From an uncultured Pseudothermotoga sp. (GTDB taxonomy: Bacteria; Thermotogota; Thermotogae; Thermotogales; DSM-5069), in assembly GCA_937995655.1 (NCBI GenBank), contig CALKJI010000009.1, forward strand, positions 1-64,000: a DNA stretch of 64,000 bases. Reading direction: 5' to 3'. The first letter of the stretch is position 1. The number at the start of each line of letters is the position of its first letter. The position numbers and the translations under genes were made by a program. The notes beneath the pieces are model-generated. The model saw nothing but the letters and a program-made list of their open reading frames with translations, had not been told where the DNA came from and did no database searches. Below, one piece after another: positions 1-64,000 of this stretch.

Positions 1-1105
1 CGAAGGCAGTCTTACCCGGTTCTTCTTCGTGCCAAGAGGCAAAACCAACAAAACCTCCTACGTATGTAGCCGTAGCATGGATTGTGCCTTCAAAAGAACA
101 GTTTTTAAAACCACTAATCGCTGACACTGCTGCAAAGCCGCCTATCTTTTCTGATGAGGAATTTGAACTGTGCACTTCTACGTTTTTCACCAGACAGTTT
201 TCGAACCAGGTAGCATTAGCCTCGGCAACAAACCCACCGACCCCATAACCACCACTTTCAGGATCGGCTTTCACCGACATATTTTCTACACGACAATTTG
301 TGATCGTTGAAGACGATGTTTATGCGGCAAAGCCACCTATGTAGCTAGATTTTGTTATGGAGGAATTTTTTATAACGATGTTTTCAATTAGACTGTTTTC
401 TATACCACCTGCAAAAATACCTGAATTGCGCGCTTCATAATTTGCTTCAACATTATTCAAAATGATATTTTTGATGGTGGCTCCATTCAGGTAGGCAAAA
501 AAGCCAAAATATTCATCTGAATCTGTTTTGCCACCAATGACAGCGTTTTTGATCTCAAATCCCATACCATCGTAAGTACCTGTGAAGGCATCAGTGGAAT
601 CTGTAGCAACTGGACTCCAATTGTACTCAACAGGATCAACCTTCATTTTTAAATCATTTAAATCAATATCTTTAATTTGTTTAAAATCCTTGTCCAGATT
701 GTTTTTCACATTATCCAACTGTTGTGCTGTCACAATGATATAAGGATCATTTGGAGTGCCACTTCCACCACCAAAATCTTCGGTCTCAGAATAAGCGGTA
801 AAGTTTATTGTTGCTTGTGAACTGACGTCTTTTGTGGGATGAACAGTTCCTGATACCACTATGTAGTAACCTTCTAGCTGAGCAGATACTTTTACAGTAC
901 CTGTCAAACCAGTGATAGACCAATTACCAGTTGCATTTGTCTGAGTTTGCTTTGTACCTGCAAAGACTGTTACGTTTTGCAGTGGAGCACCATCCGACTT
1001 TTTTACGGTACCTTGGATATCGTATGATACTTGAACGATGGGTGCGGCACAGTTGAATAAAAAAAGAACCAGTAGCGGCATCAACAAAAGTAGCCACTTT
1101 TTCAT
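1..1105 (-). pseudogene. GLUG-motif surface lipoprotein, interrupted by an in-frame stop, partial
   Basis: The start is the ATG at 1105, behind a strong AAAGGAGG SD. The protein opens with a lipoprotein signal peptide ending in the lipobox LFNC, so it should be lipid-anchored outside the inner membrane. A small beta-sandwich region resembling carboxypeptidase regulatory domains (from YDIQGTVKKSDG) follows, then GLUG-type repeats (GGFAA...ITNC pattern), a fold seen in surface and adhesin-like proteins. At 322-320 the frame meets TAA, yet the same frame stays open to base 1 and continues with more GLUG repeats (TNCRVENM, IGGFAAVSAISGFKNC). The stop sits where other repeats carry a sense codon, so a single base change or a sequencing error is likely. 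The true C-terminus lies outside the window. The family call is fairly sure; the substrate or partner is unknown. Confidence 0.75.
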
Positions 1106-1264
1106 TAAAATACCTCCTTTGAAGATGCTATAAGATTCTTGGAAAGGTATAAGGGTGGTGCAAACCAAATTGAACGGAGGGAAACGTGAAAGCGGAAGGT
1201 AAGAACTCCTCAATCAGCTACCGTTCGGCTTGTTACCTTATGTTTCTCACCCCCTTGCCAAGTT
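1106..1264 (-). promoter_or_regulatory. Structured 5' leader, candidate translational riboswitch
   Basis: This ~160-nt untranslated leader precedes the GLUG lipoprotein. By eye it can form AAGGTAA(1239-1233)/TTACCTT(1202-1196), GAAA(1246-1243)/TTTC(1191-1188) and GGG(1252-1250)/CCC(1181-1179) as one stacked element. GAACGG(1226-1221), inside the hairpin loop, can pair with CCGTTC(1177-1172) outside it, which makes a pseudoknot. Downstream, ATACCTTT(1150-1143) can pair for 8 bp (two G-U) with GGAGGTAT(1117-1110), masking the SD. AAGGTA(1239-1234) could instead pair with TACCTT(1149-1144), so two folds exclude each other. I do not recognise a known riboswitch class. Pairings were found manually and no folding was run. 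Confidence 0.45.
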
Positions 1265-1270
1265 AATGAA

Positions 1271-1276
1271 ATTATA
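1271..1276 (-). promoter_or_regulatory. -10 element for the GLUG lipoprotein leader
   Basis: A perfect TATAAT on the minus strand lies just after the upstream operon ends. The -35 region is weak. Transcription would begin near 1264, right at the edge of the structured leader. Confidence 0.45.
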
Positions 1277-1285
1277 CACCATATT

Positions 1286-1840
1286 CTATATCCGAAAAGT
1301 TCCTTTCAAAAATAAATACAAAAGCTGTACTCCACTTTCAGCATAGGAAGGGATTTTCGCTATGAAGGATGAATAATAGAGCCAACCAGTTGCAAAGATG
1401 GAACTTATTATGAATGCTGTAATTGTGTTTAGGATACGTGGCTTTTGCCTCAGTGAATTTATCGAAGCTGCAGCCGAAAACGCACTTATGACAAGGGCAC
1501 TGGATAACAAAGGTGTCACAAGCGATATTCCAAAGAGAAACCTTGAGAAAAATGCAATGACTGAGAATGGAAAGATATAAACCAAACCGTTTTCGGCGGC
1601 CTTTGTAACAATTCTTTTGCCGTATTTTTCTTTCAAATCTCTATTGAAAGATTTAAAGAACACGAGCAGCAGAGATTTGTACAGACCACCGAAGAAGAGC
1701 GCTAAGGTTGTACTGAACAGAGCGTTCAGTAGGCTAATATCTTTGATTGGTTTCGAGAAGGCTGTGAAACCTATCAACGCAAAGGCTGTTATTCTAAAAA
1801 AAGCTTTTACAGCAGAAAATCTTAAAATGGTCTCATTCAA
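1286..1840 (-). CDS. Small polytopic membrane protein, last gene of the zinc-ribbon operon
   Basis: Unrecognised protein of about 184 aa with four or five hydrophobic segments separated by a short basic loop (KSFNRDLKEKYGKR), so an inner-membrane protein. I place the start at TTG 1840 because a GGAAGGTGA SD lies 6 nt upstream; an ATG at 1882 has no SD. With this start the gene lies 5 nt after the frame-restored end (1846) of the preceding gene, a normal operon spacing. Its size and hydrophobic pattern recall Yip1-like proteins, and another Yip1-like gene is in the same operon, but no diagnostic motif is visible. Function unknown. Confidence 0.6.
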   Translation of the reverse strand: MNETILRFSAVKAFFRITAFALIGFTAFSKPIKDISLLNALFSTTLALFFGGLYKSLLLVFFKSFNRDLKEKYGKRIVTKAAENGLVYIFPFSVIAFFSRFLFGISLVTPLLSSALVISAFSAAASINSLRQKPRILNTITAFIISSIFATGWLYYSSFIAKIPSYAESGVQLLYLFLKGTFRI

Positions 1841-1898
1841 ATGTATCACCTTCCATTCAACCTTGAGCCACATTTGGAACAAAAGATGCTGTCAGGTA

Positions 1899-2846
1899 TC
1901 AGCGTCGCCCGGCAGTTGGACAAAGTCTTTGGCTTGAATCTTCTTGGGGTAGTTCTGGACAGTTCAATGCCCAGAGGATCTCATCGATCTGTTCTTGTGA
2001 TGTAACAGTCGATAGATTCACCCCGTTGTCTAAAAGTTGAATTCTTATTACGTCATGTACTGAGGAGTTCAAAAAGACAGCTGCAGAGATTGTTATTTGA
2101 CTACCTGTGAGATTCAATATCTCAAGTAAAGAAACTGAATGTATGAGAAGGAAATTCTTTGCAAAGAGCAGTACATCTTGGCTGAATCTAATGGTATCTC
2201 CTCTTATCAACAAAGATTTTTTTGCAAGTTCGGCGACGGCAGTTTCCAAATTCGCTGGCGAAGAAAAGTTCTTGAAGTTTGTAATCAGGAAATTCAAAAG
2301 GCCATTTTTCGTCGGCTTTTCTATGTACTCTCGAAGCTCATCTATTGGAAAAGAGTCCCTGGCTTGACCGCCGGAAGGGTAACACATTAGTTCTTCCTTT
2401 CTGTACAGATCTACAAGGGCGGCAAAGGCCAAAAGTTCATCTCTTTGCAGCCACAGTGAAATAGTGATTGTCTTGAGATTTGAACCGCCGTATAGGTCAA
2501 TCAGATGACCTTTGATTTCCTTAAGATCACTATCGATTGAAAAAAGAAGATTCCCTTGACTGTTTTGTGCAAGAACAATTCTATTTTCTTTGTAATAAGT
2601 GTATTTTTCCACCGTCAGATAACCAACCTGGGCTACAAAGCGGCAGCACCTTTCAGGCATGGATATCGTTTTCAGAAACTCGTCCATGCCCAATGAAAGC
2701 TTTCCATCAGAGAGTACGCCTTTTTTTGCCAGAGATTTTTCTTCGTCCCCTTTGAGCGCAACGTTGATGTTTGAAAGGAGTCCTAATTCATTCTTGTTCG
2801 TAAAGATCCTTCCAAGGTAAGTAATTTCTTCCAGTGTGAGTTCCAT
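1899..2846 (-). CDS. Unknown soluble protein; C-terminal zinc ribbon lost by an apparent frameshift
   Basis: Starts at ATG 2846 behind GGAGG. The ~315-aa product is soluble and looks two-lobed, with an N-terminal segment beginning MELTLEEITYLGRIF. I do not recognise it; the layout distantly recalls EspG-like secretion accessory proteins, a weak impression only. The annotated end reads ...RLCPTAGRR. One extra base after the TGTCC at 1922-1918 would instead give CPNCRATLIP...CSKC, a textbook C-x2-C-x10-C-x2-C zinc ribbon, ending at a TGA at 1848-1846, 5 nt before the next gene. The restored reading is thus supported by both motif and operon spacing. Either the allele is truncated or one base of a short A or C run is missing from the sequence. 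Confidence 0.65.
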   Translation of the reverse strand: MELTLEEITYLGRIFTNKNELGLLSNINVALKGDEEKSLAKKGVLSDGKLSLGMDEFLKTISMPERCCRFVAQVGYLTVEKYTYYKENRIVLAQNSQGNLLFSIDSDLKEIKGHLIDLYGGSNLKTITISLWLQRDELLAFAALVDLYRKEELMCYPSGGQARDSFPIDELREYIEKPTKNGLLNFLITNFKNFSSPANLETAVAELAKKSLLIRGDTIRFSQDVLLFAKNFLLIHSVSLLEILNLTGSQITISAAVFLNSSVHDVIRIQLLDNGVNLSTVTSQEQIDEILWALNCPELPQEDSSQRLCPTAGRR

Positions 2847-2859
2847 CTTATTGCCTCCT

Positions 2860-5670
2860 TCAATCAAAAATCAATGGTTTTATTTGCATTTCGCTTGTAT
2901 AGGCTGCCGCAGTTTTAGCACCTTGCAGTTTCATTTCCCTGATCAATTTGCCGGCTACTAATCTGGACATGTCTTTGCCGGTAGACGAAGTGAGTAAATC
3001 CACGTTTGATTTGGAGCTCGGTAAAACCAGATTGGACATCTCTGGATTCCACCACTTTGATTTGTACTTACTCACGTCATCACCGTATCCCTTTCCACCA
3101 ATGGTCTTTGCGAAGGCTTCGAAGGAATTGCTTATGGCTGAGTCAACAAGATTCTTTTGAAAACCCTCCAAACCTTCATCCACTGCACCGCCAATAGATG
3201 AACCTACCGTTTTGAATGCTGCTTCTTTCCAAGGATTTGAAAAAGGTATGAAATCGCTGGCTATGTCTGTGCCCGTACTGATCATCTTTCCCCAGGTTAT
3301 ACCCTTGTCTTCTTCATCGGGTACGAAGGCCTTTGCACCTTTGTAAGCGGCCCTGACAAATTTTCCTGGTGTACCTGTACAAGCCGCAAGACCATCGATT
3401 GCGTTATCAGCAAATATTTCGGTTATTTTTGCGGCTTTGTAGGCACTATCGTACCACTGGGCATCGTTGTTGAATTTTTCGGCATCCTTTACGTTCTTGC
3501 CCATATTCTGAGAAATCACATCTTTCAACTGATCTCTGCTCACTCCGTACTTTTTCTCCAAGCTTTGTATGTATTCTTCATGAGCTTGCTCCTTTGATTT
3601 TTCTATTTTTGTTGGCTCCGTCATTTTGTCACGCTGCTGTTCAATCCAGGTTTTGTCTTTTTCAAGGTTTGGAACAACGATCTTTTCATATACTTCCCAG
3701 TTGAAAAGGTTGCCGTCTTGTGTTATCCATTGATTTGTTTCAGGATCGTATGTTACTTCCTTGGTTCTGCCCGTGTGATCGGTTACTACGCTGACCTTGA
3801 TGGGTTCAACACTCTGTTGAACCGGTTGTTCTTCAATACTCTTTTCTTCTTGCGGTCTTGGCTGGTCAGAATAACTTGTTTCTTCAACCATGGGAGATTC
3901 TTCCTGAACCTCTTCGCCAACTTCTTCATAACCCTCTGATGTTTCATACTCAGAAGGCTGTGAATCTTCCTGTATTGAGGATGATGCTTCTGCTTCTTTT
4001 GCAGCAGCCCTTCGAGCTGCACCCCTTGATGCTCGTGTATAGTCTTGAAAAACTTCGGCGACTCCACCGGGTTTTGGCTTTAAAAGTCCTTGCAGTGCAT
4101 AACCAATCACTGCTACCAAAGGTGGAAACAATAGACCTGTTGCTGCCTGTTCGGCAGACCCCGGACCTGGTATATTTCCTGCGCTACCAAAGTTTTTGTT
4201 TAAGGCGTTCACCACAAAAGGTGGAAGTTTTTCTGATATTCTGTAACCATCACCAGTTATTGCATAATCGTTTATATCGGTCCCAAGGTGGGGATCATCG
4301 ATTCTGATGTACTTTGCACTGCCTGCAATTGTCAAACCGGGTGTCAAACCTGGACGGGTTTTGAAGGTGAGTACAACGATGGTACTCATTTGTCCCGTTA
4401 TGAATTTGTTAACCAGTGGTATGTTTGTAAAGTCAAGCTGTAGTGGGAACTGACATTTCACATATTCTTTAGAGCTTTCCACTATCTCACAGCGTTGAGA
4501 AAATGGAAAGACCTGACCTTCGTAACTTGCTTGAACTTTCCTCTTTGTTTGTTCTTCCAAAATTTGTATGACTTCTCTTAGATCTATCTTCCCTACCAGT
4601 TCTATGAAGTCACCGTGATCAATTACACCTACTTCGAATAATTTCACATCCAAAGTGGTTTTTTCAGAGGAACCTTTCAATGTCATGATTCTTGTCACCT
4701 TGAAATTAATCTTGTAGGTTCCAGTGAAATCATAGGGTGGATCGTAAGGGAATGATTTCAGTGCATATATAGGTTTTCCATCTTTTTCATAATTCAGTGC
4801 CGATTCGTCGGAAATCTTTACCGTGTAAGTGTTGGGTTGCAGTACAACCATGGGAGAAAAGAAAATAATTCCCTTATTCGTGTCAACTCTGCGAACATAA
4901 TAAGGTCCATAAGATTTGTCACCCTTGTCGTATATAACTATAGAAGTCTCTGGTAAATCAGCTGGTTCAAATAACAGATCTATTGCGACCTCTTCCAAAA
5001 AGGCGCTGTCTTTCAGTGTAAACTGAATGGGTTTTTTCTGAATTTGAGTGTTGGTACCGATTTTTTGAGCCGGAATATTCTCAAAGAGTACATTTTGCCC
5101 CAGGAAAACAGGCTCTGGCTGCGTCTTTTGCGCTGATTGTTGATGAGTTGCTCTTTGCCCTTCAACAACCTCTTGCTTCCAGAAAGATTTGTAAAGCTCT
5201 GCGTCAAAACCTGTTATCACCACAGCAGGACCTGTGAGTGAATCAGTGACTAAGATGGATGGACTAGAAAAGTTGAGGGTGTAACTACCTTTTTTCAAAA
5301 GGATCTCTGTGGAAGGTTCAAAGATATACTCGCCACTCTCCATCCTTGTGGTTTCATATGGACCAAAGGTCATTCCCTGGGATTCTATGGTGATTCTTTG
5401 AGTTTTTGCATCTTTACAGGCAAGATATATTGACTTAAGGACAACATCCGAATTGACGTTGAAGCTAACACTGTCCTTGTGCTCGATTGGTATGAATGTC
5501 TTTAACAGATCCAAGGCCCCTTCATATCTAATAACCAGGATTTGCTTTCCTTCGAAATCTTGTTGGTCTATCAACCAGCTGCCGCTTTTGTAGATGATCT
5601 TTTCATAAACTTGCGAAGCTAAAGAAGAGACAACGACCAGAGAAAGGAATAAAATGAAAACTCTTTTCAA
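2860..5670 (-). CDS. Large secreted or membrane-anchored multidomain protein, unknown function
   Basis: About 936 aa from TTG 5670 (GGGGTG SD 6 nt upstream; a GTG at 5679 lies inside the SD). An N-terminal signal peptide (MKRVFILFLSLVVVSSLAS) is followed by two copies of a beta-rich repeat sharing a YGPY...F.P...L..G.YT pattern, at about residues 75-150 and 215-290. A beta-rich middle ends in a hydrophobic glycine/proline segment (GLLFPPLVAVIGYAL) that could span a membrane. Then comes an Ala/Arg stretch, an acidic Glu/Ser/Gln linker of about 80 residues, a charged helical region and a Gly/Ala-rich amphipathic C-terminus. It is the centrepiece of the six-gene operon. No enzyme motif is seen, and surface scaffold or translocated substrate are only guesses. 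Confidence 0.65.
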   Translation of the reverse strand: MKRVFILFLSLVVVSSLASQVYEKIIYKSGSWLIDQQDFEGKQILVIRYEGALDLLKTFIPIEHKDSVSFNVNSDVVLKSIYLACKDAKTQRITIESQGMTFGPYETTRMESGEYIFEPSTEILLKKGSYTLNFSSPSILVTDSLTGPAVVITGFDAELYKSFWKQEVVEGQRATHQQSAQKTQPEPVFLGQNVLFENIPAQKIGTNTQIQKKPIQFTLKDSAFLEEVAIDLLFEPADLPETSIVIYDKGDKSYGPYYVRRVDTNKGIIFFSPMVVLQPNTYTVKISDESALNYEKDGKPIYALKSFPYDPPYDFTGTYKINFKVTRIMTLKGSSEKTTLDVKLFEVGVIDHGDFIELVGKIDLREVIQILEEQTKRKVQASYEGQVFPFSQRCEIVESSKEYVKCQFPLQLDFTNIPLVNKFITGQMSTIVVLTFKTRPGLTPGLTIAGSAKYIRIDDPHLGTDINDYAITGDGYRISEKLPPFVVNALNKNFGSAGNIPGPGSAEQAATGLLFPPLVAVIGYALQGLLKPKPGGVAEVFQDYTRASRGAARRAAAKEAEASSSIQEDSQPSEYETSEGYEEVGEEVQEESPMVEETSYSDQPRPQEEKSIEEQPVQQSVEPIKVSVVTDHTGRTKEVTYDPETNQWITQDGNLFNWEVYEKIVVPNLEKDKTWIEQQRDKMTEPTKIEKSKEQAHEEYIQSLEKKYGVSRDQLKDVISQNMGKNVKDAEKFNNDAQWYDSAYKAAKITEIFADNAIDGLAACTGTPGKFVRAAYKGAKAFVPDEEDKGITWGKMISTGTDIASDFIPFSNPWKEAAFKTVGSSIGGAVDEGLEGFQKNLVDSAISNSFEAFAKTIGGKGYGDDVSKYKSKWWNPEMSNLVLPSSKSNVDLLTSSTGKDMSRLVAGKLIREMKLQGAKTAAAYTSEMQIKPLIFD

Positions 5671-5682
5671 AACAACCACCCC

Positions 5683-6234
5683 TCAGATGTTCCCAACATA
5701 GTACCAGCTGAAGAGGATCATAGTGCCAAAGATTGTTGCCAAAAAGATTGCCAGGCTTGTCCTTGAATTGCTCAGCTGTCTTACGGTCCCAATCAAAGAA
5801 CCTATTGACCATACAGCTCCCGTTGCACCAAAGGCTACCGATGTTCTCCAGCCGAAAAAGACAGAAAAGATCAAACCAAAAATGGAGTAGATGAAAAGAC
5901 CACTGTAGGAAAGGCACGTTGCAGAGACGACTTTTTTGAAACTAAATCGTGATCTTGTCATCTTTAGAAAGATCCAAAATAAAATTCCAAAGAAGGGTAT
6001 CACCAGTGCACCATACAGGAATCCTACACCACTCATCGTGTAGGCGTAATTCAAATCTTTCTGACCTGTCTTGTACAGATCTAGACCCGTCTGTAAGAAG
6101 AAAAAAGCGAAAGCAAGACCACTTATCAGTAGTGAAAAAATAAAGCTCGTTCTCTCAAGATGGTTCTCAATAAAAGCACCTGGGTTGAACATCATGGGCA
6201 GAATAGAGCCTAATGTTGAAGACTTTTTTTGCAC
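5683..6234 (-). CDS. Yip1-like polytopic membrane protein
   Basis: The start is taken as GTG 6234: an AGGTG SD overlapping the stop of the upstream gene sits 5 nt before it, while the longer TTG 6267 reading lacks an SD and overlaps that gene. The ~183-aa product has a short polar N-terminus, then MMFNPGAFI and about five hydrophobic helices, with a basic loop (KMTRSRFSFKK) between helices two and three. A 'P..F' N-terminus before five helices is typical of bacterial Yip1 (PF04893) proteins, which often sit beside zinc-ribbon membrane proteins. The family call is moderate; function unknown. Confidence 0.6.
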   Translation of the reverse strand: MQKKSSTLGSILPMMFNPGAFIENHLERTSFIFSLLISGLAFAFFFLQTGLDLYKTGQKDLNYAYTMSGVGFLYGALVIPFFGILFWIFLKMTRSRFSFKKVVSATCLSYSGLFIYSIFGLIFSVFFGWRTSVAFGATGAVWSIGSLIGTVRQLSNSRTSLAIFLATIFGTMILFSWYYVGNI

Positions 6235-6242
6235 AGGATCAC

Positions 6243-6824
6243 CTACTTTAAAAGTGGAACTTTGCAACGATTGCAGTTTTGTTCCTTGATATCATTGAAG
6301 GTCCCGCAAGCGATACAGAGAATTTTTGAATCTTTGGATTTGTCGTATTTTTCATACATAATAAAACCTTTGTGATGCTTCAACCGCTCACCTACATTGT
6401 AATAGTCAAAAACAACGGAATTGTCCACAAATTTGTGAGTATAAACTTTGCCGTTTTCGCGCATTACCTTTAAAACATAGAGTTTGTAGTGCACAGTCTT
6501 GTTACGATTGCCATAACGCTTCACTTGAGTCTTGTTGTAAACATTTTTCTCTATGACCTTTCCCTCCCAAGTGGCATCCTTTCGCCTTTTTAAATCTTGT
6601 AAGAGTGCTATAAGGACAAAGATTCCACCAACTCCCAAGCCGTAAAAGAGAGAATGGGGAAAATCAATATCTCCAGAAATAGACCCATAGATTGGGAAGG
6701 CAATTATGGCTATCGTCGCCAGTATCAGCGAGAAGATGTATGACCATTTTTTCGATGCTTTTCTGTACCTTTCATAGGACGGATCGTTGATCTTTTGTGA
6801 AAAGCCCATTAAATCTTCATTCAC
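6243..6824 (-). CDS. Membrane protein with C-terminal zinc ribbon
   Basis: 193 aa from GTG 6824 (GGAGG SD). Two N-terminal transmembrane helices (about residues 28-48 and 55-77) are followed by a charged beta-rich domain and a C-terminal zinc ribbon with C-x2-C-x10-C-x2-C spacing (CIACG...CNRCKVPLL). The bulk should face the cytoplasm. The central part (WEGKVIEKNVYNK) looks like a small beta-barrel of the type in DUF3592-like proteins, a tentative impression. The same ribbon type is recoverable in the frameshifted fourth gene downstream, suggesting a shared zinc-dependent interaction within this operon. Confidence 0.6.
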   Translation of the reverse strand: MNEDLMGFSQKINDPSYERYRKASKKWSYIFSLILATIAIIAFPIYGSISGDIDFPHSLFYGLGVGGIFVLIALLQDLKRRKDATWEGKVIEKNVYNKTQVKRYGNRNKTVHYKLYVLKVMRENGKVYTHKFVDNSVVFDYYNVGERLKHHKGFIMYEKYDKSKDSKILCIACGTFNDIKEQNCNRCKVPLLK

Positions 6825-6837
6825 AAAGATTCCTCCT

Positions 6838-7146
6838 TTAGTGGTCTATTTGAAACAATTTTTCTCTGAGAATCTTTTTCAAGATTGATGTTGCTTGACT
6901 GGAAGTTTTTGTTGATTTAAAACTTCCGATTATGACTTTATCTTTCATTCTTATTTCTATTTCCTTTGGTGGATTACCATAGATGTAAACGCTATCTATA
7001 TTGTTTAAAGAAAGGGCAAAACCTTCATTTCCCTCTTCAGTGCCTTTGAAAAGGATCTTTTCAGCATCGCAGGAAATACTGTAAAGCTCATTTTTAAAGA
7101 AACTCGTCCTGAGCAAGAGGTTGAAACTTTTTGACTTTTGAGTCAT
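6838..7146 (-). CDS. Small unknown protein, first gene of the zinc-ribbon operon
   Basis: 102 aa from ATG 7146 (GAAGGTG SD). It is soluble, has no signal peptide and has a PH/GRAM-like alternation of beta strands (ILFKGTEEG, FALSLNNIDSVYIYG, EIEIRMKDKVIIGSF) closed by a C-terminal helix (SQATSILKKILREKL). That order matches bacterial PH-like domains, which usually work at membranes. The assignment rests on visual secondary structure only. It is followed 13 nt later by the zinc-ribbon membrane protein and lies just behind a promoter and operator region. Confidence 0.5.
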   Translation of the reverse strand: MTQKSKSFNLLLRTSFFKNELYSISCDAEKILFKGTEEGNEGFALSLNNIDSVYIYGNPPKEIEIRMKDKVIIGSFKSTKTSSQATSILKKILREKLFQIDH

Positions 7147-7167
7147 TTTTACACCTTCTTTTTTCAA

Positions 7168-7196
7168 TCTATAACAGTTTTTACATATTAAACCAA
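7168..7196 (-). promoter_or_regulatory. Promoter of the zinc-ribbon operon
   Basis: On the minus strand TTGGTT (7196-7191), a 17-nt spacer and TATAGA (7173-7168) make a plausible sigma-A promoter that would start transcription close to 7160, just upstream of the SD of the first gene. Confidence 0.45.
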
Positions 7197-7206
7197 TGAT
7201 TTGAGT

Positions 7207-7241
7207 TTGTCATTGACAATGCCTGTCATGATGTTGTGACA
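7207..7241. promoter_or_regulatory. Tandem TGTCA palindromes, likely operator between divergent genes
   Basis: A perfect 13-bp palindrome TTGTCATTGACAA (7207-7219) is followed by a second inverted pair, TGTCA (7224-7228) and TGACA (7237-7241). They lie between the -35 of the leftward operon and the likely promoter of the rightward HTH gene (TTGTGA at 7234-7239, 17 nt, GATATA at 7257-7262). Binding here could control both directions. The divergent HTH protein is the obvious candidate binder (inference). Confidence 0.55.
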
Positions 7242-7284
7242 AAACTTTTGATCTGTGATATAAAAATACCAAGAGGCGATATTT

Positions 7285-8796
7285 ATGGATTTTGGTAAAA
7301 GGTTAAGCCTGTTGATGAATGTCCTTGGCATCACCAATAACAGTCTTGCAAAGGCTCTTTCCGTTGATCCTTCTCTGGTAAGTCGCTGGAGATCAGGATC
7401 GAGAACACCGGCAAAGGATAGCCACTATGTTGAAGAAATAGCTAGGTATGTGGTGGATCACATAAGGATGGAGCATGAGAAATTGGCATTGTGTGAGATC
7501 ACCGGTTGTGTACCGGAAGTTTTGGACAGGGCAGCTTTCCTTGAGATCGTTACAAAATGGCTACTTGAGGCTCCTATGCCAGATACACGCTTGATCGGAA
7601 GCTTTTTGGACAAGGTAGGACTTTTCAAGGTTCCTCTTGCTGAGATCGAAACTATTGATATTCCACTTCATGGCCAGAGGGCGAATTTTGAGGTTTTTTA
7701 TGGAACGGAAGGAAAACAGAGGGGCGTAATGAAGTTTTTGAGCTTTGCTCTACTGTCTAAAGAGCCTGGTACTCTTCTTCTATACAGCGATGAAAGTGTA
7801 GATTGGTTTCTGAGCAATAGAAATTATGCCCTGCAACTCAACGGAATTCTGATTCAGCTGACAAAAAGGGGATGGAAGATAAACATGGTACACACGATGA
7901 GCAGAGACATCTCTGAAATGCTCGGTGCAATAGATTTCTGGCTACCGTTATACATGAGTGGTTTTGTGATACCATACTACAACCCTAGGTATCGTGAACA
8001 CTACTTTAGAAGAACTCTTTTTGTGGTACCTAAGATTGCTGCATTCAATTGCTCTGCTTTTGAAGGCTTTCAGCATGGTGCAGTGAATCTGCTCACGACA
8101 GAAAAGCAAATTGTGGAACTATTCGAAGAGGAGTACAACAAACTCTTGGGTACTTGTCGGCCACTCATGAAAATTCCACAGATCGGTTCTCAAGAAATCT
8201 TTGAACTCCTTGAAGACTTCGAAGAGCAAGGTGCACCATCTTTTTTAATGACCGATGGTCTTCCCTTTGTCACGATGCCAGCAGAGATTATTGAAAAGAT
8301 TCTGCGGCGAAGTAGTTTGGAGCCTGAACAGATAATCTCTCACTGGAGAAAAAGATCTACCTTCTTCGAAAGGAACCTTAAGGATCATTCTTGCGTCCAC
8401 ATATTGACACTACCAGAACTTGAACAAATAAGATCCAAAAAAGTATATGTTGAATTGACAGTACCTGACTGTGAAGTTCCTTACTCCCTTGAAGAATATG
8501 CACGACACCTTGAACATCTCATATATCTTGTGGAAAGATATCAAAATTATCATCTGTGTATTTCATCTAGGAGTATCCATGCCAATGTTCATGTTGCTGT
8601 GAAAGATCAGGTTGGTGTCACAGTTTTAAGAAAAGATCGACCAGTGAAACTGTTCGCAATCAACCATCCAGATATGACAAACGCCTTTTACTGTTACGCC
8701 GAAGACCATCTCAATAGATTGCCACGAGAGAGTAAAGACAAGGAATCTGTCATTAGAACACTGAAGAGATTGATCGAAGATTTTTCCAAAGACTGA
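7285..8796 (+). CDS. XRE-type HTH regulator with large unknown C-terminal domain
   Basis: 503 aa. Residues 1 to about 60 form a lambda-repressor-like helix-turn-helix (NNSLAKALSVDPSLVSRWRSG). The remaining ~440 residues are a soluble, mixed alpha/beta region I do not recognise; it is probably a sensor or oligomerisation module, since XRE proteins are usually far shorter. The SD is GAGGCG ahead of ATG 7285. It diverges from the six-gene zinc-ribbon operon over an inverted-repeat operator, so local autoregulation and control of that operon is the simplest hypothesis. The next gene begins 6 nt downstream, so the two are probably cotranscribed. Confidence 0.7.
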   Translation: MDFGKRLSLLMNVLGITNNSLAKALSVDPSLVSRWRSGSRTPAKDSHYVEEIARYVVDHIRMEHEKLALCEITGCVPEVLDRAAFLEIVTKWLLEAPMPDTRLIGSFLDKVGLFKVPLAEIETIDIPLHGQRANFEVFYGTEGKQRGVMKFLSFALLSKEPGTLLLYSDESVDWFLSNRNYALQLNGILIQLTKRGWKINMVHTMSRDISEMLGAIDFWLPLYMSGFVIPYYNPRYREHYFRRTLFVVPKIAAFNCSAFEGFQHGAVNLLTTEKQIVELFEEEYNKLLGTCRPLMKIPQIGSQEIFELLEDFEEQGAPSFLMTDGLPFVTMPAEIIEKILRRSSLEPEQIISHWRKRSTFFERNLKDHSCVHILTLPELEQIRSKKVYVELTVPDCEVPYSLEEYARHLEHLIYLVERYQNYHLCISSRSIHANVHVAVKDQVGVTVLRKDRPVKLFAINHPDMTNAFYCYAEDHLNRLPRESKDKESVIRTLKRLIEDFSKD

Positions 8797-8802
8797 CATC
8801 AT

Positions 8803-9636
8803 ATGATTGCTGTTTTGGACCTTGGCTCTAACTCTTTCATATTGCTTGTTTATGAAAAAGGTAGAACGATCTTAGAAAAGGTCTATGAAGTGGGTCTGAA
8901 ATCATTCAAAGATGATGAAGAGGCCTTTTATGCCGCAAAAAGCGCGCTCACAAGAATTCGGAATGAAGTCAAGGATGTCGAAATATATGCCTTCGGTACC
9001 GCGATTTTCCGCGAAAAACCGTGGCTTTTTCATAAACTAAAAAATCATTTTGGATTCAATGGAAAGATTCTATCAGAAAAAGAGGAAGCCTATTTAACAT
9101 ATATGTGCGTAGACCCATTGCGGAAGGAAGATATAACTGTTTTTGATCTTGGAGGGGGTAGCTTGGAGATCGTCAAAAAGGACTGGTTTACCAGCCTTCA
9201 CTTGGGTACACATGTGCTCAATAGCCTATTCGATCTTTCCTTGCCCAAAGCGAAGGACTTTGAAAGTGCCGTGGACTATGTTTCAAGACAGCTACCTGAT
9301 TTTGAAAAACCCGTTGGTATTGGGGGATCTTTTGTGGCAATTTCGGCACTAAAGATAGGAAAATGGGATCTGGATTTGCTTGAGGGTTTCGTGCTGAAAA
9401 CCGAAGACGTTCAAGAGATCACTAGAAGACTCAGGGAAATGACCTTTGAGCAAGTACAAAGCCTGAAGGTGATACCTCTTGGAAGAGAGAAGACGATCAT
9501 TGCTGGTTGCGTTGTAGCAACAGTCATAGCAAAAAGAAGCAACATAAAAGTTTCGACAAAGGGTTTTAGATACACTCTGGCAAAGATGATAGAAGGAGGG
9601 AGAATGCCCGATTCTGGCGTGCCCGGGGAGATTTGA
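8803..9636 (+). CDS. Ppx/GppA-family phosphatase-like protein
   Basis: 277 aa of the ASKHA fold: a phosphate-1 loop at the N-terminus (VLDLGSNSF), a second glycine motif near residue 113 (VFDLGGGSLEI) and GIGGSFVAI near residue 172. Family members hydrolyse exopolyphosphate or pppGpp; at this length it has only the catalytic two-domain core, without the C-terminal HD-like domain of long Ppx. It follows the HTH gene after 6 nt and has no strong SD, so translation may be coupled. Its last seven codons run antisense into the 3' end of tRNA-Arg. Which phosphate substrate it uses cannot be told. Confidence 0.75.
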   Translation: MIAVLDLGSNSFILLVYEKGRTILEKVYEVGLKSFKDDEEAFYAAKSALTRIRNEVKDVEIYAFGTAIFREKPWLFHKLKNHFGFNGKILSEKEEAYLTYMCVDPLRKEDITVFDLGGGSLEIVKKDWFTSLHLGTHVLNSLFDLSLPKAKDFESAVDYVSRQLPDFEKPVGIGGSFVAISALKIGKWDLDLLEGFVLKTEDVQEITRRLREMTFEQVQSLKVIPLGREKTIIAGCVVATVIAKRSNIKVSTKGFRYTLAKMIEGGRMPDSGVPGEI

Positions 9637-9691
9637 ACTCCCGGCCTCCAGATCCGCAGTCTGGCGCTCTATCCAGCTGAGCTACGGGCAC
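9615..9691 (-). tRNA. tRNA-Arg (anticodon GCG)
   Basis: Full cloverleaf with 7-bp acceptor GTGCCCG/CGGGCAC, D-arm AGCTCAGCTGGATAGAGC, anticodon stem CCAGA/TCTGG around loop CTGCGGA, T-loop TTCAAAT and encoded CCA. The 3' end overlaps the end of the convergent Ppx/GppA-like gene by 22 nt. It follows tRNA-Ser after 4 nt, so both come from one transcript. Confidence 0.93.
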
Positions 9692-9695
9692 AACC

Positions 9696-9787
<92 letters not shown>

Positions 9788-9799
9788 AAACTAATTCTC

Positions 9800-9827
9800 A
9801 TTATAATACAACTCGCCTAAAATTCAA
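9800..9827 (-). promoter_or_regulatory. Promoter of the tRNA-Ser/tRNA-Arg pair
   Basis: TTGAAT (9827-9822), a 16-nt spacer and TATAAT (9805-9800) on the minus strand, ending 12 nt before the mature tRNA-Ser 5' end. Confidence 0.75.
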
Positions 9828-10238
9828 GTTCGATTTTCAACAGATTTTCGAAGGTGAGTACCTGTCAGATTCGATTTTTTTATTTTAGATGACCAGCCCT
9901 TTGGTGTTTTTCACACCTTTTTGGACTGAATGAAAAAATAATTGGGCTTTTGCGTGTCTTTGTTATTCTGCCTTCGAAGGGGGATGGGAATATTGAATTA
10001 CACACAAGAGCATCATTGAAAAGCGTTTTGAATCTTGTCAAGGTTGTCGTTGAAAAATAACGTTGGCAAATGAAGTTGCTTTGTGAAAATTATTTTGAAA
10101 TGAATTTTTATTGTGAATGATATTTTATAGTAATTTTTATAACATTATCACTGTCGTGGAGAATGTACTCAGATGTATTTTATTCAATTGTAAGATGATA
10201 TGATTTAATTGTCCTTTCTTTCTTTCATGGGGGTGCAT
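9828..10238. other. AT-rich intergenic region without a gene
   Basis: About 410 bp with no ORF that looks coding. There is one weak hairpin GGTGT/ACACC followed by five T (9903-9922). The right end should hold the promoter of the surface lipoprotein gene, but no convincing -35/-10 pair stands out in the A/T runs. I see no repeat or structured RNA. Confidence 0.4.
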
Positions 10239-11984
10239 ATGGTGAGGAAAACTGTTTTGGTCATTCTCGCAGTATTGATTTTCTTTTTAACTTCTGGGTG
10301 TTTGAAGCTAGAGAGTAGTAACAAGGGTAAATTGATAGTGAGATTCAATCAGTTTAAGGCGATACCAAGTTCGCAACCAGCAAGAGGTATTGTCAGTATC
10401 AGTAAGAATGGCAGAACTCTGCAGAAGATCTTTGATCTTCCTACTTCAGAGATAGTATTCGATTCCATTGAAGAAGGTACTTGGAATATCTATGCACAGC
10501 TTTTGGATCAGAATAATTATGTATTGTACAAGGCTACAGAACAAGTGAAAATTGTGGCAAAACAAACCAATTACTGTTCACTAACCTTCTTGTTGAATAC
10601 GGCCGATCTGTCTTTGAATATCTATGTAGAATCAGACCAGGTGGACAGTGTTTTGGTAAACCTATCTTGCGATGGAGAAGAGATTAACGATCAAAAAACG
10701 CTAGAAGGTAAGAGAGCAACCTTTGACTTCAATGATATGAAAAGTAGAGTCTGGGATATGAGATTGACCCTCTTTTCAGGACAAGCCACTATCATGACCC
10801 TGCCAGAGACTGGTGCCTACGGTCTGGAGCTTCAACCAGGAAGAACCAATACTTTTAACGTGGTGATCGATCGCTTTGGGAACTTGTCGATTGAATTTTC
10901 AGTACCTACTCTCAATGTAGTTAGTAGCGCAACACTCACAAATCTTGAAGAAGGTATCAAGATAGAATGGAATCAGGTTGAAGGTGCAGATTCGTACGAT
11001 CTTTACAAAAAGCAAGGTGATCTTTGGATCAAGCTGAATTCAGTTTCACTTGAACAATGTTTTTTCATCGATACGAATGTGACGGAGGGTGAAACATATC
11101 TTTATGTCATCAATGCGAAATCTTTAACAGGTCTTCAAAGTGGATTTTCTGATGTGTTCAGCATAAAAAGAGATACAAAAAGGGTTTTCCTTGGAACCTA
11201 CGAAGATAGAAAGGTTCACAGGCTGAGAGAAACTACTTCTGGTTTTGAAATCGTAAAGAGCTTTTCATTGACAAACTCACCATTTCATATCCACACAAGA
11301 GATAATTCCTTGTATGTCGTTTCAAGCAACGCTGTTTTGGAGCTTGATTCGACCACTTTGGAGATGATCCAGAGTAGATCACTTTCTTTTATATTATTAC
11401 CAGCTGATTTTACACAAGACTACTTGTTTTTGATCGGTGTCAACAAGATGTACAGACTAAATCTTACCAGCTTTGCTTATGACGAATACAATATTCAAGG
11501 TCTCATCTTCCTCTCGGCAGACAACTACCTTTGCACAGTTGATTCATCAAAACAAGTGATCCTACGTGATCCCAGTGATCCCATGATTGTGATCGCCCAA
11601 ACTAATGGAGATTATGCCTTCACAAAGCAAAACAGATTGTTTGTTTATGAAAATGGCAATATGAGAATCTACACTTTAACCTCTGGGATATTAAGAAACG
11701 ATGGATCAATATCTATGAACCAGACACCAAAATTTGTTGATGTTTACCAAGATTATGCCTATGTGGCTGTTGATGATGGTTTTTATGTGATCGACCTAAC
11801 AAACTTTTCTGGGCAGAAGGTAGGCTCTTTGAACTTGACACGGCATCTGATGATACACGAATCCCAACTGTACTTGATACATGACAGATATTTGAAGGTC
11901 TATGACCTTCAAAATCCTCTGTCACCAACTTTAATACGTTCAAATTCTTTCACAAATAAGTGTTGGTCACTATTTGTAGATTGA
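10239..11984 (+). CDS. Surface lipoprotein with Fn3-like domain and propeller-like repeats
   Basis: About 580 aa. ATG 10239 and GTG 10242 are adjacent; GTG has the better 6-nt spacing from GGGGGTG. A lipoprotein signal ends at the lipobox TSGC. Residues about 25-220 are beta-rich, about 225-300 look like a fibronectin type III domain (IEWNQVEGADSYDLYKK...YLYVINAKS), and the rest is repeated short beta units (DYLFLIG, DYAYVAVDDGFYVIDL, SQLYLIHDRYLKVYDL) resembling a LVIVD/propeller-like fold. It likely acts at the cell surface in binding rather than catalysis. It is monocistronic with a strong terminator. The specific ligand is unknown. Confidence 0.7.
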   Translation: MVRKTVLVILAVLIFFLTSGCLKLESSNKGKLIVRFNQFKAIPSSQPARGIVSISKNGRTLQKIFDLPTSEIVFDSIEEGTWNIYAQLLDQNNYVLYKATEQVKIVAKQTNYCSLTFLLNTADLSLNIYVESDQVDSVLVNLSCDGEEINDQKTLEGKRATFDFNDMKSRVWDMRLTLFSGQATIMTLPETGAYGLELQPGRTNTFNVVIDRFGNLSIEFSVPTLNVVSSATLTNLEEGIKIEWNQVEGADSYDLYKKQGDLWIKLNSVSLEQCFFIDTNVTEGETYLYVINAKSLTGLQSGFSDVFSIKRDTKRVFLGTYEDRKVHRLRETTSGFEIVKSFSLTNSPFHIHTRDNSLYVVSSNAVLELDSTTLEMIQSRSLSFILLPADFTQDYLFLIGVNKMYRLNLTSFAYDEYNIQGLIFLSADNYLCTVDSSKQVILRDPSDPMIVIAQTNGDYAFTKQNRLFVYENGNMRIYTLTSGILRNDGSISMNQTPKFVDVYQDYAYVAVDDGFYVIDLTNFSGQKVGSLNLTRHLMIHESQLYLIHDRYLKVYDLQNPLSPTLIRSNSFTNKCWSLFVD

Positions 11985-12014
11985 AAGGCAGCTTCCGCTG
12001 CCTTTGAATTTTTT
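11984..12014 (+). terminator. Rho-independent terminator
   Basis: A perfect 9-bp stem AAAGGCAGC/GCTGCCTTT with loop TTCC is followed by GAATTTTTT. It ends the surface lipoprotein transcript. The same hairpin also lies at the end of the opposing 12-gene run, but without a good U-run in that direction. Confidence 0.85.
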
Positions 12015-12936
12015 ATGGTTGTATTTGCCGTTGAAGCCACCTTTTGTACTCTTTACCCTGATGAGTATCTCTGGATTGTAGTTCCTTTTCTATCTCTTTT
12101 ACGATTTGAAGCTTTGACATACCCCAATTGCCAAAGACTGTGATATCTTCGGGAGGATCTGAAGCAAGCCGATGAATTACTATGCTTTCTGAAAGATTCT
12201 CTAAAAAGGCAATTACACGATCTTTGTACTGATCAAAACTCAACAACTCAATTTGTCTTTCATTCACCATTTGTTCAAGTTTAGTCCCTTTCACAACGTA
12301 AAGTGAGTGTAATTTCACACCGTCTACGCCAAGGATTGAAATTGTCCTAGCTGTTTCTATGACATCTTCCATATCGTCCCAAGGTAGATCTATGATCACG
12401 TGCACCACAACCTCAAGTTGGTGTTTTTTTGCCCTCAAAGCAGCATAGATGAATTCTGCTAAACCATGACCCCTCTTCAGTGCTCTCAACGTTTTTGGAT
12501 TCACCGACTGAAGTCCGAGTTCGACGGCAACATCTACCTTTTCTTTAAAAGTTTCGAGAAGCTCTAAAACTGGCTCTGAAAGACTATCGGGCCTTGTTGA
12601 AACAGCAAGCTGAAGGATACTATCATCTATAATTGCCTCTTCATATCTTTTTCTTAGAACATCGATGGGTGCATAGGTGTTGGTGAAAGCTTGAAAATAA
12701 ACTATAAACTTTTGGGCTTTGTATTTCTTTATTGCCCACTCTCTTTGTTTAATCACTTGTTCCCTTATTGAAAGTCCATGAAGAGCATTGAAGCCACTGC
12801 CTGTAGGATCACAGAAGATACAGGGACTTCCTAATTCTCGATTTGGACAGGTGAAACCTGCATCTATGATTAATCTGTGAACTCTGGCGCCGTACCTTTG
12901 TTTTAAATGATCACTCAGTTTTTTGTATCTATTAAT
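12013..12936 (-). CDS. Radical SAM protein, YhcC/TIGR01212 family, with likely ATT start
   Basis: About 307 aa. The [4Fe-4S] cysteines are in CPNRELGSPCIFC near residue 30, in the 'DAGFTCPNR' context typical of the YhcC family, followed by a TIM-barrel core (VELGLQSVNPKTL, HVIIDLPWD). The function of the family is not established; a radical SAM modification or methylthiolation-like role is possible. The cysteine segment lies upstream of the first in-frame GTG (12756), so a start there would remove the cluster. Only rare starts remain: ATT 12936 has a GGGGGTGA SD 8 nt upstream and gives MNRYKKLSDHLKQ, matching the expected family N-terminus; CTG 12918 has no SD. It overlaps the end of mtaD by 22 nt. 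Confidence 0.8.
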   Translation of the reverse strand: MNRYKKLSDHLKQRYGARVHRLIIDAGFTCPNRELGSPCIFCDPTGSGFNALHGLSIREQVIKQREWAIKKYKAQKFIVYFQAFTNTYAPIDVLRKRYEEAIIDDSILQLAVSTRPDSLSEPVLELLETFKEKVDVAVELGLQSVNPKTLRALKRGHGLAEFIYAALRAKKHQLEVVVHVIIDLPWDDMEDVIETARTISILGVDGVKLHSLYVVKGTKLEQMVNERQIELLSFDQYKDRVIAFLENLSESIVIHRLASDPPEDITVFGNWGMSKLQIVKEIEKELQSRDTHQGKEYKRWLQRQIQP

Positions 12937-14165
12937 TTCTTAATCACCCCCTCGAATTTAGATCTTATTTGACTCTCCTTTATTGTTGGAAAATTGTTAT
13001 CAAAATAGACCCATCTGCCTTTGACCATCGTTGCAAAGACGTCCAGTGAGTTTACCGAATGAACAAGATGAGATTTCAAATATTGCTGCGGAAGATACCA
13101 GGGTTTCTCTATATCTAAAACTACCAGATCTGCGTCGCCACCTATCTCAATTGTCCCCGTGGTCAAACCACTCGCCTTTGCTCCGTTGATCGTTGCCATT
13201 GCGAGTGCCTCTTCAACCTTCATATTGATAGGGTTATCTTTCTTTTGGAGAAGGGTTGCTAGTCGCATTTCATGCCAAATATCTAAGGTATTGTTACTTG
13301 CCGCACCGTCTGTTCCAAGGCACACTCGAATGTTTTCCTTGAGCATCCTTTGAATAGGCGCTATTCCGTTGGCAAGCTTTAGATTGCTCGTTGGATTGTG
13401 TGCTACAAAAAAGTTTTCACTTGACAACAATTTCATATCTTGTTTGTTGATATGGACGCAGTGAGCAAAGATTACTTTGCATTCAGATAATTTTGTCTTG
13501 AGAAGTTCCTTCAAAGAGTAATTTTCTTGCTTTGATTCGTAAAGATGGATAGTGACAGTTGCTCCGAGTTCGTACGCTGTTTTAGCTATGTGATCTATAT
13601 AAGCGGTCGAACAACTGTATGGTGCATGTGGGCCAAAACCAACCAGTATCAGTCCTTCTTTTCCGTGCCATCTTTGGAAATAATCTATATTCTGTTGCAG
13701 CTTGAGTTTACCAGCTTCAAGACCATTGACATCGGTCAGACCGCGAGTAACTAAAGCTTTCATACCGAAATCCAAAGCTGCCCGCGCAACGGCGTCACAG
13801 TGAAAGTACATGTCCACATATCCCACAATGCCTTTTCTCGCCATCTCCATCTGAGACAACATTGTACCGTAATAGACATCTTCTGGATTGAGCCTATCCT
13901 CTATGGGAAAGATTCTTTTAAAAAGCCAGTCATGTAAATACATGTCTTCAGCTATTCCACGCATCAAGGTCATTGCTGCATGAGTATGAGCGTTTATCAA
14001 ACCGGGAATAATCAATTTACCCGAAAGATCGTACCGTTCATCGACTACTTCCTCAACAAAATCGTCCAGTTTTGAAATCTTTCCATTTTCAATTAACACC
14101 TTTGCCCTTTTGGGCTGAGAAAAGGCATCTTTCAAGACCAGGGCATTTTCAAGCAAGATTTTCAA
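12915..14165 (-). CDS. mtaD: 5-methylthioadenosine/S-adenosylhomocysteine deaminase
   Basis: Amidohydrolase of 416 aa that deaminates S-adenosylhomocysteine and methylthioadenosine to the inosine forms, in SAM by-product recycling. Metal ligands are visible: NAHTHAAM near residue 60, HLYES near 205, AHCVHI near 240 and LGTDGAASNN near 290. It closely resembles the structurally characterised Thermotoga enzyme (TM0936) by recall. The start is TTG 14165, inside the end of the phosphomannomutase gene (17-nt overlap), with AGGAGC upstream. The downstream radical SAM gene overlaps its end. Family and function are both solid. Confidence 0.9.
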   Translation of the reverse strand: MKILLENALVLKDAFSQPKRAKVLIENGKISKLDDFVEEVVDERYDLSGKLIIPGLINAHTHAAMTLMRGIAEDMYLHDWLFKRIFPIEDRLNPEDVYYGTMLSQMEMARKGIVGYVDMYFHCDAVARAALDFGMKALVTRGLTDVNGLEAGKLKLQQNIDYFQRWHGKEGLILVGFGPHAPYSCSTAYIDHIAKTAYELGATVTIHLYESKQENYSLKELLKTKLSECKVIFAHCVHINKQDMKLLSSENFFVAHNPTSNLKLANGIAPIQRMLKENIRVCLGTDGAASNNTLDIWHEMRLATLLQKKDNPINMKVEEALAMATINGAKASGLTTGTIEIGGDADLVVLDIEKPWYLPQQYLKSHLVHSVNSLDVFATMVKGRWVYFDNNFPTIKESQIRSKFEGVIKKLIDTKN

Positions 14166-15600
14166 GTTCCTTCAGCTCCTTTTCTATTTCTGCCATCTTC
14201 TTTTTGGCTTTTTGACTGTTTTCTTCTTTGATCTTGATATAAATTTTCAGCTTTGGTTCGGTTCCAGAAGGCCTCACATATATTTTGGCACCATCGACTT
14301 TAATGAGCAATGTTTCGTTAGGTATCTTCTCATCTTTTGAGTAATCGTACAATTGTTCCACCTTCAAATCTCCTATCTTTGTCGGTGGTTTCATGGATAG
14401 TCGATCATAAAGACGCTTGGCATCTTCTGAAGTCTGCAATTCGAACGAAATAAGTTTTTCAGTACTGTAACCATACTTGTCGTACAAGCGATTCATTTGA
14501 TCAATGGGGTTGAATCTTGTACACATGGCTGCTATGAGAGCTGAACCGATTACACCGTCTTTATCCCTCACGAAGTCTCCAGCTAAATAACCACAACTTT
14601 CTTCAAAGGCAAGAAAATATCTAAAGTCTGGGTCTGTACTTCTTTTTTCTATTTCATTACCTATGAACTTAAAGCCAGTCGGTGTTTCTATAATATGATG
14701 CCCATATTCTTCACAAATATCGTTCACCATATCGGTAGTAACGATCGTTTTGAGTAGGTAGCTGCCATTTTCATACTCCTTTGCGAGCATATGGGTAAGT
14801 AAGACTCCAACCTGATTGCCTGTTAGTTTATAACCATTTGCTATGAACCCCACCCTGTCACAATCGGGATCGGTAGCAATTGCTAATTGAATTCGATCTG
14901 CCTCCATGTACTTTCTCACATATTCAAAAGCTTCTTCTTCCTCGGGATTAGGTAATCTGACAGTCGAAAAGTTTGGATCTGGATCCATCTGCTCTCTCAC
15001 ACAGATCACATTGAAGTTCAATGATCTTAACACAAGGGGAACAAGCTCTGCGCCCGTACCATGAAGGGGAGAATAAACCAGATCGACCTCAAAGGGACTC
15101 TGGATGTGTGGCCTTATTAACTCAACCACGGACCTTGTATAGCCTGCGACGATTTGTTCTGGAACCAGGTGGACTGAAGAGGTGTAAGAAGGTGAGAGTG
15201 GATGTTCCATGAAAGAAGAGATCTTTTCCGTATAGATTGGAATAGCTTGAACGCCGTCAGATGTGTAAACCTTAAACCCGTTGTATTGCGGTGGATTATG
15301 GCTGGCAGTTATAACGATGCCTGCACCCATTTTCATGGTTCTTATGGCAAAAGACAATACAGGTGTTGGCACAGGTTTTTCAAACAAATATGTCTCAATA
15401 CCATAGGATGAAACAATTTCAGCGGCAAGTTTTGCAAACTCCTCTGAATTTCTCCTGGTATCATATGCGATAACTATGCCATCGAGTGATTCAGTCAACA
15501 TCCAGCTCGCCACCGCTTTACTGGCTTTTACTACAAGACTATGATCGAACTCGCCTTCTTTCATAATACCTCTGATGCCACCGGTACCAAAGACCACCAA
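14149..15600 (-). CDS. Phosphomannomutase/phosphoglucomutase
   Basis: About 483 aa of the alpha-D-phosphohexomutase superfamily, interconverting hexose 1- and 6-phosphates. Active-site serine loop TASHNPPQYNG near residue 94, Mg2+ loop DPDCDR near 235, sugar loop AFEESCGY near 320 and phosphate-binding RPSGTEPK near 455 are all present. Start TTG 15600 (giving MVVFGTGGIRG) lies 6 nt after a GAGGTG SD; the GTG at 15609 is part of that SD. It follows recN directly. The sugar preference (mannose or glucose) cannot be decided from sequence. Confidence 0.88.
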   Translation of the reverse strand: MVVFGTGGIRGIMKEGEFDHSLVVKASKAVASWMLTESLDGIVIAYDTRRNSEEFAKLAAEIVSSYGIETYLFEKPVPTPVLSFAIRTMKMGAGIVITASHNPPQYNGFKVYTSDGVQAIPIYTEKISSFMEHPLSPSYTSSVHLVPEQIVAGYTRSVVELIRPHIQSPFEVDLVYSPLHGTGAELVPLVLRSLNFNVICVREQMDPDPNFSTVRLPNPEEEEAFEYVRKYMEADRIQLAIATDPDCDRVGFIANGYKLTGNQVGVLLTHMLAKEYENGSYLLKTIVTTDMVNDICEEYGHHIIETPTGFKFIGNEIEKRSTDPDFRYFLAFEESCGYLAGDFVRDKDGVIGSALIAAMCTRFNPIDQMNRLYDKYGYSTEKLISFELQTSEDAKRLYDRLSMKPPTKIGDLKVEQLYDYSKDEKIPNETLLIKVDGAKIYVRPSGTEPKLKIYIKIKEENSQKAKKKMAEIEKELKELENLA

Positions 15601-15605
15601 AGCTA

Positions 15606-17156
15606 TCACCTCTTGAAGATCTCTTCACCACCGATCATTCTGAGTAATTCTTTTCTCTTTTCATCCTCATTTAAGGCCTTCAAGATCATCTTATCCATGA
15701 GGCGTTCTACTACAAAATGTTTGTCTGCATGGGCTGCGATCTGAGGTAGGTGCGTTACAACTATCGTTTGAAGGTTCTTAGAAACTTCTTTTAATTTCTT
15801 ACCCAGCACATTGCCAACCATACCGCCTATGCCAGCATCGACTTCATCAAATATGAGAATTTGTGAAGAAAGACTCGATGCTGAAACAAGTTCCAAAGAA
15901 AGTAAGAGTCTTGAAAGCTCTCCACCCGAGAGAATGCCCTTTATGGGCAATCGCTCTTGGTTAGGTAAAATCACTACAAATTCAATCTGATCAATTCCAT
16001 TTGCATTCAGATCTTGCATTTTCTCTATTTTTATGGAAAAACTCATGTTCATTGCCAGATCCTTCAAATGTCTTTCAACTTGGCTGTTTATAGCTTGGGC
16101 TACTTGAAGGCGCTGATCGTGAATCTTTTGCGCTAATTCAAGAGCTCGGTTTCTCAGCTGCCTTATCTGTTCCTTTGCTTGTGAGAAATCCTTGAATTTT
16201 CTGTTGACCTCATCATACTTGGATTTTATCCCCTGGAAATATTTGATTACATCTTTGATTTCAGGACCATATCTCCGTTTTAAATCGTTATAATCCCAAA
16301 TCCTTCGCTCAATCTCCTGGACATCTTCAATTTCAAGCTCCTGCAAGGTTGTTTTCGCAAATCTATGGAGTTCATCTGACTTATCTAAGACTTCCTTGAG
16401 AAGGTCGACAAATCCAGATGGGAAGAGCGAGGCCATCTTTTGACATTTTTGAAGCATATCCCAAAGTATGGCAAAGCCCTTAGGTGAGTCATTCTCAATG
16501 ATTGTCGTGATTTCTGAAAGAATCTGTGCTATCTGCTGACGTCTTAGAATCCTTTCATATCTTTCCTTGAGCAAAGTTTCTTCTTCTTCTGAAGGTTTTA
16601 CTCTGTCAAAGTACTCGATCTGTGTCTGAAGTTCATCAAGTTCTCTTTTCAGCTTTTCTACATCAATATCATTTAGGAATTTCTCGAGCTCTTTCATATG
16701 TCCATACACTTGCGAATACTGTTGAAGGACCTCTTGATCATCTAAAAAAGTATCAAGAAAGATCTGTTGGTTCTTTGGTTTCAGCAAGCCGGTCTGGGAA
16801 TTCTGCTGATGAAAATGTACAATATCTTCGAATAACGTCTCAATCATACTTTGAGTACACATTCTACCATTCAATCTGTAGATCCAGCGTTTCCCTGGGG
16901 AGAGACTGACCACAATCTCTTGATCATCTATTCCAAACTCAGATAGAGTTTTTTTGGGGAGCGATATAAGAGCCTCCAGATAACAACTTTCATTAGAAGG
17001 AAGTTCAACCTTTCTTCCCAGAACAGCTTGTAGTGCCCTCAACAATACAGACTTACCGGCACCAGTCTCTCCGGTTATCACATTCAAACCTTCAGAGAAT
17101 AAAAATTCAAATTGATCAAAATATAGCAGATTCTTGCCGGCAAAACGTATCAACAT
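15606..17156 (-). CDS. recN: DNA repair protein RecN
   Basis: 516-aa SMC-like ATPase that acts in double-strand break repair. Walker A GETGAGKS near residue 30, a long coiled-coil middle (about 150-350), the ABC signature LSGGELSRLLLSLE near 405, Walker B ILIFDEVDAGIGG near 430 and a D/H-loop TVVTHLPQIAAHAD near 465 appear in the right order. It is slightly shorter than the usual ~550 aa. The ATG 17156 start has AGGAAGTG ahead. It lies 11 nt after the helicase gene, so the two repair genes form one unit. Confidence 0.92.
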   Translation of the reverse strand: MLIRFAGKNLLYFDQFEFLFSEGLNVITGETGAGKSVLLRALQAVLGRKVELPSNESCYLEALISLPKKTLSEFGIDDQEIVVSLSPGKRWIYRLNGRMCTQSMIETLFEDIVHFHQQNSQTGLLKPKNQQIFLDTFLDDQEVLQQYSQVYGHMKELEKFLNDIDVEKLKRELDELQTQIEYFDRVKPSEEEETLLKERYERILRRQQIAQILSEITTIIENDSPKGFAILWDMLQKCQKMASLFPSGFVDLLKEVLDKSDELHRFAKTTLQELEIEDVQEIERRIWDYNDLKRRYGPEIKDVIKYFQGIKSKYDEVNRKFKDFSQAKEQIRQLRNRALELAQKIHDQRLQVAQAINSQVERHLKDLAMNMSFSIKIEKMQDLNANGIDQIEFVVILPNQERLPIKGILSGGELSRLLLSLELVSASSLSSQILIFDEVDAGIGGMVGNVLGKKLKEVSKNLQTIVVTHLPQIAAHADKHFVVERLMDKMILKALNEDEKRKELLRMIGGEEIFKR

Positions 17157-17167
17157 ACGAACACTTC

Positions 17168-19054
17168 CTAAAAAGAGAGATCTAAATACTCCACCAAGCG
17201 TGGTGGTATTTTTTTCACAAAATCTGTACCACTCGTCCAGTACATATAAGGTGCTGATGAAAACTTCTGTTTTAGAATATACAACAATTTCTTTGAACGG
17301 GTAACTGCCACATAAAAGATCCTCTCCTCTTCGTCTAAATTGCCATCGATCAATGCATAATAGCTTGGGAAATCACCTGGATTCACACTGAGAACAAAGA
17401 CAGCATCCCACTCAAGACCCTTAGCTTGGTGTACCGTTGTCAAGATTATTTTGTTTTTTGAATGCAGGTCGTTTTCTTCGGCTTCGTTTAGAGTCAGATC
17501 GGATAGGAAGCGTTCTAAGGATCTGTATCTTTGTGCGACCTGAATCAATCTTTCGATATCCATCTTTCTGTCACGAGAGTCGGGATAATTGTCTTCAAGG
17601 TACTGAGAATAGAATTTTTCGTAGATCGTATCTATCTTATCGCTTACCGTTTCCCTCTCAGAGACTCTTGATAGAAGTTCGGCCAACTCACTCAGTTGAG
17701 CTTTCTTGTTGGAATACTCTTTGATGATCTCCACTATGGATTTGGTGTTCGATGCCTGCGAAGCATACTCAGCAAGATTTGCGGCTGTCTTAGCTCCGAC
17801 ACCGGGGAAAAGCCTTGCAACCCTGCCCCAAGATATCTTGTCCCGAGTGTTCTGAAGGACCTTCAAAAAAGCCAGAACATCTTTTACATGAGCCGTTTCG
17901 GTGAAACGAATGCCGGAGAGTATCTTGAAATCGATTTGGGATTTTGAAAGCTCGATCTGAAGATCTAGTGAATGGGAATGACTTCTATAAAGCACAGCAA
18001 TCCCACCTGGTTCGAAACCCTGTTCAATCAGTTTGAGTATTTCGCGGGTAACGAAACGAGCTTCCTCCTCTTTGTCGTTTGTCTCAACGACGATGGGTTT
18101 TCTTCCCCCAGGTCTCACAGCTCTCAAAGTCTTGGGGACAGATCTTTTGGGAATCACATGATTTACCAGACTTACAATGCTTTCATCGCTTCGGTAGTTC
18201 CTTTGAATTTTGAAGAGTTTGGTGTTTGGAATGTTCATGAAGTCTCTGACGTTTTCATATCTTGCCCCTCGAAAGGAATAGATGCTCTGTGAATCGTCAG
18301 CTACGACTACCACATTACCATGAATTGTTGAAAGTAACTCTATAAGATTAAGCTGAAGAATGTTTGTATCTTGAAATTCATCGACTAAGATCCATTTGTA
18401 CTTTGAAGCCTCCCTTGTTCGCACAGAACTGTCTTGCTGCAAAATATGAACAGCAAAGATCAAAAGATCATCGTAATCGACACAATTTTGATTTCTTTTC
18501 TCAATGACGTATTCTGTGTATATCTTTTCAATTACATCTTCGTATTCGTCAAATTTTGGATTGAGTTTTAGAATCGCTTCGCGGAGTGAGGTCATAGTGT
18601 TGGCACAGTATGAAAAGATCTTCTGAAGGACATTGTGAGTAGGAAAGTGCTTCATTTCTCCTTCTCTCTCTAAAACGATCGTTCTAACATGCCTGATGAG
18701 ATTTTTAGAGTCTTCTTCATCCAATATTGAAAAGTTGTGAGACAAACCGACTTTTGATGCATATTTTCTCAGTATCAAGTTGCAAATATGGTGAAAGGTA
18801 CCAGCCGTAATTTCTTCAAGATCCATACCTGTGAGAGTTCTTGCACGCTCTATCATCTCATTCGCCGCAGCCCTTGTGAAAGTGACCAGCAAGATTTCCG
18901 AGGGTTTGATACCAGATTTCAACAAATGAAGAAGTTTATAAGTAATAACCCTTGTTTTCCCAGAACCTGGACCAGCTATGACTATCGACCTACCAGATGA
19001 ACACAAAACGGCTTGTTTTTGCTCTTGGTCGAGTTCAGCAAGATAATCAGTCAA
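17168..19054 (-). CDS. UvrD/PcrA-family superfamily 1 DNA helicase
   Basis: About 628 aa. The 3'-5' helicase motifs are in order: Q-motif LDQEQKQAV, Walker A AGPGSGKTRVI, motif II VDEFQDTN, motif III ADDSQSIYSFRGA, motif IV QRNYRS, motif V TVHQAKGLEWDAVFV and motif VI VAVTRSKKLL. It should unwind DNA in repair or replication restart. It is shorter than E. coli UvrD (720 aa) and lacks an obvious C-terminal extension. TTG 19054 is preferred because GAGGTG sits 6 nt before it (GTG 19063 overlaps the SD). Confidence 0.9.
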   Translation of the reverse strand: MTDYLAELDQEQKQAVLCSSGRSIVIAGPGSGKTRVITYKLLHLLKSGIKPSEILLVTFTRAAANEMIERARTLTGMDLEEITAGTFHHICNLILRKYASKVGLSHNFSILDEEDSKNLIRHVRTIVLEREGEMKHFPTHNVLQKIFSYCANTMTSLREAILKLNPKFDEYEDVIEKIYTEYVIEKRNQNCVDYDDLLIFAVHILQQDSSVRTREASKYKWILVDEFQDTNILQLNLIELLSTIHGNVVVVADDSQSIYSFRGARYENVRDFMNIPNTKLFKIQRNYRSDESIVSLVNHVIPKRSVPKTLRAVRPGGRKPIVVETNDKEEEARFVTREILKLIEQGFEPGGIAVLYRSHSHSLDLQIELSKSQIDFKILSGIRFTETAHVKDVLAFLKVLQNTRDKISWGRVARLFPGVGAKTAANLAEYASQASNTKSIVEIIKEYSNKKAQLSELAELLSRVSERETVSDKIDTIYEKFYSQYLEDNYPDSRDRKMDIERLIQVAQRYRSLERFLSDLTLNEAEENDLHSKNKIILTTVHQAKGLEWDAVFVLSVNPGDFPSYYALIDGNLDEEERIFYVAVTRSKKLLYILKQKFSSAPYMYWTSGTDFVKKIPPRLVEYLDLSF

Positions 19055-19081
19055 CAAACACACCTCGCTCGGATTTTAGCA

Positions 19082-22000
19082 TTAAAAGACATTCATATCA
19101 AAGACACCGGAAACTGGATCGACTGTGAAGGTCTTTTTTGGAAATTCTTTTATGTAGAACTTAAAGGATAGTCTCTGCACAGAAAATGTTGGGTCCACAG
19201 CGAACTGACCTTCGAAGATCAAACCCCAACAATGAAGGTCTTTTTCCAATGTGAACTTCAGATCACTTATGGTGAAGGTCTTGGTGTTCATATCGATGTT
19301 AAAACCAATAGATGGATCAAATCCTGACAAATTGTATGAAAAACGGAGCCTGGATGACCCCTTTACGTAATAACCTGAGAATTCATGTTTTGACTTATCA
19401 ACATAAAAGGTACCCTTCCCTTCAATGGACAATAAATCAAATGGCTGAGCACTCAGTTTGTAGATAAGTCTCACATCTGGATTAGTCATGAAGAAAAAAT
19501 CTTTACCTTTGATTGTAACTGTATTGGTGATTATATCAATGGGTATATCCCTGTTATAAAAGTAAGTAAATTCAGTCACATGCCTGAGGGTACTGTAAGA
19601 GAGATCGATGTTGAAGTTGGTTTTATAAAACTGTTTCCTTTCTATCTGATAAACAGTGTTTGTATAAAGGGCTAAGCCTACTTGCCATGCCTTGAAGGCA
19701 GTACTGGTTTTGAGAATGAGATCATCCCATTTTGATCCAAGTAAATCATAAGCAGTAGAAACTTCAAAGAGCGTTGTAGGTATGTTCAGTTTCCCAAGGA
19801 AAGTGATCTTTGAAAGTTCAGAATTGTTACTGAATCCTGAATATACATTGTTTGAGACAACACCGATTCTCGAATAACCGCTGGAGAGGCTAAGAAAATC
19901 AAAGGGTTTGACGGTCAACTTTGTGTCAAAGACTTGAGCAAACCTGTACCCTAACTGATCGGTACCAACAGCCGACCAAAGGCCTGATAAGAGTGAGTTA
20001 TCAACTGTCCATTCGAACAAACCAAACTTCCACCTAACCGTTTTAAAGGGAAGCTTAGAATCTAACAGAAGATAAGTTCTTTTCGTTGGTTCAAAGTCAA
20101 TCAAGTCATAATAACCAGAAATGTCTAGTTGAAAGTTCTTAAAGACTGGTGGCATCTTTACAGATAATGTACTGCTCAATCTTCCGTTCATATCGATTTC
20201 CTCAAGGTGATCGAAAAGCGACCCCTGATTGTATTGAACTGTGGAACGATGATAGAGAGAGTTTATCGTTAAAGTGAACAAATCAGACGGTAAAGAGATT
20301 TTTTTCAGATATACGTATGGTAGAACCCAGGTTACGCCGCTTGAACTATGTTGTCTGGAAAATTGTATTGACAACTCTTTAATCGGAAAGAGCTGATATT
20401 CAAAATAGTTCATGCCGTTCTTAAAAAACGCTCTCAGCTTTGTAGATATAGGTTCTTTCATGAACAGAGAATTGTCAAATTCATAAACAAAGTCTTGTTC
20501 TTGAGGCGGTTGACGAACGTAATAACTGGACTTGAGCTTAAAAACAGACCATTCTTTTGTTATATCAAGCTGAGCATATCTGCCAGGCTTACTGCCTGAT
20601 TCTTGCCAACCTATTTTGGCACCGATCGTCCCATCTTTGAAGCTGATGTTATAGGAACTTTCGAAAGAAAAACCATCGGATTTTGAGTATCCTGCCTTGA
20701 CCGCGAATGGTTGCGGCCCTTCTCTGAGTGATACAAAATAGACCGGAAAGTACACCGTGGGAATGTCCAAGATGAACATTACCGTATCGTAGGCCGCCAT
20801 ATAATCGTTTTCCTTTATTTCGACTTTCAGAGCTTGTAGTCTATAGTGTGGTTTGTCAAATTCACAAGTTGTGAGGTAACCCATCTGAATTAAAGACTCG
20901 TCACCCTGACTCATCAGAGTTTTGCCTGAGAAGTACAGTGTGTGCTTTTTCTTTTCTTGATCGGTATAGATTGTCTTTCCTCTTATCTCTGCCATCACGG
21001 CATGTCCATCAGAAAAGGTGTATGTGAATTGTTGAGATCTTATTAAAGTGTCCTTCTTTGTGAAAGAAACAGATTCTTCTGCAATGATCCGTTGGGCATC
21101 ACCAGAATCGTTCAAAAGAACTGTCAGTTTTTGGCATTCTACCTTTGAATCTTGAAAGTAAGCCTTCACATCACCCAAAAAGACCACAGAAGTTGCATCA
21201 TAAGTCACTGAGCTCGCACTGACAGTTAATACTTGGATTCCCATAGTGCTTGTGACAACCAATAACAACAGAATCACAAAGAATTTGGAAAATTTTTCTC
21301 TCAATCTGTAGCTAACAGGTGTGTCTAAAAGTAGGAACAAAAAAGTCCCTGTAATTCCAAAGAATATGTTTGGTAACCACGCAGAAAGTATAGGGTTAAT
21401 GAATCTCTCCTTGCCCATTGCACCAAGCCATGCACCTGAGCCTTGGTAAAGAACTATTATCATAAAGGTCAGAATAACTCCCCAGGACTTGCTTTTCAGA
21501 TTAAACATGAGAGACAAGGGTATACCAACTAGAACTATTATAAAAGGTCCCAAAGAGACAGAATAACGACTATGCAATTCCACGATCCAAGGTGAAGGAT
21601 CTATTCCAAGTTTTGCAAAAGTGACAATTCTGTCCCTCAATTCTTCACTCCTCATGTCTTTCGGTGTCTTACCCACACGCATGATGGATTCCAAATCCTG
21701 TTTCAAATCAAGTTCCACTTTGTTGAATTTCACATCAAATCTGAGCATTCCTTCTTTATCAACCCTGTAAAGTCTGCCGTCGTACAGATACCATTTTTCA
21801 TTATCCTTTTGAACTTTCTTGGCTGTGATAATTTCTTCTTCGTTGGGCTCATTTTTAAAAAGAACAACATTTTCCAAAATGGCGTTTTGACGATCATACT
21901 TTTTGACATAAAAATACTGGCTTTCATCAACTTTAGTTAGAACATTTTCACTTATGAACACTTCTGGTCTTCGGTAAACATATTTTGAAAGCGCTTCATT

Positions 22001-22387
22001 CGCTCTCTGGTTATAAACCGGTACCACGCGATCGCTCAACCAATAGGTTAGAAAACTGAGAAAGATCGATAAAATGAGAAAAGGGACTATGAGAACCTTC
22101 AGGGATATTCCATGGACTTGAAGTGCCATCAGTTCATGATCCGTTGAAAGTTGTGATAGAACCCAAAATATGGCAAGTAAAACTCCAACTGGTATTCCCA
22201 GTGCAACAAAATAAGGAAGGTAATAGTATAAAACTCTGAGCAAAACAAGCAAACCAACCCTGTGCCTGACTATCAGATCAGATAATTGGTAAAGAACTTC
22301 CACACTGACGAAGATCACAAAACCGGCCAAACCTATCAATATGGGACCCACTGAGAGCTTACAGATATACTTAGTCAGTATTCCCAA
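19082..22387 (-). CDS. LptF/LptG permease fused to an LptD-like outer-membrane domain
   Basis: A single open frame of ~1100 aa. Residues 1-360 are an LptF/LptG (YjgP/YjgQ) permease: three N-terminal membrane helices, a periplasmic beta domain (about 125-260) and three more helices, the usual full family length. At about residue 362 a second signal-peptide-like stretch (LREKFSKFFVILLLLVV ... VSAS) begins. It leads into an LptA/OstA-like jellyroll (about 385-480), the LptD hallmark TTCEFDKPHYRLQA...PTVYFPVYF near 505-550, and ~500 residues of amphipathic strands typical of an LptD barrel. Start TTG 22387 has a GAAGGTG SD; GTG 22402 is possible. An internal TTG at 21304 would give a separate LptD-like protein but lacks an SD. 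The transported molecule is unknown, since Thermotogota are not known to make classical LPS. Confidence 0.85.
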   Translation of the reverse strand: MGILTKYICKLSVGPILIGLAGFVIFVSVEVLYQLSDLIVRHRVGLLVLLRVLYYYLPYFVALGIPVGVLLAIFWVLSQLSTDHELMALQVHGISLKVLIVPFLILSIFLSFLTYWLSDRVVPVYNQRANEALSKYVYRRPEVFISENVLTKVDESQYFYVKKYDRQNAILENVVLFKNEPNEEEIITAKKVQKDNEKWYLYDGRLYRVDKEGMLRFDVKFNKVELDLKQDLESIMRVGKTPKDMRSEELRDRIVTFAKLGIDPSPWIVELHSRYSVSLGPFIIVLVGIPLSLMFNLKSKSWGVILTFMIIVLYQGSGAWLGAMGKERFINPILSAWLPNIFFGITGTFLFLLLDTPVSYRLREKFSKFFVILLLLVVTSTMGIQVLTVSASSVTYDATSVVFLGDVKAYFQDSKVECQKLTVLLNDSGDAQRIIAEESVSFTKKDTLIRSQQFTYTFSDGHAVMAEIRGKTIYTDQEKKKHTLYFSGKTLMSQGDESLIQMGYLTTCEFDKPHYRLQALKVEIKENDYMAAYDTVMFILDIPTVYFPVYFVSLREGPQPFAVKAGYSKSDGFSFESSYNISFKDGTIGAKIGWQESGSKPGRYAQLDITKEWSVFKLKSSYYVRQPPQEQDFVYEFDNSLFMKEPISTKLRAFFKNGMNYFEYQLFPIKELSIQFSRQHSSSGVTWVLPYVYLKKISLPSDLFTLTINSLYHRSTVQYNQGSLFDHLEEIDMNGRLSSTLSVKMPPVFKNFQLDISGYYDLIDFEPTKRTYLLLDSKLPFKTVRWKFGLFEWTVDNSLLSGLWSAVGTDQLGYRFAQVFDTKLTVKPFDFLSLSSGYSRIGVVSNNVYSGFSNNSELSKITFLGKLNIPTTLFEVSTAYDLLGSKWDDLILKTSTAFKAWQVGLALYTNTVYQIERKQFYKTNFNIDLSYSTLRHVTEFTYFYNRDIPIDIITNTVTIKGKDFFFMTNPDVRLIYKLSAQPFDLLSIEGKGTFYVDKSKHEFSGYYVKGSSRLRFSYNLSGFDPSIGFNIDMNTKTFTISDLKFTLEKDLHCWGLIFEGQFAVDPTFSVQRLSFKFYIKEFPKKTFTVDPVSGVFDMNVF

Positions 22388-23078
22388 ACAAAACACCTTC
22401 ACTTTGCTTGAAGAGTTTCATCTCATCTCTGAAGCATTTATAAGAATCGGATGTTACTATGTATAGAACCGTCTCAACTATATTCGTCGAAAGGTCTGCA
22501 ATTTCTTCTACCCTTTGAGCAATCTCAATCAGCAGAGAATTTCGATCAATGGATTCTTGATTTCCCCTCATGGAATTGAGTAGTTCAATCCTTAACTCCA
22601 AATAAAGTTCATCAACTTCAGCATCTTTTGAGCAAATTTCGAAGGCACCTTCTGTTTGAAGATCTGCAAGCAATCTTAGGCTCTCTTTCAGCATATCCAA
22701 AGCAGATTTTCCGAGTTTGAGAATTCCTGAGATAAAAGCAGTTTGTTGCTCTTTCAACACAGTTATGGTTATCTGCGAAATCCTTCTTGCGTTGTCACCG
22801 ATTCTCTCAAAGATGTTTGCAAGCTGCATGCTGCTCACAATGAAACGAAGTTGAAGACCAGATAGACAGTGAATTCCTAACACTGCGGCCGCTTCTTCTC
22901 TGAGTTCTATCTCCATCTGATCCAAGACATTATCATCCTCTATAACCTGCTTTGCCAGTTTTGTATCTTTGCTCTCTAACGCTTCAAGTGAATTCAGAAA
23001 CATCTTTTGTGTATACCATCCCATTTTCATCAAGGATTTTTTGAAGATTTCCACCTTTTCATCGATTATCCATTTCAT
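22371..23078 (-). CDS. phoU: PhoU-family phosphate regulator
   Basis: About 235 aa, all-helical, with two repeated PhoU three-helix bundles carrying the metal-binding motifs ERIGDNARRI (near residue 90) and EEIADLSTNIVE (near 190). PhoU proteins bind metal clusters and dampen phosphate uptake and signalling. No pst transporter or phoR lies in the window, so this copy sits outside the usual context. Start ATG 23078 has GAGGTG upstream. Its 3' end overlaps the LptF/G-LptD gene. Confidence 0.85.
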   Translation of the reverse strand: MKWIIDEKVEIFKKSLMKMGWYTQKMFLNSLEALESKDTKLAKQVIEDDNVLDQMEIELREEAAAVLGIHCLSGLQLRFIVSSMQLANIFERIGDNARRISQITITVLKEQQTAFISGILKLGKSALDMLKESLRLLADLQTEGAFEICSKDAEVDELYLELRIELLNSMRGNQESIDRNSLLIEIAQRVEEIADLSTNIVETVLYIVTSDSYKCFRDEMKLFKQSEGVLFGNTD

Positions 23079-23853
23079 TCTGAACACCTCTTCCATAACC
23101 TACCTTTTCCTTAAGTACTGTGAAAAAGTCGTAATAATTTGGTCTCAGAAGTGTGAAATGCCTCTCAGATTTTGCGATCTCAATTTGCACAGCCCTGCCC
23201 ACAGGAACACCGTCAACTAAGATTTCACATTCTTTCGAGGCACTTACAGCTACTTTGTTTTGACTGGGTACGATTATGCTCCTGTTTTGCAAGTAATACG
23301 GTGCAATGGGAAGAATCTGAAGAACATCACTGCTGGGAATTACAATTGCTCCACCGAGAGACAAATTGTACGCTGTGGAACCCGTTGGAGTCGAAACCAA
23401 GATTCCATCAGCAAAGAAAGAGAGATTTGAACAACTGTCGAAGACCACATTGAATTCACTCATTTGACGTGAAGGCGTGTGAAATACAATATCATTCACT
23501 GCATGAAAATATTCATCATGCGTGCGAATCTTCACCATCCACCTTTTCTCCAAGATCAATTTATCATCATGTAAATCATTCAAGAACCGTTGGACTTCTT
23601 CAAGCTTGTAGTATGACAAAAAACCGACTCTTCCCGCCTTGAAACCAATGAGCGGAACGTCTAGCAATTTTGCAGCTTTAAGAACTGTCCCATCTCCGCC
23701 AACTACGATGGCAAAATCACACCTTTTATCTATTCTTTCGTTCTTGGCTTCACACATTTGTGTGATTTGAAGATGTGTACCTACTTGCTTGGCTAAATCT
23801 TGTGCTTCCTTTGCTTTATCACTCCTGAAAACTATTGCCGCTTTTCTGTTCAA
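23059..23853 (-). CDS. nadK: NAD kinase
   Basis: 264 aa. Makes NADP from NAD with ATP or polyphosphate. Motif VVGGDGTVLKAAK (near residue 50), VNDIVFHT (NE/D region, near 118), DGILVSTPTGSTAYNLSLGG (near 150) and the beta-sandwich C-terminal domain are all present. Start TTG 23853 overlaps the yggT stop (TTGA). The 3' end overlaps the phoU start by about 20 nt, as expected for a coupled operon. Confidence 0.92.
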   Translation of the reverse strand: MNRKAAIVFRSDKAKEAQDLAKQVGTHLQITQMCEAKNERIDKRCDFAIVVGGDGTVLKAAKLLDVPLIGFKAGRVGFLSYYKLEEVQRFLNDLHDDKLILEKRWMVKIRTHDEYFHAVNDIVFHTPSRQMSEFNVVFDSCSNLSFFADGILVSTPTGSTAYNLSLGGAIVIPSSDVLQILPIAPYYLQNRSIIVPSQNKVAVSASKECEILVDGVPVGRAVQIEIAKSERHFTLLRPNYYDFFTVLKEKVGYGRGVQNEMDNR

Positions 23854-24146
23854 CGAATCATCACCGCCAAGTCGATTAGAGTTCTCACCAAAAAGATATC
23901 AAGAAAGGTCAAAATCAATATGGCTATCATGGGTGTTATGTCTATTGGACCTATTGGGGGTATGAATTTTCTGAGTGGCCTGAGCACAATTAGAGAGACA
24001 CCGTCCACAAACTGTCTGAATGGAAAGTAATGATAAGGTGTCACCCAGCTCAAGAGAGCTGAGATAATAATGCATGTCAGCTCAAAGTATATAAAGATTT
24101 GTAGTACCTTTGCAATGGCTAAAAGAAGATTTGAAAGGACAAACAC
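23850..24146 (-). CDS. YggT-family membrane protein
   Basis: About 98 aa, with an N-terminal hydrophobic helix, the conserved YggT core (ISALLSWVTPYH ... VLRPLRKFIPPIGPIDITPMIA) and a second C-terminal helix pair. The family (PF02325) is often next to yggS and is linked to osmotic or cell-division functions without a firm biochemical role. Start GTG 24146 has GGAGAG 8 nt upstream; GTG 24155 overlaps the yggS stop but leaves no room for an SD. Confidence 0.82.
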   Translation of the reverse strand: MFVLSNLLLAIAKVLQIFIYFELTCIIISALLSWVTPYHYFPFRQFVDGVSLIVLRPLRKFIPPIGPIDITPMIAILILTFLDIFLVRTLIDLAVMIR

Positions 24147-24151
24147 GCCAT

Positions 24152-24823
24152 TCACTCTCCTTTGAAGATCGCCCTACCTATTCTAACCATCGTCGCACCC
24201 TCTTCAACGGCAACTTCGAAATCGTTTGTCATGCCCATAGACAAATGATAAAGTTCTGGATAGACCTTTCGATGAAAATCTCTCAATTTTCTCAATTCTC
24301 TAAAGATCAACCTGATTTGCTCGAAGTCTTTTGTAAAGGGAGCCATCGTCATGAGCCCTACTATTTTGATATTTTTTAGAGAGGAACCGAATTTAAGTAT
24401 CTCCTCCAACTGCGACTGATCTATACCTGATTTTGTTTCTTCGTGAGAAATGTTGATTTCGATCAGAACCTTTTGTGCTTTTTTGTGCTCAGAAGCAATT
24501 TTGTCTACTATGATGAGCTCTTCTTTTCTACAAACTGAGTGAATGTATTCGCAAATCGGCACTATATACTTGATTTTATTGGTTTGTATCCTTCCTATGA
24601 AATGCCAGTGTACGTCCTTGATCACCTTAGATTTTTGTAAAAGTTGTTGGGCATAGTTTTCTGCCAAATCTTGCACGCCAAGCTTGACGACTTTTTCTAT
24701 TGCTTCTGCATCGGCTTCTTTTGTAACCACAATTAATTTCACAGAACCGGGATCTCTTTTAGCCCGTTTTGCAGCACTCTCAATCTTGAGTTTTACATTC
24801 TTCAGATTCTGCGTGAGATCCAT
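24152..24823 (-). CDS. yggS: YggS/PLPBP-family pyridoxal-phosphate homeostasis protein
   Basis: About 223 aa, a single-domain TIM barrel of the alanine-racemase fold. PLP lysine in KLIVVTKEAD (near residue 29), HFIGRIQTNK near 74, and the phosphate-binding end GMTNDFEVAVEEGATMVRIG near 200 are present. It buffers PLP and affects amino-acid pools; it is not a racemase. Start ATG 24823 has a GGAGG SD and lies inside the 3' end of ruvB (44-nt overlap). Adjacent yggT is the classical partner. Confidence 0.9.
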   Translation of the reverse strand: MDLTQNLKNVKLKIESAAKRAKRDPGSVKLIVVTKEADAEAIEKVVKLGVQDLAENYAQQLLQKSKVIKDVHWHFIGRIQTNKIKYIVPICEYIHSVCRKEELIIVDKIASEHKKAQKVLIEINISHEETKSGIDQSQLEEILKFGSSLKNIKIVGLMTMAPFTKDFEQIRLIFRELRKLRDFHRKVYPELYHLSMGMTNDFEVAVEEGATMVRIGRAIFKGE

Positions 24824-25820
24824 CAAACAATCCTCCTCTAATCCTTGATGAATATCCAAGATGTGAATATGCCAGATCTGTGGCTATCCTTCCTCTCGAG
24901 GTACGAACTATTAATCCTTTTTGTAGAAGGTATGGTTCGTGGACCTCCCTTAGTGTGTCAATTTCAAGATTCAAAGCGGCAGCAAGTGACTCTAAACCTA
25001 CAGGACCACCATCGTAAATTTCTATTATGGTTCTCAATATTCTCCTGTCAACTTCGTCTAGACCTAGTCGATCGATTTCAAGAATATCCATGGTCTTTTC
25101 CACCAGGTCAATATCCATGATCTCTCTACCTTTCACAGTTGCAACATCTCTTGCTCTTTTGAGCAACCTTAAGGCAATCCTGGGTGTGCCTCGTGAGCGC
25201 TCTGCGATAAGCTTTGCTGCGGATTCTTCTATACTTATATTGAGAATACTGGAAGCCCTTTTGATTATTTGGACCAATTCATCGACACTGTAGAATTGTA
25301 ATTCAAGGGTCATACCAAAACGATTCCGAAGGGGGGAACTCAATAAACCACTTCTCGTTGTAGCGCCAATGAGTGTAAAAGGTTTAAGACCGATGCGAAT
25401 TGAACGCGCTGTTGGACCCTTCCCTATCAACACGTCTACTTTGTAATCTTCTAGAGCCGAGTAAAATATTTCTTCCACTGCTTTGTTGATTCTGTGAATT
25501 TCATCGATGAAAAGCACGTCACCATCATTCAAGCTGGAAAGTATGGCCGCGATATCACCTTGTCTTTCGAGGACTGGACCGCTTGTAACATATATGTTTG
25601 TGCCCATCTCCTTTGCTACGACAAAGGCGAGGGTCGTTTTACCAAGGCCGGGTGGCCCCGCAAAAAGGATATGATCCAGTGGTTCACTCCTCATCTTTGC
25701 GGCTTGAATAGCTATCTTAAGTTTTTGCTTAACCTCGCTTTGACCTATGTAATCATCCAAAGTGTGTGGTCTGAGAGATGAGAGTATATCTCCATTTACA
25801 TTTGGTTGAATTTGATTCAC
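24780..25820 (-). CDS. ruvB: Holliday junction branch-migration ATPase RuvB
   Basis: About 346 aa AAA+ motor. Walker A GPPGLGKTT, Walker B FIDEIHR, sensor 1 GATTRSGLLSSPLRNRFG, arginine finger/sensor 2 SRGTPRIALRLLKR and the C-terminal winged helix (YDGGPVGLESLAAAL) are in order. GTG 25820 is preferred because it has an AGG(GG)TAGG SD and gives the usual N-terminal length; an upstream start at 25865 would run into asnS. ruvA and ruvC are not in the window. Confidence 0.92.
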   Translation of the reverse strand: MNQIQPNVNGDILSSLRPHTLDDYIGQSEVKQKLKIAIQAAKMRSEPLDHILFAGPPGLGKTTLAFVVAKEMGTNIYVTSGPVLERQGDIAAILSSLNDGDVLFIDEIHRINKAVEEIFYSALEDYKVDVLIGKGPTARSIRIGLKPFTLIGATTRSGLLSSPLRNRFGMTLELQFYSVDELVQIIKRASSILNISIEESAAKLIAERSRGTPRIALRLLKRARDVATVKGREIMDIDLVEKTMDILEIDRLGLDEVDRRILRTIIEIYDGGPVGLESLAAALNLEIDTLREVHEPYLLQKGLIVRTSRGRIATDLAYSHLGYSSRIRGGLFDGSHAESEECKTQD

Positions 25821-25833
25821 TATCCTACCCCTT

Positions 25834-27132
25834 TCATGGGTAGATCCTGTAAAGAGTCCTCGCAAACGGTATGGCCTCTCTTATGTGTTCGAGTCCGCAG
25901 ATCCACGCGACCGTTCTTTCTATCCCTAAGCCAAACCCGCTGTGAGGAACACTTCCCCATCTTCTTAAATCAAGATACCATTCATATTTTTCCTTGGGCA
26001 AATTGAATTCTTCCAGTCTTTCCAAAAGCAATTGATAGTCGTGAATTCTCTGTGAACCACCTATGATCTCGCCATAACCTTCCGGTGCAAGTAAATCAGC
26101 ACAACGTACAACCTCTGGTCTTTTTGGTTCTGGCTGCATGTAAAAGGCCTTCACTTTCCGTGGATAGTGTGTAACAAAGACTGGTTTTTCGAAATTAGAA
26201 GCTATCATGGTCTCTTCATCTCCGCCAAAGTCGTCACCCCATTGAATATGTGACCCACTCTTCTGCAATAACTTGATCGCGTCATCGTAAGTGATCCTTT
26301 CAAAGGGCGGCTCAACTTTTTCAAGTTTTGATATATCTCTGTTGAGTGCTAAAAGATGATCCTTCGCATTCTGTAGGACATACTTAACTATATATGAAAC
26401 AAGTTCTTCCTGCAGTTTCAAATTGTCTTCATGTTCGTAGTATGCTACCTCGGCTTCGTGCATCCAAAACTCTATAAGGTGTCTGCGTGTCTTGGATTTT
26501 TCTGCTCTGAACGTTGGACCAAGGTTATAGACCTTTCCAAAGGCTAAGCAAGCAGCTTCAAGATAGAGTTGACCCGTCTGTGTCAGGTAAACCTTCCCAT
26601 AATCAAAGTAGTCAAGCTCGAACAAATTTCCAGCAGTCTCCCCGATAGCACCAGTGAAAATTGGTGTATCGATCAAAGTGAAATTTCGATCTTTGTAGAA
26701 CTGCCTTATTGCTGTCAGAATGGCATCTCTTACCTTCAGAATGTGAAATTGTCTCCTTGATCTTAGCCACAGATGTCTGTATGACATTAAAAAATCTATT
26801 CCATGATCCTTCTTTGATATTGGATAAGGTTCATCTGGTATCTGTACTGGTATCACATCGTACGCGTGAACCTCAACTCCGTAAGGGGATCGTTTATCTT
26901 CCATTACCTTACCTTTGATGATTACACTCGATTCAATCCTGAGCTTAGAGGATCTTTCAAAAACCTCCGGCTTGTTAGAAGAACTCTCAACTACAACTTG
27001 AACAAAACCCGTACCATCTCTGAACTGAATGAAATGAATCTTTCCACTGGATCTCATATTCCAGACCCAACCACGAAGCTCAACTTCTTCACCTATATGA
27101 TTTCTCAATTCTTCAACGTATAGCCAGTTCAC
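25834..27132 (-). CDS. asnS: Asparaginyl-tRNA synthetase
   Basis: 432 aa class IIb synthetase charging tRNA-Asn. An N-terminal OB-fold anticodon-binding domain (about 1-105, ELRGWVWNMR) precedes the catalytic core with motif 2 FRAEKSKTRRHLIEF (near residue 210) and motif 3 GFGLGIERTVAWI near 405. Start GTG 27132 has GAGGAGG. It is the first gene of the minus-strand run that continues to 12013. It could in principle be an archaeal-type AspRS; GDDFGGDEE and the overall pattern favour AsnS. Confidence 0.87.
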   Translation of the reverse strand: MNWLYVEELRNHIGEEVELRGWVWNMRSSGKIHFIQFRDGTGFVQVVVESSSNKPEVFERSSKLRIESSVIIKGKVMEDKRSPYGVEVHAYDVIPVQIPDEPYPISKKDHGIDFLMSYRHLWLRSRRQFHILKVRDAILTAIRQFYKDRNFTLIDTPIFTGAIGETAGNLFELDYFDYGKVYLTQTGQLYLEAACLAFGKVYNLGPTFRAEKSKTRRHLIEFWMHEAEVAYYEHEDNLKLQEELVSYIVKYVLQNAKDHLLALNRDISKLEKVEPPFERITYDDAIKLLQKSGSHIQWGDDFGGDEETMIASNFEKPVFVTHYPRKVKAFYMQPEPKRPEVVRCADLLAPEGYGEIIGGSQRIHDYQLLLERLEEFNLPKEKYEWYLDLRRWGSVPHSGFGLGIERTVAWICGLEHIREAIPFARTLYRIYP

Positions 27133-27186
27133 AATCTATCCCTCCTCACCATGTTCTGCTTTTAATGATAACACTTCATGTGCCAC

Positions 27187-27214
27187 TTGAACATCGTAAA
27201 TGTCGTGGTATAAT
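27187..27214 (+). promoter_or_regulatory. Promoter of tRNA-Cys
   Basis: TTGAAC (27187-27192), a 16-nt spacer and TATAAT (27209-27214), 10 nt before the mature tRNA 5' end. Confidence 0.8.
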
Positions 27215-27224
27215 ACAATGACAA

Positions 27225-27300
27225 GGCGACGTAGCCAAGCGGTTAAGGCGGGGGTCTGCAAAATCCCTATGCGTGGGTTCGAATCCCACCGTCGCCTCCA
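27225..27300 (+). tRNA. tRNA-Cys (anticodon GCA)
   Basis: Acceptor GGCGACG/CGTCGCC, anticodon stem GGGGT/ATCCC around CTGCAAA, T-loop TTCGAAT, U discriminator and encoded CCA. A terminator follows immediately. Confidence 0.94.
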
Positions 27301-27325
27301 AAGGGGAGTAATCTCCCCTTTTTCT
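27299..27325 (+). terminator. Rho-independent terminator of tRNA-Cys
   Basis: Stem AAAGGGGAG/CTCCCCTTT with a TAAT loop, followed by a T-rich tract (TTTTTCTTT region). It separates the tRNA from rtcB. Confidence 0.85.
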
Positions 27326-27378
27326 TTCCCACTTGACTATTCCTCTAACAGTTGCATAATCAATTTAGGGGTGATTTC

Positions 27379-28773
27379 ATGGACATAAAGCGCCTCGACC
27401 GATTTATGTTTCAGATAAAAGGAGTCAATGTTGATGCCATTGTTTACACGGACCAAGAGACGATCAACGACCCAGAATTCAAAGAAGCTCTACAACAGAT
27501 AGTTAATGTGACATATATGCCAGGTATAATTGCAGCAATTGCCATGCCAGATATTCACTGGGGCTATGGATTTCCCATAGGAGGAGTAGGAGTCTTTTCA
27601 GCCAATGACGGTGTTATTTCACCTGGTGGTATAGGATTTGACATAAATTGTGGCGTGAGACTGATGCTAACTTCGGCGACCGACAGCGAGGTGAAATCCC
27701 TACTTGAGAAATTACTTCAACAGATTTATAAAACTGTACCTGTAGGTGTGGGAGCAAGTGGAGCTATCAAGATCGACGAAAAGACGTTGCGGCAGGTCTG
27801 TGTCGAAGGGGCTCATTGGGCTGTCAGTAAAGGTTTTGGAACAAAGCAAGATTTAAACAGAATAGAGGACACAGGAAAGCTTAGTCCAGCTGATCCAAGT
27901 TATGTATCAAAGAAGGCCTTTGAGAGAGGCCTTGATGAATTGAGTACGCTTGGAGCTGGTAACCATTTTATCGAGGTACAGAAAGTTGATCAGATCTTCA
28001 ACAAAGAAATAGCAGAAGCTTTCGGAATTTTTGAGAACCAGGTGGCAATTTCCATACACTGCGGTAGTCGTGGCTTTGGTCACCAAATCGCTACAGATTA
28101 TATACAGATCATGCGCGATAAACTGTCCGATCACAATAAAAACTTGCCAGACAAGCAACTGATAAATGCCCCGTTCAATCATGCGATTGGTCAACAATAC
28201 TTCAACGCCATGAATTGCGCGGCAAACTACGCTTTCGCGAACAGACAAATGATATCTGATATGATCAGAAAAAGTTTTGAAAAAGTCTTACCTCAGCATC
28301 AAATCTGGTTATTATACGATGTTGCCCACAATATCGCAAAAGTTGAAGATCATAAGCAAAAAGTTATAGTCCATCGAAAGGGTGCTACAAGATCACTGGG
28401 TCCTGGAAATACAATGCTCTCAGATGAATTTATCAGGACCGGACAACCTGTTCTCATACCCGGAAGCATGGGTAGTGCCTCTTACGTTCTTGTTGGAACA
28501 AAGAAAGCAGAACAAATCTCTTATGCAAGCACAGCGCATGGTGCAGGTAGGGTTTTGGGAAGAAGGGCGGCGTTACGGAATTTAACATACAATGAGGTCT
28601 TACAAGAACTCAAGGAAAAGGGCATACTGACAATGAGCAAAGAGAAAAAGACCTTGATCGAAGAAGCTCCGCAGACATATAAAGATGTGGAGAAGGTTGT
28701 TGAAATAGTGGATCAGATCGGTATATCAAGAAAGGTCGCACGCTTAGTTCCATTGGGTGTGGTAAAAGGATGA
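27379..28773 (+). CDS. rtcB: RNA-splicing ligase RtcB
   Basis: About 464 aa. GTP- and Mn2+-dependent ligase joining 2',3'-cyclic phosphate or 3'-phosphate RNA ends to 5'-OH ends. Metal and guanylylation residues are visible: DIHWGYGFPIGG near residue 60, DINCGVRL (metal-binding Asp/Cys) near 90, GAGNHFIEVQ near 190, HCGSRGFGHQ near 220, VHRKGATRSLGPG near 335 and the C-terminal TAHGAGRVLGRRAA with the guanylylated His. ATG 27379 follows AGGGGTGA. No archease partner was seen nearby. The MFS gene overlaps its stop by 4 nt. Confidence 0.93.
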   Translation: MDIKRLDRFMFQIKGVNVDAIVYTDQETINDPEFKEALQQIVNVTYMPGIIAAIAMPDIHWGYGFPIGGVGVFSANDGVISPGGIGFDINCGVRLMLTSATDSEVKSLLEKLLQQIYKTVPVGVGASGAIKIDEKTLRQVCVEGAHWAVSKGFGTKQDLNRIEDTGKLSPADPSYVSKKAFERGLDELSTLGAGNHFIEVQKVDQIFNKEIAEAFGIFENQVAISIHCGSRGFGHQIATDYIQIMRDKLSDHNKNLPDKQLINAPFNHAIGQQYFNAMNCAANYAFANRQMISDMIRKSFEKVLPQHQIWLLYDVAHNIAKVEDHKQKVIVHRKGATRSLGPGNTMLSDEFIRTGQPVLIPGSMGSASYVLVGTKKAEQISYASTAHGAGRVLGRRAALRNLTYNEVLQELKEKGILTMSKEKKTLIEEAPQTYKDVEKVVEIVDQIGISRKVARLVPLGVVKG

Positions 28774-30140
28774 GATTCTATTTGAACCTCGAAGGTGTGG
28801 CTTCTACACTTTTTATACTCCTTACACAGGGTGCGATCTTCACAGGTCTTGCTCTGGCATTCGGTCTAGATGAATTTCTCATTGGCTTAAGTGCGGCATT
28901 TCCAATGATTGCACAATTATTTCAAGTTATCTCACCATTGATAATGAGAAAATTCCCAAGGCGCAGGTTTCTGACAAATCTTTTCAATCTTCTCTCAAGG
29001 TTTCCTTGGGTATTGTTGATGATCTTGCTGCTTGTACCAAATAGAAGTCCTGGCGTTTTTGTTCTAGTTTTCGCCTTTTCACAGATCTTTGGGACTCTCG
29101 CTGGAAATGCCTGGACATCTTTGGTTCGTGATCTAATACCAGAGGGAGAAAGGGGTACCTTCTTTGGCAGAAGAAATATCTATATTTCGCTTGTAACATT
29201 AGTCGCCTTTTATGGGTATTCCTTGCTCATTGAGAAATTTCAGGATCCTGTTGGTTACGAGTTAGTTATAAGTATTGGTATGGTCGGAATGCTCATCTCC
29301 TTATGGTCCTTGAAGAAGATACCTGAAGTTCCACTCAAGAGCTCTGGAGCTTTGATAGAGACCAGGGTTGTTTTCCAGGATCAGAATTTTATGAAGCTGT
29401 GTCTATTCTATTTTATTTGGAACGCAGTGATAGCTTTCACTTCTCCTTTCTATAGTTATCATTTGTTGAAAAATTTGAACGTGCCCTTTTCATACATAGG
29501 TATCACTACTGTAATCAACAGTCTCGTTGCAATGACTTTCTACAACATCTGGGGAAAGCTCTCAGACAAGTATGGGCACAAAACGGTAGCAGTTCTTGGA
29601 ATCATCATGGCTTGTTATGTTTCTCCTCTGTGGATTTTGATGAATCAATTCACCTGGAAGTACTTGATGATTGTCGATGTGATCATGTCTGGAATAGCTT
29701 GGTCTGCTATAAACCTCACCTTCTTGACACTGCCAATGGAAGTCGCACACAGTTCATCTCCAGCGTACTTTGCCATGTATTCAGTGTTTGGTGGCATAGG
29801 TGGACTCATTGGTGCCGTTCTCGGAGGAGCTACTGCCAAAGTTCTGTCGCCAGTCAGTTTTTCGATTCTAGGAATCCCCATCGTTGGAATACAAATAATG
29901 TTTTTCACAGCAAGTTTTCTGAGAGCCTATACTCTCAAATTCATAATGAAGGTGAAAACCAAGAGATACGTACCAGTTCGTAGATTGATAGTCAGTGCTT
30001 TATCTTATATCTCACGTGGTGAGCTACCTCGAACGAATGGTACTGACCTATACGAGATCAGCAAAGTCATAAAAAGAAAGATTGAAGAAGAAAGTTCGTT
30101 TAAGGAGGTTGAACAATGGCGAGTGAAAAGATGGTGGTAG
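28770..30140 (+). CDS. MFS transporter
   Basis: 456 aa with about 12 predicted membrane helices and the MFS loop motifs PLIMRKFPRRRFL (loop 2-3) and KLSDKYGHKTVAVLG (loop 8-9). A long cytoplasmic C-tail of ~60 charged residues follows helix 12. The substrate cannot be inferred. It is translationally coupled to rtcB (ATGA overlap) and overlaps the RseC-like gene by 25 nt. The family is sure, the role is not. Confidence 0.8.
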   Translation: MRFYLNLEGVASTLFILLTQGAIFTGLALAFGLDEFLIGLSAAFPMIAQLFQVISPLIMRKFPRRRFLTNLFNLLSRFPWVLLMILLLVPNRSPGVFVLVFAFSQIFGTLAGNAWTSLVRDLIPEGERGTFFGRRNIYISLVTLVAFYGYSLLIEKFQDPVGYELVISIGMVGMLISLWSLKKIPEVPLKSSGALIETRVVFQDQNFMKLCLFYFIWNAVIAFTSPFYSYHLLKNLNVPFSYIGITTVINSLVAMTFYNIWGKLSDKYGHKTVAVLGIIMACYVSPLWILMNQFTWKYLMIVDVIMSGIAWSAINLTFLTLPMEVAHSSSPAYFAMYSVFGGIGGLIGAVLGGATAKVLSPVSFSILGIPIVGIQIMFFTASFLRAYTLKFIMKVKTKRYVPVRRLIVSALSYISRGELPRTNGTDLYEISKVIKRKIEEESSFKEVEQWRVKRWW

Positions 30141-30523
30141 TACAAATAAAAGATTCAACTGTGGTACTTGCAAAAGAGAGAACATCCATGTGTGGAAAAT
30201 GTCCGGCAAACATGTTTTGCACGGGAGAAAAACAGATGATAAGCCTTGAAGTTAACAAAGCACAGTTTGATCTCAAAGTTGGTGATCAAGTACTAGTTAA
30301 AACACCGGCAACAAGTGGTATGAAGATAGCCTTCATAGTCTACACAGTACCGACGATAATCTTTGTCACAGCGTTGATGATAGCAACGATCTTTCTTTCA
30401 GAGATCATATCCTTTGCAGTATCAATTTCAGCCGTTGCAGGCTATTATCTGCTTATAAAACTTTACGATAAAAGATTCAGAAAGAAATTCCGCCCAGAGA
30501 TTATCCAAATTGTTCGTGATTGA
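30116..30523 (+). CDS. RseC/MucC-family membrane protein
   Basis: 135 aa. An N-terminal cytoplasmic domain with the four-Cys pattern CGKCPANMFC (near residue 26) and two central transmembrane helices (about 68-110) match the SoxR-reducing/RseC family (PF04246). The family is tied to electron-transfer complexes such as Rnf and to sigma-E control; no rnf or sigma-E gene is close. The SD AAGGAGG precedes ATG 30116. Its end overlaps the convergent ferritin-like gene by 23 nt. Confidence 0.8.
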   Translation: MASEKMVVVQIKDSTVVLAKERTSMCGKCPANMFCTGEKQMISLEVNKAQFDLKVGDQVLVKTPATSGMKIAFIVYTVPTIIFVTALMIATIFLSEIISFAVSISAVAGYYLLIKLYDKRFRKKFRPEIIQIVRD

Positions 30524-30962
30524 CTTTCAGTAAGTCTATCAAGTGTTTCTTCTCTTCATTTATAATGATCTCTATGGTTCTTCTTTCATCACCAGCATAC
30601 TTTAATAACTCGGAATAAAAAATTATGCTGTCTTTTTCCACATTTATAGCTATCTCAAAAGCCTGGCGAGGAGTCAAGTCTTGTTTCGCCTTTTCCATAG
30701 TAGGAAAGATAGAAACTTGGGCAAAACTCTTTAAGTAGCCACTCACTTCGTCTTCGATCCAGTTGGATATGGAAATAGACTGTTTTGTTTTTTCAGCCAA
30801 GGTTTCGAAAATTTGTTGATGAATTCTCTCTTGTTCTGCCAACCGGGTGAAGAATTCTTTGAGTTCAGGGTTTTGCTGAATCTGTGCAAGATCACTGTAA
30901 AAAACATGACCGTTTGCCTCAATCTGTGAAGCTATAGAAACAAGATCGCCCATGGAAACCAT
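30501..30962 (-). CDS. Ferritin-like/rubrerythrin-type diiron protein
   Basis: 153-aa four-helix protein with repeated carboxylate motifs: EANGHVFY (near residue 15), EQERIHQQIFE (near 43), EKDSIIFYSEL (near 108) and INEEKKHLIDLL (near 134). The two Glu...ExxH pairs give a diiron site like erythrin-type rubrerythrins, but no rubredoxin domain is fused. It probably handles peroxide or iron in an anaerobe. The start ATG 30962 has GGGAGGCGATGAG before it. It ends convergently within the RseC-like gene. Confidence 0.8.
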   Translation of the reverse strand: MVSMGDLVSIASQIEANGHVFYSDLAQIQQNPELKEFFTRLAEQERIHQQIFETLAEKTKQSISISNWIEDEVSGYLKSFAQVSIFPTMEKAKQDLTPRQAFEIAINVEKDSIIFYSELLKYAGDERRTIEIIINEEKKHLIDLLKVNHEQFG

Positions 30963-31011
30963 CTCATCGCCTCCCTGATTTCAAAATAAATTTATGGAAA
31001 AAAAGATTGTT

Positions 31012-32172
31012 TTAGAATTCTATCATTTCTGTTTGTAATGAATTGATGCCTTCTAAGATTTCTTCAGGAGTGATCAGTCTACCACCCACCTTTGTGACGA
31101 ATTTAACTCTCAAGTTCTTTTTTGTCAGGGAAAGTACTTCTTTTGCGTACTGACCCAGATTCATTTCTGCAAAGACTACTCCTTCTACCTGTGATAAGAG
31201 TTTTTTCAACCTTGTGGCTGCAACCGGCCAGATAGTTATAGGCCTAAACAAACCAACTCTGATCTTGTCTTGTCTTGCTATCTTAACAGCCTTTATGGCA
31301 CTTCGTGCAACCGATCCATAGGCCAAAACAAGGATTTCAGCATCCTCTGTCATATATTCATCGTACATGGCTATTTGATCTGCATGAACTCTGATTTTGT
31401 TTGAAAGGCGCCTCACCAGTTTATCACTGACTTCAAAGCCTGCTTGTGGGAAGCCCGATTCGTCATGAACAAGGCCCGAGACATGAAACCTCGCTTTGCC
31501 CATTTCCACGAGCGGTGTCGGAGTTGGCTCTGCAAAGTCCTGTTCAGAAAAAGGTGTGTAAATTTCTTCTTCTGAAAGGTCACTGTCTGTCAACCTTGGA
31601 ACTATCTTTATTTCTTTATCATCTGGTAGTTCAAAGGTTTCTCTCATGTGACCCAAAACTTCGTCCATTAAAAAAATAACGGGAGTACGATAATACTCGG
31701 CATAATTGAAAGCCTTTATGATGAGTGAATAAGTTTCGCCAACACTCCATGGATACAGAGCTATGATTTCATGGTCTCCATGCGTGCCCCATCTTGCTTG
31801 CATTATATCTCCCTGAGCCGGTTGTGTTGGAAGCCCCGTGGAAGGTCCTCCTCGCATCACGTTCACAAAAACGCACGGTGTTTCTGTCATGACAGCATAA
31901 CCAATTGCTTCTTGCATCAAACTGAAACCAGGCCCGCTTGTTGCTGTCATTGACTTGGTACCAGCGAGTGAAGCACCAATGATGGCTGCAGCACTTGCAA
32001 TTTCATCCTCCATTTGAATGAAGACTCCGCCCACCTTTGGCAATTCTCTTGCCATAGTTTCTGCAATCTCTGAAGAAGGAGTTATAGGATATCCTGCATA
32101 GAATCTGCAGCCGCCTCTTATGGCACCGTGTGCGCACGCTTCATTTCCTTGCATCAATACTCTTTCACCCAT
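31012..32172 (-). CDS. korA: 2-oxoacid:ferredoxin oxidoreductase, alpha subunit (KorA-like)
   Basis: About 386 aa, a pyruvate/2-oxoglutarate ferredoxin oxidoreductase alpha chain. GGCRFYAGYPITPSSEIAE near residue 20, the dimer-contact TATSGPGFSLMQEAIG near 80 and the RGGPSTGLPTQPAQGD loop near 110 are family hallmarks. It oxidatively decarboxylates a 2-oxoacid to its acyl-CoA with ferredoxin. ATG 32172 has GGAGAG 8 nt upstream and overlaps the ferredoxin gene by 8 nt. The usual order is ferredoxin-alpha-beta-gamma, yet the next gene is an unrelated ferritin-like protein, so the thiamine-binding beta and the gamma chain must lie elsewhere or be absent. Confidence 0.85.
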   Translation of the reverse strand: MGERVLMQGNEACAHGAIRGGCRFYAGYPITPSSEIAETMARELPKVGGVFIQMEDEIASAAAIIGASLAGTKSMTATSGPGFSLMQEAIGYAVMTETPCVFVNVMRGGPSTGLPTQPAQGDIMQARWGTHGDHEIIALYPWSVGETYSLIIKAFNYAEYYRTPVIFLMDEVLGHMRETFELPDDKEIKIVPRLTDSDLSEEEIYTPFSEQDFAEPTPTPLVEMGKARFHVSGLVHDESGFPQAGFEVSDKLVRRLSNKIRVHADQIAMYDEYMTEDAEILVLAYGSVARSAIKAVKIARQDKIRVGLFRPITIWPVAATRLKKLLSQVEGVVFAEMNLGQYAKEVLSLTKKNLRVKFVTKVGGRLITPEEILEGINSLQTEMIEF

Positions 32173-32395
32173 TTTGAACACTCTCCTGTGCAGGTATCTT
32201 TTCTTCTATAACGATGGCAAAGTCTGGACACAGATTTTCACACATAAGACATCCTATACACTTTGTAGCATCCACTACAACAGGTTTGAGCAGTTCCCCT
32301 TTTCCAATCGCACCTGTCGGACAAAAATGATAACAGATTCCACATTTTTTGCACCAAGAATAATTTATTTTAACATCATACTGTTTTTTCATCAT
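32165..32395 (-). CDS. korD: 2x[4Fe-4S] ferredoxin subunit (KorD-like)
   Basis: 76 aa with two cluster motifs, CKKCGICYHFCP (residues 15-26) and CIGCLMCENLCP (near 46-57). It is the small delta/ferredoxin subunit passing electrons from a 2-oxoacid oxidoreductase to soluble ferredoxin. ATG 32395 has GGAGGG. It lies 8 nt after the decarboxylase beta gene and overlaps korA, so it is cotranscribed with them. Confidence 0.88.
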   Translation of the reverse strand: MMKKQYDVKINYSWCKKCGICYHFCPTGAIGKGELLKPVVVDATKCIGCLMCENLCPDFAIVIEEKIPAQESVQNG

Positions 32396-32403
32396 TGACC
32401 CTC

Positions 32404-33522
32404 CTATTTGATCAGGGATAGAAAAACACCTGCAGCTACAGCAGACCCAATGACTCCAGCCACATTGGGACTCATTGCGTGCATGAGTATGAAATTCGTT
32501 GGATCTTCCTCGCTCGCAATCTTTTGACTGACTCTAGCCGACATGGGCACTGCGGAAACCCCAGCTGCTCCTATCAAAGGGTTTATTTTATTCTTGAGAA
32601 ACAAGTTCATGAACTTGGCAAAAAAGACTCCACCAACCATGGAACAGATGAAGGCAAAGGCTCCCATACCAAATATGGTCAAACTTTGTGGACGTAGAAA
32701 AAGTTCTGCCCTAGCAGAAGCGCCAACGCAAAGCATCAGTATTATTGTCACCGAATCAAGAATGAACCTACTTGCGCCTTCAACCAGCCTTTTAACATTG
32801 CCCGCTTCTCTGAAAAGATTCCCGAGCATTAACATACCTATCAGAGGCAGAGCCTGCGGTACCACGATGGCTGCAACGATTGTAACAATCACAGGAAAGG
32901 CGATTCTTTCCAAACGTGTAACGCGCCTCGGTGGAGACATTCTTATCATTCTTTCCTTTTTCGTTGTTAATAACTTTACCACCACTGGCTGCATGATAGG
33001 TATGAGCGCAATGTAAGAGTAAGCGGCAATCGCTATAGCCGATAACAAGTCCGGGGCAAATTTGGTCGTTAAATAAATGGCTGTGGGACCATCTGCACCC
33101 CCTATGATTCCTATCGATGCCGCTTGTTTCAAATCGAAACCAAATGCTTTGGCAAGGATAAAGCTAACAAAAATACCGATCTGAGCTGCACCTCCAAGAA
33201 ATATAGTTACCGGATAGGAGAGCATGAAAGAAAAATCAGTTAGCGCACCTATGCCAAGAAAAATCAACGGTGGGAAAATACCACTGCTTACACCTTTCTT
33301 GAGATACCAGATCAAACCACCTTCATCCAAAATACCGGTCAAGTGTGGTGGGATATTCGCGATTATGATCCCGAAAGCTATGGGTATCAAAAGGAGAGGT
33401 TCAGCATCTTTCTTTATTGACACGTACAAGAGCAATGCTGCAACAAGATACATCACCAGGTTTCCAAAGGTGATAGAAGTGAAAGCGCTCTGCTGTGCAA
33501 AATTTTTCAGACCTTCCAACAT
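32404..33522 (-). CDS. Na+-translocating decarboxylase beta subunit (OadB/GcdB/MmdB)
   Basis: 372 aa with about nine or more membrane helices. The conserved ion-path motif SIGIIGGADGPTAIYLT (near residue 136) with its essential Asp, and GVSAVPMSARVSQK near 322 are clear. Such subunits couple carboxyl removal from a biotin carrier to Na+ export. Partners (carboxyltransferase alpha, biotin carrier gamma) are not in the window, so the acid (oxaloacetate, glutaconyl-CoA or methylmalonyl-CoA) is open. Neighbouring hutU and kor genes favour a glutamate-type pathway. The SD is GGAGG at 33522. Confidence 0.87.
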   Translation of the reverse strand: MLEGLKNFAQQSAFTSITFGNLVMYLVAALLLYVSIKKDAEPLLLIPIAFGIIIANIPPHLTGILDEGGLIWYLKKGVSSGIFPPLIFLGIGALTDFSFMLSYPVTIFLGGAAQIGIFVSFILAKAFGFDLKQAASIGIIGGADGPTAIYLTTKFAPDLLSAIAIAAYSYIALIPIMQPVVVKLLTTKKERMIRMSPPRRVTRLERIAFPVIVTIVAAIVVPQALPLIGMLMLGNLFREAGNVKRLVEGASRFILDSVTIILMLCVGASARAELFLRPQSLTIFGMGAFAFICSMVGGVFFAKFMNLFLKNKINPLIGAAGVSAVPMSARVSQKIASEEDPTNFILMHAMSPNVAGVIGSAVAAGVFLSLIK

Positions 33523-33536
33523 TTTGAAACCTCCTA

Positions 33537-35183
33537 CTATTCCGCCGCAGGATATCTGAGACCATGTTTCGTGGCAGTTTCTTTGGCGATTTCATACCCT
33601 GCGTCAAGATGTCTGATCACACCTATTCCAGAATCGTTCGTCAAAACACGTTCAAGTTTCTTGGCTGATAGATCTGTTCCATCTGCTACTATCACCATAC
33701 CAGCATGAATCGAATAACCTATCCCAACACCTCCTCCATGATGAACAGAAACCCATGTGGCGCCGCTGGCAGTGTTCAATAAAGCATTCAGAACAGGCCA
33801 ATCTGCTATTGCATCACTACCATCCTTCATGGCCTCTGTTTCTCTGTAAGGTGATGCAACAGACCCCGTATCGTGATGATCCCTGCCAATCACGATCGGT
33901 GCCTTCACCACACCTTTTTTGACCATTTCGTTCATGGCAAGGCCCATCTGCGCTCTTTCACCCTGCCCAAGCCAACAGATCCGTGCAGGCAAACCTTGCC
34001 AATGTATCTTCTTCTGAGCCATCTCGATCCACTTCCTCAGATGCTCATCAAGCGGGAACAGTTCAAGGACTTTCTTATCTGTTTCGTAGATATCCTGAGG
34101 GTCTCCGGAGAGGGCAACCCATCGGAATGGGCCACTGCCTTTTGCAAAAAGATCCCTGATATACTCAGGCACATAACCTGGTATCTCAAAGGCGTTCTCA
34201 ACACCGTGATCATAGGCGAGTCTCCGAATATTGTTGCCGTACTCAAAGACCTTTGCACCTTGTCTTTTCATCTCTATAATTGAATTGACATGTTCCGTCA
34301 CAGAATCGTAGACCCTTTGAAGGTATTCTGTTGGATTATTCTTTCTGAGCTCTGCCGCTTGCTGTACTGAAAGACCCTTTGGTATGTAACCGTTTAGAGG
34401 ATCATGAGCAGCCGTTTGGTCTGTAACTACATCGGGGATGATTCCCATTTTTACAAGCTGTGGGTGAATCTCAGCAGCATTAGCAAGCAGTGCAACTGAA
34501 AGTGGTTTGCGTGATCTCTTTGCCTGTTCAACCATCGTCAATGCCTCTGTCAAGTTATCTGTCCAAGTGTCTAGATAACCTTTTTCCAATCTACGATCGA
34601 TCATTCTTTTGTCAACCTCGACGGCAAGAATGACGCCATCGTTCATCGTCACTGCCAGTGGTTGTGCACCACCCATTTCACCTAGACCTGCTGTTAGGAC
34701 AAACCTGCCAGCTAGGGAACCTCCAAAATATTTGTTTGCAACAGCATAGAAAGTTTCGTAAGTTCCTTGCAAAATACCTTGAGTCCCTATGTAAATCCAA
34801 CTTCCTGCAGTCATTTGCCCAAACATGATCAGCCCACGTTCTTCAAGCTCCCTGAAATACTCCCAGGTTGCCCATCTTGGTACCAACAGGGAGTTTGCTA
34901 TCAGTACTCGTGGTGACCATTCGTGAGTTTTGAAAACCCCCACAGGTTTACCACTTTGAACCAGGAGTGTTTCATCATTCTCAAGAGTCTTCAATGTCTC
35001 GACTATCTTATGAAAACACTCCCAATTTCTGGCTGCCTTTCCCGTTCCACCATAGACAATGAGATTTGCTGGATCTCTCGCAACCTCTGGATCAAGATTG
35101 TTCATGAGCATTCTCATAGCTGCCTCGGTTTGCCAGCTCTTACACGTGAGTACAGAACCCCGGGGAGCTTTGATTAATCTCAT
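33537..35183 (-). CDS. hutU: Urocanate hydratase
   Basis: 548 aa. Second step of histidine degradation: adds water to urocanate to give imidazolonepropionate, with a tightly bound NAD+. N-terminal [15 protein letters not shown] (near residue 45), [16 protein letters not shown] near 125, [16 protein letters not shown] near 165 and [13 protein letters not shown] near 490 are family signatures. It is the first gene of the minus-strand metabolic operon and faces the fumarase genes across a 77-bp gap. hutH and hutI are not in the window. The SD is AAGGAGG. Confidence 0.93.
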
Positions 35184-35260
35184 ATTTTTTGAGCCTCCTT
35201 CCCCTTTTCCAAAGATTATTGTATCATTTTACTAGCACCAACACACATAGGAGGAGAAAG

Positions 35261-36109
35261 ATGAGAATATTAGTTGTAGATTGCAAAAAGATTAAAGAAA
35301 AATTGGTTGAAAAACTGTTGCGCGCAAATATTTCCGTCGACGATTTTGTAAAAAAACAAATCGAAGAATACACTGGTCCATTCAGTGACGTTTTGAAAAG
35401 AAATCTCATCGTTGCACAGCAAACAGGTCTGCCTCTCTGTCAAGACACAGGGATGGTTGAGTTCTTCGTCTTTGTAGGCTACAACGTTGTGTTTACGCAA
35501 CCTTTAGAAGACATTCTAAACGAAGCCGTAAGGCAAGTATATATGAGAAATCCTTTCAGATATTCTGTTGTGAAAGACCCTATCTTCGAAAGAAAAAACA
35601 CCTTTGACAACACTCCAGCCGTTGTTCATACCTTTATTACTGATAGAGAAAATGTGCAGATACGTTTTCTTGTAAAAGGTGGCGGAAGTGAAAATTTGAC
35701 AAGGTTGTTTATGCTAAATCCCTCAGTTAGAACAGATGAAATTCTTGATGTAATAGTCGGTCACATCAAAGAACACGGTGCTAAAGGATGTCCTCCTTTA
35801 AATGTGGGAATTGGGATTGGAGGAAGTTCTGATAAAGCCCTAGTTCTTTCAAAACTCGCTTTGACAAGACAAAGGAATGAAGAAAACTCAGATCCACGCT
35901 ATGCGGAGCTCGAGAAAGTTATTGTAGAGAGGCTCAACGAACTTAAGATCGGCTTTCAGGGATTGTTTTCTTCAATAACAGCTTATGCAGTGCACATAGA
36001 GCATGCCCCAACACATATTGCCAATCTGCCCGTAGCAATATCTGTAGATTGTTATCTATGCAGGAAAGGAGTTGTAGATGTTGAACCTGAGAGAATTGAG
36101 AGTCTCTGA
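35261..36109 (+). CDS. Fumarate hydratase (class I) alpha subunit
   Basis: About 282 aa, an iron-sulfur hydro-lyase of the TtdA/FumA-N family. Cluster cysteines appear in PLCQDTGMVEFF (near residue 60), GAKGCPPLNVGIGIGGSSDKA (near 175) and VDCYLCRKG near the end. With the beta subunit it interconverts fumarate and malate (tartrate dehydration is the alternative in this family). ATG 35261 has a perfect GGAGGAG SD. The last 32 nt overlap the beta gene. Confidence 0.87.
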   Translation: MRILVVDCKKIKEKLVEKLLRANISVDDFVKKQIEEYTGPFSDVLKRNLIVAQQTGLPLCQDTGMVEFFVFVGYNVVFTQPLEDILNEAVRQVYMRNPFRYSVVKDPIFERKNTFDNTPAVVHTFITDRENVQIRFLVKGGGSENLTRLFMLNPSVRTDEILDVIVGHIKEHGAKGCPPLNVGIGIGGSSDKALVLSKLALTRQRNEENSDPRYAELEKVIVERLNELKIGFQGLFSSITAYAVHIEHAPTHIANLPVAISVDCYLCRKGVVDVEPERIESL

Positions 36110-36584
36110 AAGGCTCAACTATTCTGGATCATTCTTGATCATGAGAGATGCTGCTCAAAGAAAAATCCAAGATCTGCTCGAACAAAAAAAGAGTTTGACT
36201 TTTGATTTATCAGGTCAAATAGTGTTCTATGCTGGACCCACCAAACCACTGAACGATAAGGTTGGTATAGGTCCTACAACCAGTGAAAGAATGGATAGAT
36301 ACCTTAGGATGCTTTTTGAACTTGGTGTCGCCGCGACTGTCGGTAAGGGTAAAAGGAGTGAACTTGCAAGGAACCTTTGCCAATTTTACAAGCGGGTCTA
36401 TTTTGTTGCGCCCAGTGGAGCTGCAGCTGCACTGTCGGAGCATGTGAAAAAGATCGAATTGATAGCCTTTGAAGACTTGGGACCTGAAGCTGTTTACAGA
36501 ATAGATGTTGTGGACTTTCCACTTATAGTTGCCATAGATAGTGAAGGTAATGACTTATTCTCTTTGAAGAGTTTTTCTATTTGA
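36078..36584 (+). CDS. Fumarate hydratase (class I) beta subunit
   Basis: 168 aa, the TtdB/FumA-C half, with the substrate loop GPTKPLNDKVGIGPTTSERMDRY (near residue 53) and KGKRSELARNL near 94. ATG 36078 has AAGGAG 6 nt upstream, within the alpha gene, so the two subunits are coupled. It completes the heteromeric thermolabile class I fumarase expected in an anaerobe. Confidence 0.87.
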   Translation: MLNLRELRVSERLNYSGSFLIMRDAAQRKIQDLLEQKKSLTFDLSGQIVFYAGPTKPLNDKVGIGPTTSERMDRYLRMLFELGVAATVGKGKRSELARNLCQFYKRVYFVAPSGAAAALSEHVKKIELIAFEDLGPEAVYRIDVVDFPLIVAIDSEGNDLFSLKSFSI

Positions 36585-36682
36585 TCTTGGATGATGCTCA
36601 GATTACATGGAAAAAATGGTGTTAATCGTTTATATTTGTTGATGTTTAGAGTGTGATCATGCTTAAACAAGGAGGATGTAAG

Positions 36683-38179
36683 ATGGTCTACTTAGGGTTT
36701 TTTGTTGGAATCTGTGCCTTAGTTTTCTGGTTTATGAGATTACCTTACTGGAATATCGTTACTCCGGCATCGATAATCTTCATGACTTTTATGTTCGCAT
36801 TGAGGACTTTCTTTGTGAAAAAATCAAGTACAGTTGTTCAGGAGGCAGAAGACAGTGAAATTGTCAACCTGTTCAGAGAACTATTCCTATCCTCTCAAGG
36901 TCTCCGCGATGATGCCGAGATTTTGACAGATATATCAAAACAGATGAGTGAAATGTCTGAAATAACCACAAAAAGGGTGAGGAGAATTTCCGAATTGATT
37001 CAGTCGCTCACGGCAGCTCTTGAAGAAACCTCCTCTGGAACAGGTGAGATAGCAACTTTGGCAAGAATGATAGGTCAGAATTCTGAAAAGATGTACGGAA
37101 AATTCGAAAAGATCGAACAAGATGTTTCACAATTGAGAGAACGTATGAATGCTTTGTCAAGTGAAAACCTTCTTGCAAAGGAAAGGCTTGAAGATTTGGT
37201 AAAAACCATGAATGATCTGTCAAATACTTCAGTTGGCATAAGACAAATGGTTCAGACTATCGAGCAGATATCTGAACAAACAAATCTATTGGCACTAAAC
37301 GCTGCAATTGAGGCTGCACGTGCTGGTGAATACGGCAGGGGATTTGCTGTGGTTGCAGAGGAAGTGAGAAAACTTGCCGAGCAGTCTCGTGTTTCAGCAG
37401 AACAAATCTCCACTCAAATCTCAAGCATTGAAGAGAGCATCAGAAACTCGGTAGAGAAAACAGCTGCAGTGGCTGAGTCCGTACAGAAAACAATCAAAGT
37501 GAACGAAGAGTTTTCAAACAGTCTCTTTACACTGAAAGACATTGTAGAGAACTTCAAGAAAACAATCGATGACATCATTTCTTCAATAAATTCACAAATC
37601 CATTCAACTCAAGAGATAGAGTCAGCTGTCAATGCTAATGCAAATGCTGCAAGCGATATTCTAAACTTTGCCGAAGAAACAGACAGGACTATTCAGTCAC
37701 TCAGCGATATCTCACAGAAATTACTGAAAGATGGACAAATTTTGTCTATAAAGTCTTTGAAGCTGAAAAGTCTAACTGGTGCCAGAAAATGGTTGATGGA
37801 GCAGATAAAAGATCTTGCCAGATTGATTTCGATACCAGAGTGTCAAAGATTAGACTGGCAAGGTTTCGAGCCACACGCCAAGAACTTTCTGAAAGAGAAA
37901 GGAGACACCTACGAAGCGATCTTTATCGCTGATTCTGAAGGTAATTTCATAACCACTACAGGGGCAAAAGGTACCATTTCTGACAGAGCATATTTCAAAT
38001 ATGTAAGAGACAACAAGGTTGATTGGACCATCTCCGATCCTATTCAATCGCGTGCTACTGGAAACATGGTGCTGACTGTGGCTTTTGCTATACGAGAGAA
38101 CGGTAAATTTAAAGGCGTTGCAGGCGCAAACCTTATACTCAAGAGACTCGAAAGGCAAATCGAACAAGAGAAGATTTAA
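36683..38179 (+). CDS. Methyl-accepting chemotaxis protein with C-terminal Cache domain
   Basis: About 498 aa. Two close N-terminal membrane helices (residues about 2-19 and 26-46) are followed directly by a methyl-accepting signalling domain with the invariant hairpin tip [19 protein letters not shown] near residue 205. After the signalling helices a PDC/Cache-like sensor follows (about 385-495: [31 protein letters not shown]). With two helices both ends should be cytoplasmic, so this Cache would sense an internal signal. No HAMP domain is seen. The SD is AAGGAGG at ATG 36683. Its stop is 3 nt from the convergent dppF gene. Confidence 0.85.
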
Positions 38180-38182
38180 GAC

Positions 38183-39142
38183 TCACTTACAAAAATGGCA
38201 TTTGCAAAAATGACCAGGTGAGAGTTCGTAAAATTCAGGCTCTTTTTCTTGACATATTTTCTGTGCCTTTGGGCATCTTGTGTGAAAGACGCAACCACTT
38301 GGTGGCTTTGCCGGATTGGGTATTTCACCACGTGGCACAGATCTTATCTTTCTTCCTGTGCCAACGCTTGGTACACAGTCCAGTAAGGCTAGAGTATAGG
38401 GATGAGCCGCCCTTTGGAAGATGTCGTCCTTTGAACCAAGTTCCATGATTTTTCCTAAGTACATCACCGCTACCTGTGTCGCCATGTAATCAACGACGGC
38501 TAAGTTATGAGTTATGAACATGTACGTTAGAGAGAACCTTTCTCTGAGCTCTTTGAGCAAAGCAAGAACTCTTGCCTGAACCGATACATCCAAAGCAGAG
38601 GTAGGTTCATCTAGTACCAAAAACTTTGGCCTGAGTACCAATGCTCTGGCTATGGCGATTCTTTGCCTCTGGCCGCCAGAGAATTCATGTGGATATCTGA
38701 ACATGTGTTCTTCTCTCAGTCCAACCATCTCAAGAATTTCTTTTATTCTCAGATAAATTTCATCCGGTCTCATTTTGAAATGTATTTTCAGACCCTCTCC
38801 TATGATCTCTTTCACAAGCTTTCTAGGATGAAGTGAATTGTAGGGGTCTTGCTGAACAATCTGCATCTGACGTCTGTATTCAATCATGCGCTTATTATCC
38901 AACCTCGTTATTTCCTGACCGTTATAAATAATAGTACCTGAAGTTGGTTCGATTAGTCTGAGAATGGTTCTACCGAGAGTACTTTTACCAGATCCTGATT
39001 CTCCAACTATCGCATAGATCGAACCTTCTGGTATTTGAAAGGTTACATCTTCAACGGCACGAACATAGGTAGGTTTGGAGAGGAGCGATCTTCTAATCTC
39101 GAAATATTTCTTCAGGTTCTTGACATCGATCAATATCCCCAT
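38183..39142 (-). CDS. Oligopeptide ABC transporter ATP-binding protein (DppF/OppF type)
   Basis: 319 aa. Walker A VGESGSGKST (near residue 44), Q-loop VQQDPYNSLHPRK, signature FSGGQRQRIAIARAL, Walker B FLVLDEPTSALD and the oligopeptide C-terminal Cys/His extension CVFHTRCPKAQKIC are present; the extension can bind an Fe-S cluster in this subfamily. It pairs with the DppD-type ATPase immediately upstream. It is the last gene of the importer operon and ends 3 nt from the chemoreceptor gene. Confidence 0.9.
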   Translation of the reverse strand: MGILIDVKNLKKYFEIRRSLLSKPTYVRAVEDVTFQIPEGSIYAIVGESGSGKSTLGRTILRLIEPTSGTIIYNGQEITRLDNKRMIEYRRQMQIVQQDPYNSLHPRKLVKEIIGEGLKIHFKMRPDEIYLRIKEILEMVGLREEHMFRYPHEFSGGQRQRIAIARALVLRPKFLVLDEPTSALDVSVQARVLALLKELRERFSLTYMFITHNLAVVDYMATQVAVMYLGKIMELGSKDDIFQRAAHPYTLALLDCVPSVGTGRKIRSVPRGEIPNPAKPPSGCVFHTRCPKAQKICQEKEPEFYELSPGHFCKCHFCK

Positions 39143-39155
39143 GGCTCAAATCCTC

Positions 39156-40118
39156 CTAATGATACAAGTGACATGCCACATAATGATTGGCTTTAATCTG
39201 TACAAGCTCTGGGAGCTCTAAATTACATCTTTCGAAGGCATGTTTACACCTTGGATGAAATCGGCAGCCAGATGGTGGATCAACAAGATCGGGAACAACA
39301 CCGGCTATTCCAGTCAATTCCTTAGCTCTACCAACAACTGGGATCGAATCGATTAGGCCTTTTGTATATGGATGGAGCGGCTCATTGAAGATTTCCTGAC
39401 TTGGAGCTACTTCTATCACATTTCCAGCGTACATCACTGCGACTCTATCGCAGAATTCAGAAGCGATTCCAAGATCATGAGTTATCAAAATGACAGCATT
39501 CTTTCCAACGGAAACTAATTTATCAAGTAACTCGAGTATCTGTGCTTGAATAGTCACATCGAGAGCAGAGGTCGGTTCATCGGCTATCAGTAGTTTTGGT
39601 CTGACCGCTAAAGCCATCGCTATCATGACCCTCTGAGCCATGCCACCACTTAACTCGTGTGCATATAGATCGATGGTTCTTTGCCAGTCAAGTCCAACCA
39701 TCTCGAGCGCCTCTCTAACCTGTGTGTAAGCATCGTTGATGCTTATATTCTGGCTGTGCGCAATCGTTTCTGCTATTTGAAAACCCACCTTGAAAACGGG
39801 GTTGAGGGCAGCTATGGGTTCTTGGAAGATCATTGAAATCTGTCTTCCTCTAACTTTATCCATTTCGTCTTCGCTGAGTTGCAAGAGATCTTTGCCATTG
39901 AACCATATCTTGCCGTCGATGATCTCCCCGGGCTGTTCTATAAGTCTCATTATAGACAAAGCAGTTACGGATTTCCCACAACCTGTTTCCCCAACAACGC
40001 CAAGGCGCTCTTCTTCATTGAGCCAGAGCTCGACACCGTTCAAAGCTTTAATTGTTCCTCTGTATGTGTGAAATATTACCCTCAGTTTGCTGATATCAAC
40101 AAGGGACCCGCGTGTCAT
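39156..40118 (-). CDS. Oligopeptide ABC transporter ATP-binding protein (DppD/OppD type)
   Basis: 320 aa. Walker A VGETGCGKSV, signature LSGGMAQRVMIAMAL, Walker B LIADEPTSALDVT and the C-terminal peptide-transporter signature CRFHPRCKHAFERC. It powers import with its neighbour. Start ATG 40118 has GGAGG; spacing to the permease is 3 nt. Confidence 0.9.
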   Translation of the reverse strand: MTRGSLVDISKLRVIFHTYRGTIKALNGVELWLNEEERLGVVGETGCGKSVTALSIMRLIEQPGEIIDGKIWFNGKDLLQLSEDEMDKVRGRQISMIFQEPIAALNPVFKVGFQIAETIAHSQNISINDAYTQVREALEMVGLDWQRTIDLYAHELSGGMAQRVMIAMALAVRPKLLIADEPTSALDVTIQAQILELLDKLVSVGKNAVILITHDLGIASEFCDRVAVMYAGNVIEVAPSQEIFNEPLHPYTKGLIDSIPVVGRAKELTGIAGVVPDLVDPPSGCRFHPRCKHAFERCNLELPELVQIKANHYVACHLYH

Positions 40119-40121
40119 AAT

Positions 40122-41006
40122 TTACCTCCTGAGTCTGGGATCGAGTATGTCTCGGATACCATCACCGAGTAAATTGAAACCAAGGACTACCACAGCGATA
40201 AACAAGCCTGGGAAGGTTGAAATCCACCACTGCTGAACCAAGTAGCTTCTACCATCGCTGACTATTGCTCCCCACTCTGGTGTGGGTGGCTGTGCTCCGA
40301 GACCCAAAAAGCCAAGTCCAGCAGCCGTCAAGATTATCGTTCCCATTCTGAGTGTTAGCTGTACAAGCACTGGAGACAGGCACATTGGAAGTACATGGAA
40401 GAGCAAAATTCGCAAATTACTTGCCCCTACTGCCTTGACCGCTTCTATGTAGGGTTGTGACTTTATTTTCATGGCTTCTGCGCGTGCCAGCCTTGCTACC
40501 ACTGTCCATTCAACAAGTGAGATAGCCAAGATAGCATTAGTTAGTCCTCTCCCGAGCATCGCCGACAAGGCCATTGCGAGGATCAGCCTTGGAAATGCAA
40601 GAAATATATCTGTAATACGCATAAGAATCTCATCAACTGCACCACCAAAGTATCCCGCTGTTATTCCAATTGCAGTACCTATAGTACCGCTAATTACGGT
40701 CACAAGAAAGATTATCCACACTTCTATTCTTGCGCCGTGAATCACTCTGCTGAAAATATCGCGCCCAAATTGATCTGTACCAAAAAGATGCTGGCTGCTC
40801 GGTGGTTTTAATCTCTGTGGTAAATTGGGCTTTATAGGATCATAAGGTGCCAAGATTGGTGCAAAGATAGCGATCAAGATGAAACCAATGACTATGAAAG
40901 TCCCTATCATGGCAAGTTTTGTCCTTTTCCACAAATAGAAAGTGTGTTTCCAGTCCTCTAAAATTGGTTTCCAACGCGAGATCGTAGTCTGTGTGTTTTG
41001 CGCCAA
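40122..41006 (-). CDS. Oligopeptide ABC transporter permease (DppC/OppC type)
   Basis: About 294 aa. N-terminal membrane helix (about residue 30-50), the 'FGTDQFGRDIFSRVIHGAR' region typical of DppC, and five further helices with the EAA loop EAVKAVGASNLRILLFHVLP. TTG 41006 lies 5 nt after GGGGTGA and is preferred; GTG 41015 lies inside that SD. The gene is 3 nt from dppB. Confidence 0.88.
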   Translation of the reverse strand: MAQNTQTTISRWKPILEDWKHTFYLWKRTKLAMIGTFIVIGFILIAIFAPILAPYDPIKPNLPQRLKPPSSQHLFGTDQFGRDIFSRVIHGARIEVWIIFLVTVISGTIGTAIGITAGYFGGAVDEILMRITDIFLAFPRLILAMALSAMLGRGLTNAILAISLVEWTVVARLARAEAMKIKSQPYIEAVKAVGASNLRILLFHVLPMCLSPVLVQLTLRMGTIILTAAGLGFLGLGAQPPTPEWGAIVSDGRSYLVQQWWISTFPGLFIAVVVLGFNLLGDGIRDILDPRLRR

Positions 41007-41017
41007 GAAACTCACCC

Positions 41018-42028
41018 CTAAATACGCATTCTTGGATCAAGTGCGGCATAAATGATGTCGACAACTAGATTAACCAGAGAATAGATTACAGCAACGAACA
41101 GTGTCCCACCCATGATTGCAGGATAATCCAACAAAAGCAAGGAATTTACTATATATCTACCAAGACCGGGCCAACCAAAGATGGTCTCGGTTAAAACCGC
41201 TCCCTCAAGCAAACCACCGAAGGTCAAACCAATTATGGTGATCACAGGTATTAGAGCATTTCTGAGTGCATGACGATAAATCACCAGACGTTTGCCTATA
41301 CCTTTTGCTTTTGCCGTTCGTATGAAGTCCTGTCTAAGAACGTCCAACATACTTGAACGGGTAATCCTTGCTATAGAGGCGGCCGCAGAGTAACCTAAAA
41401 CCAGGGAAGGGAGAACCAAGTGAGCTAAAGCATCTTTGAAGGCTTCAAGGTTGAGTGATATCAGTGAGTCAATCAGGTACAAACCTGTGTACTTGGCCGG
41501 TGGAGTAGTAAAGAGCCCGAGTCTGCCGGTTCCAGGAAGCCAGCCTAAACGAAAATAGAAAAGTAGTAGCAACAACAAGCCGGTCCAAAAAACAGGCATA
41601 GATACCCCAAGTATCGAAAAAACCCTGGCAAAATGATCTATGAATCTGTTTCTATAAACTGCCGATAGAATTCCAAGGAAGATCCCCAAGACTACAGAGA
41701 AAAGGGTTGCACAGATTGCAAGCTCCAAAGTAGCGGGGAAAAAATTCGCGATATCCTGAACAACAGGTCTGTTACTTTTTAACGAAGTGCCGAGGTCGCC
41801 TCTGACTAACCCAAACATGTAATCAATGAACTGGTTCATCAAAGGCCTGTCAAGACCAAGGCGTCTTTTCATGTCCTCTACAAGATCTATCGGTGCGTTT
41901 CCACCAAGTATTGCTCCAACTGGGTCTGCTGGTATAACTTTCGCAATTACAAAGACCAACACAGACACACCAAAAAGAACGAGTAACATCAGAAAAAGCC
42001 TACGTAGTATGAAGGAACCAAGCTTCAT
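41018..42028 (-). CDS. Oligopeptide ABC transporter permease (DppB/OppB type)
   Basis: 336 aa with six membrane helices, the N-terminal DppB pattern (RRLFLMLLVLFGVSVLVF, ADPVGAILGG) and the EAA loop RTAKAKGIGKRLVIYRHALRN. First gene of the four-gene importer. No substrate-binding protein gene adjoins it on either side, so the peptide or oligosaccharide ligand (Thermotogota use this family for sugars too) cannot be inferred. The SD is GGAGG. Confidence 0.9.
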   Translation of the reverse strand: MKLGSFILRRLFLMLLVLFGVSVLVFVIAKVIPADPVGAILGGNAPIDLVEDMKRRLGLDRPLMNQFIDYMFGLVRGDLGTSLKSNRPVVQDIANFFPATLELAICATLFSVVLGIFLGILSAVYRNRFIDHFARVFSILGVSMPVFWTGLLLLLLFYFRLGWLPGTGRLGLFTTPPAKYTGLYLIDSLISLNLEAFKDALAHLVLPSLVLGYSAAASIARITRSSMLDVLRQDFIRTAKAKGIGKRLVIYRHALRNALIPVITIIGLTFGGLLEGAVLTETIFGWPGLGRYIVNSLLLLDYPAIMGGTLFVAVIYSLVNLVVDIIYAALDPRMRI

Positions 42029-42112
42029 TTATAAAGACGACCTCCTTCAAAAAATTAAAACAACTGATTTATGAATACTAAAACCAGACATTGTTTTCGT
42101 ACCATCATGAAA

Positions 42113-42141
42113 TCTATAAAGGGTATCAACAACTTTTCCAA
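42113..42141 (-). promoter_or_regulatory. Proximal promoter of the dpp-type operon
   Basis: TTGGAA (42141-42136), a 17-nt spacer, then TATAGA (42118-42113) on the minus strand, about 85 nt before the dppB start. Confidence 0.45.
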
Positions 42142-42387
42142 GACAAGCAACTTTACTCTTTACTACCATCTGCTGCCCGAATGCCACAGAATAAGCACTC
42201 ATATGAAAAACTTTGAACTTAGACCAAAGCAACACACTCGTTGGCAATGATGTATTGACCGATGGTGAAGCAGGTCTTTGTGTGTAAACTTAGGTACTTC
42301 TGCTTTCTTTTCGTCTTGGTTTCCAACTTTTCACAGGATTTTTTACAGGAGCTGAGTCGACATTTTCAGGTCAATCTTTATGGCATC

Positions 42388-42416
42388 ATTATACTCACCC
42401 AAAGATCATTTCTCCA
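42388..42416 (-). promoter_or_regulatory. Distal promoter candidate of the dpp-type operon
   Basis: TGGAGA (42416-42411), a 17-nt spacer and a perfect TATAAT (42393-42388) on the minus strand. If used, it would give a ~350-nt leader. Confidence 0.4.
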
Positions 42417-42584
42417 TAAACTGCTTTCTCTCTATGTAAAGTTCTGAGTAAGTATACCACAAGAGACTGGACTTTTCAAGTCTTATTAGATCTTCAGAAT
42501 CTCGTTTTAATAGTTTTTTAATCGCAGAGAACTAAAAGAACTTTTGAACGGAGCTAAAAATACTTTTACCCAGGGGGTGACGGT

Positions 42585-43637
42585 ATGAAAATCCTCATGG
42601 TAGTTTTCTTTGTCGCTTTCATGGCAGTGACTACACTGGCCAAAGACACCACGCTGATCAATGATCCATCCTTTGTAAGGTTGACCGTCCTTGCAAATCC
42701 TTTACACACTCTCTGGTGGTCAACTGATTATGTTCTTAAGATCCAAGCACTGAATCAAAGTACACCGGTAGAGGTTTCTTATTTGATACTCGATGGAGAT
42801 GGAACACCATCACGTCCATCGGAAGGCATAAGCATCCGGGGGAGTAACTTCATCCAAGGCTGGGACGGGACTTGTTTTTTCCAGACGGAGGTGGGTGGTT
42901 GGGCTTCGGTTGAAGCTGAGCAGAATCCAAAATACTTACCACTGCCGCATTATCGTACATGTATCTTAATGCTCGCCCGCTACGAAAAGATATATTTCGT
43001 TGTAATTAGAGAAAACGATGGGCAGATCTCTTACAAAGTTTTGCAGGGGGGTCCGTTCAAATCCCTTGAGATACCTTCCGTTGTGCTTGTGACAAGAGAA
43101 GGATCAAAATTTGTGGTAACATCTCTAGGACAGCCAGTGGAAGTTGGACTTTGGGCGAAGGGTAACTACATGCACGATGAGGTCGGTGGATGGGCAAGTA
43201 CCAGTTACGCTGCCAAGTCAAAACAGTACGATATACCACACTATGGAATGTTCATGATGATGGTTGGAAGATACGACAAAGTAGCATTAATAATTGGAAA
43301 CGAGAACGACGGTAGACTCGGAGTTATCACGCTTTATAGTACACCAGACAGAAGCTATTTTGTTCAAGATCTATGTACACTCATAGTAGGTGGCACTAAT
43401 TTTGATGTAGTGGCTGAGTCAAGCGATCCTGTTGAGATAACACACTTTGGTTTCGATAACAGTTGCTGGCAGTGGGAGATCAATGGTTGGTCAAGACCAG
43501 AATATAGATCATCAGGACAAAGTTTTAGATTAAAACATTACACACCAAGCTTGATATTTGTCAATAGATATAATAAAGTCGGTCTCTTTTTTTACAATGA
43601 AAACGATGGTATCGCAGGTGTGATAAAGGCAGATTAA
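42585..43637 (+). CDS. Secreted protein of three tandem ~100-aa repeats, unknown family
   Basis: 350 aa with a signal peptide (MKILMVVFFVAFMAVTTLA, cleavage near LAK). After a short N-terminus the mature protein is three copies of one unit, at about residues 30-150, 151-250 and 251-350. Each carries, in order, F/W-rich EVGGWAS (third copy EINGWSR), a (L/I)PHY or LKHY motif, M/L..RY(D/E/N)K(I/V), and NENDG(R/I).G. The conserved aromatic and Asn/Asp residues suggest carbohydrate or ligand binding at the cell surface. No Cys pairs or catalytic motif stand out. The SD is GGGGGTG; a strong bidirectional terminator follows. I do not recognise the repeat. Confidence 0.65.
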   Translation: MKILMVVFFVAFMAVTTLAKDTTLINDPSFVRLTVLANPLHTLWWSTDYVLKIQALNQSTPVEVSYLILDGDGTPSRPSEGISIRGSNFIQGWDGTCFFQTEVGGWASVEAEQNPKYLPLPHYRTCILMLARYEKIYFVVIRENDGQISYKVLQGGPFKSLEIPSVVLVTREGSKFVVTSLGQPVEVGLWAKGNYMHDEVGGWASTSYAAKSKQYDIPHYGMFMMMVGRYDKVALIIGNENDGRLGVITLYSTPDRSYFVQDLCTLIVGGTNFDVVAESSDPVEITHFGFDNSCWQWEINGWSRPEYRSSGQSFRLKHYTPSLIFVNRYNKVGLFFYNENDGIAGVIKAD

Positions 43638-43641
43638 GAAA

Positions 43642-43667
43642 GATGCCCCAAAAAGGGCATCTTTTTA
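43642..43667. terminator. Bidirectional rho-independent terminator
   Basis: Stem GATGCCC/GGGCATC followed by TTTTT on the plus strand and TTTCTT on the minus strand, between the convergent repeat-protein and OsmC genes. Confidence 0.85.
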
Positions 43668-44102
43668 TAGTTTATTGAAGGTAATTCTTAGCGGTGTGGG
43701 ATTTGCAAGGTTATCTGAAACAGGACATCTTTCTTCAACTACTTTCAACCACTTGGCAAGAGTTTGTTCATCTGCATTTGTTTTGACATTTATCAACACA
43801 TCGATTTGTTTATATCCGGCCCTTTCCTGATAAGATTTTCCTTGAAACTTTGCTGGATTCAATGTACCTTGAATTTCTATTGACAGTTCCTGCAAAGTTA
43901 TTCCCATTTCCTTTGCTGCCAGATGTGCAACGACATTCAAACATCCTGCTAGTGCGGCAAGAACATATTCTACGGGGTTTGCACCTTTGTCTTCGCCACC
44001 AAGTTGGGGAGGTTCGTCAACATAGATTGTGAAGTTTCTGGCCTTGACTGCGACCCTGGTTTCACTTTCTGATCTTGCAGTTACAGAGAATTTAAGATCC
44101 AT
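43665..44102 (-). CDS. OsmC/Ohr-family peroxide-detoxifying protein
   Basis: About 145 aa. The two redox cysteines of the family sit in LAALAGCLNVVAH (near residue 54) and VEERCPVSDNL (near 123), with GANPVEYVLAALAG as core motif. OsmC proteins reduce organic hydroperoxides with lipoyl or thiol donors. ATG 44102 has GAGGTG 6 nt upstream; other in-frame starts (44105, 44111) are too close to it. It is monocistronic. Confidence 0.87.
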   Translation of the reverse strand: MDLKFSVTARSESETRVAVKARNFTIYVDEPPQLGGEDKGANPVEYVLAALAGCLNVVAHLAAKEMGITLQELSIEIQGTLNPAKFQGKSYQERAGYKQIDVLINVKTNADEQTLAKWLKVVEERCPVSDNLANPTPLRITFNKL

Positions 44103-44159
44103 CATTATCACCTCAAAGAGATGATACCATCCATATATTCCGATACAATTACTCTAATT

Positions 44160-45188
44160 TTACGATCGTGATTTTTTTATCAAATTCAGAAGTTCGTCAT
44201 ATATATATTCTTTTTTCACTGTCTTTATTATTCGCCCTTCTTTGAAGATGGCTGCACCACCCTTTGTACCTGCTATTCCAATATCGGCGTGTCTCCCCTC
44301 ACCTATACCATTCACAACACAGCCCATGACGGCTACAGTCAAATCTGTATTCTCAACGAGGGTTTCTATTGACTTTGCTATTTCTTCTACGTCGATTTCA
44401 CTTCTTGCACAAGTTGGGCATGCTATGACTTGGCCGCCTTTTCTCAAATGCAAGGACACCAAGAGTTTTCGAGCTATGTAAATTTCCCTGATTGGGTCTC
44501 CAGCGATGGACACCCTGATGGTGTCACCTATGCCTTTCAACAAGAGGTATCCTATGCCCACAGAAGATTTCACAATCGATGTTTCATATATGCCAGCCTC
44601 GGTGATACCAAGATGAATAGGATAGTCAACCCTTTGAACAATATATTCGTTCGCCTTTATGGTCTCTATAACATCACTACTTTTCACTGAAATAACGATG
44701 TCAAAGAACTCAAGCCTCTCGAGAAGTCGAACTTCGTACAAAGCCGATTCAGCCAAAGCCGTTGTACGATCGTACCTTGATTCAAATTCCTTTCTCAATG
44801 ACCCAATATTGGAACCAACTCGAATGGGTATTTGAAACTCCTTAGCCACCTTTACAAGTTCTTCTATCTTCCAATCTTCTCCTATGTTTCCAGGATTTAT
44901 TCTTATCTTGTCTGCGCCACTTTTGATAGCCTCAATTGCTAAACGATGATCAAAATGAATATCGGCTACAATAGGTATATCAATATGATCTTTGATCGAT
45001 TTTATTGCCTTTGCACTGTCAAAGTCTGGAACTGCAACTCTTACTATGTCACAGCCAGCTTCTTGCAACATTTTGATCTGCTGGATTGTTCGCTCAACAT
45101 CACTTGTGTCTGTATTAGTCATCGATTGAATGGTTATAGGATTACCACCACCGATGAAGATCTTCCCGATTCTCACAGCTTTGCTCAT
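44160..45188 (-). CDS. ispG: 4-hydroxy-3-methylbut-2-enyl diphosphate synthase
   Basis: 342 aa. A TIM-barrel N-terminal domain ([26 protein letters not shown]) and a C-terminal iron-sulfur domain with [10 protein letters not shown] and [13 protein letters not shown]. It converts MEcPP to HMBPP in the non-mevalonate isoprenoid pathway. The short, one-domain-linker form is the bacterial type. It overlaps rseP by 4 nt and ends the long minus-strand run; dxr of the same pathway lies two genes upstream. Confidence 0.93.
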
Positions 45189-46672
45189 TTTGATATCAAC
45201 CTTCCCACGTCTGAAAAGGTGATAAAGATCATTAAGAAAACGAGTATAATGAAACCTATGAAATGTATCAGACCTTCTATTTTTGGATCTATCCTTTTTC
45301 TGAGTATTATTTCCAAGAGTGAGAAGATTATCCTTCCGCCATCAAGCGCTGGTAAAGGCAATAGATTGAACAAACCAATGCTCATGGTGATAAAGGCGAC
45401 AAGCGTTAAAACTTGCTCAAGTCCAACCTGTGCTGCTTCTCCAACCAGACCAACTAACCCCAATGGACCAACTACACCACCTGAGTCGGCGGTTTTGAAG
45501 ATACCAAGCAGTGACTTATACATCATGAAAAGCAAGTTGTTGCACCTATCGAAGGCGACATAGATCATTTCCCACAGATTATTGAATTTCACGTTTCCTG
45601 TCTTAGGCTCGAAGATACCTGCACTTTCCATTATTTGTTTGATTAAAGCACTCGATACCTTGAAAAGGAGTTCCTGATTTTCTCTTTGTACAACCACTTC
45701 TATTTCTTCTGGAAAACCAGTATGAGACCATATTACCTGATCACCTGATACTTCAAGATAAATTCCTCCTTCGCCGGCTATTATCAACTGATATATTCGT
45801 GAAAGATCAACATTGCTTTGAATTTGCAGGCCGCCAACAGAGACGAGTCGATCCCCCTTAAGGAAAGGCCCTACATCCTTCCTGAAGACGTTTGACACGG
45901 TAGCAAAATAAAACCCCAAGGCATACCGAGGTTGATCATACTGATACTGCTTAAGAAGTCCCTTTAGCATAGCAGATTCGAATTCTATGGAGATGTACTG
46001 ATTGAGCATGGAGCTGACAACGCTACCTTCCAGTGGTCTACCAGAAATGGCCTTTATTTTTCCACCTAATCCACCTGACACATCTTTCAACAAAAAGAAG
46101 TGATTGACACTGAAAAGTTTAGGCGTTGCAAGGACCGTCAGTCTTTTGCCTTCCCTTGAAATCAGTATTTTCAATGGCTTACCCTGCCTGATGATCTGAC
46201 TCACTGTGTAAGTATCATACACACGTTTCCCATTTATGGAGACTATTATGTCGTCTGATCTCAATCCAGCCTCAAAGGCCGGTGTGTTTTTTTCAACCAG
46301 AGCAATCGAAACGGATGGCACACCCCAAGAGACAACAATCAAGGTAAAAAGCAAATAGCCGGCAAGGATCGAAAAAAGCGGACCAGCGAAGAAAATAAGA
46401 AGCCGCTGCCACGCAGGTTTGGTGTATAAACCTACCATGCCTTCCGTTTGTTCCTCGGCAGGATCTTCACCAGCTAGCTTCACATATCCTCCGATGGGAA
46501 TAGCGTTGACTCTAAAAGCAGTTTTTTTGCCTTTCTTTTCATACAATTTTGGCCCAAAGCCAATTGCGAATTCAAGAACATCTACTCCAAAGATTCTGGC
46601 AAAAATGAAATGACCAAATTCGTGAACACTTATTATTCCGATGAGTATGATTATGAAATATACTATAGACAT
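45185..46672 (-). CDS. rseP: Site-2 protease RseP family metalloprotease
   Basis: 495 aa. Zinc-site HEFGH in the first membrane helix (residues 16-20), a second metal motif [10 protein letters not shown] near the C-terminus, four membrane helices and two PDZ-type regions between (about 115-190 and 255-330; [19 protein letters not shown]). Cuts anti-sigma factors or signal peptides within the membrane. ATG 46672 overlaps the dxr end by 10 nt. A dxr-rseP-ispG order is common in bacteria. Confidence 0.9.
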
Positions 46673-47742
46673 TCGATCACCTCTATTGCTAAGCGTCTCG
46701 CCACTTTGTCTATTTCAACAAGATCGCTCAGATCTCTTGGAATACCATCAATCTTTTGGACTACTCTTTCGATCACCCTACTGATATCAGTAAACCTGAT
46801 CTTACCCGACAAAAAGGATTCAACAGCTATCTCATCGGAGGCATTGTAGGCTGTTCTTTTTGCATAATCATCGGCAATTTCATATACAAGAGAAAAAGCA
46901 GGGTATCTCTCTGGCTCGACCCGGGAAAAAGACAATTTACTTTCAGAAAGATCTGGCCATTTTGCTTTGTGATAATCTCTTTTTGGATAAGTCAGGGCAT
47001 ACGCTATAGGAACTCTCATGTCTGGAAAACCCATGTGCAGCTTCACCGTACCATCCCTTAAAAATACTCCGGCATGAACAAGTCCTTCCCTATGTAGGAG
47101 TACCTCTATCTTTGAGACATCAATATCAAACAATTCGTGAGCTTCCAGAACCTCAAAACCTTTATTGACCATCGTGGCAGAGTCAACTGTGATCCTTTTG
47201 CCCATTTGCCAAACAGGGTGTTTGAGAACGTCAGATGGTTTTGCTTCATCCAACTCTTCCATCTTCCAATCCCTCAAAGCTCCACCAGAACAAGTTAAAA
47301 GTATCCTTTCTACACCATCTTCATAAAGCTGCATCAAGGCGTTATGCTCACTATCTATTGGTAACAGTTGAGTTGATGTGCTTTCTAAGGCTTTTTTCAC
47401 CATCCAGCCACCACAAACGAGCGTCTCTTTGCTGGCTAAGAGGACCCGTTTTGAGCTTTCGATGGCTTTCAATGTGAGTGGCAAACTCACAAAACCGGGC
47501 ACAGCAACGATCGTTATATCTGGTTTTATCTGTTCAAGCTCTCTGAAAATTTCGTCGTATTCTGTGCCTATCTTTAGTACTTTCCCAACATTGAATCTGA
47601 GAGCCAGCTCTTCGGCAAGACTTTGATTGGAATGATATGTCCCCAACAACACCTGAAGATTACCCATTTTCTGAATGACTTCAAGCGCTTGAACTCCGAT
47701 AGACCCTGTCATTCCAAGTATCAAAACGGTTGTTTTATCCAT
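46663..47742 (-). CDS. dxr: 1-deoxy-D-xylulose 5-phosphate reductoisomerase
   Basis: 359 aa. NADPH-binding GMTGSIGVQALEVI at the N-terminus, LLASKETLVCGG (near residue 118), PIDSEHNALMQ near 145, CSGGALRD near 172 and HPVWQMGKRITVDSATMVNKGFEVLEA near 190 are all hallmarks. It makes MEP from DXP, the committed step of the pathway. It overlaps the thiamine pyrophosphokinase gene by about 22 nt and rseP by 10 nt. Confidence 0.93.
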   Translation of the reverse strand: MDKTTVLILGMTGSIGVQALEVIQKMGNLQVLLGTYHSNQSLAEELALRFNVGKVLKIGTEYDEIFRELEQIKPDITIVAVPGFVSLPLTLKAIESSKRVLLASKETLVCGGWMVKKALESTSTQLLPIDSEHNALMQLYEDGVERILLTCSGGALRDWKMEELDEAKPSDVLKHPVWQMGKRITVDSATMVNKGFEVLEAHELFDIDVSKIEVLLHREGLVHAGVFLRDGTVKLHMGFPDMRVPIAYALTYPKRDYHKAKWPDLSESKLSFSRVEPERYPAFSLVYEIADDYAKRTAYNASDEIAVESFLSGKIRFTDISRVIERVVQKIDGIPRDLSDLVEIDKVARRLAIEVIECL

Positions 47743-48353
47743 CTGAAATAAACCACCATCCCTTTTCGAACCCCTATCTTCACTTTCTCAGCCACAGCTA
47801 CGTTACTGACACCAAACGGTTCTTGACAGGGCATACTCATCCCTGCCAAGGCATATTTGAAGCCTTCCAAAGTTACATCAGTTGCGTCACCACATATCGG
47901 TAAGATTGACCACTTTTCACCCTTGGTTGCGTCGAGTACTATCTCCGAATAAACTACACCCATTTGAAGATTGTCGTCTTTAGCGATGATAGTGCGATCT
48001 TGATACTTACACATCAGATAGATGAGTGCAAGTATCATGTCTATGCGTTCTCCTTGCCAACCTCGTATCACTATCTCGTTTGCGCCAAGTTCTATAGCCT
48101 TTTCAATTGCAAGTTGCGCATCGATCTTGTCTTTGTCTTCTGGGTAAAGATAAAGTGTGCTACCTAAGGTTTCTAGTTTTCCAAGTGAGTTCTCATCTAT
48201 TGAATCAGCGTCCCCAACAAAAATATGAGGTTTTATCCCATTATCAAGTAAGTATTTTGCGCCGCCATCGACGGCAATGATAAAGTCATCGTTTTGAAGG
48301 CAGCTCAAACCTTGCTTTGAATAATCACCATTCAGGAAGATTACTGTTCTCAA
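47721..48353 (-). CDS. Thiamine pyrophosphokinase
   Basis: About 210 aa. An N-terminal Rossmann-like kinase half with VAVDGGAKYLLDNGIKP, VGDADSID and YPEDKDKIDAQLAIEKA, then GWQGERIDMILA and a beta-sandwich C-terminal half match the TPK family (PF04263/PF04265), which makes thiamine diphosphate. TTG 48353 has GGGGA 9 nt upstream and is preferred over ATG 48362. It lies inside the rpoN end (29-nt overlap). No TPP riboswitch is present upstream, as the gene is internal to the run. Confidence 0.85.
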   Translation of the reverse strand: MRTVIFLNGDYSKQGLSCLQNDDFIIAVDGGAKYLLDNGIKPHIFVGDADSIDENSLGKLETLGSTLYLYPEDKDKIDAQLAIEKAIELGANEIVIRGWQGERIDMILALIYLMCKYQDRTIIAKDDNLQMGVVYSEIVLDATKGEKWSILPICGDATDVTLEGFKYALAGMSMPCQEPFGVSNVAVAEKVKIGVRKGMVVYFRWIKQPF

Positions 48354-49302
48354 TAGAATCATTCCCCTTCAAAAGTTTTGCCGCACACTGTCTGTATTTG
48401 TTAACTGTTCTCCTGCTGATAAAGATTCCTTGTCCCTTCAATTCTTGCACGATTTCTCTGTCGGTAATCCTTTGAGATTTCCCAATAATCTTGACAATTT
48501 CTGCCAGCAGATATTCCTTTTCAACATTCCTTCCAAAGAAGATTCTAAATGGGAAAACTCCTATTGGCGTTCCGACGAATTTGCCCGAAATGGCTCGCGA
48601 AATTGCAGAAACACTCACATTCAGATACTTCGCTGCCTCGGTCATTTTGACCTTCTGGGGATAACTGATTCTCTTGGCAAGAAACAATGTGTTTTCTCTC
48701 ACAAAGATCTGGCCAAGGGATAAAAGCAGTTGCTTCCTACAATTGATGGCTTCATTCAAAAAAAGGAATACTTTCATTTCAAATTTGTTCGTACTTTTTG
48801 GAATTCTCAAAAGGATTTCTCTGACTGATATACTCAGATCGTCATTGACTATTATATCCGGTTCAATATAGGATGATCTTGTTCCATAACCCTTCACTTT
48901 ACCCTCTAAAACACCATCTGGTCCGACATCCTTGATAGCTTCTAGAGCCCTTTTTACGACTGAAAAATCGACTCTGAATTTTTCACAGACTTCTTGTAAT
49001 GTGATATTTAGGCGTCCATATTGATCCAAGTTGTAAGCAATGTACTCGGCTATTTTTTCGGTTTCATCATCAAGTCTTGCAAAGGCAAGGTTCTCTACTA
49101 TCTCTTCACTGAGAGTTTTCTCATCATTTGAAATCAGCTCAATCATTGTTTCCTTTTCATCTGACAGTTCCACATCCAAACTTAAACCCAACGAGTTGTC
49201 TCTTAAATATTCCAAAAGGGCAGAGAAGGGAAGTTCCATTATTCGAAAGAAAGTTTTACGATAATATGAGAGAGATCGTTCTAAGCGTAGATTCTGCTCC
49301 AT
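48325..49302 (-). CDS. rpoN: RNA polymerase sigma-54 factor, compact form
   Basis: About 325 aa, shorter than the usual 450-500. The core-binding domain (about residues 75-190), the DNA-binding HTH (MTEAAKYLNVSVSAISRAI, near 245) and the C-terminal RpoN box SRRTVNKYR near residue 305 are clear. The N-terminal activator-interacting region I is short and atypical and the acidic region II is small. ATG 49302 follows AAGGTG. sigma-54 needs an AAA+ activator, none of which is seen here. It is part of the flagellar-to-isoprenoid gene run. Confidence 0.87.
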   Translation of the reverse strand: MEQNLRLERSLSYYRKTFFRIMELPFSALLEYLRDNSLGLSLDVELSDEKETMIELISNDEKTLSEEIVENLAFARLDDETEKIAEYIAYNLDQYGRLNITLQEVCEKFRVDFSVVKRALEAIKDVGPDGVLEGKVKGYGTRSSYIEPDIIVNDDLSISVREILLRIPKSTNKFEMKVFLFLNEAINCRKQLLLSLGQIFVRENTLFLAKRISYPQKVKMTEAAKYLNVSVSAISRAISGKFVGTPIGVFPFRIFFGRNVEKEYLLAEIVKIIGKSQRITDREIVQELKGQGIFISRRTVNKYRQCAAKLLKGNDSIENSNLPEW

Positions 49303-49312
49303 CAAATCACCT

Positions 49313-50302
49313 TCAGAGTATCATCATTGCATCGCCGAAGGAATAGAAACGATACCTTTCTTTGATTGCCTCCCGATAAGCCTGCATTGTAAAATCATAC
49401 CCGGCAAAGGCACTCACGAGCATCAATAGGGTAGATCTTGGGAGATGAAAATTAGTCACCAAAGCGTCTATCATTTTGAACTCAAAAGGAGGATATATGT
49501 ACAGAGACGTTTCGCCTTCGGTCTTACCATCTATTGCATATTGTTCAAGCGCTCGAACCACTGTAGTGCCAATGGCTATGACTCTTTTTCCCATTGCCTT
49601 AGTATATTTTATCAAATCTATAGTTTGAGAAGGTATACAGTAAACCTCCGAATGTATCTTGTGCTGAGCTATATCCTCTGTCTTAACTGGTTTGAAAGTT
49701 CCAGCTCCAACATGCAATGTAATTTCTGCAAAATTGACCCCATAATCCTTCAGTTGATTGATCAAGTGCTCAGTGAAATGAAGTCCAGCCGTTGGTGCTG
49801 CAACAGCACCATCTATCTTTGCATAAACCGTCTGGTATCTGTCAAAAGAAATTTTGCTATGAACATACGGTGGGAGTGGTACATTACCCATGCCAAGAAT
49901 TTTCTCGTCCGCCGCACTGAACTTGAGGATCCTTGTACCTTCTCGCGTCCTCTCTATACAGGTAGCTGTAAAGTCACCAAAAGATAGTTCATCGCCGGGT
50001 TTGACCTTCTTACCAGGTTTCACCATGCAGTTCCAAACAAAGTCATCTACCTTTCTTAGCAGAAGTATCTCTACGATAGAATCATTCCGTCTTGCAAAAA
50101 GTCTTGCTGGTATAACACGCGTGTTATTCACAACCAAAAGATCCTTTGGCTGTAAGTAGTCAATGATTTGTCGAAATACTTTATGTTCTATTACCTTAGT
50201 CTGTCTATGTAACACCATCAATCTGGATGTATCTCTTGGTTCAGCAGGTATCTGTGCTATCAATTCCTCAGGTAGATCGTAGTCAAAATCCGATAACTTC
50301 AT
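49313..50302 (-). CDS. queA: S-adenosylmethionine:tRNA ribosyltransferase-isomerase
   Basis: About 329 aa. Signature PAEPRDTSRLMVL (near residue 20), NNTRVIPARLFARR near 65, the PTAGLHFTE active loop near 170 and THFLP-like TNFHLPRSTLLMLVSAFAG near 280. It transfers the ribosyl of SAM to preQ1-tRNA in queuosine synthesis. ATG 50302 has AAGGAGG and overlaps the RNase gene by 4 nt. Other queuosine genes are not in the window. Confidence 0.93.
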   Translation of the reverse strand: MKLSDFDYDLPEELIAQIPAEPRDTSRLMVLHRQTKVIEHKVFRQIIDYLQPKDLLVVNNTRVIPARLFARRNDSIVEILLLRKVDDFVWNCMVKPGKKVKPGDELSFGDFTATCIERTREGTRILKFSAADEKILGMGNVPLPPYVHSKISFDRYQTVYAKIDGAVAAPTAGLHFTEHLINQLKDYGVNFAEITLHVGAGTFKPVKTEDIAQHKIHSEVYCIPSQTIDLIKYTKAMGKRVIAIGTTVVRALEQYAIDGKTEGETSLYIYPPFEFKMIDALVTNFHLPRSTLLMLVSAFAGYDFTMQAYREAIKERYRFYSFGDAMMIL

Positions 50303-51255
50303 TCGAAAAACCTCCTTGGATCGATCCTGGGCACTGTGTAGTCCCACTGTCTAAACCTGTCACTGCTAACAATAATGGCATTGTTTTGCTTGGCTAACCA
50401 TAATATCAACTCATCCGCTGGTGAGTGCAAAAAAACCGACGGACTCTCAAGCCAAGCCGAAGTATCTTCTGTTTCAACAAGATAAACGATGTTCTTGTCA
50501 AAGACTATCCAAAATGGGTAGTAAAAAGGATCGTCGTATGCTATCTTTTGCAGTACAAATTCTATATCGGAAAACCTCTTTCTGAGCATGAATATGTTGC
50601 TTCCATCGAGAACAACACCAGTCTCAGCTTTACGCATAAGCGCTGCTTTGATATACGGGTGACATCTCAATTTAGAATTTAGTTCAGCTCGCTGGAGTAC
50701 ATTCAAATCATAATAAAGTTTTCTGTAAGATTCAATTTCTGAACAATCCTGTAAAGTTATATTGTTGATCTCTTCGATAAGCCAGTTCATGTGATTTTCA
50801 TTGGGCTTCATCAGTGCTGCCTGTAATTCAATGAAATCCATGAGCATGGATTCTTTGAGAATTATTCGCGCTTTTGAAACAAAGGATGTCAAATCATTTG
50901 TTTCAACCACTGAAAACATTTCATCGGTTGGGGGCGGATAAGAAACGGGCTTGACCCAGAATACCAATTCAAGACATTCTAAGGTTGCTACTGAAAGTTC
51001 TCTAGCAAGCCTATCTAACCTCTTCATCAACGGATGGCCATTGTCAAATAACCCAGAAAGATTATCTTGTAAAAGGTCCGGGCTCGTTTCCTTCAATCTC
51101 TTTTTCAATGGCCCTATGAGATTTTCCACAAAAACCTTCCCATCTTGGTCCGACCAATTTCCAAGTTTACCAAGCAAACGGATGATCTTTTTCCTCCTTT
51201 TTTGTAGGTTGTGTATCCTTATCAAATAGTCAGAATCGTAGATGTTCAAGACCAT
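50299..51255 (-). CDS. Predicted NYN/Zc3h12a-type PIN-like RNase with helical N-terminus
   Basis: 318 aa. Residues ~1-205 are helical and unrecognised. The C-terminal ~105 residues have the PIN/NYN pattern: VVLDGSNIFM (first catalytic Asp, near 216), PADELILWLAKQNNAIIVSSDRFRQW (Asp in ADE, Asp in SSDRF) ending with a conserved basic tail. This matches Zc3h12a-like RNases (PF11977). It should cut RNA with a metal. It is coupled to queA, suggesting a tRNA or rRNA-related job, which is only an inference. ATG 51255 has GAGGCG 6 nt upstream. Confidence 0.65.
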   Translation of the reverse strand: MVLNIYDSDYLIRIHNLQKRRKKIIRLLGKLGNWSDQDGKVFVENLIGPLKKRLKETSPDLLQDNLSGLFDNGHPLMKRLDRLARELSVATLECLELVFWVKPVSYPPPTDEMFSVVETNDLTSFVSKARIILKESMLMDFIELQAALMKPNENHMNWLIEEINNITLQDCSEIESYRKLYYDLNVLQRAELNSKLRCHPYIKAALMRKAETGVVLDGSNIFMLRKRFSDIEFVLQKIAYDDPFYYPFWIVFDKNIVYLVETEDTSAWLESPSVFLHSPADELILWLAKQNNAIIVSSDRFRQWDYTVPRIDPRRFFE

Positions 51256-52538
51256 CTAAAGCGCCTCACGATATAGTAGGTAAGATAACCAAGCGAGATT
51301 GAAAAAATTGATCTGTAAAGGGTGACGAAAAGAGGAGTTTTTATGTGACAGAACGTGTTGAAGGTAGATATCAATGCTATGGAACCAATTATCTCAAGTA
51401 TGAAATTCCACTTGAAGCTTTTCATCTTCAGAGAAAGAAAAAACACCGGATAGAAAAGTACTTCTTTGAACCTTGGTCTGATCCAAAGTAAGCCTTCGAT
51501 GGTATCTCTCAGTTTTCTTTCCATATCTGGGACAAATGCAAGATTCCCAGATCTGGAAATGTAGTAGAACCCAAAAATACCAGCCGCTACAACAAAATAT
51601 GGTAGATACCTCTTGAGCATTTTCCAATGCTTTAGAAGGGCTATGGCTACCAAAACAGCCGGTAGAGCCAATAGAGACAATTTCACACCTCGGAATTGTT
51701 CCAAATCATTCAAATGATTAAAGTCTGAAAGTGCTGCATAGGTCAACATACCTAAAAGAAGGTAGAGCAAAGGGAGTAATTCTTTCTTGCGAACGGAAAA
51801 ATAAATAGTCACCGTTGCCATTATTGAAGCCGCTGAAATAGAGATAGGAAAACTATATAAGAGCAGCCCTAGAGGTAAAAAGGCACAAATTGGTTTATAA
51901 AGCGCCAAAGCAAACAAAATCGAAAGGAATGCGACAGGACGCAGAGTTAAAAAATCTTTTTGCGGCGAAGGCAATGAGGCTGGTTTTCCAAATTCCCTTT
52001 CCAATCTTTCCAAAACCGCCTGTACATTCATACCAATCAAAGGCTGTATCCACAGTAGATCGATACTTCTTTCCAGGATAGCTCTTCGCAGTCTGTAATA
52101 TATCATCGTTTCATCTAAACCAAGTTTCTCCACTTCCTCCTGCCTGATAGTATGAACTCGAAAAACAAGGTTTTTCAATGATCTCTGAGCAGCCAACCTT
52201 CTTGCAAAGGGAAGACTCTCGTTGAACTCAAGTACACCCACATAGATCCCATATCTGTCGATTTCTTGAATATAAACTGTCGGATCGACGTTACTGAAGT
52301 CACCTTTGAAGATGACATATTTCATATGAGGTTCTAGTCTTTCCTTCGGCTCGATGATCCAAATGACTTCACCGTTTTGTAACCTGATTCTCTTGTCGTC
52401 TAAGGTGAACCCCAAACTGTAATTCAAAGCCTTTCTGTCAGAGTTTATCCTTGCAGGTATGAAGAAAACGAGATAGCTTATAGAAATCAATAAGAACAAC
52501 CAACCACTAATACGTCTCAATTGTGTATCCATATGCAT
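51246..52538 (-). CDS. DUF5693-family polytopic membrane protein
   Basis: 430 aa. One N-terminal helix, a ~170-aa extracytoplasmic domain with the family hallmark RVHTIRQEEVEKLGLDE followed by YRLRRAILERSIDLLWIQP, then about eight membrane helices. This layout is the DUF5693 family, often near cell-surface polysaccharide pyruvyl-transferase (csaB) in other bacteria, so an envelope-assembly function is plausible. csaB is not in the window. It starts inside the preceding secreted-protein gene (32-nt overlap). Confidence 0.75.
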   Translation of the reverse strand: MHMDTQLRRISGWLFLLISISYLVFFIPARINSDRKALNYSLGFTLDDKRIRLQNGEVIWIIEPKERLEPHMKYVIFKGDFSNVDPTVYIQEIDRYGIYVGVLEFNESLPFARRLAAQRSLKNLVFRVHTIRQEEVEKLGLDETMIYYRLRRAILERSIDLLWIQPLIGMNVQAVLERLEREFGKPASLPSPQKDFLTLRPVAFLSILFALALYKPICAFLPLGLLLYSFPISISAASIMATVTIYFSVRKKELLPLLYLLLGMLTYAALSDFNHLNDLEQFRGVKLSLLALPAVLVAIALLKHWKMLKRYLPYFVVAAGIFGFYYISRSGNLAFVPDMERKLRDTIEGLLWIRPRFKEVLFYPVFFLSLKMKSFKWNFILEIIGSIALISTFNTFCHIKTPLFVTLYRSIFSISLGYLTYYIVRRFRWS

Positions 52539-53763
52539 TCTTGATCATCCTTGCCGATACATCTTTTGCCAACCACCATTTAATATAGGGTGAAACAAAA
52601 CCAAATCCCAGAACATCAAAGAGCTGCTCCTGATGCTCAACAAACACCATACTTTTGTTGAGTTCAAGGCTATCACTGATCTGTCGGATGGCGTATGACC
52701 TATTTCCAAAAGCGTCCTCTGCTATGGCAACTAACGTGTGGTTTTTCCCAGCAAGATTCAGCACACCCTTTGTAAAAGCGAGTTCTTTACCATCCAGAAA
52801 GACTTCAACTGTGCAAGCAGTCATATCACTGACCAAGGTGACAAGTTCATAAATACCCGGTACTTTTTGAAACACGTTTACCTCAAGAACTGGGCATGTA
52901 CTGTCTATAACCGTTGCCTTGATTACTCTCACCTGTTCTGGCTGTAATTGTAGCAAAAGGAAGGTACCTGGGATTGTTAGAGATTCACCTTGTAATCCAC
53001 TCAAGGAAATAATATCACCGTTCATTGGGCTTCCTACTTCAAAGGTTTCCTGTGTATTAAAGATCTTATGACTCACAACTGTTGTTTCAAAGCCGTACGA
53101 TTTGCCATCGATGTGTGCATTGATGAAGTGATCTCCCACAGGATAAACCACGCAGATATCCTTTCGATGAACATCACCGATAGTCCACTGAATCTCAGCA
53201 AACTCACTTTTGAAAATAGGTATAATTGCCCCACCAAAACCAGGATAGCTCGTAACAACCCATTCAATTTCCGAGGATAGCAGCTCGAGTGAATATCTAC
53301 CCGGTTTGGTGATTCTTGATAATTCATAGTTGACAAAATGCGGTAAAAATTCTTTGATCTTCTCACCATCATATTCAAGTACTAAGATATGATCGGAGTA
53401 GATCTCTATAGGATATCTGCCTAACGTGACTAGAATCTGTGAGCCAGACCTAAAGAGCTCAACAAGCTTCTCATACAAAGACTTAGGGATGACTATGTCG
53501 GTTCCCATAGTACCGATTGTTTTTCCATTGTTCATAATGAGAAAATCTTGCTTTGGAAGTGGAATATATTGGACCGAAATGCTTGGAGGTATGTAGTAAT
53601 CAATTATGAAATCTTTGAGAGTCATGTGAATATCGGCCTCAAAGGTAAATATCGTTTCTATCCTTCCATCGATAAAAAGATAACCAGTCTTATCATAGGT
53701 GTTCAGAAGCAGTTCCTGGGAAAAACACAGGCATGCAATGAGTAATAGCGGGAAGATCTTCAT
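52507..53763 (-). CDS. Secreted beta-rich protein, unknown function
   Basis: About 418 aa from ATG 53763, which overlaps the pseudouridine synthase stop (ATGA). A signal peptide (MKIFPLLLIACLCFS) leads into a largely beta-strand protein; the stretch LEVNVFQKVPGIYELVTLVSDMTA...VEVFLDGKELAF near residues 265-320 looks like an Ig/Fn-type module, with other repeated beta units before it. The final ~45 residues form a non-beta tail (NAYGYTIETY). The lipobox-like ACLCFS carries a Cys, so lipid anchoring is possible but not typical. It precedes the DUF5693 gene, hinting at a shared envelope role. Confidence 0.6.
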   Translation of the reverse strand: MKIFPLLLIACLCFSQELLLNTYDKTGYLFIDGRIETIFTFEADIHMTLKDFIIDYYIPPSISVQYIPLPKQDFLIMNNGKTIGTMGTDIVIPKSLYEKLVELFRSGSQILVTLGRYPIEIYSDHILVLEYDGEKIKEFLPHFVNYELSRITKPGRYSLELLSSEIEWVVTSYPGFGGAIIPIFKSEFAEIQWTIGDVHRKDICVVYPVGDHFINAHIDGKSYGFETTVVSHKIFNTQETFEVGSPMNGDIISLSGLQGESLTIPGTFLLLQLQPEQVRVIKATVIDSTCPVLEVNVFQKVPGIYELVTLVSDMTACTVEVFLDGKELAFTKGVLNLAGKNHTLVAIAEDAFGNRSYAIRQISDSLELNKSMVFVEHQEQLFDVLGFGFVSPYIKWWLAKDVSARMIKNAYGYTIETY

Positions 53764-54650
53764 TGGCGGAGTCTCCTCAGAATTTGGTCTAAGTCTTCGC
53801 TGAGTGGTGCTTTGACTTGTAACTTCCCTGGTTCCGAAGGATTGGCAAAACTCAAGCGTATACAATGAAGAAATTGCCTCCTAAGACCATACCTTTGCTT
53901 ATACAAAGCGTTCATCATCTTGTCTCCATACAGCACATCACCAACGACCGGATTTCCTATCGAAGCGAAGTGTCTTCTTATTTGGTGAGTCCGGCCAGTA
54001 TGCAGTATCACACTCACAAGTGTTGAGTCCTGGAAGTTCTCGAGTGTTCTATATTCGGTAATTGCTTCTGTATCATCAAGCGGGGAGTTTATTATTCCAG
54101 AACCTTTTATTATTCCACAAACCAGTGATATGTATTCTTTTTCAACGAGTCTTTCCTTGAACATCCGGCTCAACATCCTTGCCGTACGCAGATTTTTAGC
54201 AACTACCAATGCACCAGATGTATCTCTGTCGAGTCTATGAACAAGATGTGGCTGAAAACCCTCTTTATTTCCATAGAAGAGTAAACCTTGAATCAGTGTT
54301 GTACTTTTTGTTCTTTCACTTGGATGTAAAGCTATGCCCGCTCTCTTATTCAAAATTAATAAATTGTTGTCTTCATAGATTATATCCAGTTTCAAAGGAA
54401 CAGGATTAACTTCCTTTACCCTTCTCTTGTAAATGGAAAGGTCGACAAGAATGTCTATTTTGTCTCCTGCATCAAGTTCATAATGAGGTTTCTTGATTGT
54501 CCTGTCGTTGACCAAAACTTTGCCCGTGCGTATGAATTTGTATATCTCAGAAAGCGGTACGTTCTTTAACTGATTTCTGAGAAATTTGTCAATTCTTCTA
54601 TACCGGTCGTTCTCTTCTACTAAGAATTCCAATTTTCTATTTTCCTCCAT
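53760..54650 (-). CDS. RluA/RluD-family pseudouridine synthase
   Basis: 296 aa. An N-terminal S4 RNA-binding domain (about 10-75: RIDKFLRNQL, GKVLVNDRTIKKP) and the catalytic HRLDRDTSGALVVAK loop (near residue 135) with the essential Asp, then HTGRTHQIRRHFASIGNPVVGD. It isomerises uridines in rRNA or tRNA. ATG 54650 overlaps smpB by 14 nt; a downstream TTG (54632) has a better-placed GGAGG and gives a start just before the S4 domain. The exact target cannot be told. Confidence 0.88.
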   Translation of the reverse strand: MEENRKLEFLVEENDRYRRIDKFLRNQLKNVPLSEIYKFIRTGKVLVNDRTIKKPHYELDAGDKIDILVDLSIYKRRVKEVNPVPLKLDIIYEDNNLLILNKRAGIALHPSERTKSTTLIQGLLFYGNKEGFQPHLVHRLDRDTSGALVVAKNLRTARMLSRMFKERLVEKEYISLVCGIIKGSGIINSPLDDTEAITEYRTLENFQDSTLVSVILHTGRTHQIRRHFASIGNPVVGDVLYGDKMMNALYKQRYGLRRQFLHCIRLSFANPSEPGKLQVKAPLSEDLDQILRRLRQ

Positions 54651-55086
54651 ATTTCATGAAAGATTTGATCTTTTTGTCTATCTCTTTTCTTTTTATTTCT
54701 TCGCGCTTATCGTATTGTTTTCTCCCCTTTGCCAATGCTATTTCAACCTTGGCAATGCCTTCATCATTGAAATAAATTTTTGTTGGTATGAGAGTCAAAC
54801 CCGTTGTGCTGAGTTTACCAGTTAGTTTCTTGATTTCCCTCTTGTGAAGTAAGAGTTTTCTTGGTCTTTCGGGATCGTGATTGAATCTATTTGCAAATCT
54901 ATAAGGACTGATATGGAGATTTAGAAGATAGATCTCACCGTCTTTGACTCGGCAAAATGAGTCTTTAAAGGAAACCGTCTTTTCCCTAAGCGATTTGACT
55001 TCTGTACCCTTCAATTCAATTCCAGCTTCATATGTTTCCAATATCTCATAATCTCGAACCTTTTTGTTAACAGCTACTATCTGCAG
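54637..55086 (-). CDS. smpB: SsrA-binding protein SmpB, with likely CTG start
   Basis: About 149 aa. The core GIELKGTEVKSLRE, SFKDSFCRVKDGEI, RKLLLHKREI and the C-terminal GKRQYDKREEIKRKE tail are SmpB. It binds tmRNA in trans-translation. No ATG, GTG or TTG start gives the complete N-terminus: the first TTG (55041) would drop the conserved leader. CTG 55086 with GGAGGA 6 nt upstream gives MQIVAVNKKVRDYEILETYE, the expected family start. It follows yraN after 12 nt. tmRNA is not in the window. Confidence 0.87.
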   Translation of the reverse strand: MQIVAVNKKVRDYEILETYEAGIELKGTEVKSLREKTVSFKDSFCRVKDGEIYLLNLHISPYRFANRFNHDPERPRKLLLHKREIKKLTGKLSTTGLTLIPTKIYFNDEGIAKVEIALAKGRKQYDKREEIKRKEIDKKIKSFMKYGGK

Positions 55087-55098
55087 AATAATTCCTCC

Positions 55099-55422
55099 TC
55101 ATGGTTGCACACCTTCAAGATGCTCTATGCCCTTTTCGGTGACTTCTATCACATCTATTCTATACCCGCAGTAATCCTGAGGATTGTTCATAATATAGTC
55201 ATTTGCAGCAAATTGTATGTGTCGCATTTTTCTGAGGTCTACCCTTGTTCTTGGTAGGTAATCACTTGATCCGCTCTTTACCTCAACAAAAACGAGGTAT
55301 CTTTTATACCTCGCTATGATATCTATTTCACCAAACCTTGTTCTGTAATTGCGTTCTAATATCTTATAACCTTTTCGTCTTAAGTATGAAACCGCCTTTT
55401 TTTCCGCTTCTTTCCAATTCAA
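55099..55422 (-). CDS. YraN/UPF0102-family endonuclease-like protein
   Basis: 107 aa of the restriction-endonuclease-like fold: GYKILERNYRTRFGEIDIIARYKRYLVFVEVKSGS with the D...ExK motif (Asp in GEIDII, Glu-Val-Lys in VEVKSG). The function of the family is unsettled; it is often near ribosomal or RNase HII genes. TTG 55422 overlaps the gatC stop. It is embedded in the flagellar-translation run. Confidence 0.85.
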   Translation of the reverse strand: MNWKEAEKKAVSYLRRKGYKILERNYRTRFGEIDIIARYKRYLVFVEVKSGSSDYLPRTRVDLRKMRHIQFAANDYIMNNPQDYCGYRIDVIEVTEKGIEHLEGVQP

Positions 55423-55709
55423 GCATGGATTCCCGGAACTACTATATGTCCCGACCGCTCCTTAGGGAAATTGGATCTAATTAAATCCACACACTCTGAC
55501 TCTCTGACAAGGTCCTCACGTAAATCAACAGAATTCTCTATAGGTGTGTACATGGGATCAATAGAATCCACATTCACCTCATTTAGAAGTTCCATATACC
55601 CAAGAATCTCTTGCATGTCCTTTTCTATCGATTTACGCTGTTGTGGTGTTAGTTCAAGGGCTGCCAGGGCTTCAAGATGCTTTATCAATTTTTCATCGAT
55701 CTTAATCAC
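55419..55709 (-). CDS. gatC: Asp-tRNA(Asn)/Glu-tRNA(Gln) amidotransferase subunit C
   Basis: 96 aa, three N-terminal helices and an extended C-terminus with the family motifs [28 protein letters not shown] and [15 protein letters not shown]. It stabilises GatA-GatB, which amidate misacylated tRNAs. gatA and gatB are not in the window, and asnS is present, so the complex is presumably for Gln-tRNA. It overlaps csrA by 8 nt. Confidence 0.85.
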
Positions 55710-55929
55710 TTGGTATCACTCCTTTAAGGTTTTCTATACTTGTCTGAGCCGCAATTTTATTCTCCTGCACGATCTTTTGGTAGATCTCTGACCTATATAT
55801 TTTAACATGCAGAGGGGCACTTATACCGATCTTAACCTCTGTTCCTTCCATCTTCAGTATTTTCACTTCTATATCATCACCTATCATAAAGCTTTCGCCA
55901 ATCTTCCTGGATATAACTAGCAGAATCAT
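55702..55929 (-). CDS. csrA: Carbon storage regulator CsrA
   Basis: 75 aa: [27 protein letters not shown] and [22 protein letters not shown], five strands and a C-terminal helix. CsrA binds GGA-containing mRNA leaders, blocking translation (flagellin is the best-known target). Here it overlaps the fliW stop (ATGA), the antagonist gene. It is slightly longer than the usual 60-70 aa. Confidence 0.93.
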
Positions 55930-56399
55930 CCGCTCCCTGTTTTGCTCTTTTCAATTATCTTCTTGCTTCTCTCTACTTCGTCTTTCAAAAGATGCCTCAC
56001 TGAGTAGCTGCTGTCTTCCTGAATGATCTGCTTGGCCTTCCTGTTTTTCAAGTTTATCACAACCGGCGCAAGCAAGTTAATCGTGGCTTGAGTCGGATCA
56101 TCCTTTGGGATCGTCACAATCGCCCAGATGTTCAAATCAGATTGATTTTCAACTTCTAGTTCTTGCACATCTAAATTAGAAAGAGTCACTGAATAATCGA
56201 CACAGATAAGCCATGGGTTGACGATGGGGAAGGCCACGAACTCATTTTCTAACGATACAAGCCAGTGAATAGGATAATCATTTTCACGTGCCAGCAGGAT
56301 AAACTTTCTCAAATTTGAAAACCCAGGCAAACCATTTTCAAAAATGATTATCTGTTTATCTTCGACGTCTAAATCACCAAACTTTGTTTTGTGTACCAT
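55926..56399 (-). CDS. fliW: Flagellar assembly factor FliW
   Basis: 157 aa. Matches the FliW family by [42 protein letters not shown] and [24 protein letters not shown]. It binds CsrA and is released by flagellin, coupling CsrA to filament assembly. ATG 56399 has GAGGTG 8 nt upstream; it lies 14 nt after flgL. Confidence 0.93.
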
Positions 56400-56413
56400 C
56401 CTTCGGTCACCTC

Positions 56414-57304
56414 TTATTTAATAAAATCTACTAACGTGGCGGTCAAAACATTCGCAGCAGATTTCAAGGCGGCGGTCAAGGCAGCTTGCTGCATTGATAG
56501 ATCTGTAAGAACCTTGGGTAGGTCTGTATCAACCTGATTCGAAATGTACTCATTCATAAAGATATCCAGATCATTTATTCTTGAAGAAACCATTTCAATC
56601 ATTCGCTGGTTTGCACCAACTTTGGCTAAGTTCTTGGCAACCGAATCTTCAAGTAAATCCAAACTCATGAGCGAGTCCTTACTGAGCATTTTTTGATCAT
56701 TGTTCTCCAATGCATTCACAGTCATATCTATCAATTTGAAAACACTTACACCATTTTTAGTGATAAAAATGTCATTGACTGTAAGGCCATAATCGATTCG
56801 ATATCCAAGCACGTTTACAAAACGAGCCTTTGCCGCATCAGGATTCAGTAAAATTTCACCATTTTCACCTACCGGTGCCTTGTCACTTTCATAACCACCA
56901 AAAACATAATCGGTGCCAACTTGAGTGTTAGCAATTTGAACGAGGTGATCCTTGATTTCCTGGATCTCTTTAGATATTGCCTGTCTTTGATCGGCAGTGA
57001 GAACTCCATTGGCGGCTTGGACAAACAACTCTCTGAGTCTCTGATAAACACTACTGACTTCTTGAAGCGAGGTGTCGTACGATCGAATAACATTTTGAGC
57101 ATAATCTACGTTTCCTTTGTACTGTTCGATCTCCCGCAACCGGCTTTCAATCTTGGTTGCCCTTGTGGCAACGATTGCATTGTCGCTTGGATATCTGACC
57201 ATCTTGCCAGATGAAAGTTGATCGTGAAGCTTTGCAATTCTTTTAATGCTCCCCTGGATGTTGTTCAAAACTCTATCGCTGATCATTTTGTTCGTAATTC
57301 TCAT
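56414..57304 (-). CDS. flgL: Flagellar hook-filament junction protein FlgL
   Basis: 296 aa, flagellin-like coiled-coil ends: MRITNKMISDRVLNNIQGSIKRIAKL at the N-terminus and ALKSAANVLTATLVDFIK-like C-terminal helix. It joins hook-associated FlgK to the filament. The SD is GAAGGTG at ATG 57304; it is 5 nt after flgK. Confidence 0.88.
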   Translation of the reverse strand: MRITNKMISDRVLNNIQGSIKRIAKLHDQLSSGKMVRYPSDNAIVATRATKIESRLREIEQYKGNVDYAQNVIRSYDTSLQEVSSVYQRLRELFVQAANGVLTADQRQAISKEIQEIKDHLVQIANTQVGTDYVFGGYESDKAPVGENGEILLNPDAAKARFVNVLGYRIDYGLTVNDIFITKNGVSVFKLIDMTVNALENNDQKMLSKDSLMSLDLLEDSVAKNLAKVGANQRMIEMVSSRINDLDIFMNEYISNQVDTDLPKVLTDLSMQQAALTAALKSAANVLTATLVDFIK

Positions 57305-57309
57305 TCAAA

Positions 57310-59889
57310 TCACCTTCCTACAACTCCCATATTGTCTATCACCCTACCGATCATTTCGTCCACCGCCGTGATGACTCGGGCTGCCGCATTGAAAGCATGC
57401 TGATACCTGATCATTTTCGTCATTTCTTCATCCAAAGAGACCCCCTTTACACTCTCTCTAGCTTGATCTATTTCAATTCTCAGTAGTTCGTTGTTGTCCT
57501 TGTACTTTGATGCCGTTTCGGCTTCGACACCTAGTTCGGCAATGATCCCTGTCATAAATTCATAGAAACTCTGCTTGCCATCAGCCAAGAGAGTTTCATC
57601 TCTCGATGAAGAGATCATGTCAATGATCTTAATGTTACTCCTGCCTGTTGGTTCGAAGCGAATAGCGTTCCAAGTGGTGTTTGCTAGAGTTTTTCCAAGA
57701 TCAACTGCAAGTGACTCAGCATTTGCCAAAAGCGCATTCGAGACTGCCCATTGATCAACGAAGAAATAAGGTTCATAACTCTCTCGTTTATCGACTGTCA
57801 AAAGTTCACTCAAGGACAATCGGTTTCTGACAGTCTGAAAATTTTCATTCCTCGATATAAGTATGTAATTAACACTCCAGTCGGCATCAAAGTTTGCTGG
57901 ATTATTGTTCGTATCGATGAATCCCAGTGCCTCAAACAACCCTTGTGGACCAGTTATAGTGAAAGATCTGAGATCGAATTCATAACTACGACTGGCCCTC
58001 AGCACAATTGCATTACGTGGCGTCAGATCGGCTATGATACCAGTGTTTGCAGAATTTATCTTTGTAACAAAATCTTTTAGTGTGTCCACGGTGGGATCCA
58101 CGTGGATGGTTGTATTGTTTATTGTAAGGTCAAAGCCCACTGTTGGGTCAAAATTTGTTGTTGACGCAAAGATGTTTTCTAATGTATCAGACGTATCGAG
58201 CACAGAATAAGTAATCTTGTTAGCTCCAGCCTTTACAAGGAAACCACCTAAATCTGTAATGCCGACTCTATCGTTGCTGAATTCGAGATTACTGTTTGGT
58301 ATAAGTACGAGTGAGTTATTTATGATTGTCGCTCTTATATTAGATAGCTGCGAATTAATCTGATTTGCCAAGTCACTCAAAGTCGTCGATAGATTCACTG
58401 TTAATTCGAGTGTTTCTGTGACTCTAGTTCCATCGACAAAGGTCTCTTGAAATGATAGTGTATAGTTACCTGCTTCAACTTTTGATAAGTCTGAAATGGT
58501 TAACAACTGAAGTCCTTTTGTCTTAAAACCCATTCTTGTCAAAATATTACCATCATCAATTACTAGAGTCTCTCTCAGATTGAGGTTGCTATTAAAGTAC
58601 AACCTGTAGGTTGTATTAACGCCATCTGGGTTGTGCTGTCCTACATTTAAAGAAAGCCATGTACCAGATAGACTCAAGATCAGATCCTGCACTGTGTCTC
58701 CACTGTTCACAGGTACAGACGTTGTGTTCAAACCGTCAAAGAGTGTAAGTTCGCCATCAGCAGTGAATGTAATATTTTGAAGTTGTGAACTGCTTGAATA
58801 GCCAGCCAAACCTGTACTGTAATAAATTGGACCATTCATCATCCTTCTAGTTCCAAGGATTCGGTACAAAGCAGGATCGTTCGCAGAGCGCGTGACGTTC
58901 ATAGGGTTAAAAAGATTCAAACCACTTATCTTGCCAGAAGAGTCAAAACCTTCCCTGTGTATGAGATTAAGTTTATCACTCAAAGTTATAGCGAACTCAT
59001 CCAAATAACTCATGTACTTAACTATAGTGCTGTCTCTAAGATCGAGCAAGGCCTTTATCTTTCCATCGGCTATTGTAACCCTGGAATTTCCAACAAAGAG
59101 CTCATAAAAGCCCTTCGCGTATGGTCTTTCCAGTGCCCTTATCCTTGTCTGAACCGAACCCGATAGGACGACCTGATCTCCAAACATCAAAATCGTCTGT
59201 CCGTCTTTTGTTTCATAATATGAGATATTGGCATACCCAGAGAGTTCATCCAAGATCCTGTCACGCTCATCCAGCAGATCATTGGGAGTCGACTTCAGTG
59301 CCGTTGCTATTCGAATCTGTTCGTTCAGTTTTGCAAGGTTAGCTACAAGTAAATTAACTTTATCAACCATTTGAAATAGCTCTTGATTTATATCTTCTCG
59401 CAGTTGCTGAAGGCGCTGGTAGAAATCCTTTATGTTGGTCACCATCTGATGCGCAGAAGTCACAAATTCTCTCTTGGCTGCCACGTTTGTAGGGTCAGTT
59501 ATCACCTCTTCTGCCGTTGACAAGAAATAGTCATACAAACTGGTGATACCAGATTCACTCGTTCCTGTGAGAAGTTGTTCGATGTAATGCAGGTTCGAAT
59601 ATGTTGTTTCAAAGTAAGTGTACCTGTTGGTAACTTGCCTGTACTGCAAGTCGAGGAAAAGGTCTCTTACTCGTTGAATATCTTTAACCTGCGAACCTGT
59701 GCCAAGTGTCAAGATATTTGAAAATTGCACAGTTAAAGGTTGAGTTGTCACAATAAACGGTCTCTGTCTGGAATATCCTTCTGTACTGGCATTGGCAATG
59801 TTATGTCCTACAACATTCATCGCCAATTTGTGCGTATAGATACCCAAGAGAGCAGTATTCAGAGAACCAAAGAGACTGAGACTTGGCAA
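57310..59889 (-). CDS. flgK: Flagellar hook-associated protein FlgK, extended
   Basis: 859 aa, well above the ~550 aa of enteric FlgK. N-terminal IANASTEGYSRQRPF (near residue 30) and coiled-coil (to about 190) and a C-terminal helix ending in YQHAFNAAARVITAVDEMI are the conserved rod-like ends. The central ~500 residues are a beta-rich insertion with repeated TLETTVN/FDLTINN-type units that likely protrude from the filament. The SD region GAAGG precedes ATG 59889. Confidence 0.9.
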   Translation of the reverse strand: MPSLSLFGSLNTALLGIYTHKLAMNVVGHNIANASTEGYSRQRPFIVTTQPLTVQFSNILTLGTGSQVKDIQRVRDLFLDLQYRQVTNRYTYFETTYSNLHYIEQLLTGTSESGITSLYDYFLSTAEEVITDPTNVAAKREFVTSAHQMVTNIKDFYQRLQQLREDINQELFQMVDKVNLLVANLAKLNEQIRIATALKSTPNDLLDERDRILDELSGYANISYYETKDGQTILMFGDQVVLSGSVQTRIRALERPYAKGFYELFVGNSRVTIADGKIKALLDLRDSTIVKYMSYLDEFAITLSDKLNLIHREGFDSSGKISGLNLFNPMNVTRSANDPALYRILGTRRMMNGPIYYSTGLAGYSSSSQLQNITFTADGELTLFDGLNTTSVPVNSGDTVQDLILSLSGTWLSLNVGQHNPDGVNTTYRLYFNSNLNLRETLVIDDGNILTRMGFKTKGLQLLTISDLSKVEAGNYTLSFQETFVDGTRVTETLELTVNLSTTLSDLANQINSQLSNIRATIINNSLVLIPNSNLEFSNDRVGITDLGGFLVKAGANKITYSVLDTSDTLENIFASTTNFDPTVGFDLTINNTTIHVDPTVDTLKDFVTKINSANTGIIADLTPRNAIVLRASRSYEFDLRSFTITGPQGLFEALGFIDTNNNPANFDADWSVNYILISRNENFQTVRNRLSLSELLTVDKRESYEPYFFVDQWAVSNALLANAESLAVDLGKTLANTTWNAIRFEPTGRSNIKIIDMISSSRDETLLADGKQSFYEFMTGIIAELGVEAETASKYKDNNELLRIEIDQARESVKGVSLDEEMTKMIRYQHAFNAAARVITAVDEMIGRVIDNMGVVGR

Positions 59890-59968
59890 AGGTCTTCCTC
59901 CTTCTCTTGATTTTTCTATCGATCCAATTCACAGTCCTAAATGATTATCGTCAAAAACAAGGGTGAGA

Positions 59969-60430
59969 TTAACTCTCGACTTCGAAATGGTGGGATTTAT
60001 CCTTTCTCAAAGAAGCTCTTTCATCATAAGTGGAGGAATCTTGAGGACTCAACAACTTGATGAGAACATCGATGTAACGAAGCTGAAAATCTGATAACTG
60101 TCTGAGTTTCTCGATCTGGAAAGCCATTTCATTCAAGCATTCCGTTACTTTGAACAGTTTTTCCAAAAGTATGCCACCCATGGATTTTGCAAAATCATAT
60201 AAAGACCACTGCTCGGGTAGATTCATACCAGTCTTTAAACTCCGAAAGGTTCTCTTTCGTTCCTCTTCCAAATTTTCGAAGGCGTGCAATGCATCTTCTA
60301 GTTCACTTATAGTTAAAGAAAGTTTTGCCATATCCTTTGCTATTATGGCTTGCTCGTGTTGATTTAGAATGTCATTTATTTTCAACAAAGAGCTTTCCTC
60401 TTGAGAGAGGATCTCAATTAACTTATCCAC
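59969..60430 (-). CDS. flgN: FlgN-family flagellar chaperone
   Basis: 153 aa, almost all helical with heptad patterns (LIEILSQEESSLLKINDILNQHEQAI and LEDALHAFENLEEERKRTF). It binds FlgK and FlgL before export, and lies directly between flgM and flgK as usual. Start GTG 60430 lacks a strong SD, and the 2-nt gap after flgM suggests coupling. Confidence 0.8.
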   Translation of the reverse strand: MDKLIEILSQEESSLLKINDILNQHEQAIIAKDMAKLSLTISELEDALHAFENLEEERKRTFRSLKTGMNLPEQWSLYDFAKSMGGILLEKLFKVTECLNEMAFQIEKLRQLSDFQLRYIDVLIKLLSPQDSSTYDERASLRKDKSHHFEVES

Positions 60431-60432
60431 GA

Positions 60433-60699
60433 TTATAGCTCTCTAAGTATGTGCTTCGCTACGCGCTCCGGGTCTATGTTGTAGATGTTTTGATCAAGTG
60501 CTTTTCTGATTTCTTCAACAAGTTTTTCTCTGATCTCGGGAGCTTCCTTCGCACCTTTTATAAGTTCTGCGACATTTATTACTGCGCCGGACTTCGCAAC
60601 TGAAGATGGAGATTCTGGTTTTGCCTTCTTATCTGTCTTTTCAACACTAGCAGGTTGTTGGAAGGGAACCGGTCCACCAACCTTTCCGATCTCCTGCAT
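60433..60699 (-). CDS. flgM: Anti-sigma-28 factor FlgM
   Basis: 88 aa. A disordered N-terminus rich in Pro/Ser/Lys is followed by the sigma-binding C-terminal helices (VINVAELIKGAKEAPEIREKLVEEIRKAL). It holds sigma-28 (FliA) until the hook is finished, then is exported. ATG 60699 has GAGGAGGG. Its own promoter matches the sigma-28 consensus, giving feedback. Confidence 0.87.
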   Translation of the reverse strand: MQEIGKVGGPVPFQQPASVEKTDKKAKPESPSSVAKSGAVINVAELIKGAKEAPEIREKLVEEIRKALDQNIYNIDPERVAKHILREL

Positions 60700-60718
60700 T
60701 GGTAACCCTCCTCTTGTA

Positions 60719-60745
60719 TAATCGACAATGTGATAAAAAACTTTA
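60719..60745 (-). promoter_or_regulatory. Sigma-28 (FliA) promoter of the flgM run
   Basis: TAAAGTTT (60745-60738), an 11-nt spacer and GTCGATTA (60726-60719), matching the consensus TAAAGTTT-N11-GCCGATAA at 14 of 16 positions. The start of transcription is near 60712, about 12 nt before the flgM ATG. Confidence 0.85.
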
Positions 60746-60763
60746 ATGGAGGTGTTATATCAC

Positions 60764-61510
60764 CTGTCCAGAAATATAGGTAAATACATCGAGCGTAATT
60801 CTTTCATTCACAAAAGTAACAGCCTATCAAAGTTTATACTACTACTTTGTACTGTATTGAGTATATTCATTACCAATAGCTATTTGTATTTTATCATATT
60901 GGTAGCCACATTATGCTGTCTAGCATTTCTCTCAAAAATACAGTTCATGTATTACTTCCATGATATTAAAAACCTATGGTTTTTGATGCTACTTGCCTTT
61001 GTATTTCAAATCATAAATGGTATCAGCTTGCAAGTACTCGAAAAGGCTATCATAAGTGTCTTGAGAATTTTTTCAATTGTTTTTGTTGTATCCATATTCA
61101 TGAGATCAACCAAACCAATGGAAATTTGTCGCTCTCTGGAGAGATCATTCAGATTATTGAAGGTAAGTAATAAACGGGCAAGGGATCTCTCAGTAAGTAT
61201 ATCTTTGGTGTTGAGGTTTTTACCCATAATGGTGGAAGAAATAGATCGAATTCGGATCTCCCAAAAACTAAGAGGGGTGGATCTATCAAGTGGTGGAATC
61301 TTCAAAAGATTATTGGGGGTGGTATCAATAGTTATCCCAGTTGTTATTTCAACGATTAAGAGAGCGGAACAGCTTGCCTTGGCGATGGAAACCAGAAGAT
61401 ATGGCCTGTCCGAAAGGGTGAGCAATTATTATGATATCAGCTTTAAGTTTGCCGATTTCCTGATGATCGTTCTATCAATGTCTTTGGTCTGCCTTGCTGT
61501 ACTGTTGTAA
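60764..61510 (+). CDS. EcfT-like transmembrane component of an ECF transporter
   Basis: About 248 aa with five or six membrane helices and the coupling-helix motifs of EcfT (SLERSFRLLKVS and the A-R-G type IRISQKLRGVDLSSGG, AMETRRYGLSERV). EcfT links EcfA ATPases to a vitamin-binding S subunit; neither is adjacent. The start is uncertain: ATG 60746 is part of the GGAGGTG SD, and the next in-frame candidate is CTG 60764, 9 nt after it. It diverges from flgM over 47 bp. Confidence 0.75.
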   Translation: MSRNIGKYIERNSFIHKSNSLSKFILLLCTVLSIFITNSYLYFIILVATLCCLAFLSKIQFMYYFHDIKNLWFLMLLAFVFQIINGISLQVLEKAIISVLRIFSIVFVVSIFMRSTKPMEICRSLERSFRLLKVSNKRARDLSVSISLVLRFLPIMVEEIDRIRISQKLRGVDLSSGGIFKRLLGVVSIVIPVVISTIKRAEQLALAMETRRYGLSERVSNYYDISFKFADFLMIVLSMSLVCLAVLL

Positions 61511-61558
61511 TTGACTTGTTAATTTATCCTGTGAGAAAATCTAGCGGGAGGTGTTATG

Positions 61559-62548
61559 ATGCGAAAGGTCTTTCTTGTACTATTGATTATCTTGACTATC
61601 TCAATTTTAGGTGCACCAAGGAGGGTAGCTTACGTTATCAATGGTTCCCTAGGAGATCAGTCCTTTTATGATTCTGGTTATTCTGGCATCAAGCAACTGG
61701 AGAAAGAATTTGGCGTTCAAACGAGAGTGATTGAATGCAACTTTGACCCGTCTCTGTACTATCCAAGTTTGAGAACGGCAGCTCAATGGGCAGATGTTAT
61801 ATTCGTTATTTCATATGGTTTCGAAGAGGAATTAAAAGAGATCGCTACGAAATTCCCTAATAAGATATGGGTCAACATTGACACAGTCGTCCAAGATGAA
61901 AAGGGTATCATTTCAAGTATCGATTACAGAGAGGAAGAGGGCGCCTTTCTTGCTGGTGCCGTAGCTGCAATGGTAACGACTATGACGCAGTTACCTGGCA
62001 TAAATCCGCAAAAAATCATTGGTGCTGTCGGTGGCGATGATGACATAGTTATAAGATCTTTTGTTCACGGTTATGAACAAGGCGCAAAATATATTGATCC
62101 AGAAATTCAGGTCAAAGTCATATACGTTGGTACCTGGGACGATCCGGCTAAGGGTAAACAGGCAGCGCTTCAGTTGTACGCGCAAGGAGCCGATGTAGTT
62201 TTTCAGATAGCAGCCTTGACTGGCTTTGGAGTATTACAAGCAGCACAAGAGGTTGGCAAATATGCAATCGGAGTTGATTCGAACCAAAATCCGCTTGTTC
62301 CTGGCCACGTTATAACTAGCGATTTAAAAGAGGTGGGTCAATCCATCTACAAGATATTCAAGATGATAATAGACGGAACCTTTGAAAAGGGTAAAGTTTA
62401 CAGTTTTGGTGTCAAGGAAGGTATTGTTGGTCTGGCAGTAGATGATTACACTAAGAAAATCCTTCCTGCAGAGACAGTGGACAAGATACTGAAACTTCAG
62501 GAAATGGTAGCCAATGGCACAATAGTTGTCAAACCCTACGTACCTTAA
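61559..62548 (+). CDS. BMP-family ABC transporter substrate-binding protein
   Basis: About 329 aa, signal peptide (VFLVLLIILTISILGAP) without a lipobox Cys, then a periplasmic-binding fold with GSLGDQSFYDSGYSGIKQLEKEFG, a central FLAGAVAAMVT hinge and GVDSNQNPLVPGHVITSDLK. This is the BMP/PnrA group, which usually bind nucleosides. ATG 61559 has GGGAGGTG 5 nt upstream (ATG 61556 is too close to it). It is followed 16 nt later by a matching double-ATPase gene. Confidence 0.85.
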   Translation: MRKVFLVLLIILTISILGAPRRVAYVINGSLGDQSFYDSGYSGIKQLEKEFGVQTRVIECNFDPSLYYPSLRTAAQWADVIFVISYGFEEELKEIATKFPNKIWVNIDTVVQDEKGIISSIDYREEEGAFLAGAVAAMVTTMTQLPGINPQKIIGAVGGDDDIVIRSFVHGYEQGAKYIDPEIQVKVIYVGTWDDPAKGKQAALQLYAQGADVVFQIAALTGFGVLQAAQEVGKYAIGVDSNQNPLVPGHVITSDLKEVGQSIYKIFKMIIDGTFEKGKVYSFGVKEGIVGLAVDDYTKKILPAETVDKILKLQEMVANGTIVVKPYVP

Positions 62549-62564
62549 TCTGGGGGTTGGCAAA

Positions 62565-64000
62565 TTGGCATTTGTCGAGATGTCAAAAATATACAAAGTC
62601 TACCCGCCAAACGTAGTTGCACTGAACGGGGTGGATCTCTCTCTTGAGAGGGGAGAGATTCACTCCATTGTTGGTGAAAATGGTGCTGGTAAGTCAACAC
62701 TGGTGAGAATACTCTATGGAATGATCAAACCTTCTTCGGGTGAAATAAAGATCGATGGAGAGAAGGTTCAGATATCCAATCCTTCTGAAGCCATGAAGTT
62801 GGGTATAGGTATGGTACATCAGGAATTCATGTTGATACCATCCTTCAAAGTTTTTGAAAATATCATCCTTGGTCAGGAAAGATCAACTCTGGGGTTCATA
62901 AACAGAAAAAAAGCTGCAAAAACGGTGCAGCAGATTATCGATCAATATGGATTTGGAGTGGATTCAAACACGGTGGTATCCCAATTATCGGTGGCAGCAC
63001 AGCAGAAAGTGGAGATAATAAAACAACTTTACAAAAAGGCAAAAGTCCTCATTCTTGATGAGCCAACGGCTGTCTTGACTCCTCAAGAGAGCGATGAGTT
63101 GTTTGAGCAAATCACAAGGCTCAAAGGTCAGGGTAAAACAATAGTTTTCATAAGCCACAAACTTGACGAAGTCTTGAAGATCTCCGACAGAATAACGGTT
63201 CTGAGGAAAGGACAGAGAGTTACAACACTGGAAAACAAAGATGTGAATGCAATCGAACTTGCAAAAATGATGATCGGTAGAAATCTATCACAAATCAGCA
63301 AAAGAGAATCACAACCAGGCAAGGAAGTTCTTTCCATAAAACATCTATCAGTGAGATCAAACAGGACTAACAAAGAAGTCCTGAGCAATGTAAACCTGTC
63401 GGTGAGAGCTGGTGAAATCGTTGGTATAGCTGGTGTTGAGGGAAATGGCCAGTATGAACTGGTACAAAGTATTGTTGGAACGATTAGACCTTATAGCGGA
63501 GAGATTATTGTGAACGATACTGACCTAACGCAAGCTCCAATAAGAGAAAGAAGAAAGTTAATCTGTTATGTCCCTCAAGATAGAAAGTATTCAGGCCTAG
63601 CCTTAAAGGCAACTATGCTGGAAAATATGATAATGACACATCATCTGAAGGATGAATTTAAGAAAGGTCTTTTAGCATTAGATTGGAAGAAGGCATATTC
63701 TTATGCAAAACAAGCGGCTGAACAGTTCGATATCCTTTATAGGAGCTTAGATGAAAAGCCGGAGGTTCTATCGGGAGGTAATCAGCAAAAAGTAGTTGTT
63801 GCTAGAGAATTCTCACTGGGATACACACTGATTGTACTTGATCAACCAACGCGCGGTTTGGATATTGCGTCTACAGAGTACATTCGACGTTTAATATTGC
63901 AGATGAGAGATGCAGGCAAAGCTATTTTGCTTGTCTCAGCTGATCTTGATGAACTAATGCAATTGTCCGATAGGCTTTATGTTATTAAAGATGGTAAGAT
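62565..64000 (+). CDS. Nucleoside/sugar-type ABC transporter ATP-binding protein, partial
   Basis: Open to the right edge, so the end is missing (about 478 of ~500 codons present). Two nucleotide-binding domains: the first with GENGAGKSTLVRILYG, VHQEFMLIPSF and LSVAAQQKVEIIKQLY plus LILDEPTAVL; the second with degenerate Walker A GVEGNGQYEL, LSGGNQQKVVVAREF and LDQPTRGLD. Such tandem ATPases drive BMP/CUT2-type importers. TTG 62565 is preferred for its GGGGGT SD 7 nt upstream. The permease genes should follow beyond the window. Confidence 0.9.
   Translation, partial: MAFVEMSKIYKVYPPNVVALNGVDLSLERGEIHSIVGENGAGKSTLVRILYGMIKPSSGEIKIDGEKVQISNPSEAMKLGIGMVHQEFMLIPSFKVFENIILGQERSTLGFINRKKAAKTVQQIIDQYGFGVDSNTVVSQLSVAAQQKVEIIKQLYKKAKVLILDEPTAVLTPQESDELFEQITRLKGQGKTIVFISHKLDEVLKISDRITVLRKGQRVTTLENKDVNAIELAKMMIGRNLSQISKRESQPGKEVLSIKHLSVRSNRTNKEVLSNVNLSVRAGEIVGIAGVEGNGQYELVQSIVGTIRPYSGEIIVNDTDLTQAPIRERRKLICYVPQDRKYSGLALKATMLENMIMTHHLKDEFKKGLLALDWKKAYSYAKQAAEQFDILYRSLDEKPEVLSGGNQQKVVVAREFSLGYTLIVLDQPTRGLDIASTEYIRRLILQMRDAGKAILLVSADLDELMQLSDRLYVIKDGK

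Follow-up and report, generated by a model that had tools for sequence, protein, structure and literature searches.

A single gene encodes an LptF/G permease and an LptD-type barrel in Thermotogota and Bipolaricaulota

Two partners of the Lpt machine, an LptF/G permease and an LptD-type barrel, are encoded end to end by one gene in Thermotogota. In the window (the whole stretch of 64,000 nucleotides that was analysed) the gene is a single stop-free frame of 1101 codons on the minus strand (19082–22387), in which the permease is followed by a hydrophobic segment, a jellyroll and the barrel. That both modules belong to one polypeptide had been proposed in the initial annotation of this DNA, and it is confirmed here by sequence, fold and diagnostic residues. 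Beyond that proposal, the fusion was found across Bipolaricaulota, natural splits were found exactly at the linker between the two halves, and LptB and LptA were found as separate genes. We consider it probable that the product is a polyprotein: the permease would insert into the membrane, and signal peptidase I, cutting at a linker that works as a signal peptide within the chain, would free the LptD half for the BAM machinery.

The fused gene and its modules

The reading frame is open from a GTG at 22402 or a TTG at 22387 to the stop at 19082–19084 on the minus strand. An AAGGTG motif is located six bases 5' of the TTG, inside the end of phoU, and 22387, the start originally assigned, is therefore a reasonable choice. 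In most Thermotogota loci examined the fused gene is flanked by nadK and phoU. The features are as follows.

19082..22387, minus strand: fused LptF/G–LptD gene, 1101 aa from TTG (1106 aa from the alternative start GTG 22402), overlapping phoU at its start
21320..22387, minus strand: LptF/G permease module, residues 1–356, with six transmembrane helices, a periplasmic beta domain (about 149–226) and Glu85; from Pfam, AlphaFold2 and Foldseek
21239..21319, minus strand: internal signal-peptide-like linker, residues 357–383, with YRLREKFSK as the basic n-region and FFVILLLLVV as the h-region; the cut is proposed after residue 383 (TMG↓IQ)
20867..21238, minus strand: beta-jellyroll of the LptA/LptD-N type, residues 384–507 approximately; profile matches to LptD and LptA, strands in the models, VSAS (389–392) in the first strand region
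20708..20866, minus strand: LptD hallmark region, residues 508–560, with TTC (Cys508), PHY and PTVYFPVYF; matched in the alignment by Cys173 and VPIFYSPY of E. coli
19085..20707, minus strand: LptD-type beta-barrel, residues 561–1101; from AlphaFold2 and fold matches, with a conserved HCW (Cys1053) close to the C-terminus
22371..23096, minus strand: phoU (Pfam PhoU), directly upstream of the fused gene and overlapping its start; a conserved neighbour, no part of the machine

The permease half is readily recognized. The Pfam model LptF_LptG covers residues 6–352 (E=2.7e-77; 260.7 bits, the curated cut-off being 27.9), a Foldseek search with the AlphaFold2 model of the whole chain returned LptG (E 1.8e-14) as well as LptF for this half, and the glutamate of the coupling helix, Glu85, is invariant in 83/83 sequences. 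The NCBIfam models for LptF and LptG score the half about equally, both under their equivalog cut-offs, and it is therefore classed as an LptF/G permease without assignment to LptF or to LptG.

The second half is not called by the sequence models of Pfam or NCBIfam in the window's protein, where Pfam LptD_N reaches 13.6 bits, under its curated cut-off of 20.4, and profile and fold searches were therefore needed. Among 37 family members, LptD_N matches 23 at E-values up to 0.1 (best 8e-9). A profile of the second half (residues 388–1101), built from 37 relatives and searched against the PDB, retrieved LptD chains (3.7e-7 and 3.2e-5) followed by LptA, and aligned with residues 53–221 of E. coli LptD. 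The TTC, PHY and PTVYFPVYF elements, which the initial annotation had singled out as the LptD hallmark, are indeed present and line up with FTSC173...VPIFYSPY of E. coli; the LptA-like jellyroll described there is present too, with the correction that there is only one between the linker and the barrel.

Structure prediction points in the same direction. AlphaFold2 gave a mean pLDDT of 82.9 for the whole chain and of 87.4 for a second model, of residues 388–1101. When compared with the PDB using Foldseek, LptD was ranked first both for the whole chain (2.1e-21, with LptG/LptF next) and for residues 388–1101 (6.2e-21), and the best 28 fold matches of the latter model were all LptD. The TM-score (0.46) and pTM (0.59) of this model are moderate, so that the fold class is clear and the details are not, and sequence identity in the fold alignments to LptD is very low (about 10%). 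The predicted structure thus contains the LptD-type barrel that had been anticipated from the letters, and by sequence, fold and diagnostic residues the second half is a jellyroll followed by such a barrel.

Cys508 of the TTC motif is conserved in all 83 sequences (83/83), and Cys1053 of HCW in 73/83 (53/63 from Thermotogota and 20/20 from Bipolaricaulota). In the alignment these residues correspond to Cys173 (FTSC) and Cys725 (SSCC) of E. coli, which form one of the two disulfides known between the LptD jellyroll and the barrel. Cys508 and Cys1053 are accordingly placed as the predicted LptD cysteine pair between the jellyroll and the barrel end. The Bipolaricaulota sequences carry a second cysteine at the Cys508 site (TTCxC, 20/20; e.g., loci L140–L144, L149 and L150), and many have FCxxCW as well, a pattern that suggests two disulfides as in E. 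coli.

The barrel half varies in size: in family f9 (Kosmotogaceae, Mesotoga type; L051, L052, L053, L055, L079, L080, L120, L123, L125 and L128) the proteins are about 300–400 residues longer (1434–1494 aa), the extra residues being in this half.

Distribution of the fusion and its natural splits

A match to the fused protein was found in 101 of the 103 Thermotogota genomes and in 90 of 100 from Bipolaricaulota. The frame lengths of genome matches can run through stops (1150 in G054, against 755 + 394 when read stop-to-stop); counts of fused genes are based on stop-to-stop reads. Read in this way, 61 of the 63 Thermotogota sequences that contain the permease and the start of the second half extend over the full length (1062–1469 aa after trimming), and the remaining two have frame breaks in the barrel. 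All 20 selected Bipolaricaulota loci are fused by the same reading. This phylum was recovered, unexpectedly, together with Thermotogota in a scan over 84,980 species with patterns derived from Thermotogota. The initial annotation had named conservation of the fusion as support for a function, and separate genes in close relatives as a refutation; across Thermotogota nearly all stop-to-stop frames are fused, and the close relatives are not split into separate genes.

Frame breaks in the fused gene are found in some draft genomes (G051, G093 and G078). In Marinitoga lauensis (L152 / L094) the gene is broken into several frames; either the gene is decaying or the breaks are errors of long-read assembly.

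In four genomes the halves are separate genes, split exactly at the linker (G064, G015, G149 and G150). The permease of G064 stops at a TGA, and an ATG five bases downstream opens an LptD half that starts with the signal-peptide-like sequence MHLRYKSFSPVLFIISLFFIILSGTKVFSATAYI. G149 and G150, both from Bipolaricaulota, are split at the same linker position and have GTG starts. In G015 two permease genes stand in tandem, and LptD, which has a signal-peptide-like start of its own, is unlinked. A tree of the permeases places G064 deep within a family of fused proteins; G015 clusters with the fused members of its family, there on long branches. The G064 split is clearly secondary, which gives at least one, and probably two, secondary splits. 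It follows that loss of the covalent link need not entail loss of the signal peptide, as would be expected if the halves normally end as separate proteins. The two tandem LptF/G genes of G015 are fast-evolving (L039:7398-9740 and L040:4753-7299, LptD unlinked), and this genome has apparently returned from a fused ancestor to a layout resembling LptF plus LptG plus LptD.

The linker as a probable internal signal peptide

Following the conserved LLDT end of TM6, the window's protein continues with the basic stretch YRLREKFSK, about 10–14 hydrophobic residues (the hydrophobic segment as a whole being residues 369–383), small or polar residues and the first jellyroll strand. This basic-hydrophobic-small layout is common to both phyla, and in Bipolaricaulota the linkers end in the manner of textbook signal peptides (AWA↓QE, AHA↓QG, AQA↓AP; arrows mark the putative cuts). 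The linker is the least conserved of the hydrophobic stretches, with a mean pairwise identity of 0.21 in Thermotogota as opposed to 0.43–0.80 for the six true transmembrane helices. Its median uncharged stretch is 16 residues long, compared to 15 in LptA signal peptides, 19–20 in TM1 and TM3, and 14 in TM5. The motif [FYW][AGS]x?[KEDNQ], which was picked after inspecting the sequences and is absent from the window's own linker, occurs in 37/63 linkers and in 12/15 Thermotogota LptA signal peptides, as compared to 0/63 for TM1, 2/63 for TM3 and 0/63 for TM5. A simple -3/-1 rule does not separate linkers (83%) from TM5 (88%), and is therefore not counted as evidence for cleavage. The confidence of the AlphaFold2 model is lowest at residues 374–384, which form a loop, together with residues 140–148.

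The best candidate for the cut is TMG↓IQ, after residue 383, which aligns with VHG↓EVL and MAA↓EKL in the nearest relatives. The initial annotation had described an internal signal peptide that might be cut near VSAS or left uncut. The evidence favours the cleaved reading, albeit not at this site: VSAS (389–392) is in the first jellyroll strand region, and the cut was thus misplaced by about eight residues.

The sequence of events that we propose builds on computed features (modules, fold, diagnostic residues, conservation, partner genes and the absence of LpxC), from which we infer cleavage, a homodimeric permease, a bridge and a cargo. Residues 1–356 would be inserted co-translationally as an LptF/G permease. 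Because the window's genome has a single LptF/G permease gene, this permease would form a homodimer, to which two LptB subunits would bind. The YRLREKFSK tail and the hydrophobic segment would then serve as an internal Sec signal peptide, re-initiating export of the remainder of the chain across the inner membrane. Cleavage by signal peptidase I near TMG↓IQ would release a free LptD-like protein, to be inserted by BAM into the outer membrane (the toga). Between the permease domain and the jellyroll of LptD, the separate LptA would form a bridge, over which an amphipathic lipid other than LPS, probably a glycolipid, would reach the outer membrane, driven by LptB hydrolysis. With both membrane partners made in one chain, their ratio would be fixed; the fused gene also offers a clean test case for internal signal-peptide cleavage in bacteria.

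Three other accounts of the gene have to be weighed against cleavage. The linker could be a seventh transmembrane helix as in LptC, so that one chain would run across the inner membrane, the periplasm and the outer membrane, and the homodimer would carry two barrels. A transmembrane helix followed by a jellyroll is indeed the layout of LptC, for which the only match in the genome is the LptA-like gene; the linker is hydrophobic enough for a transmembrane helix (mean KD19 2.01), and the fusion is retained across two phyla. On the other hand, the segment is the least conserved of the hydrophobic ones, its ends resemble those of signal peptides and it does not reach the length of TM1 and TM3, and the genomes that are split at the linker show that the link is dispensable there. 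In addition, the outer membrane is reported to be detached at the poles in both Thermotogota and Bipolaricaulota (PMC10665443), and a short tether would be workable only where the membranes are close. Taking these points together, we regard an uncleaved tether as unlikely; its fuller form, in which some or all of the chains escape cleavage and homodimers with two barrels provide a covalent conduit from the inner to the outer membrane for a non-LPS lipid in two phyla, strikes us as improbable. Two products might also arise without proteolysis, if translation started internally at the linker. The ATG of G064, five bases past the permease stop, illustrates that a start at this place is possible in principle, yet a start codon with a nearby ribosome-binding motif is found in the n-region of only 3/83 linkers, below the 5.6 that would be expected by comparison with other permease windows, and we hold this account to be very improbable. 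Finally, the joining of neighbouring genes through a sequencing or assembly error might be suspected from the frame breaks in the draft genomes mentioned above, but the stop-free sequences (61/63 from Thermotogota and 20/20 of the selected Bipolaricaulota) include complete single-contig genomes. Conservation across the two phyla led us to reject an assembly artefact, to which we give practically no weight.

Partner genes and the possible cargo

The initial annotation had suggested a search of the genome for homologues of lptB, lptC and lptA; LptB and LptA are present as separate genes, and a separate LptC is not found. LptB of the window's genome (300.5 bits, curated cut-off 240) is encoded directly downstream of an OmpH/Skp-like gene. 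The single LptA is 207 aa long (LptD_N, 35.6 bits), and LptA is present in 98/103 Thermotogota genomes. There is also one protein of the Omp85/BamA type. In this genome the LptC model PF06835 has no match other than the LptA-like gene, and the linker together with the jellyroll of the fused protein could replace the absent separate LptC.

LpxC was found in none of the 203 genomes searched (0/103 for Thermotogota, 0/100 for Bipolaricaulota), which is in line with PMC5007114 as regards Thermotogae and supports the earlier premise that Thermotogota have no classical LPS. With the LptD-type protein, both phyla possess a near-complete Lpt machine in the absence of LPS, a combination that bears on the age of the outer membrane and on the first cargo of Lpt machines. 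A glycolipid is our leading guess for the cargo, after the argument made for LPS-lacking diderms, Thermotoga maritima included (PMC10353723). That proposal speaks against the alternative that the same machine carries bulk phospholipid or another surface amphiphile (a polysaccharide-lipid) for the toga, instead of a dedicated glycolipid of the outer leaflet. The absence of LpxC from both phyla leaves room for such a cargo, however, and no Mla homologues have been reported in some LPS-lacking diderms including Thermotogae (PMC10665443), so that we treat it as a possibility, if a doubtful one.

Relation to known systems

The fused protein resembles the LptB2FGC complexes of E. coli, Vibrio and Enterobacter in its six-helix permease, periplasmic beta domain, invariant coupling-helix glutamate and an LptB partner scoring above the curated cut-off. 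It differs from them in that there is one permease gene rather than LptF plus LptG, no separate LptC was found, and the permease runs on into LptD. With the LptD translocons of E. coli, Klebsiella and Neisseria the second half shares the jellyroll and large barrel, the TTC...PTVYFPVYF region and, at equivalent positions, one conserved pair of cysteines; unlike these, it is the C-terminal part of a permease gene, in a host without LpxC, at about 10% identity. The cytochrome b/c1 (fbcH) polyprotein of Bradyrhizobium likewise combines a membrane protein with an exported one in a single chain, which signal peptidase cuts at a signal peptide inside the chain. The fbcH product forms a respiratory complex in one membrane, whereas the partners joined in the fused Lpt gene belong to two membranes.

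Borrelia burgdorferi likewise has an Lpt machine in an LPS-less diderm, with a glycolipid cargo proposed, but its components are six separate genes, including LptC, LptF, LptG and LptD, without a fusion (PMC10353723). The same paper describes LptE as poorly conserved and notes Lpt orthologues in T. maritima, citing Putker et al. 2015. Negativicutes and Halanaerobiales have a reduced Lpt cluster, in which a single LptF/G gene is accompanied by LptB and small OstA proteins; these bacteria differ in making LPS, no LptD was found in them and no fusion was described (PMC5007114). In another survey lptD was absent from atypical diderms, and Thermotogae lacked nearly all of the outer-membrane genes tested except bamA (PMC8871954). 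Against this report, an LptD-type protein is found here across Thermotogota and Bipolaricaulota, concealed by the permease annotation. No mention of the fusion was found in the literature searched, which did not include Putker et al. 2015.

Gene neighbourhoods and LptA chains

LptB and the preceding OmpH/Skp-like chaperone gene overlap at their ends (L038:6818-8001), in a run that includes genes for SPOR-domain and helix-hairpin-helix proteins. LptA is directly downstream of a gene for an SLH plus coiled-coil protein resembling Omp-alpha (L098:74-1872), with serS next; Omp-alpha has been described as spanning the Thermotoga periplasm. In several genomes LptA units are chained: three matches were found in a 621-aa frame of G015 (C50:26302-27930), and double matches in frames of 331–346 aa in five genomes (G086, G088, G097, G098 and G099). 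Such chains possibly form a longer covalent bridge.
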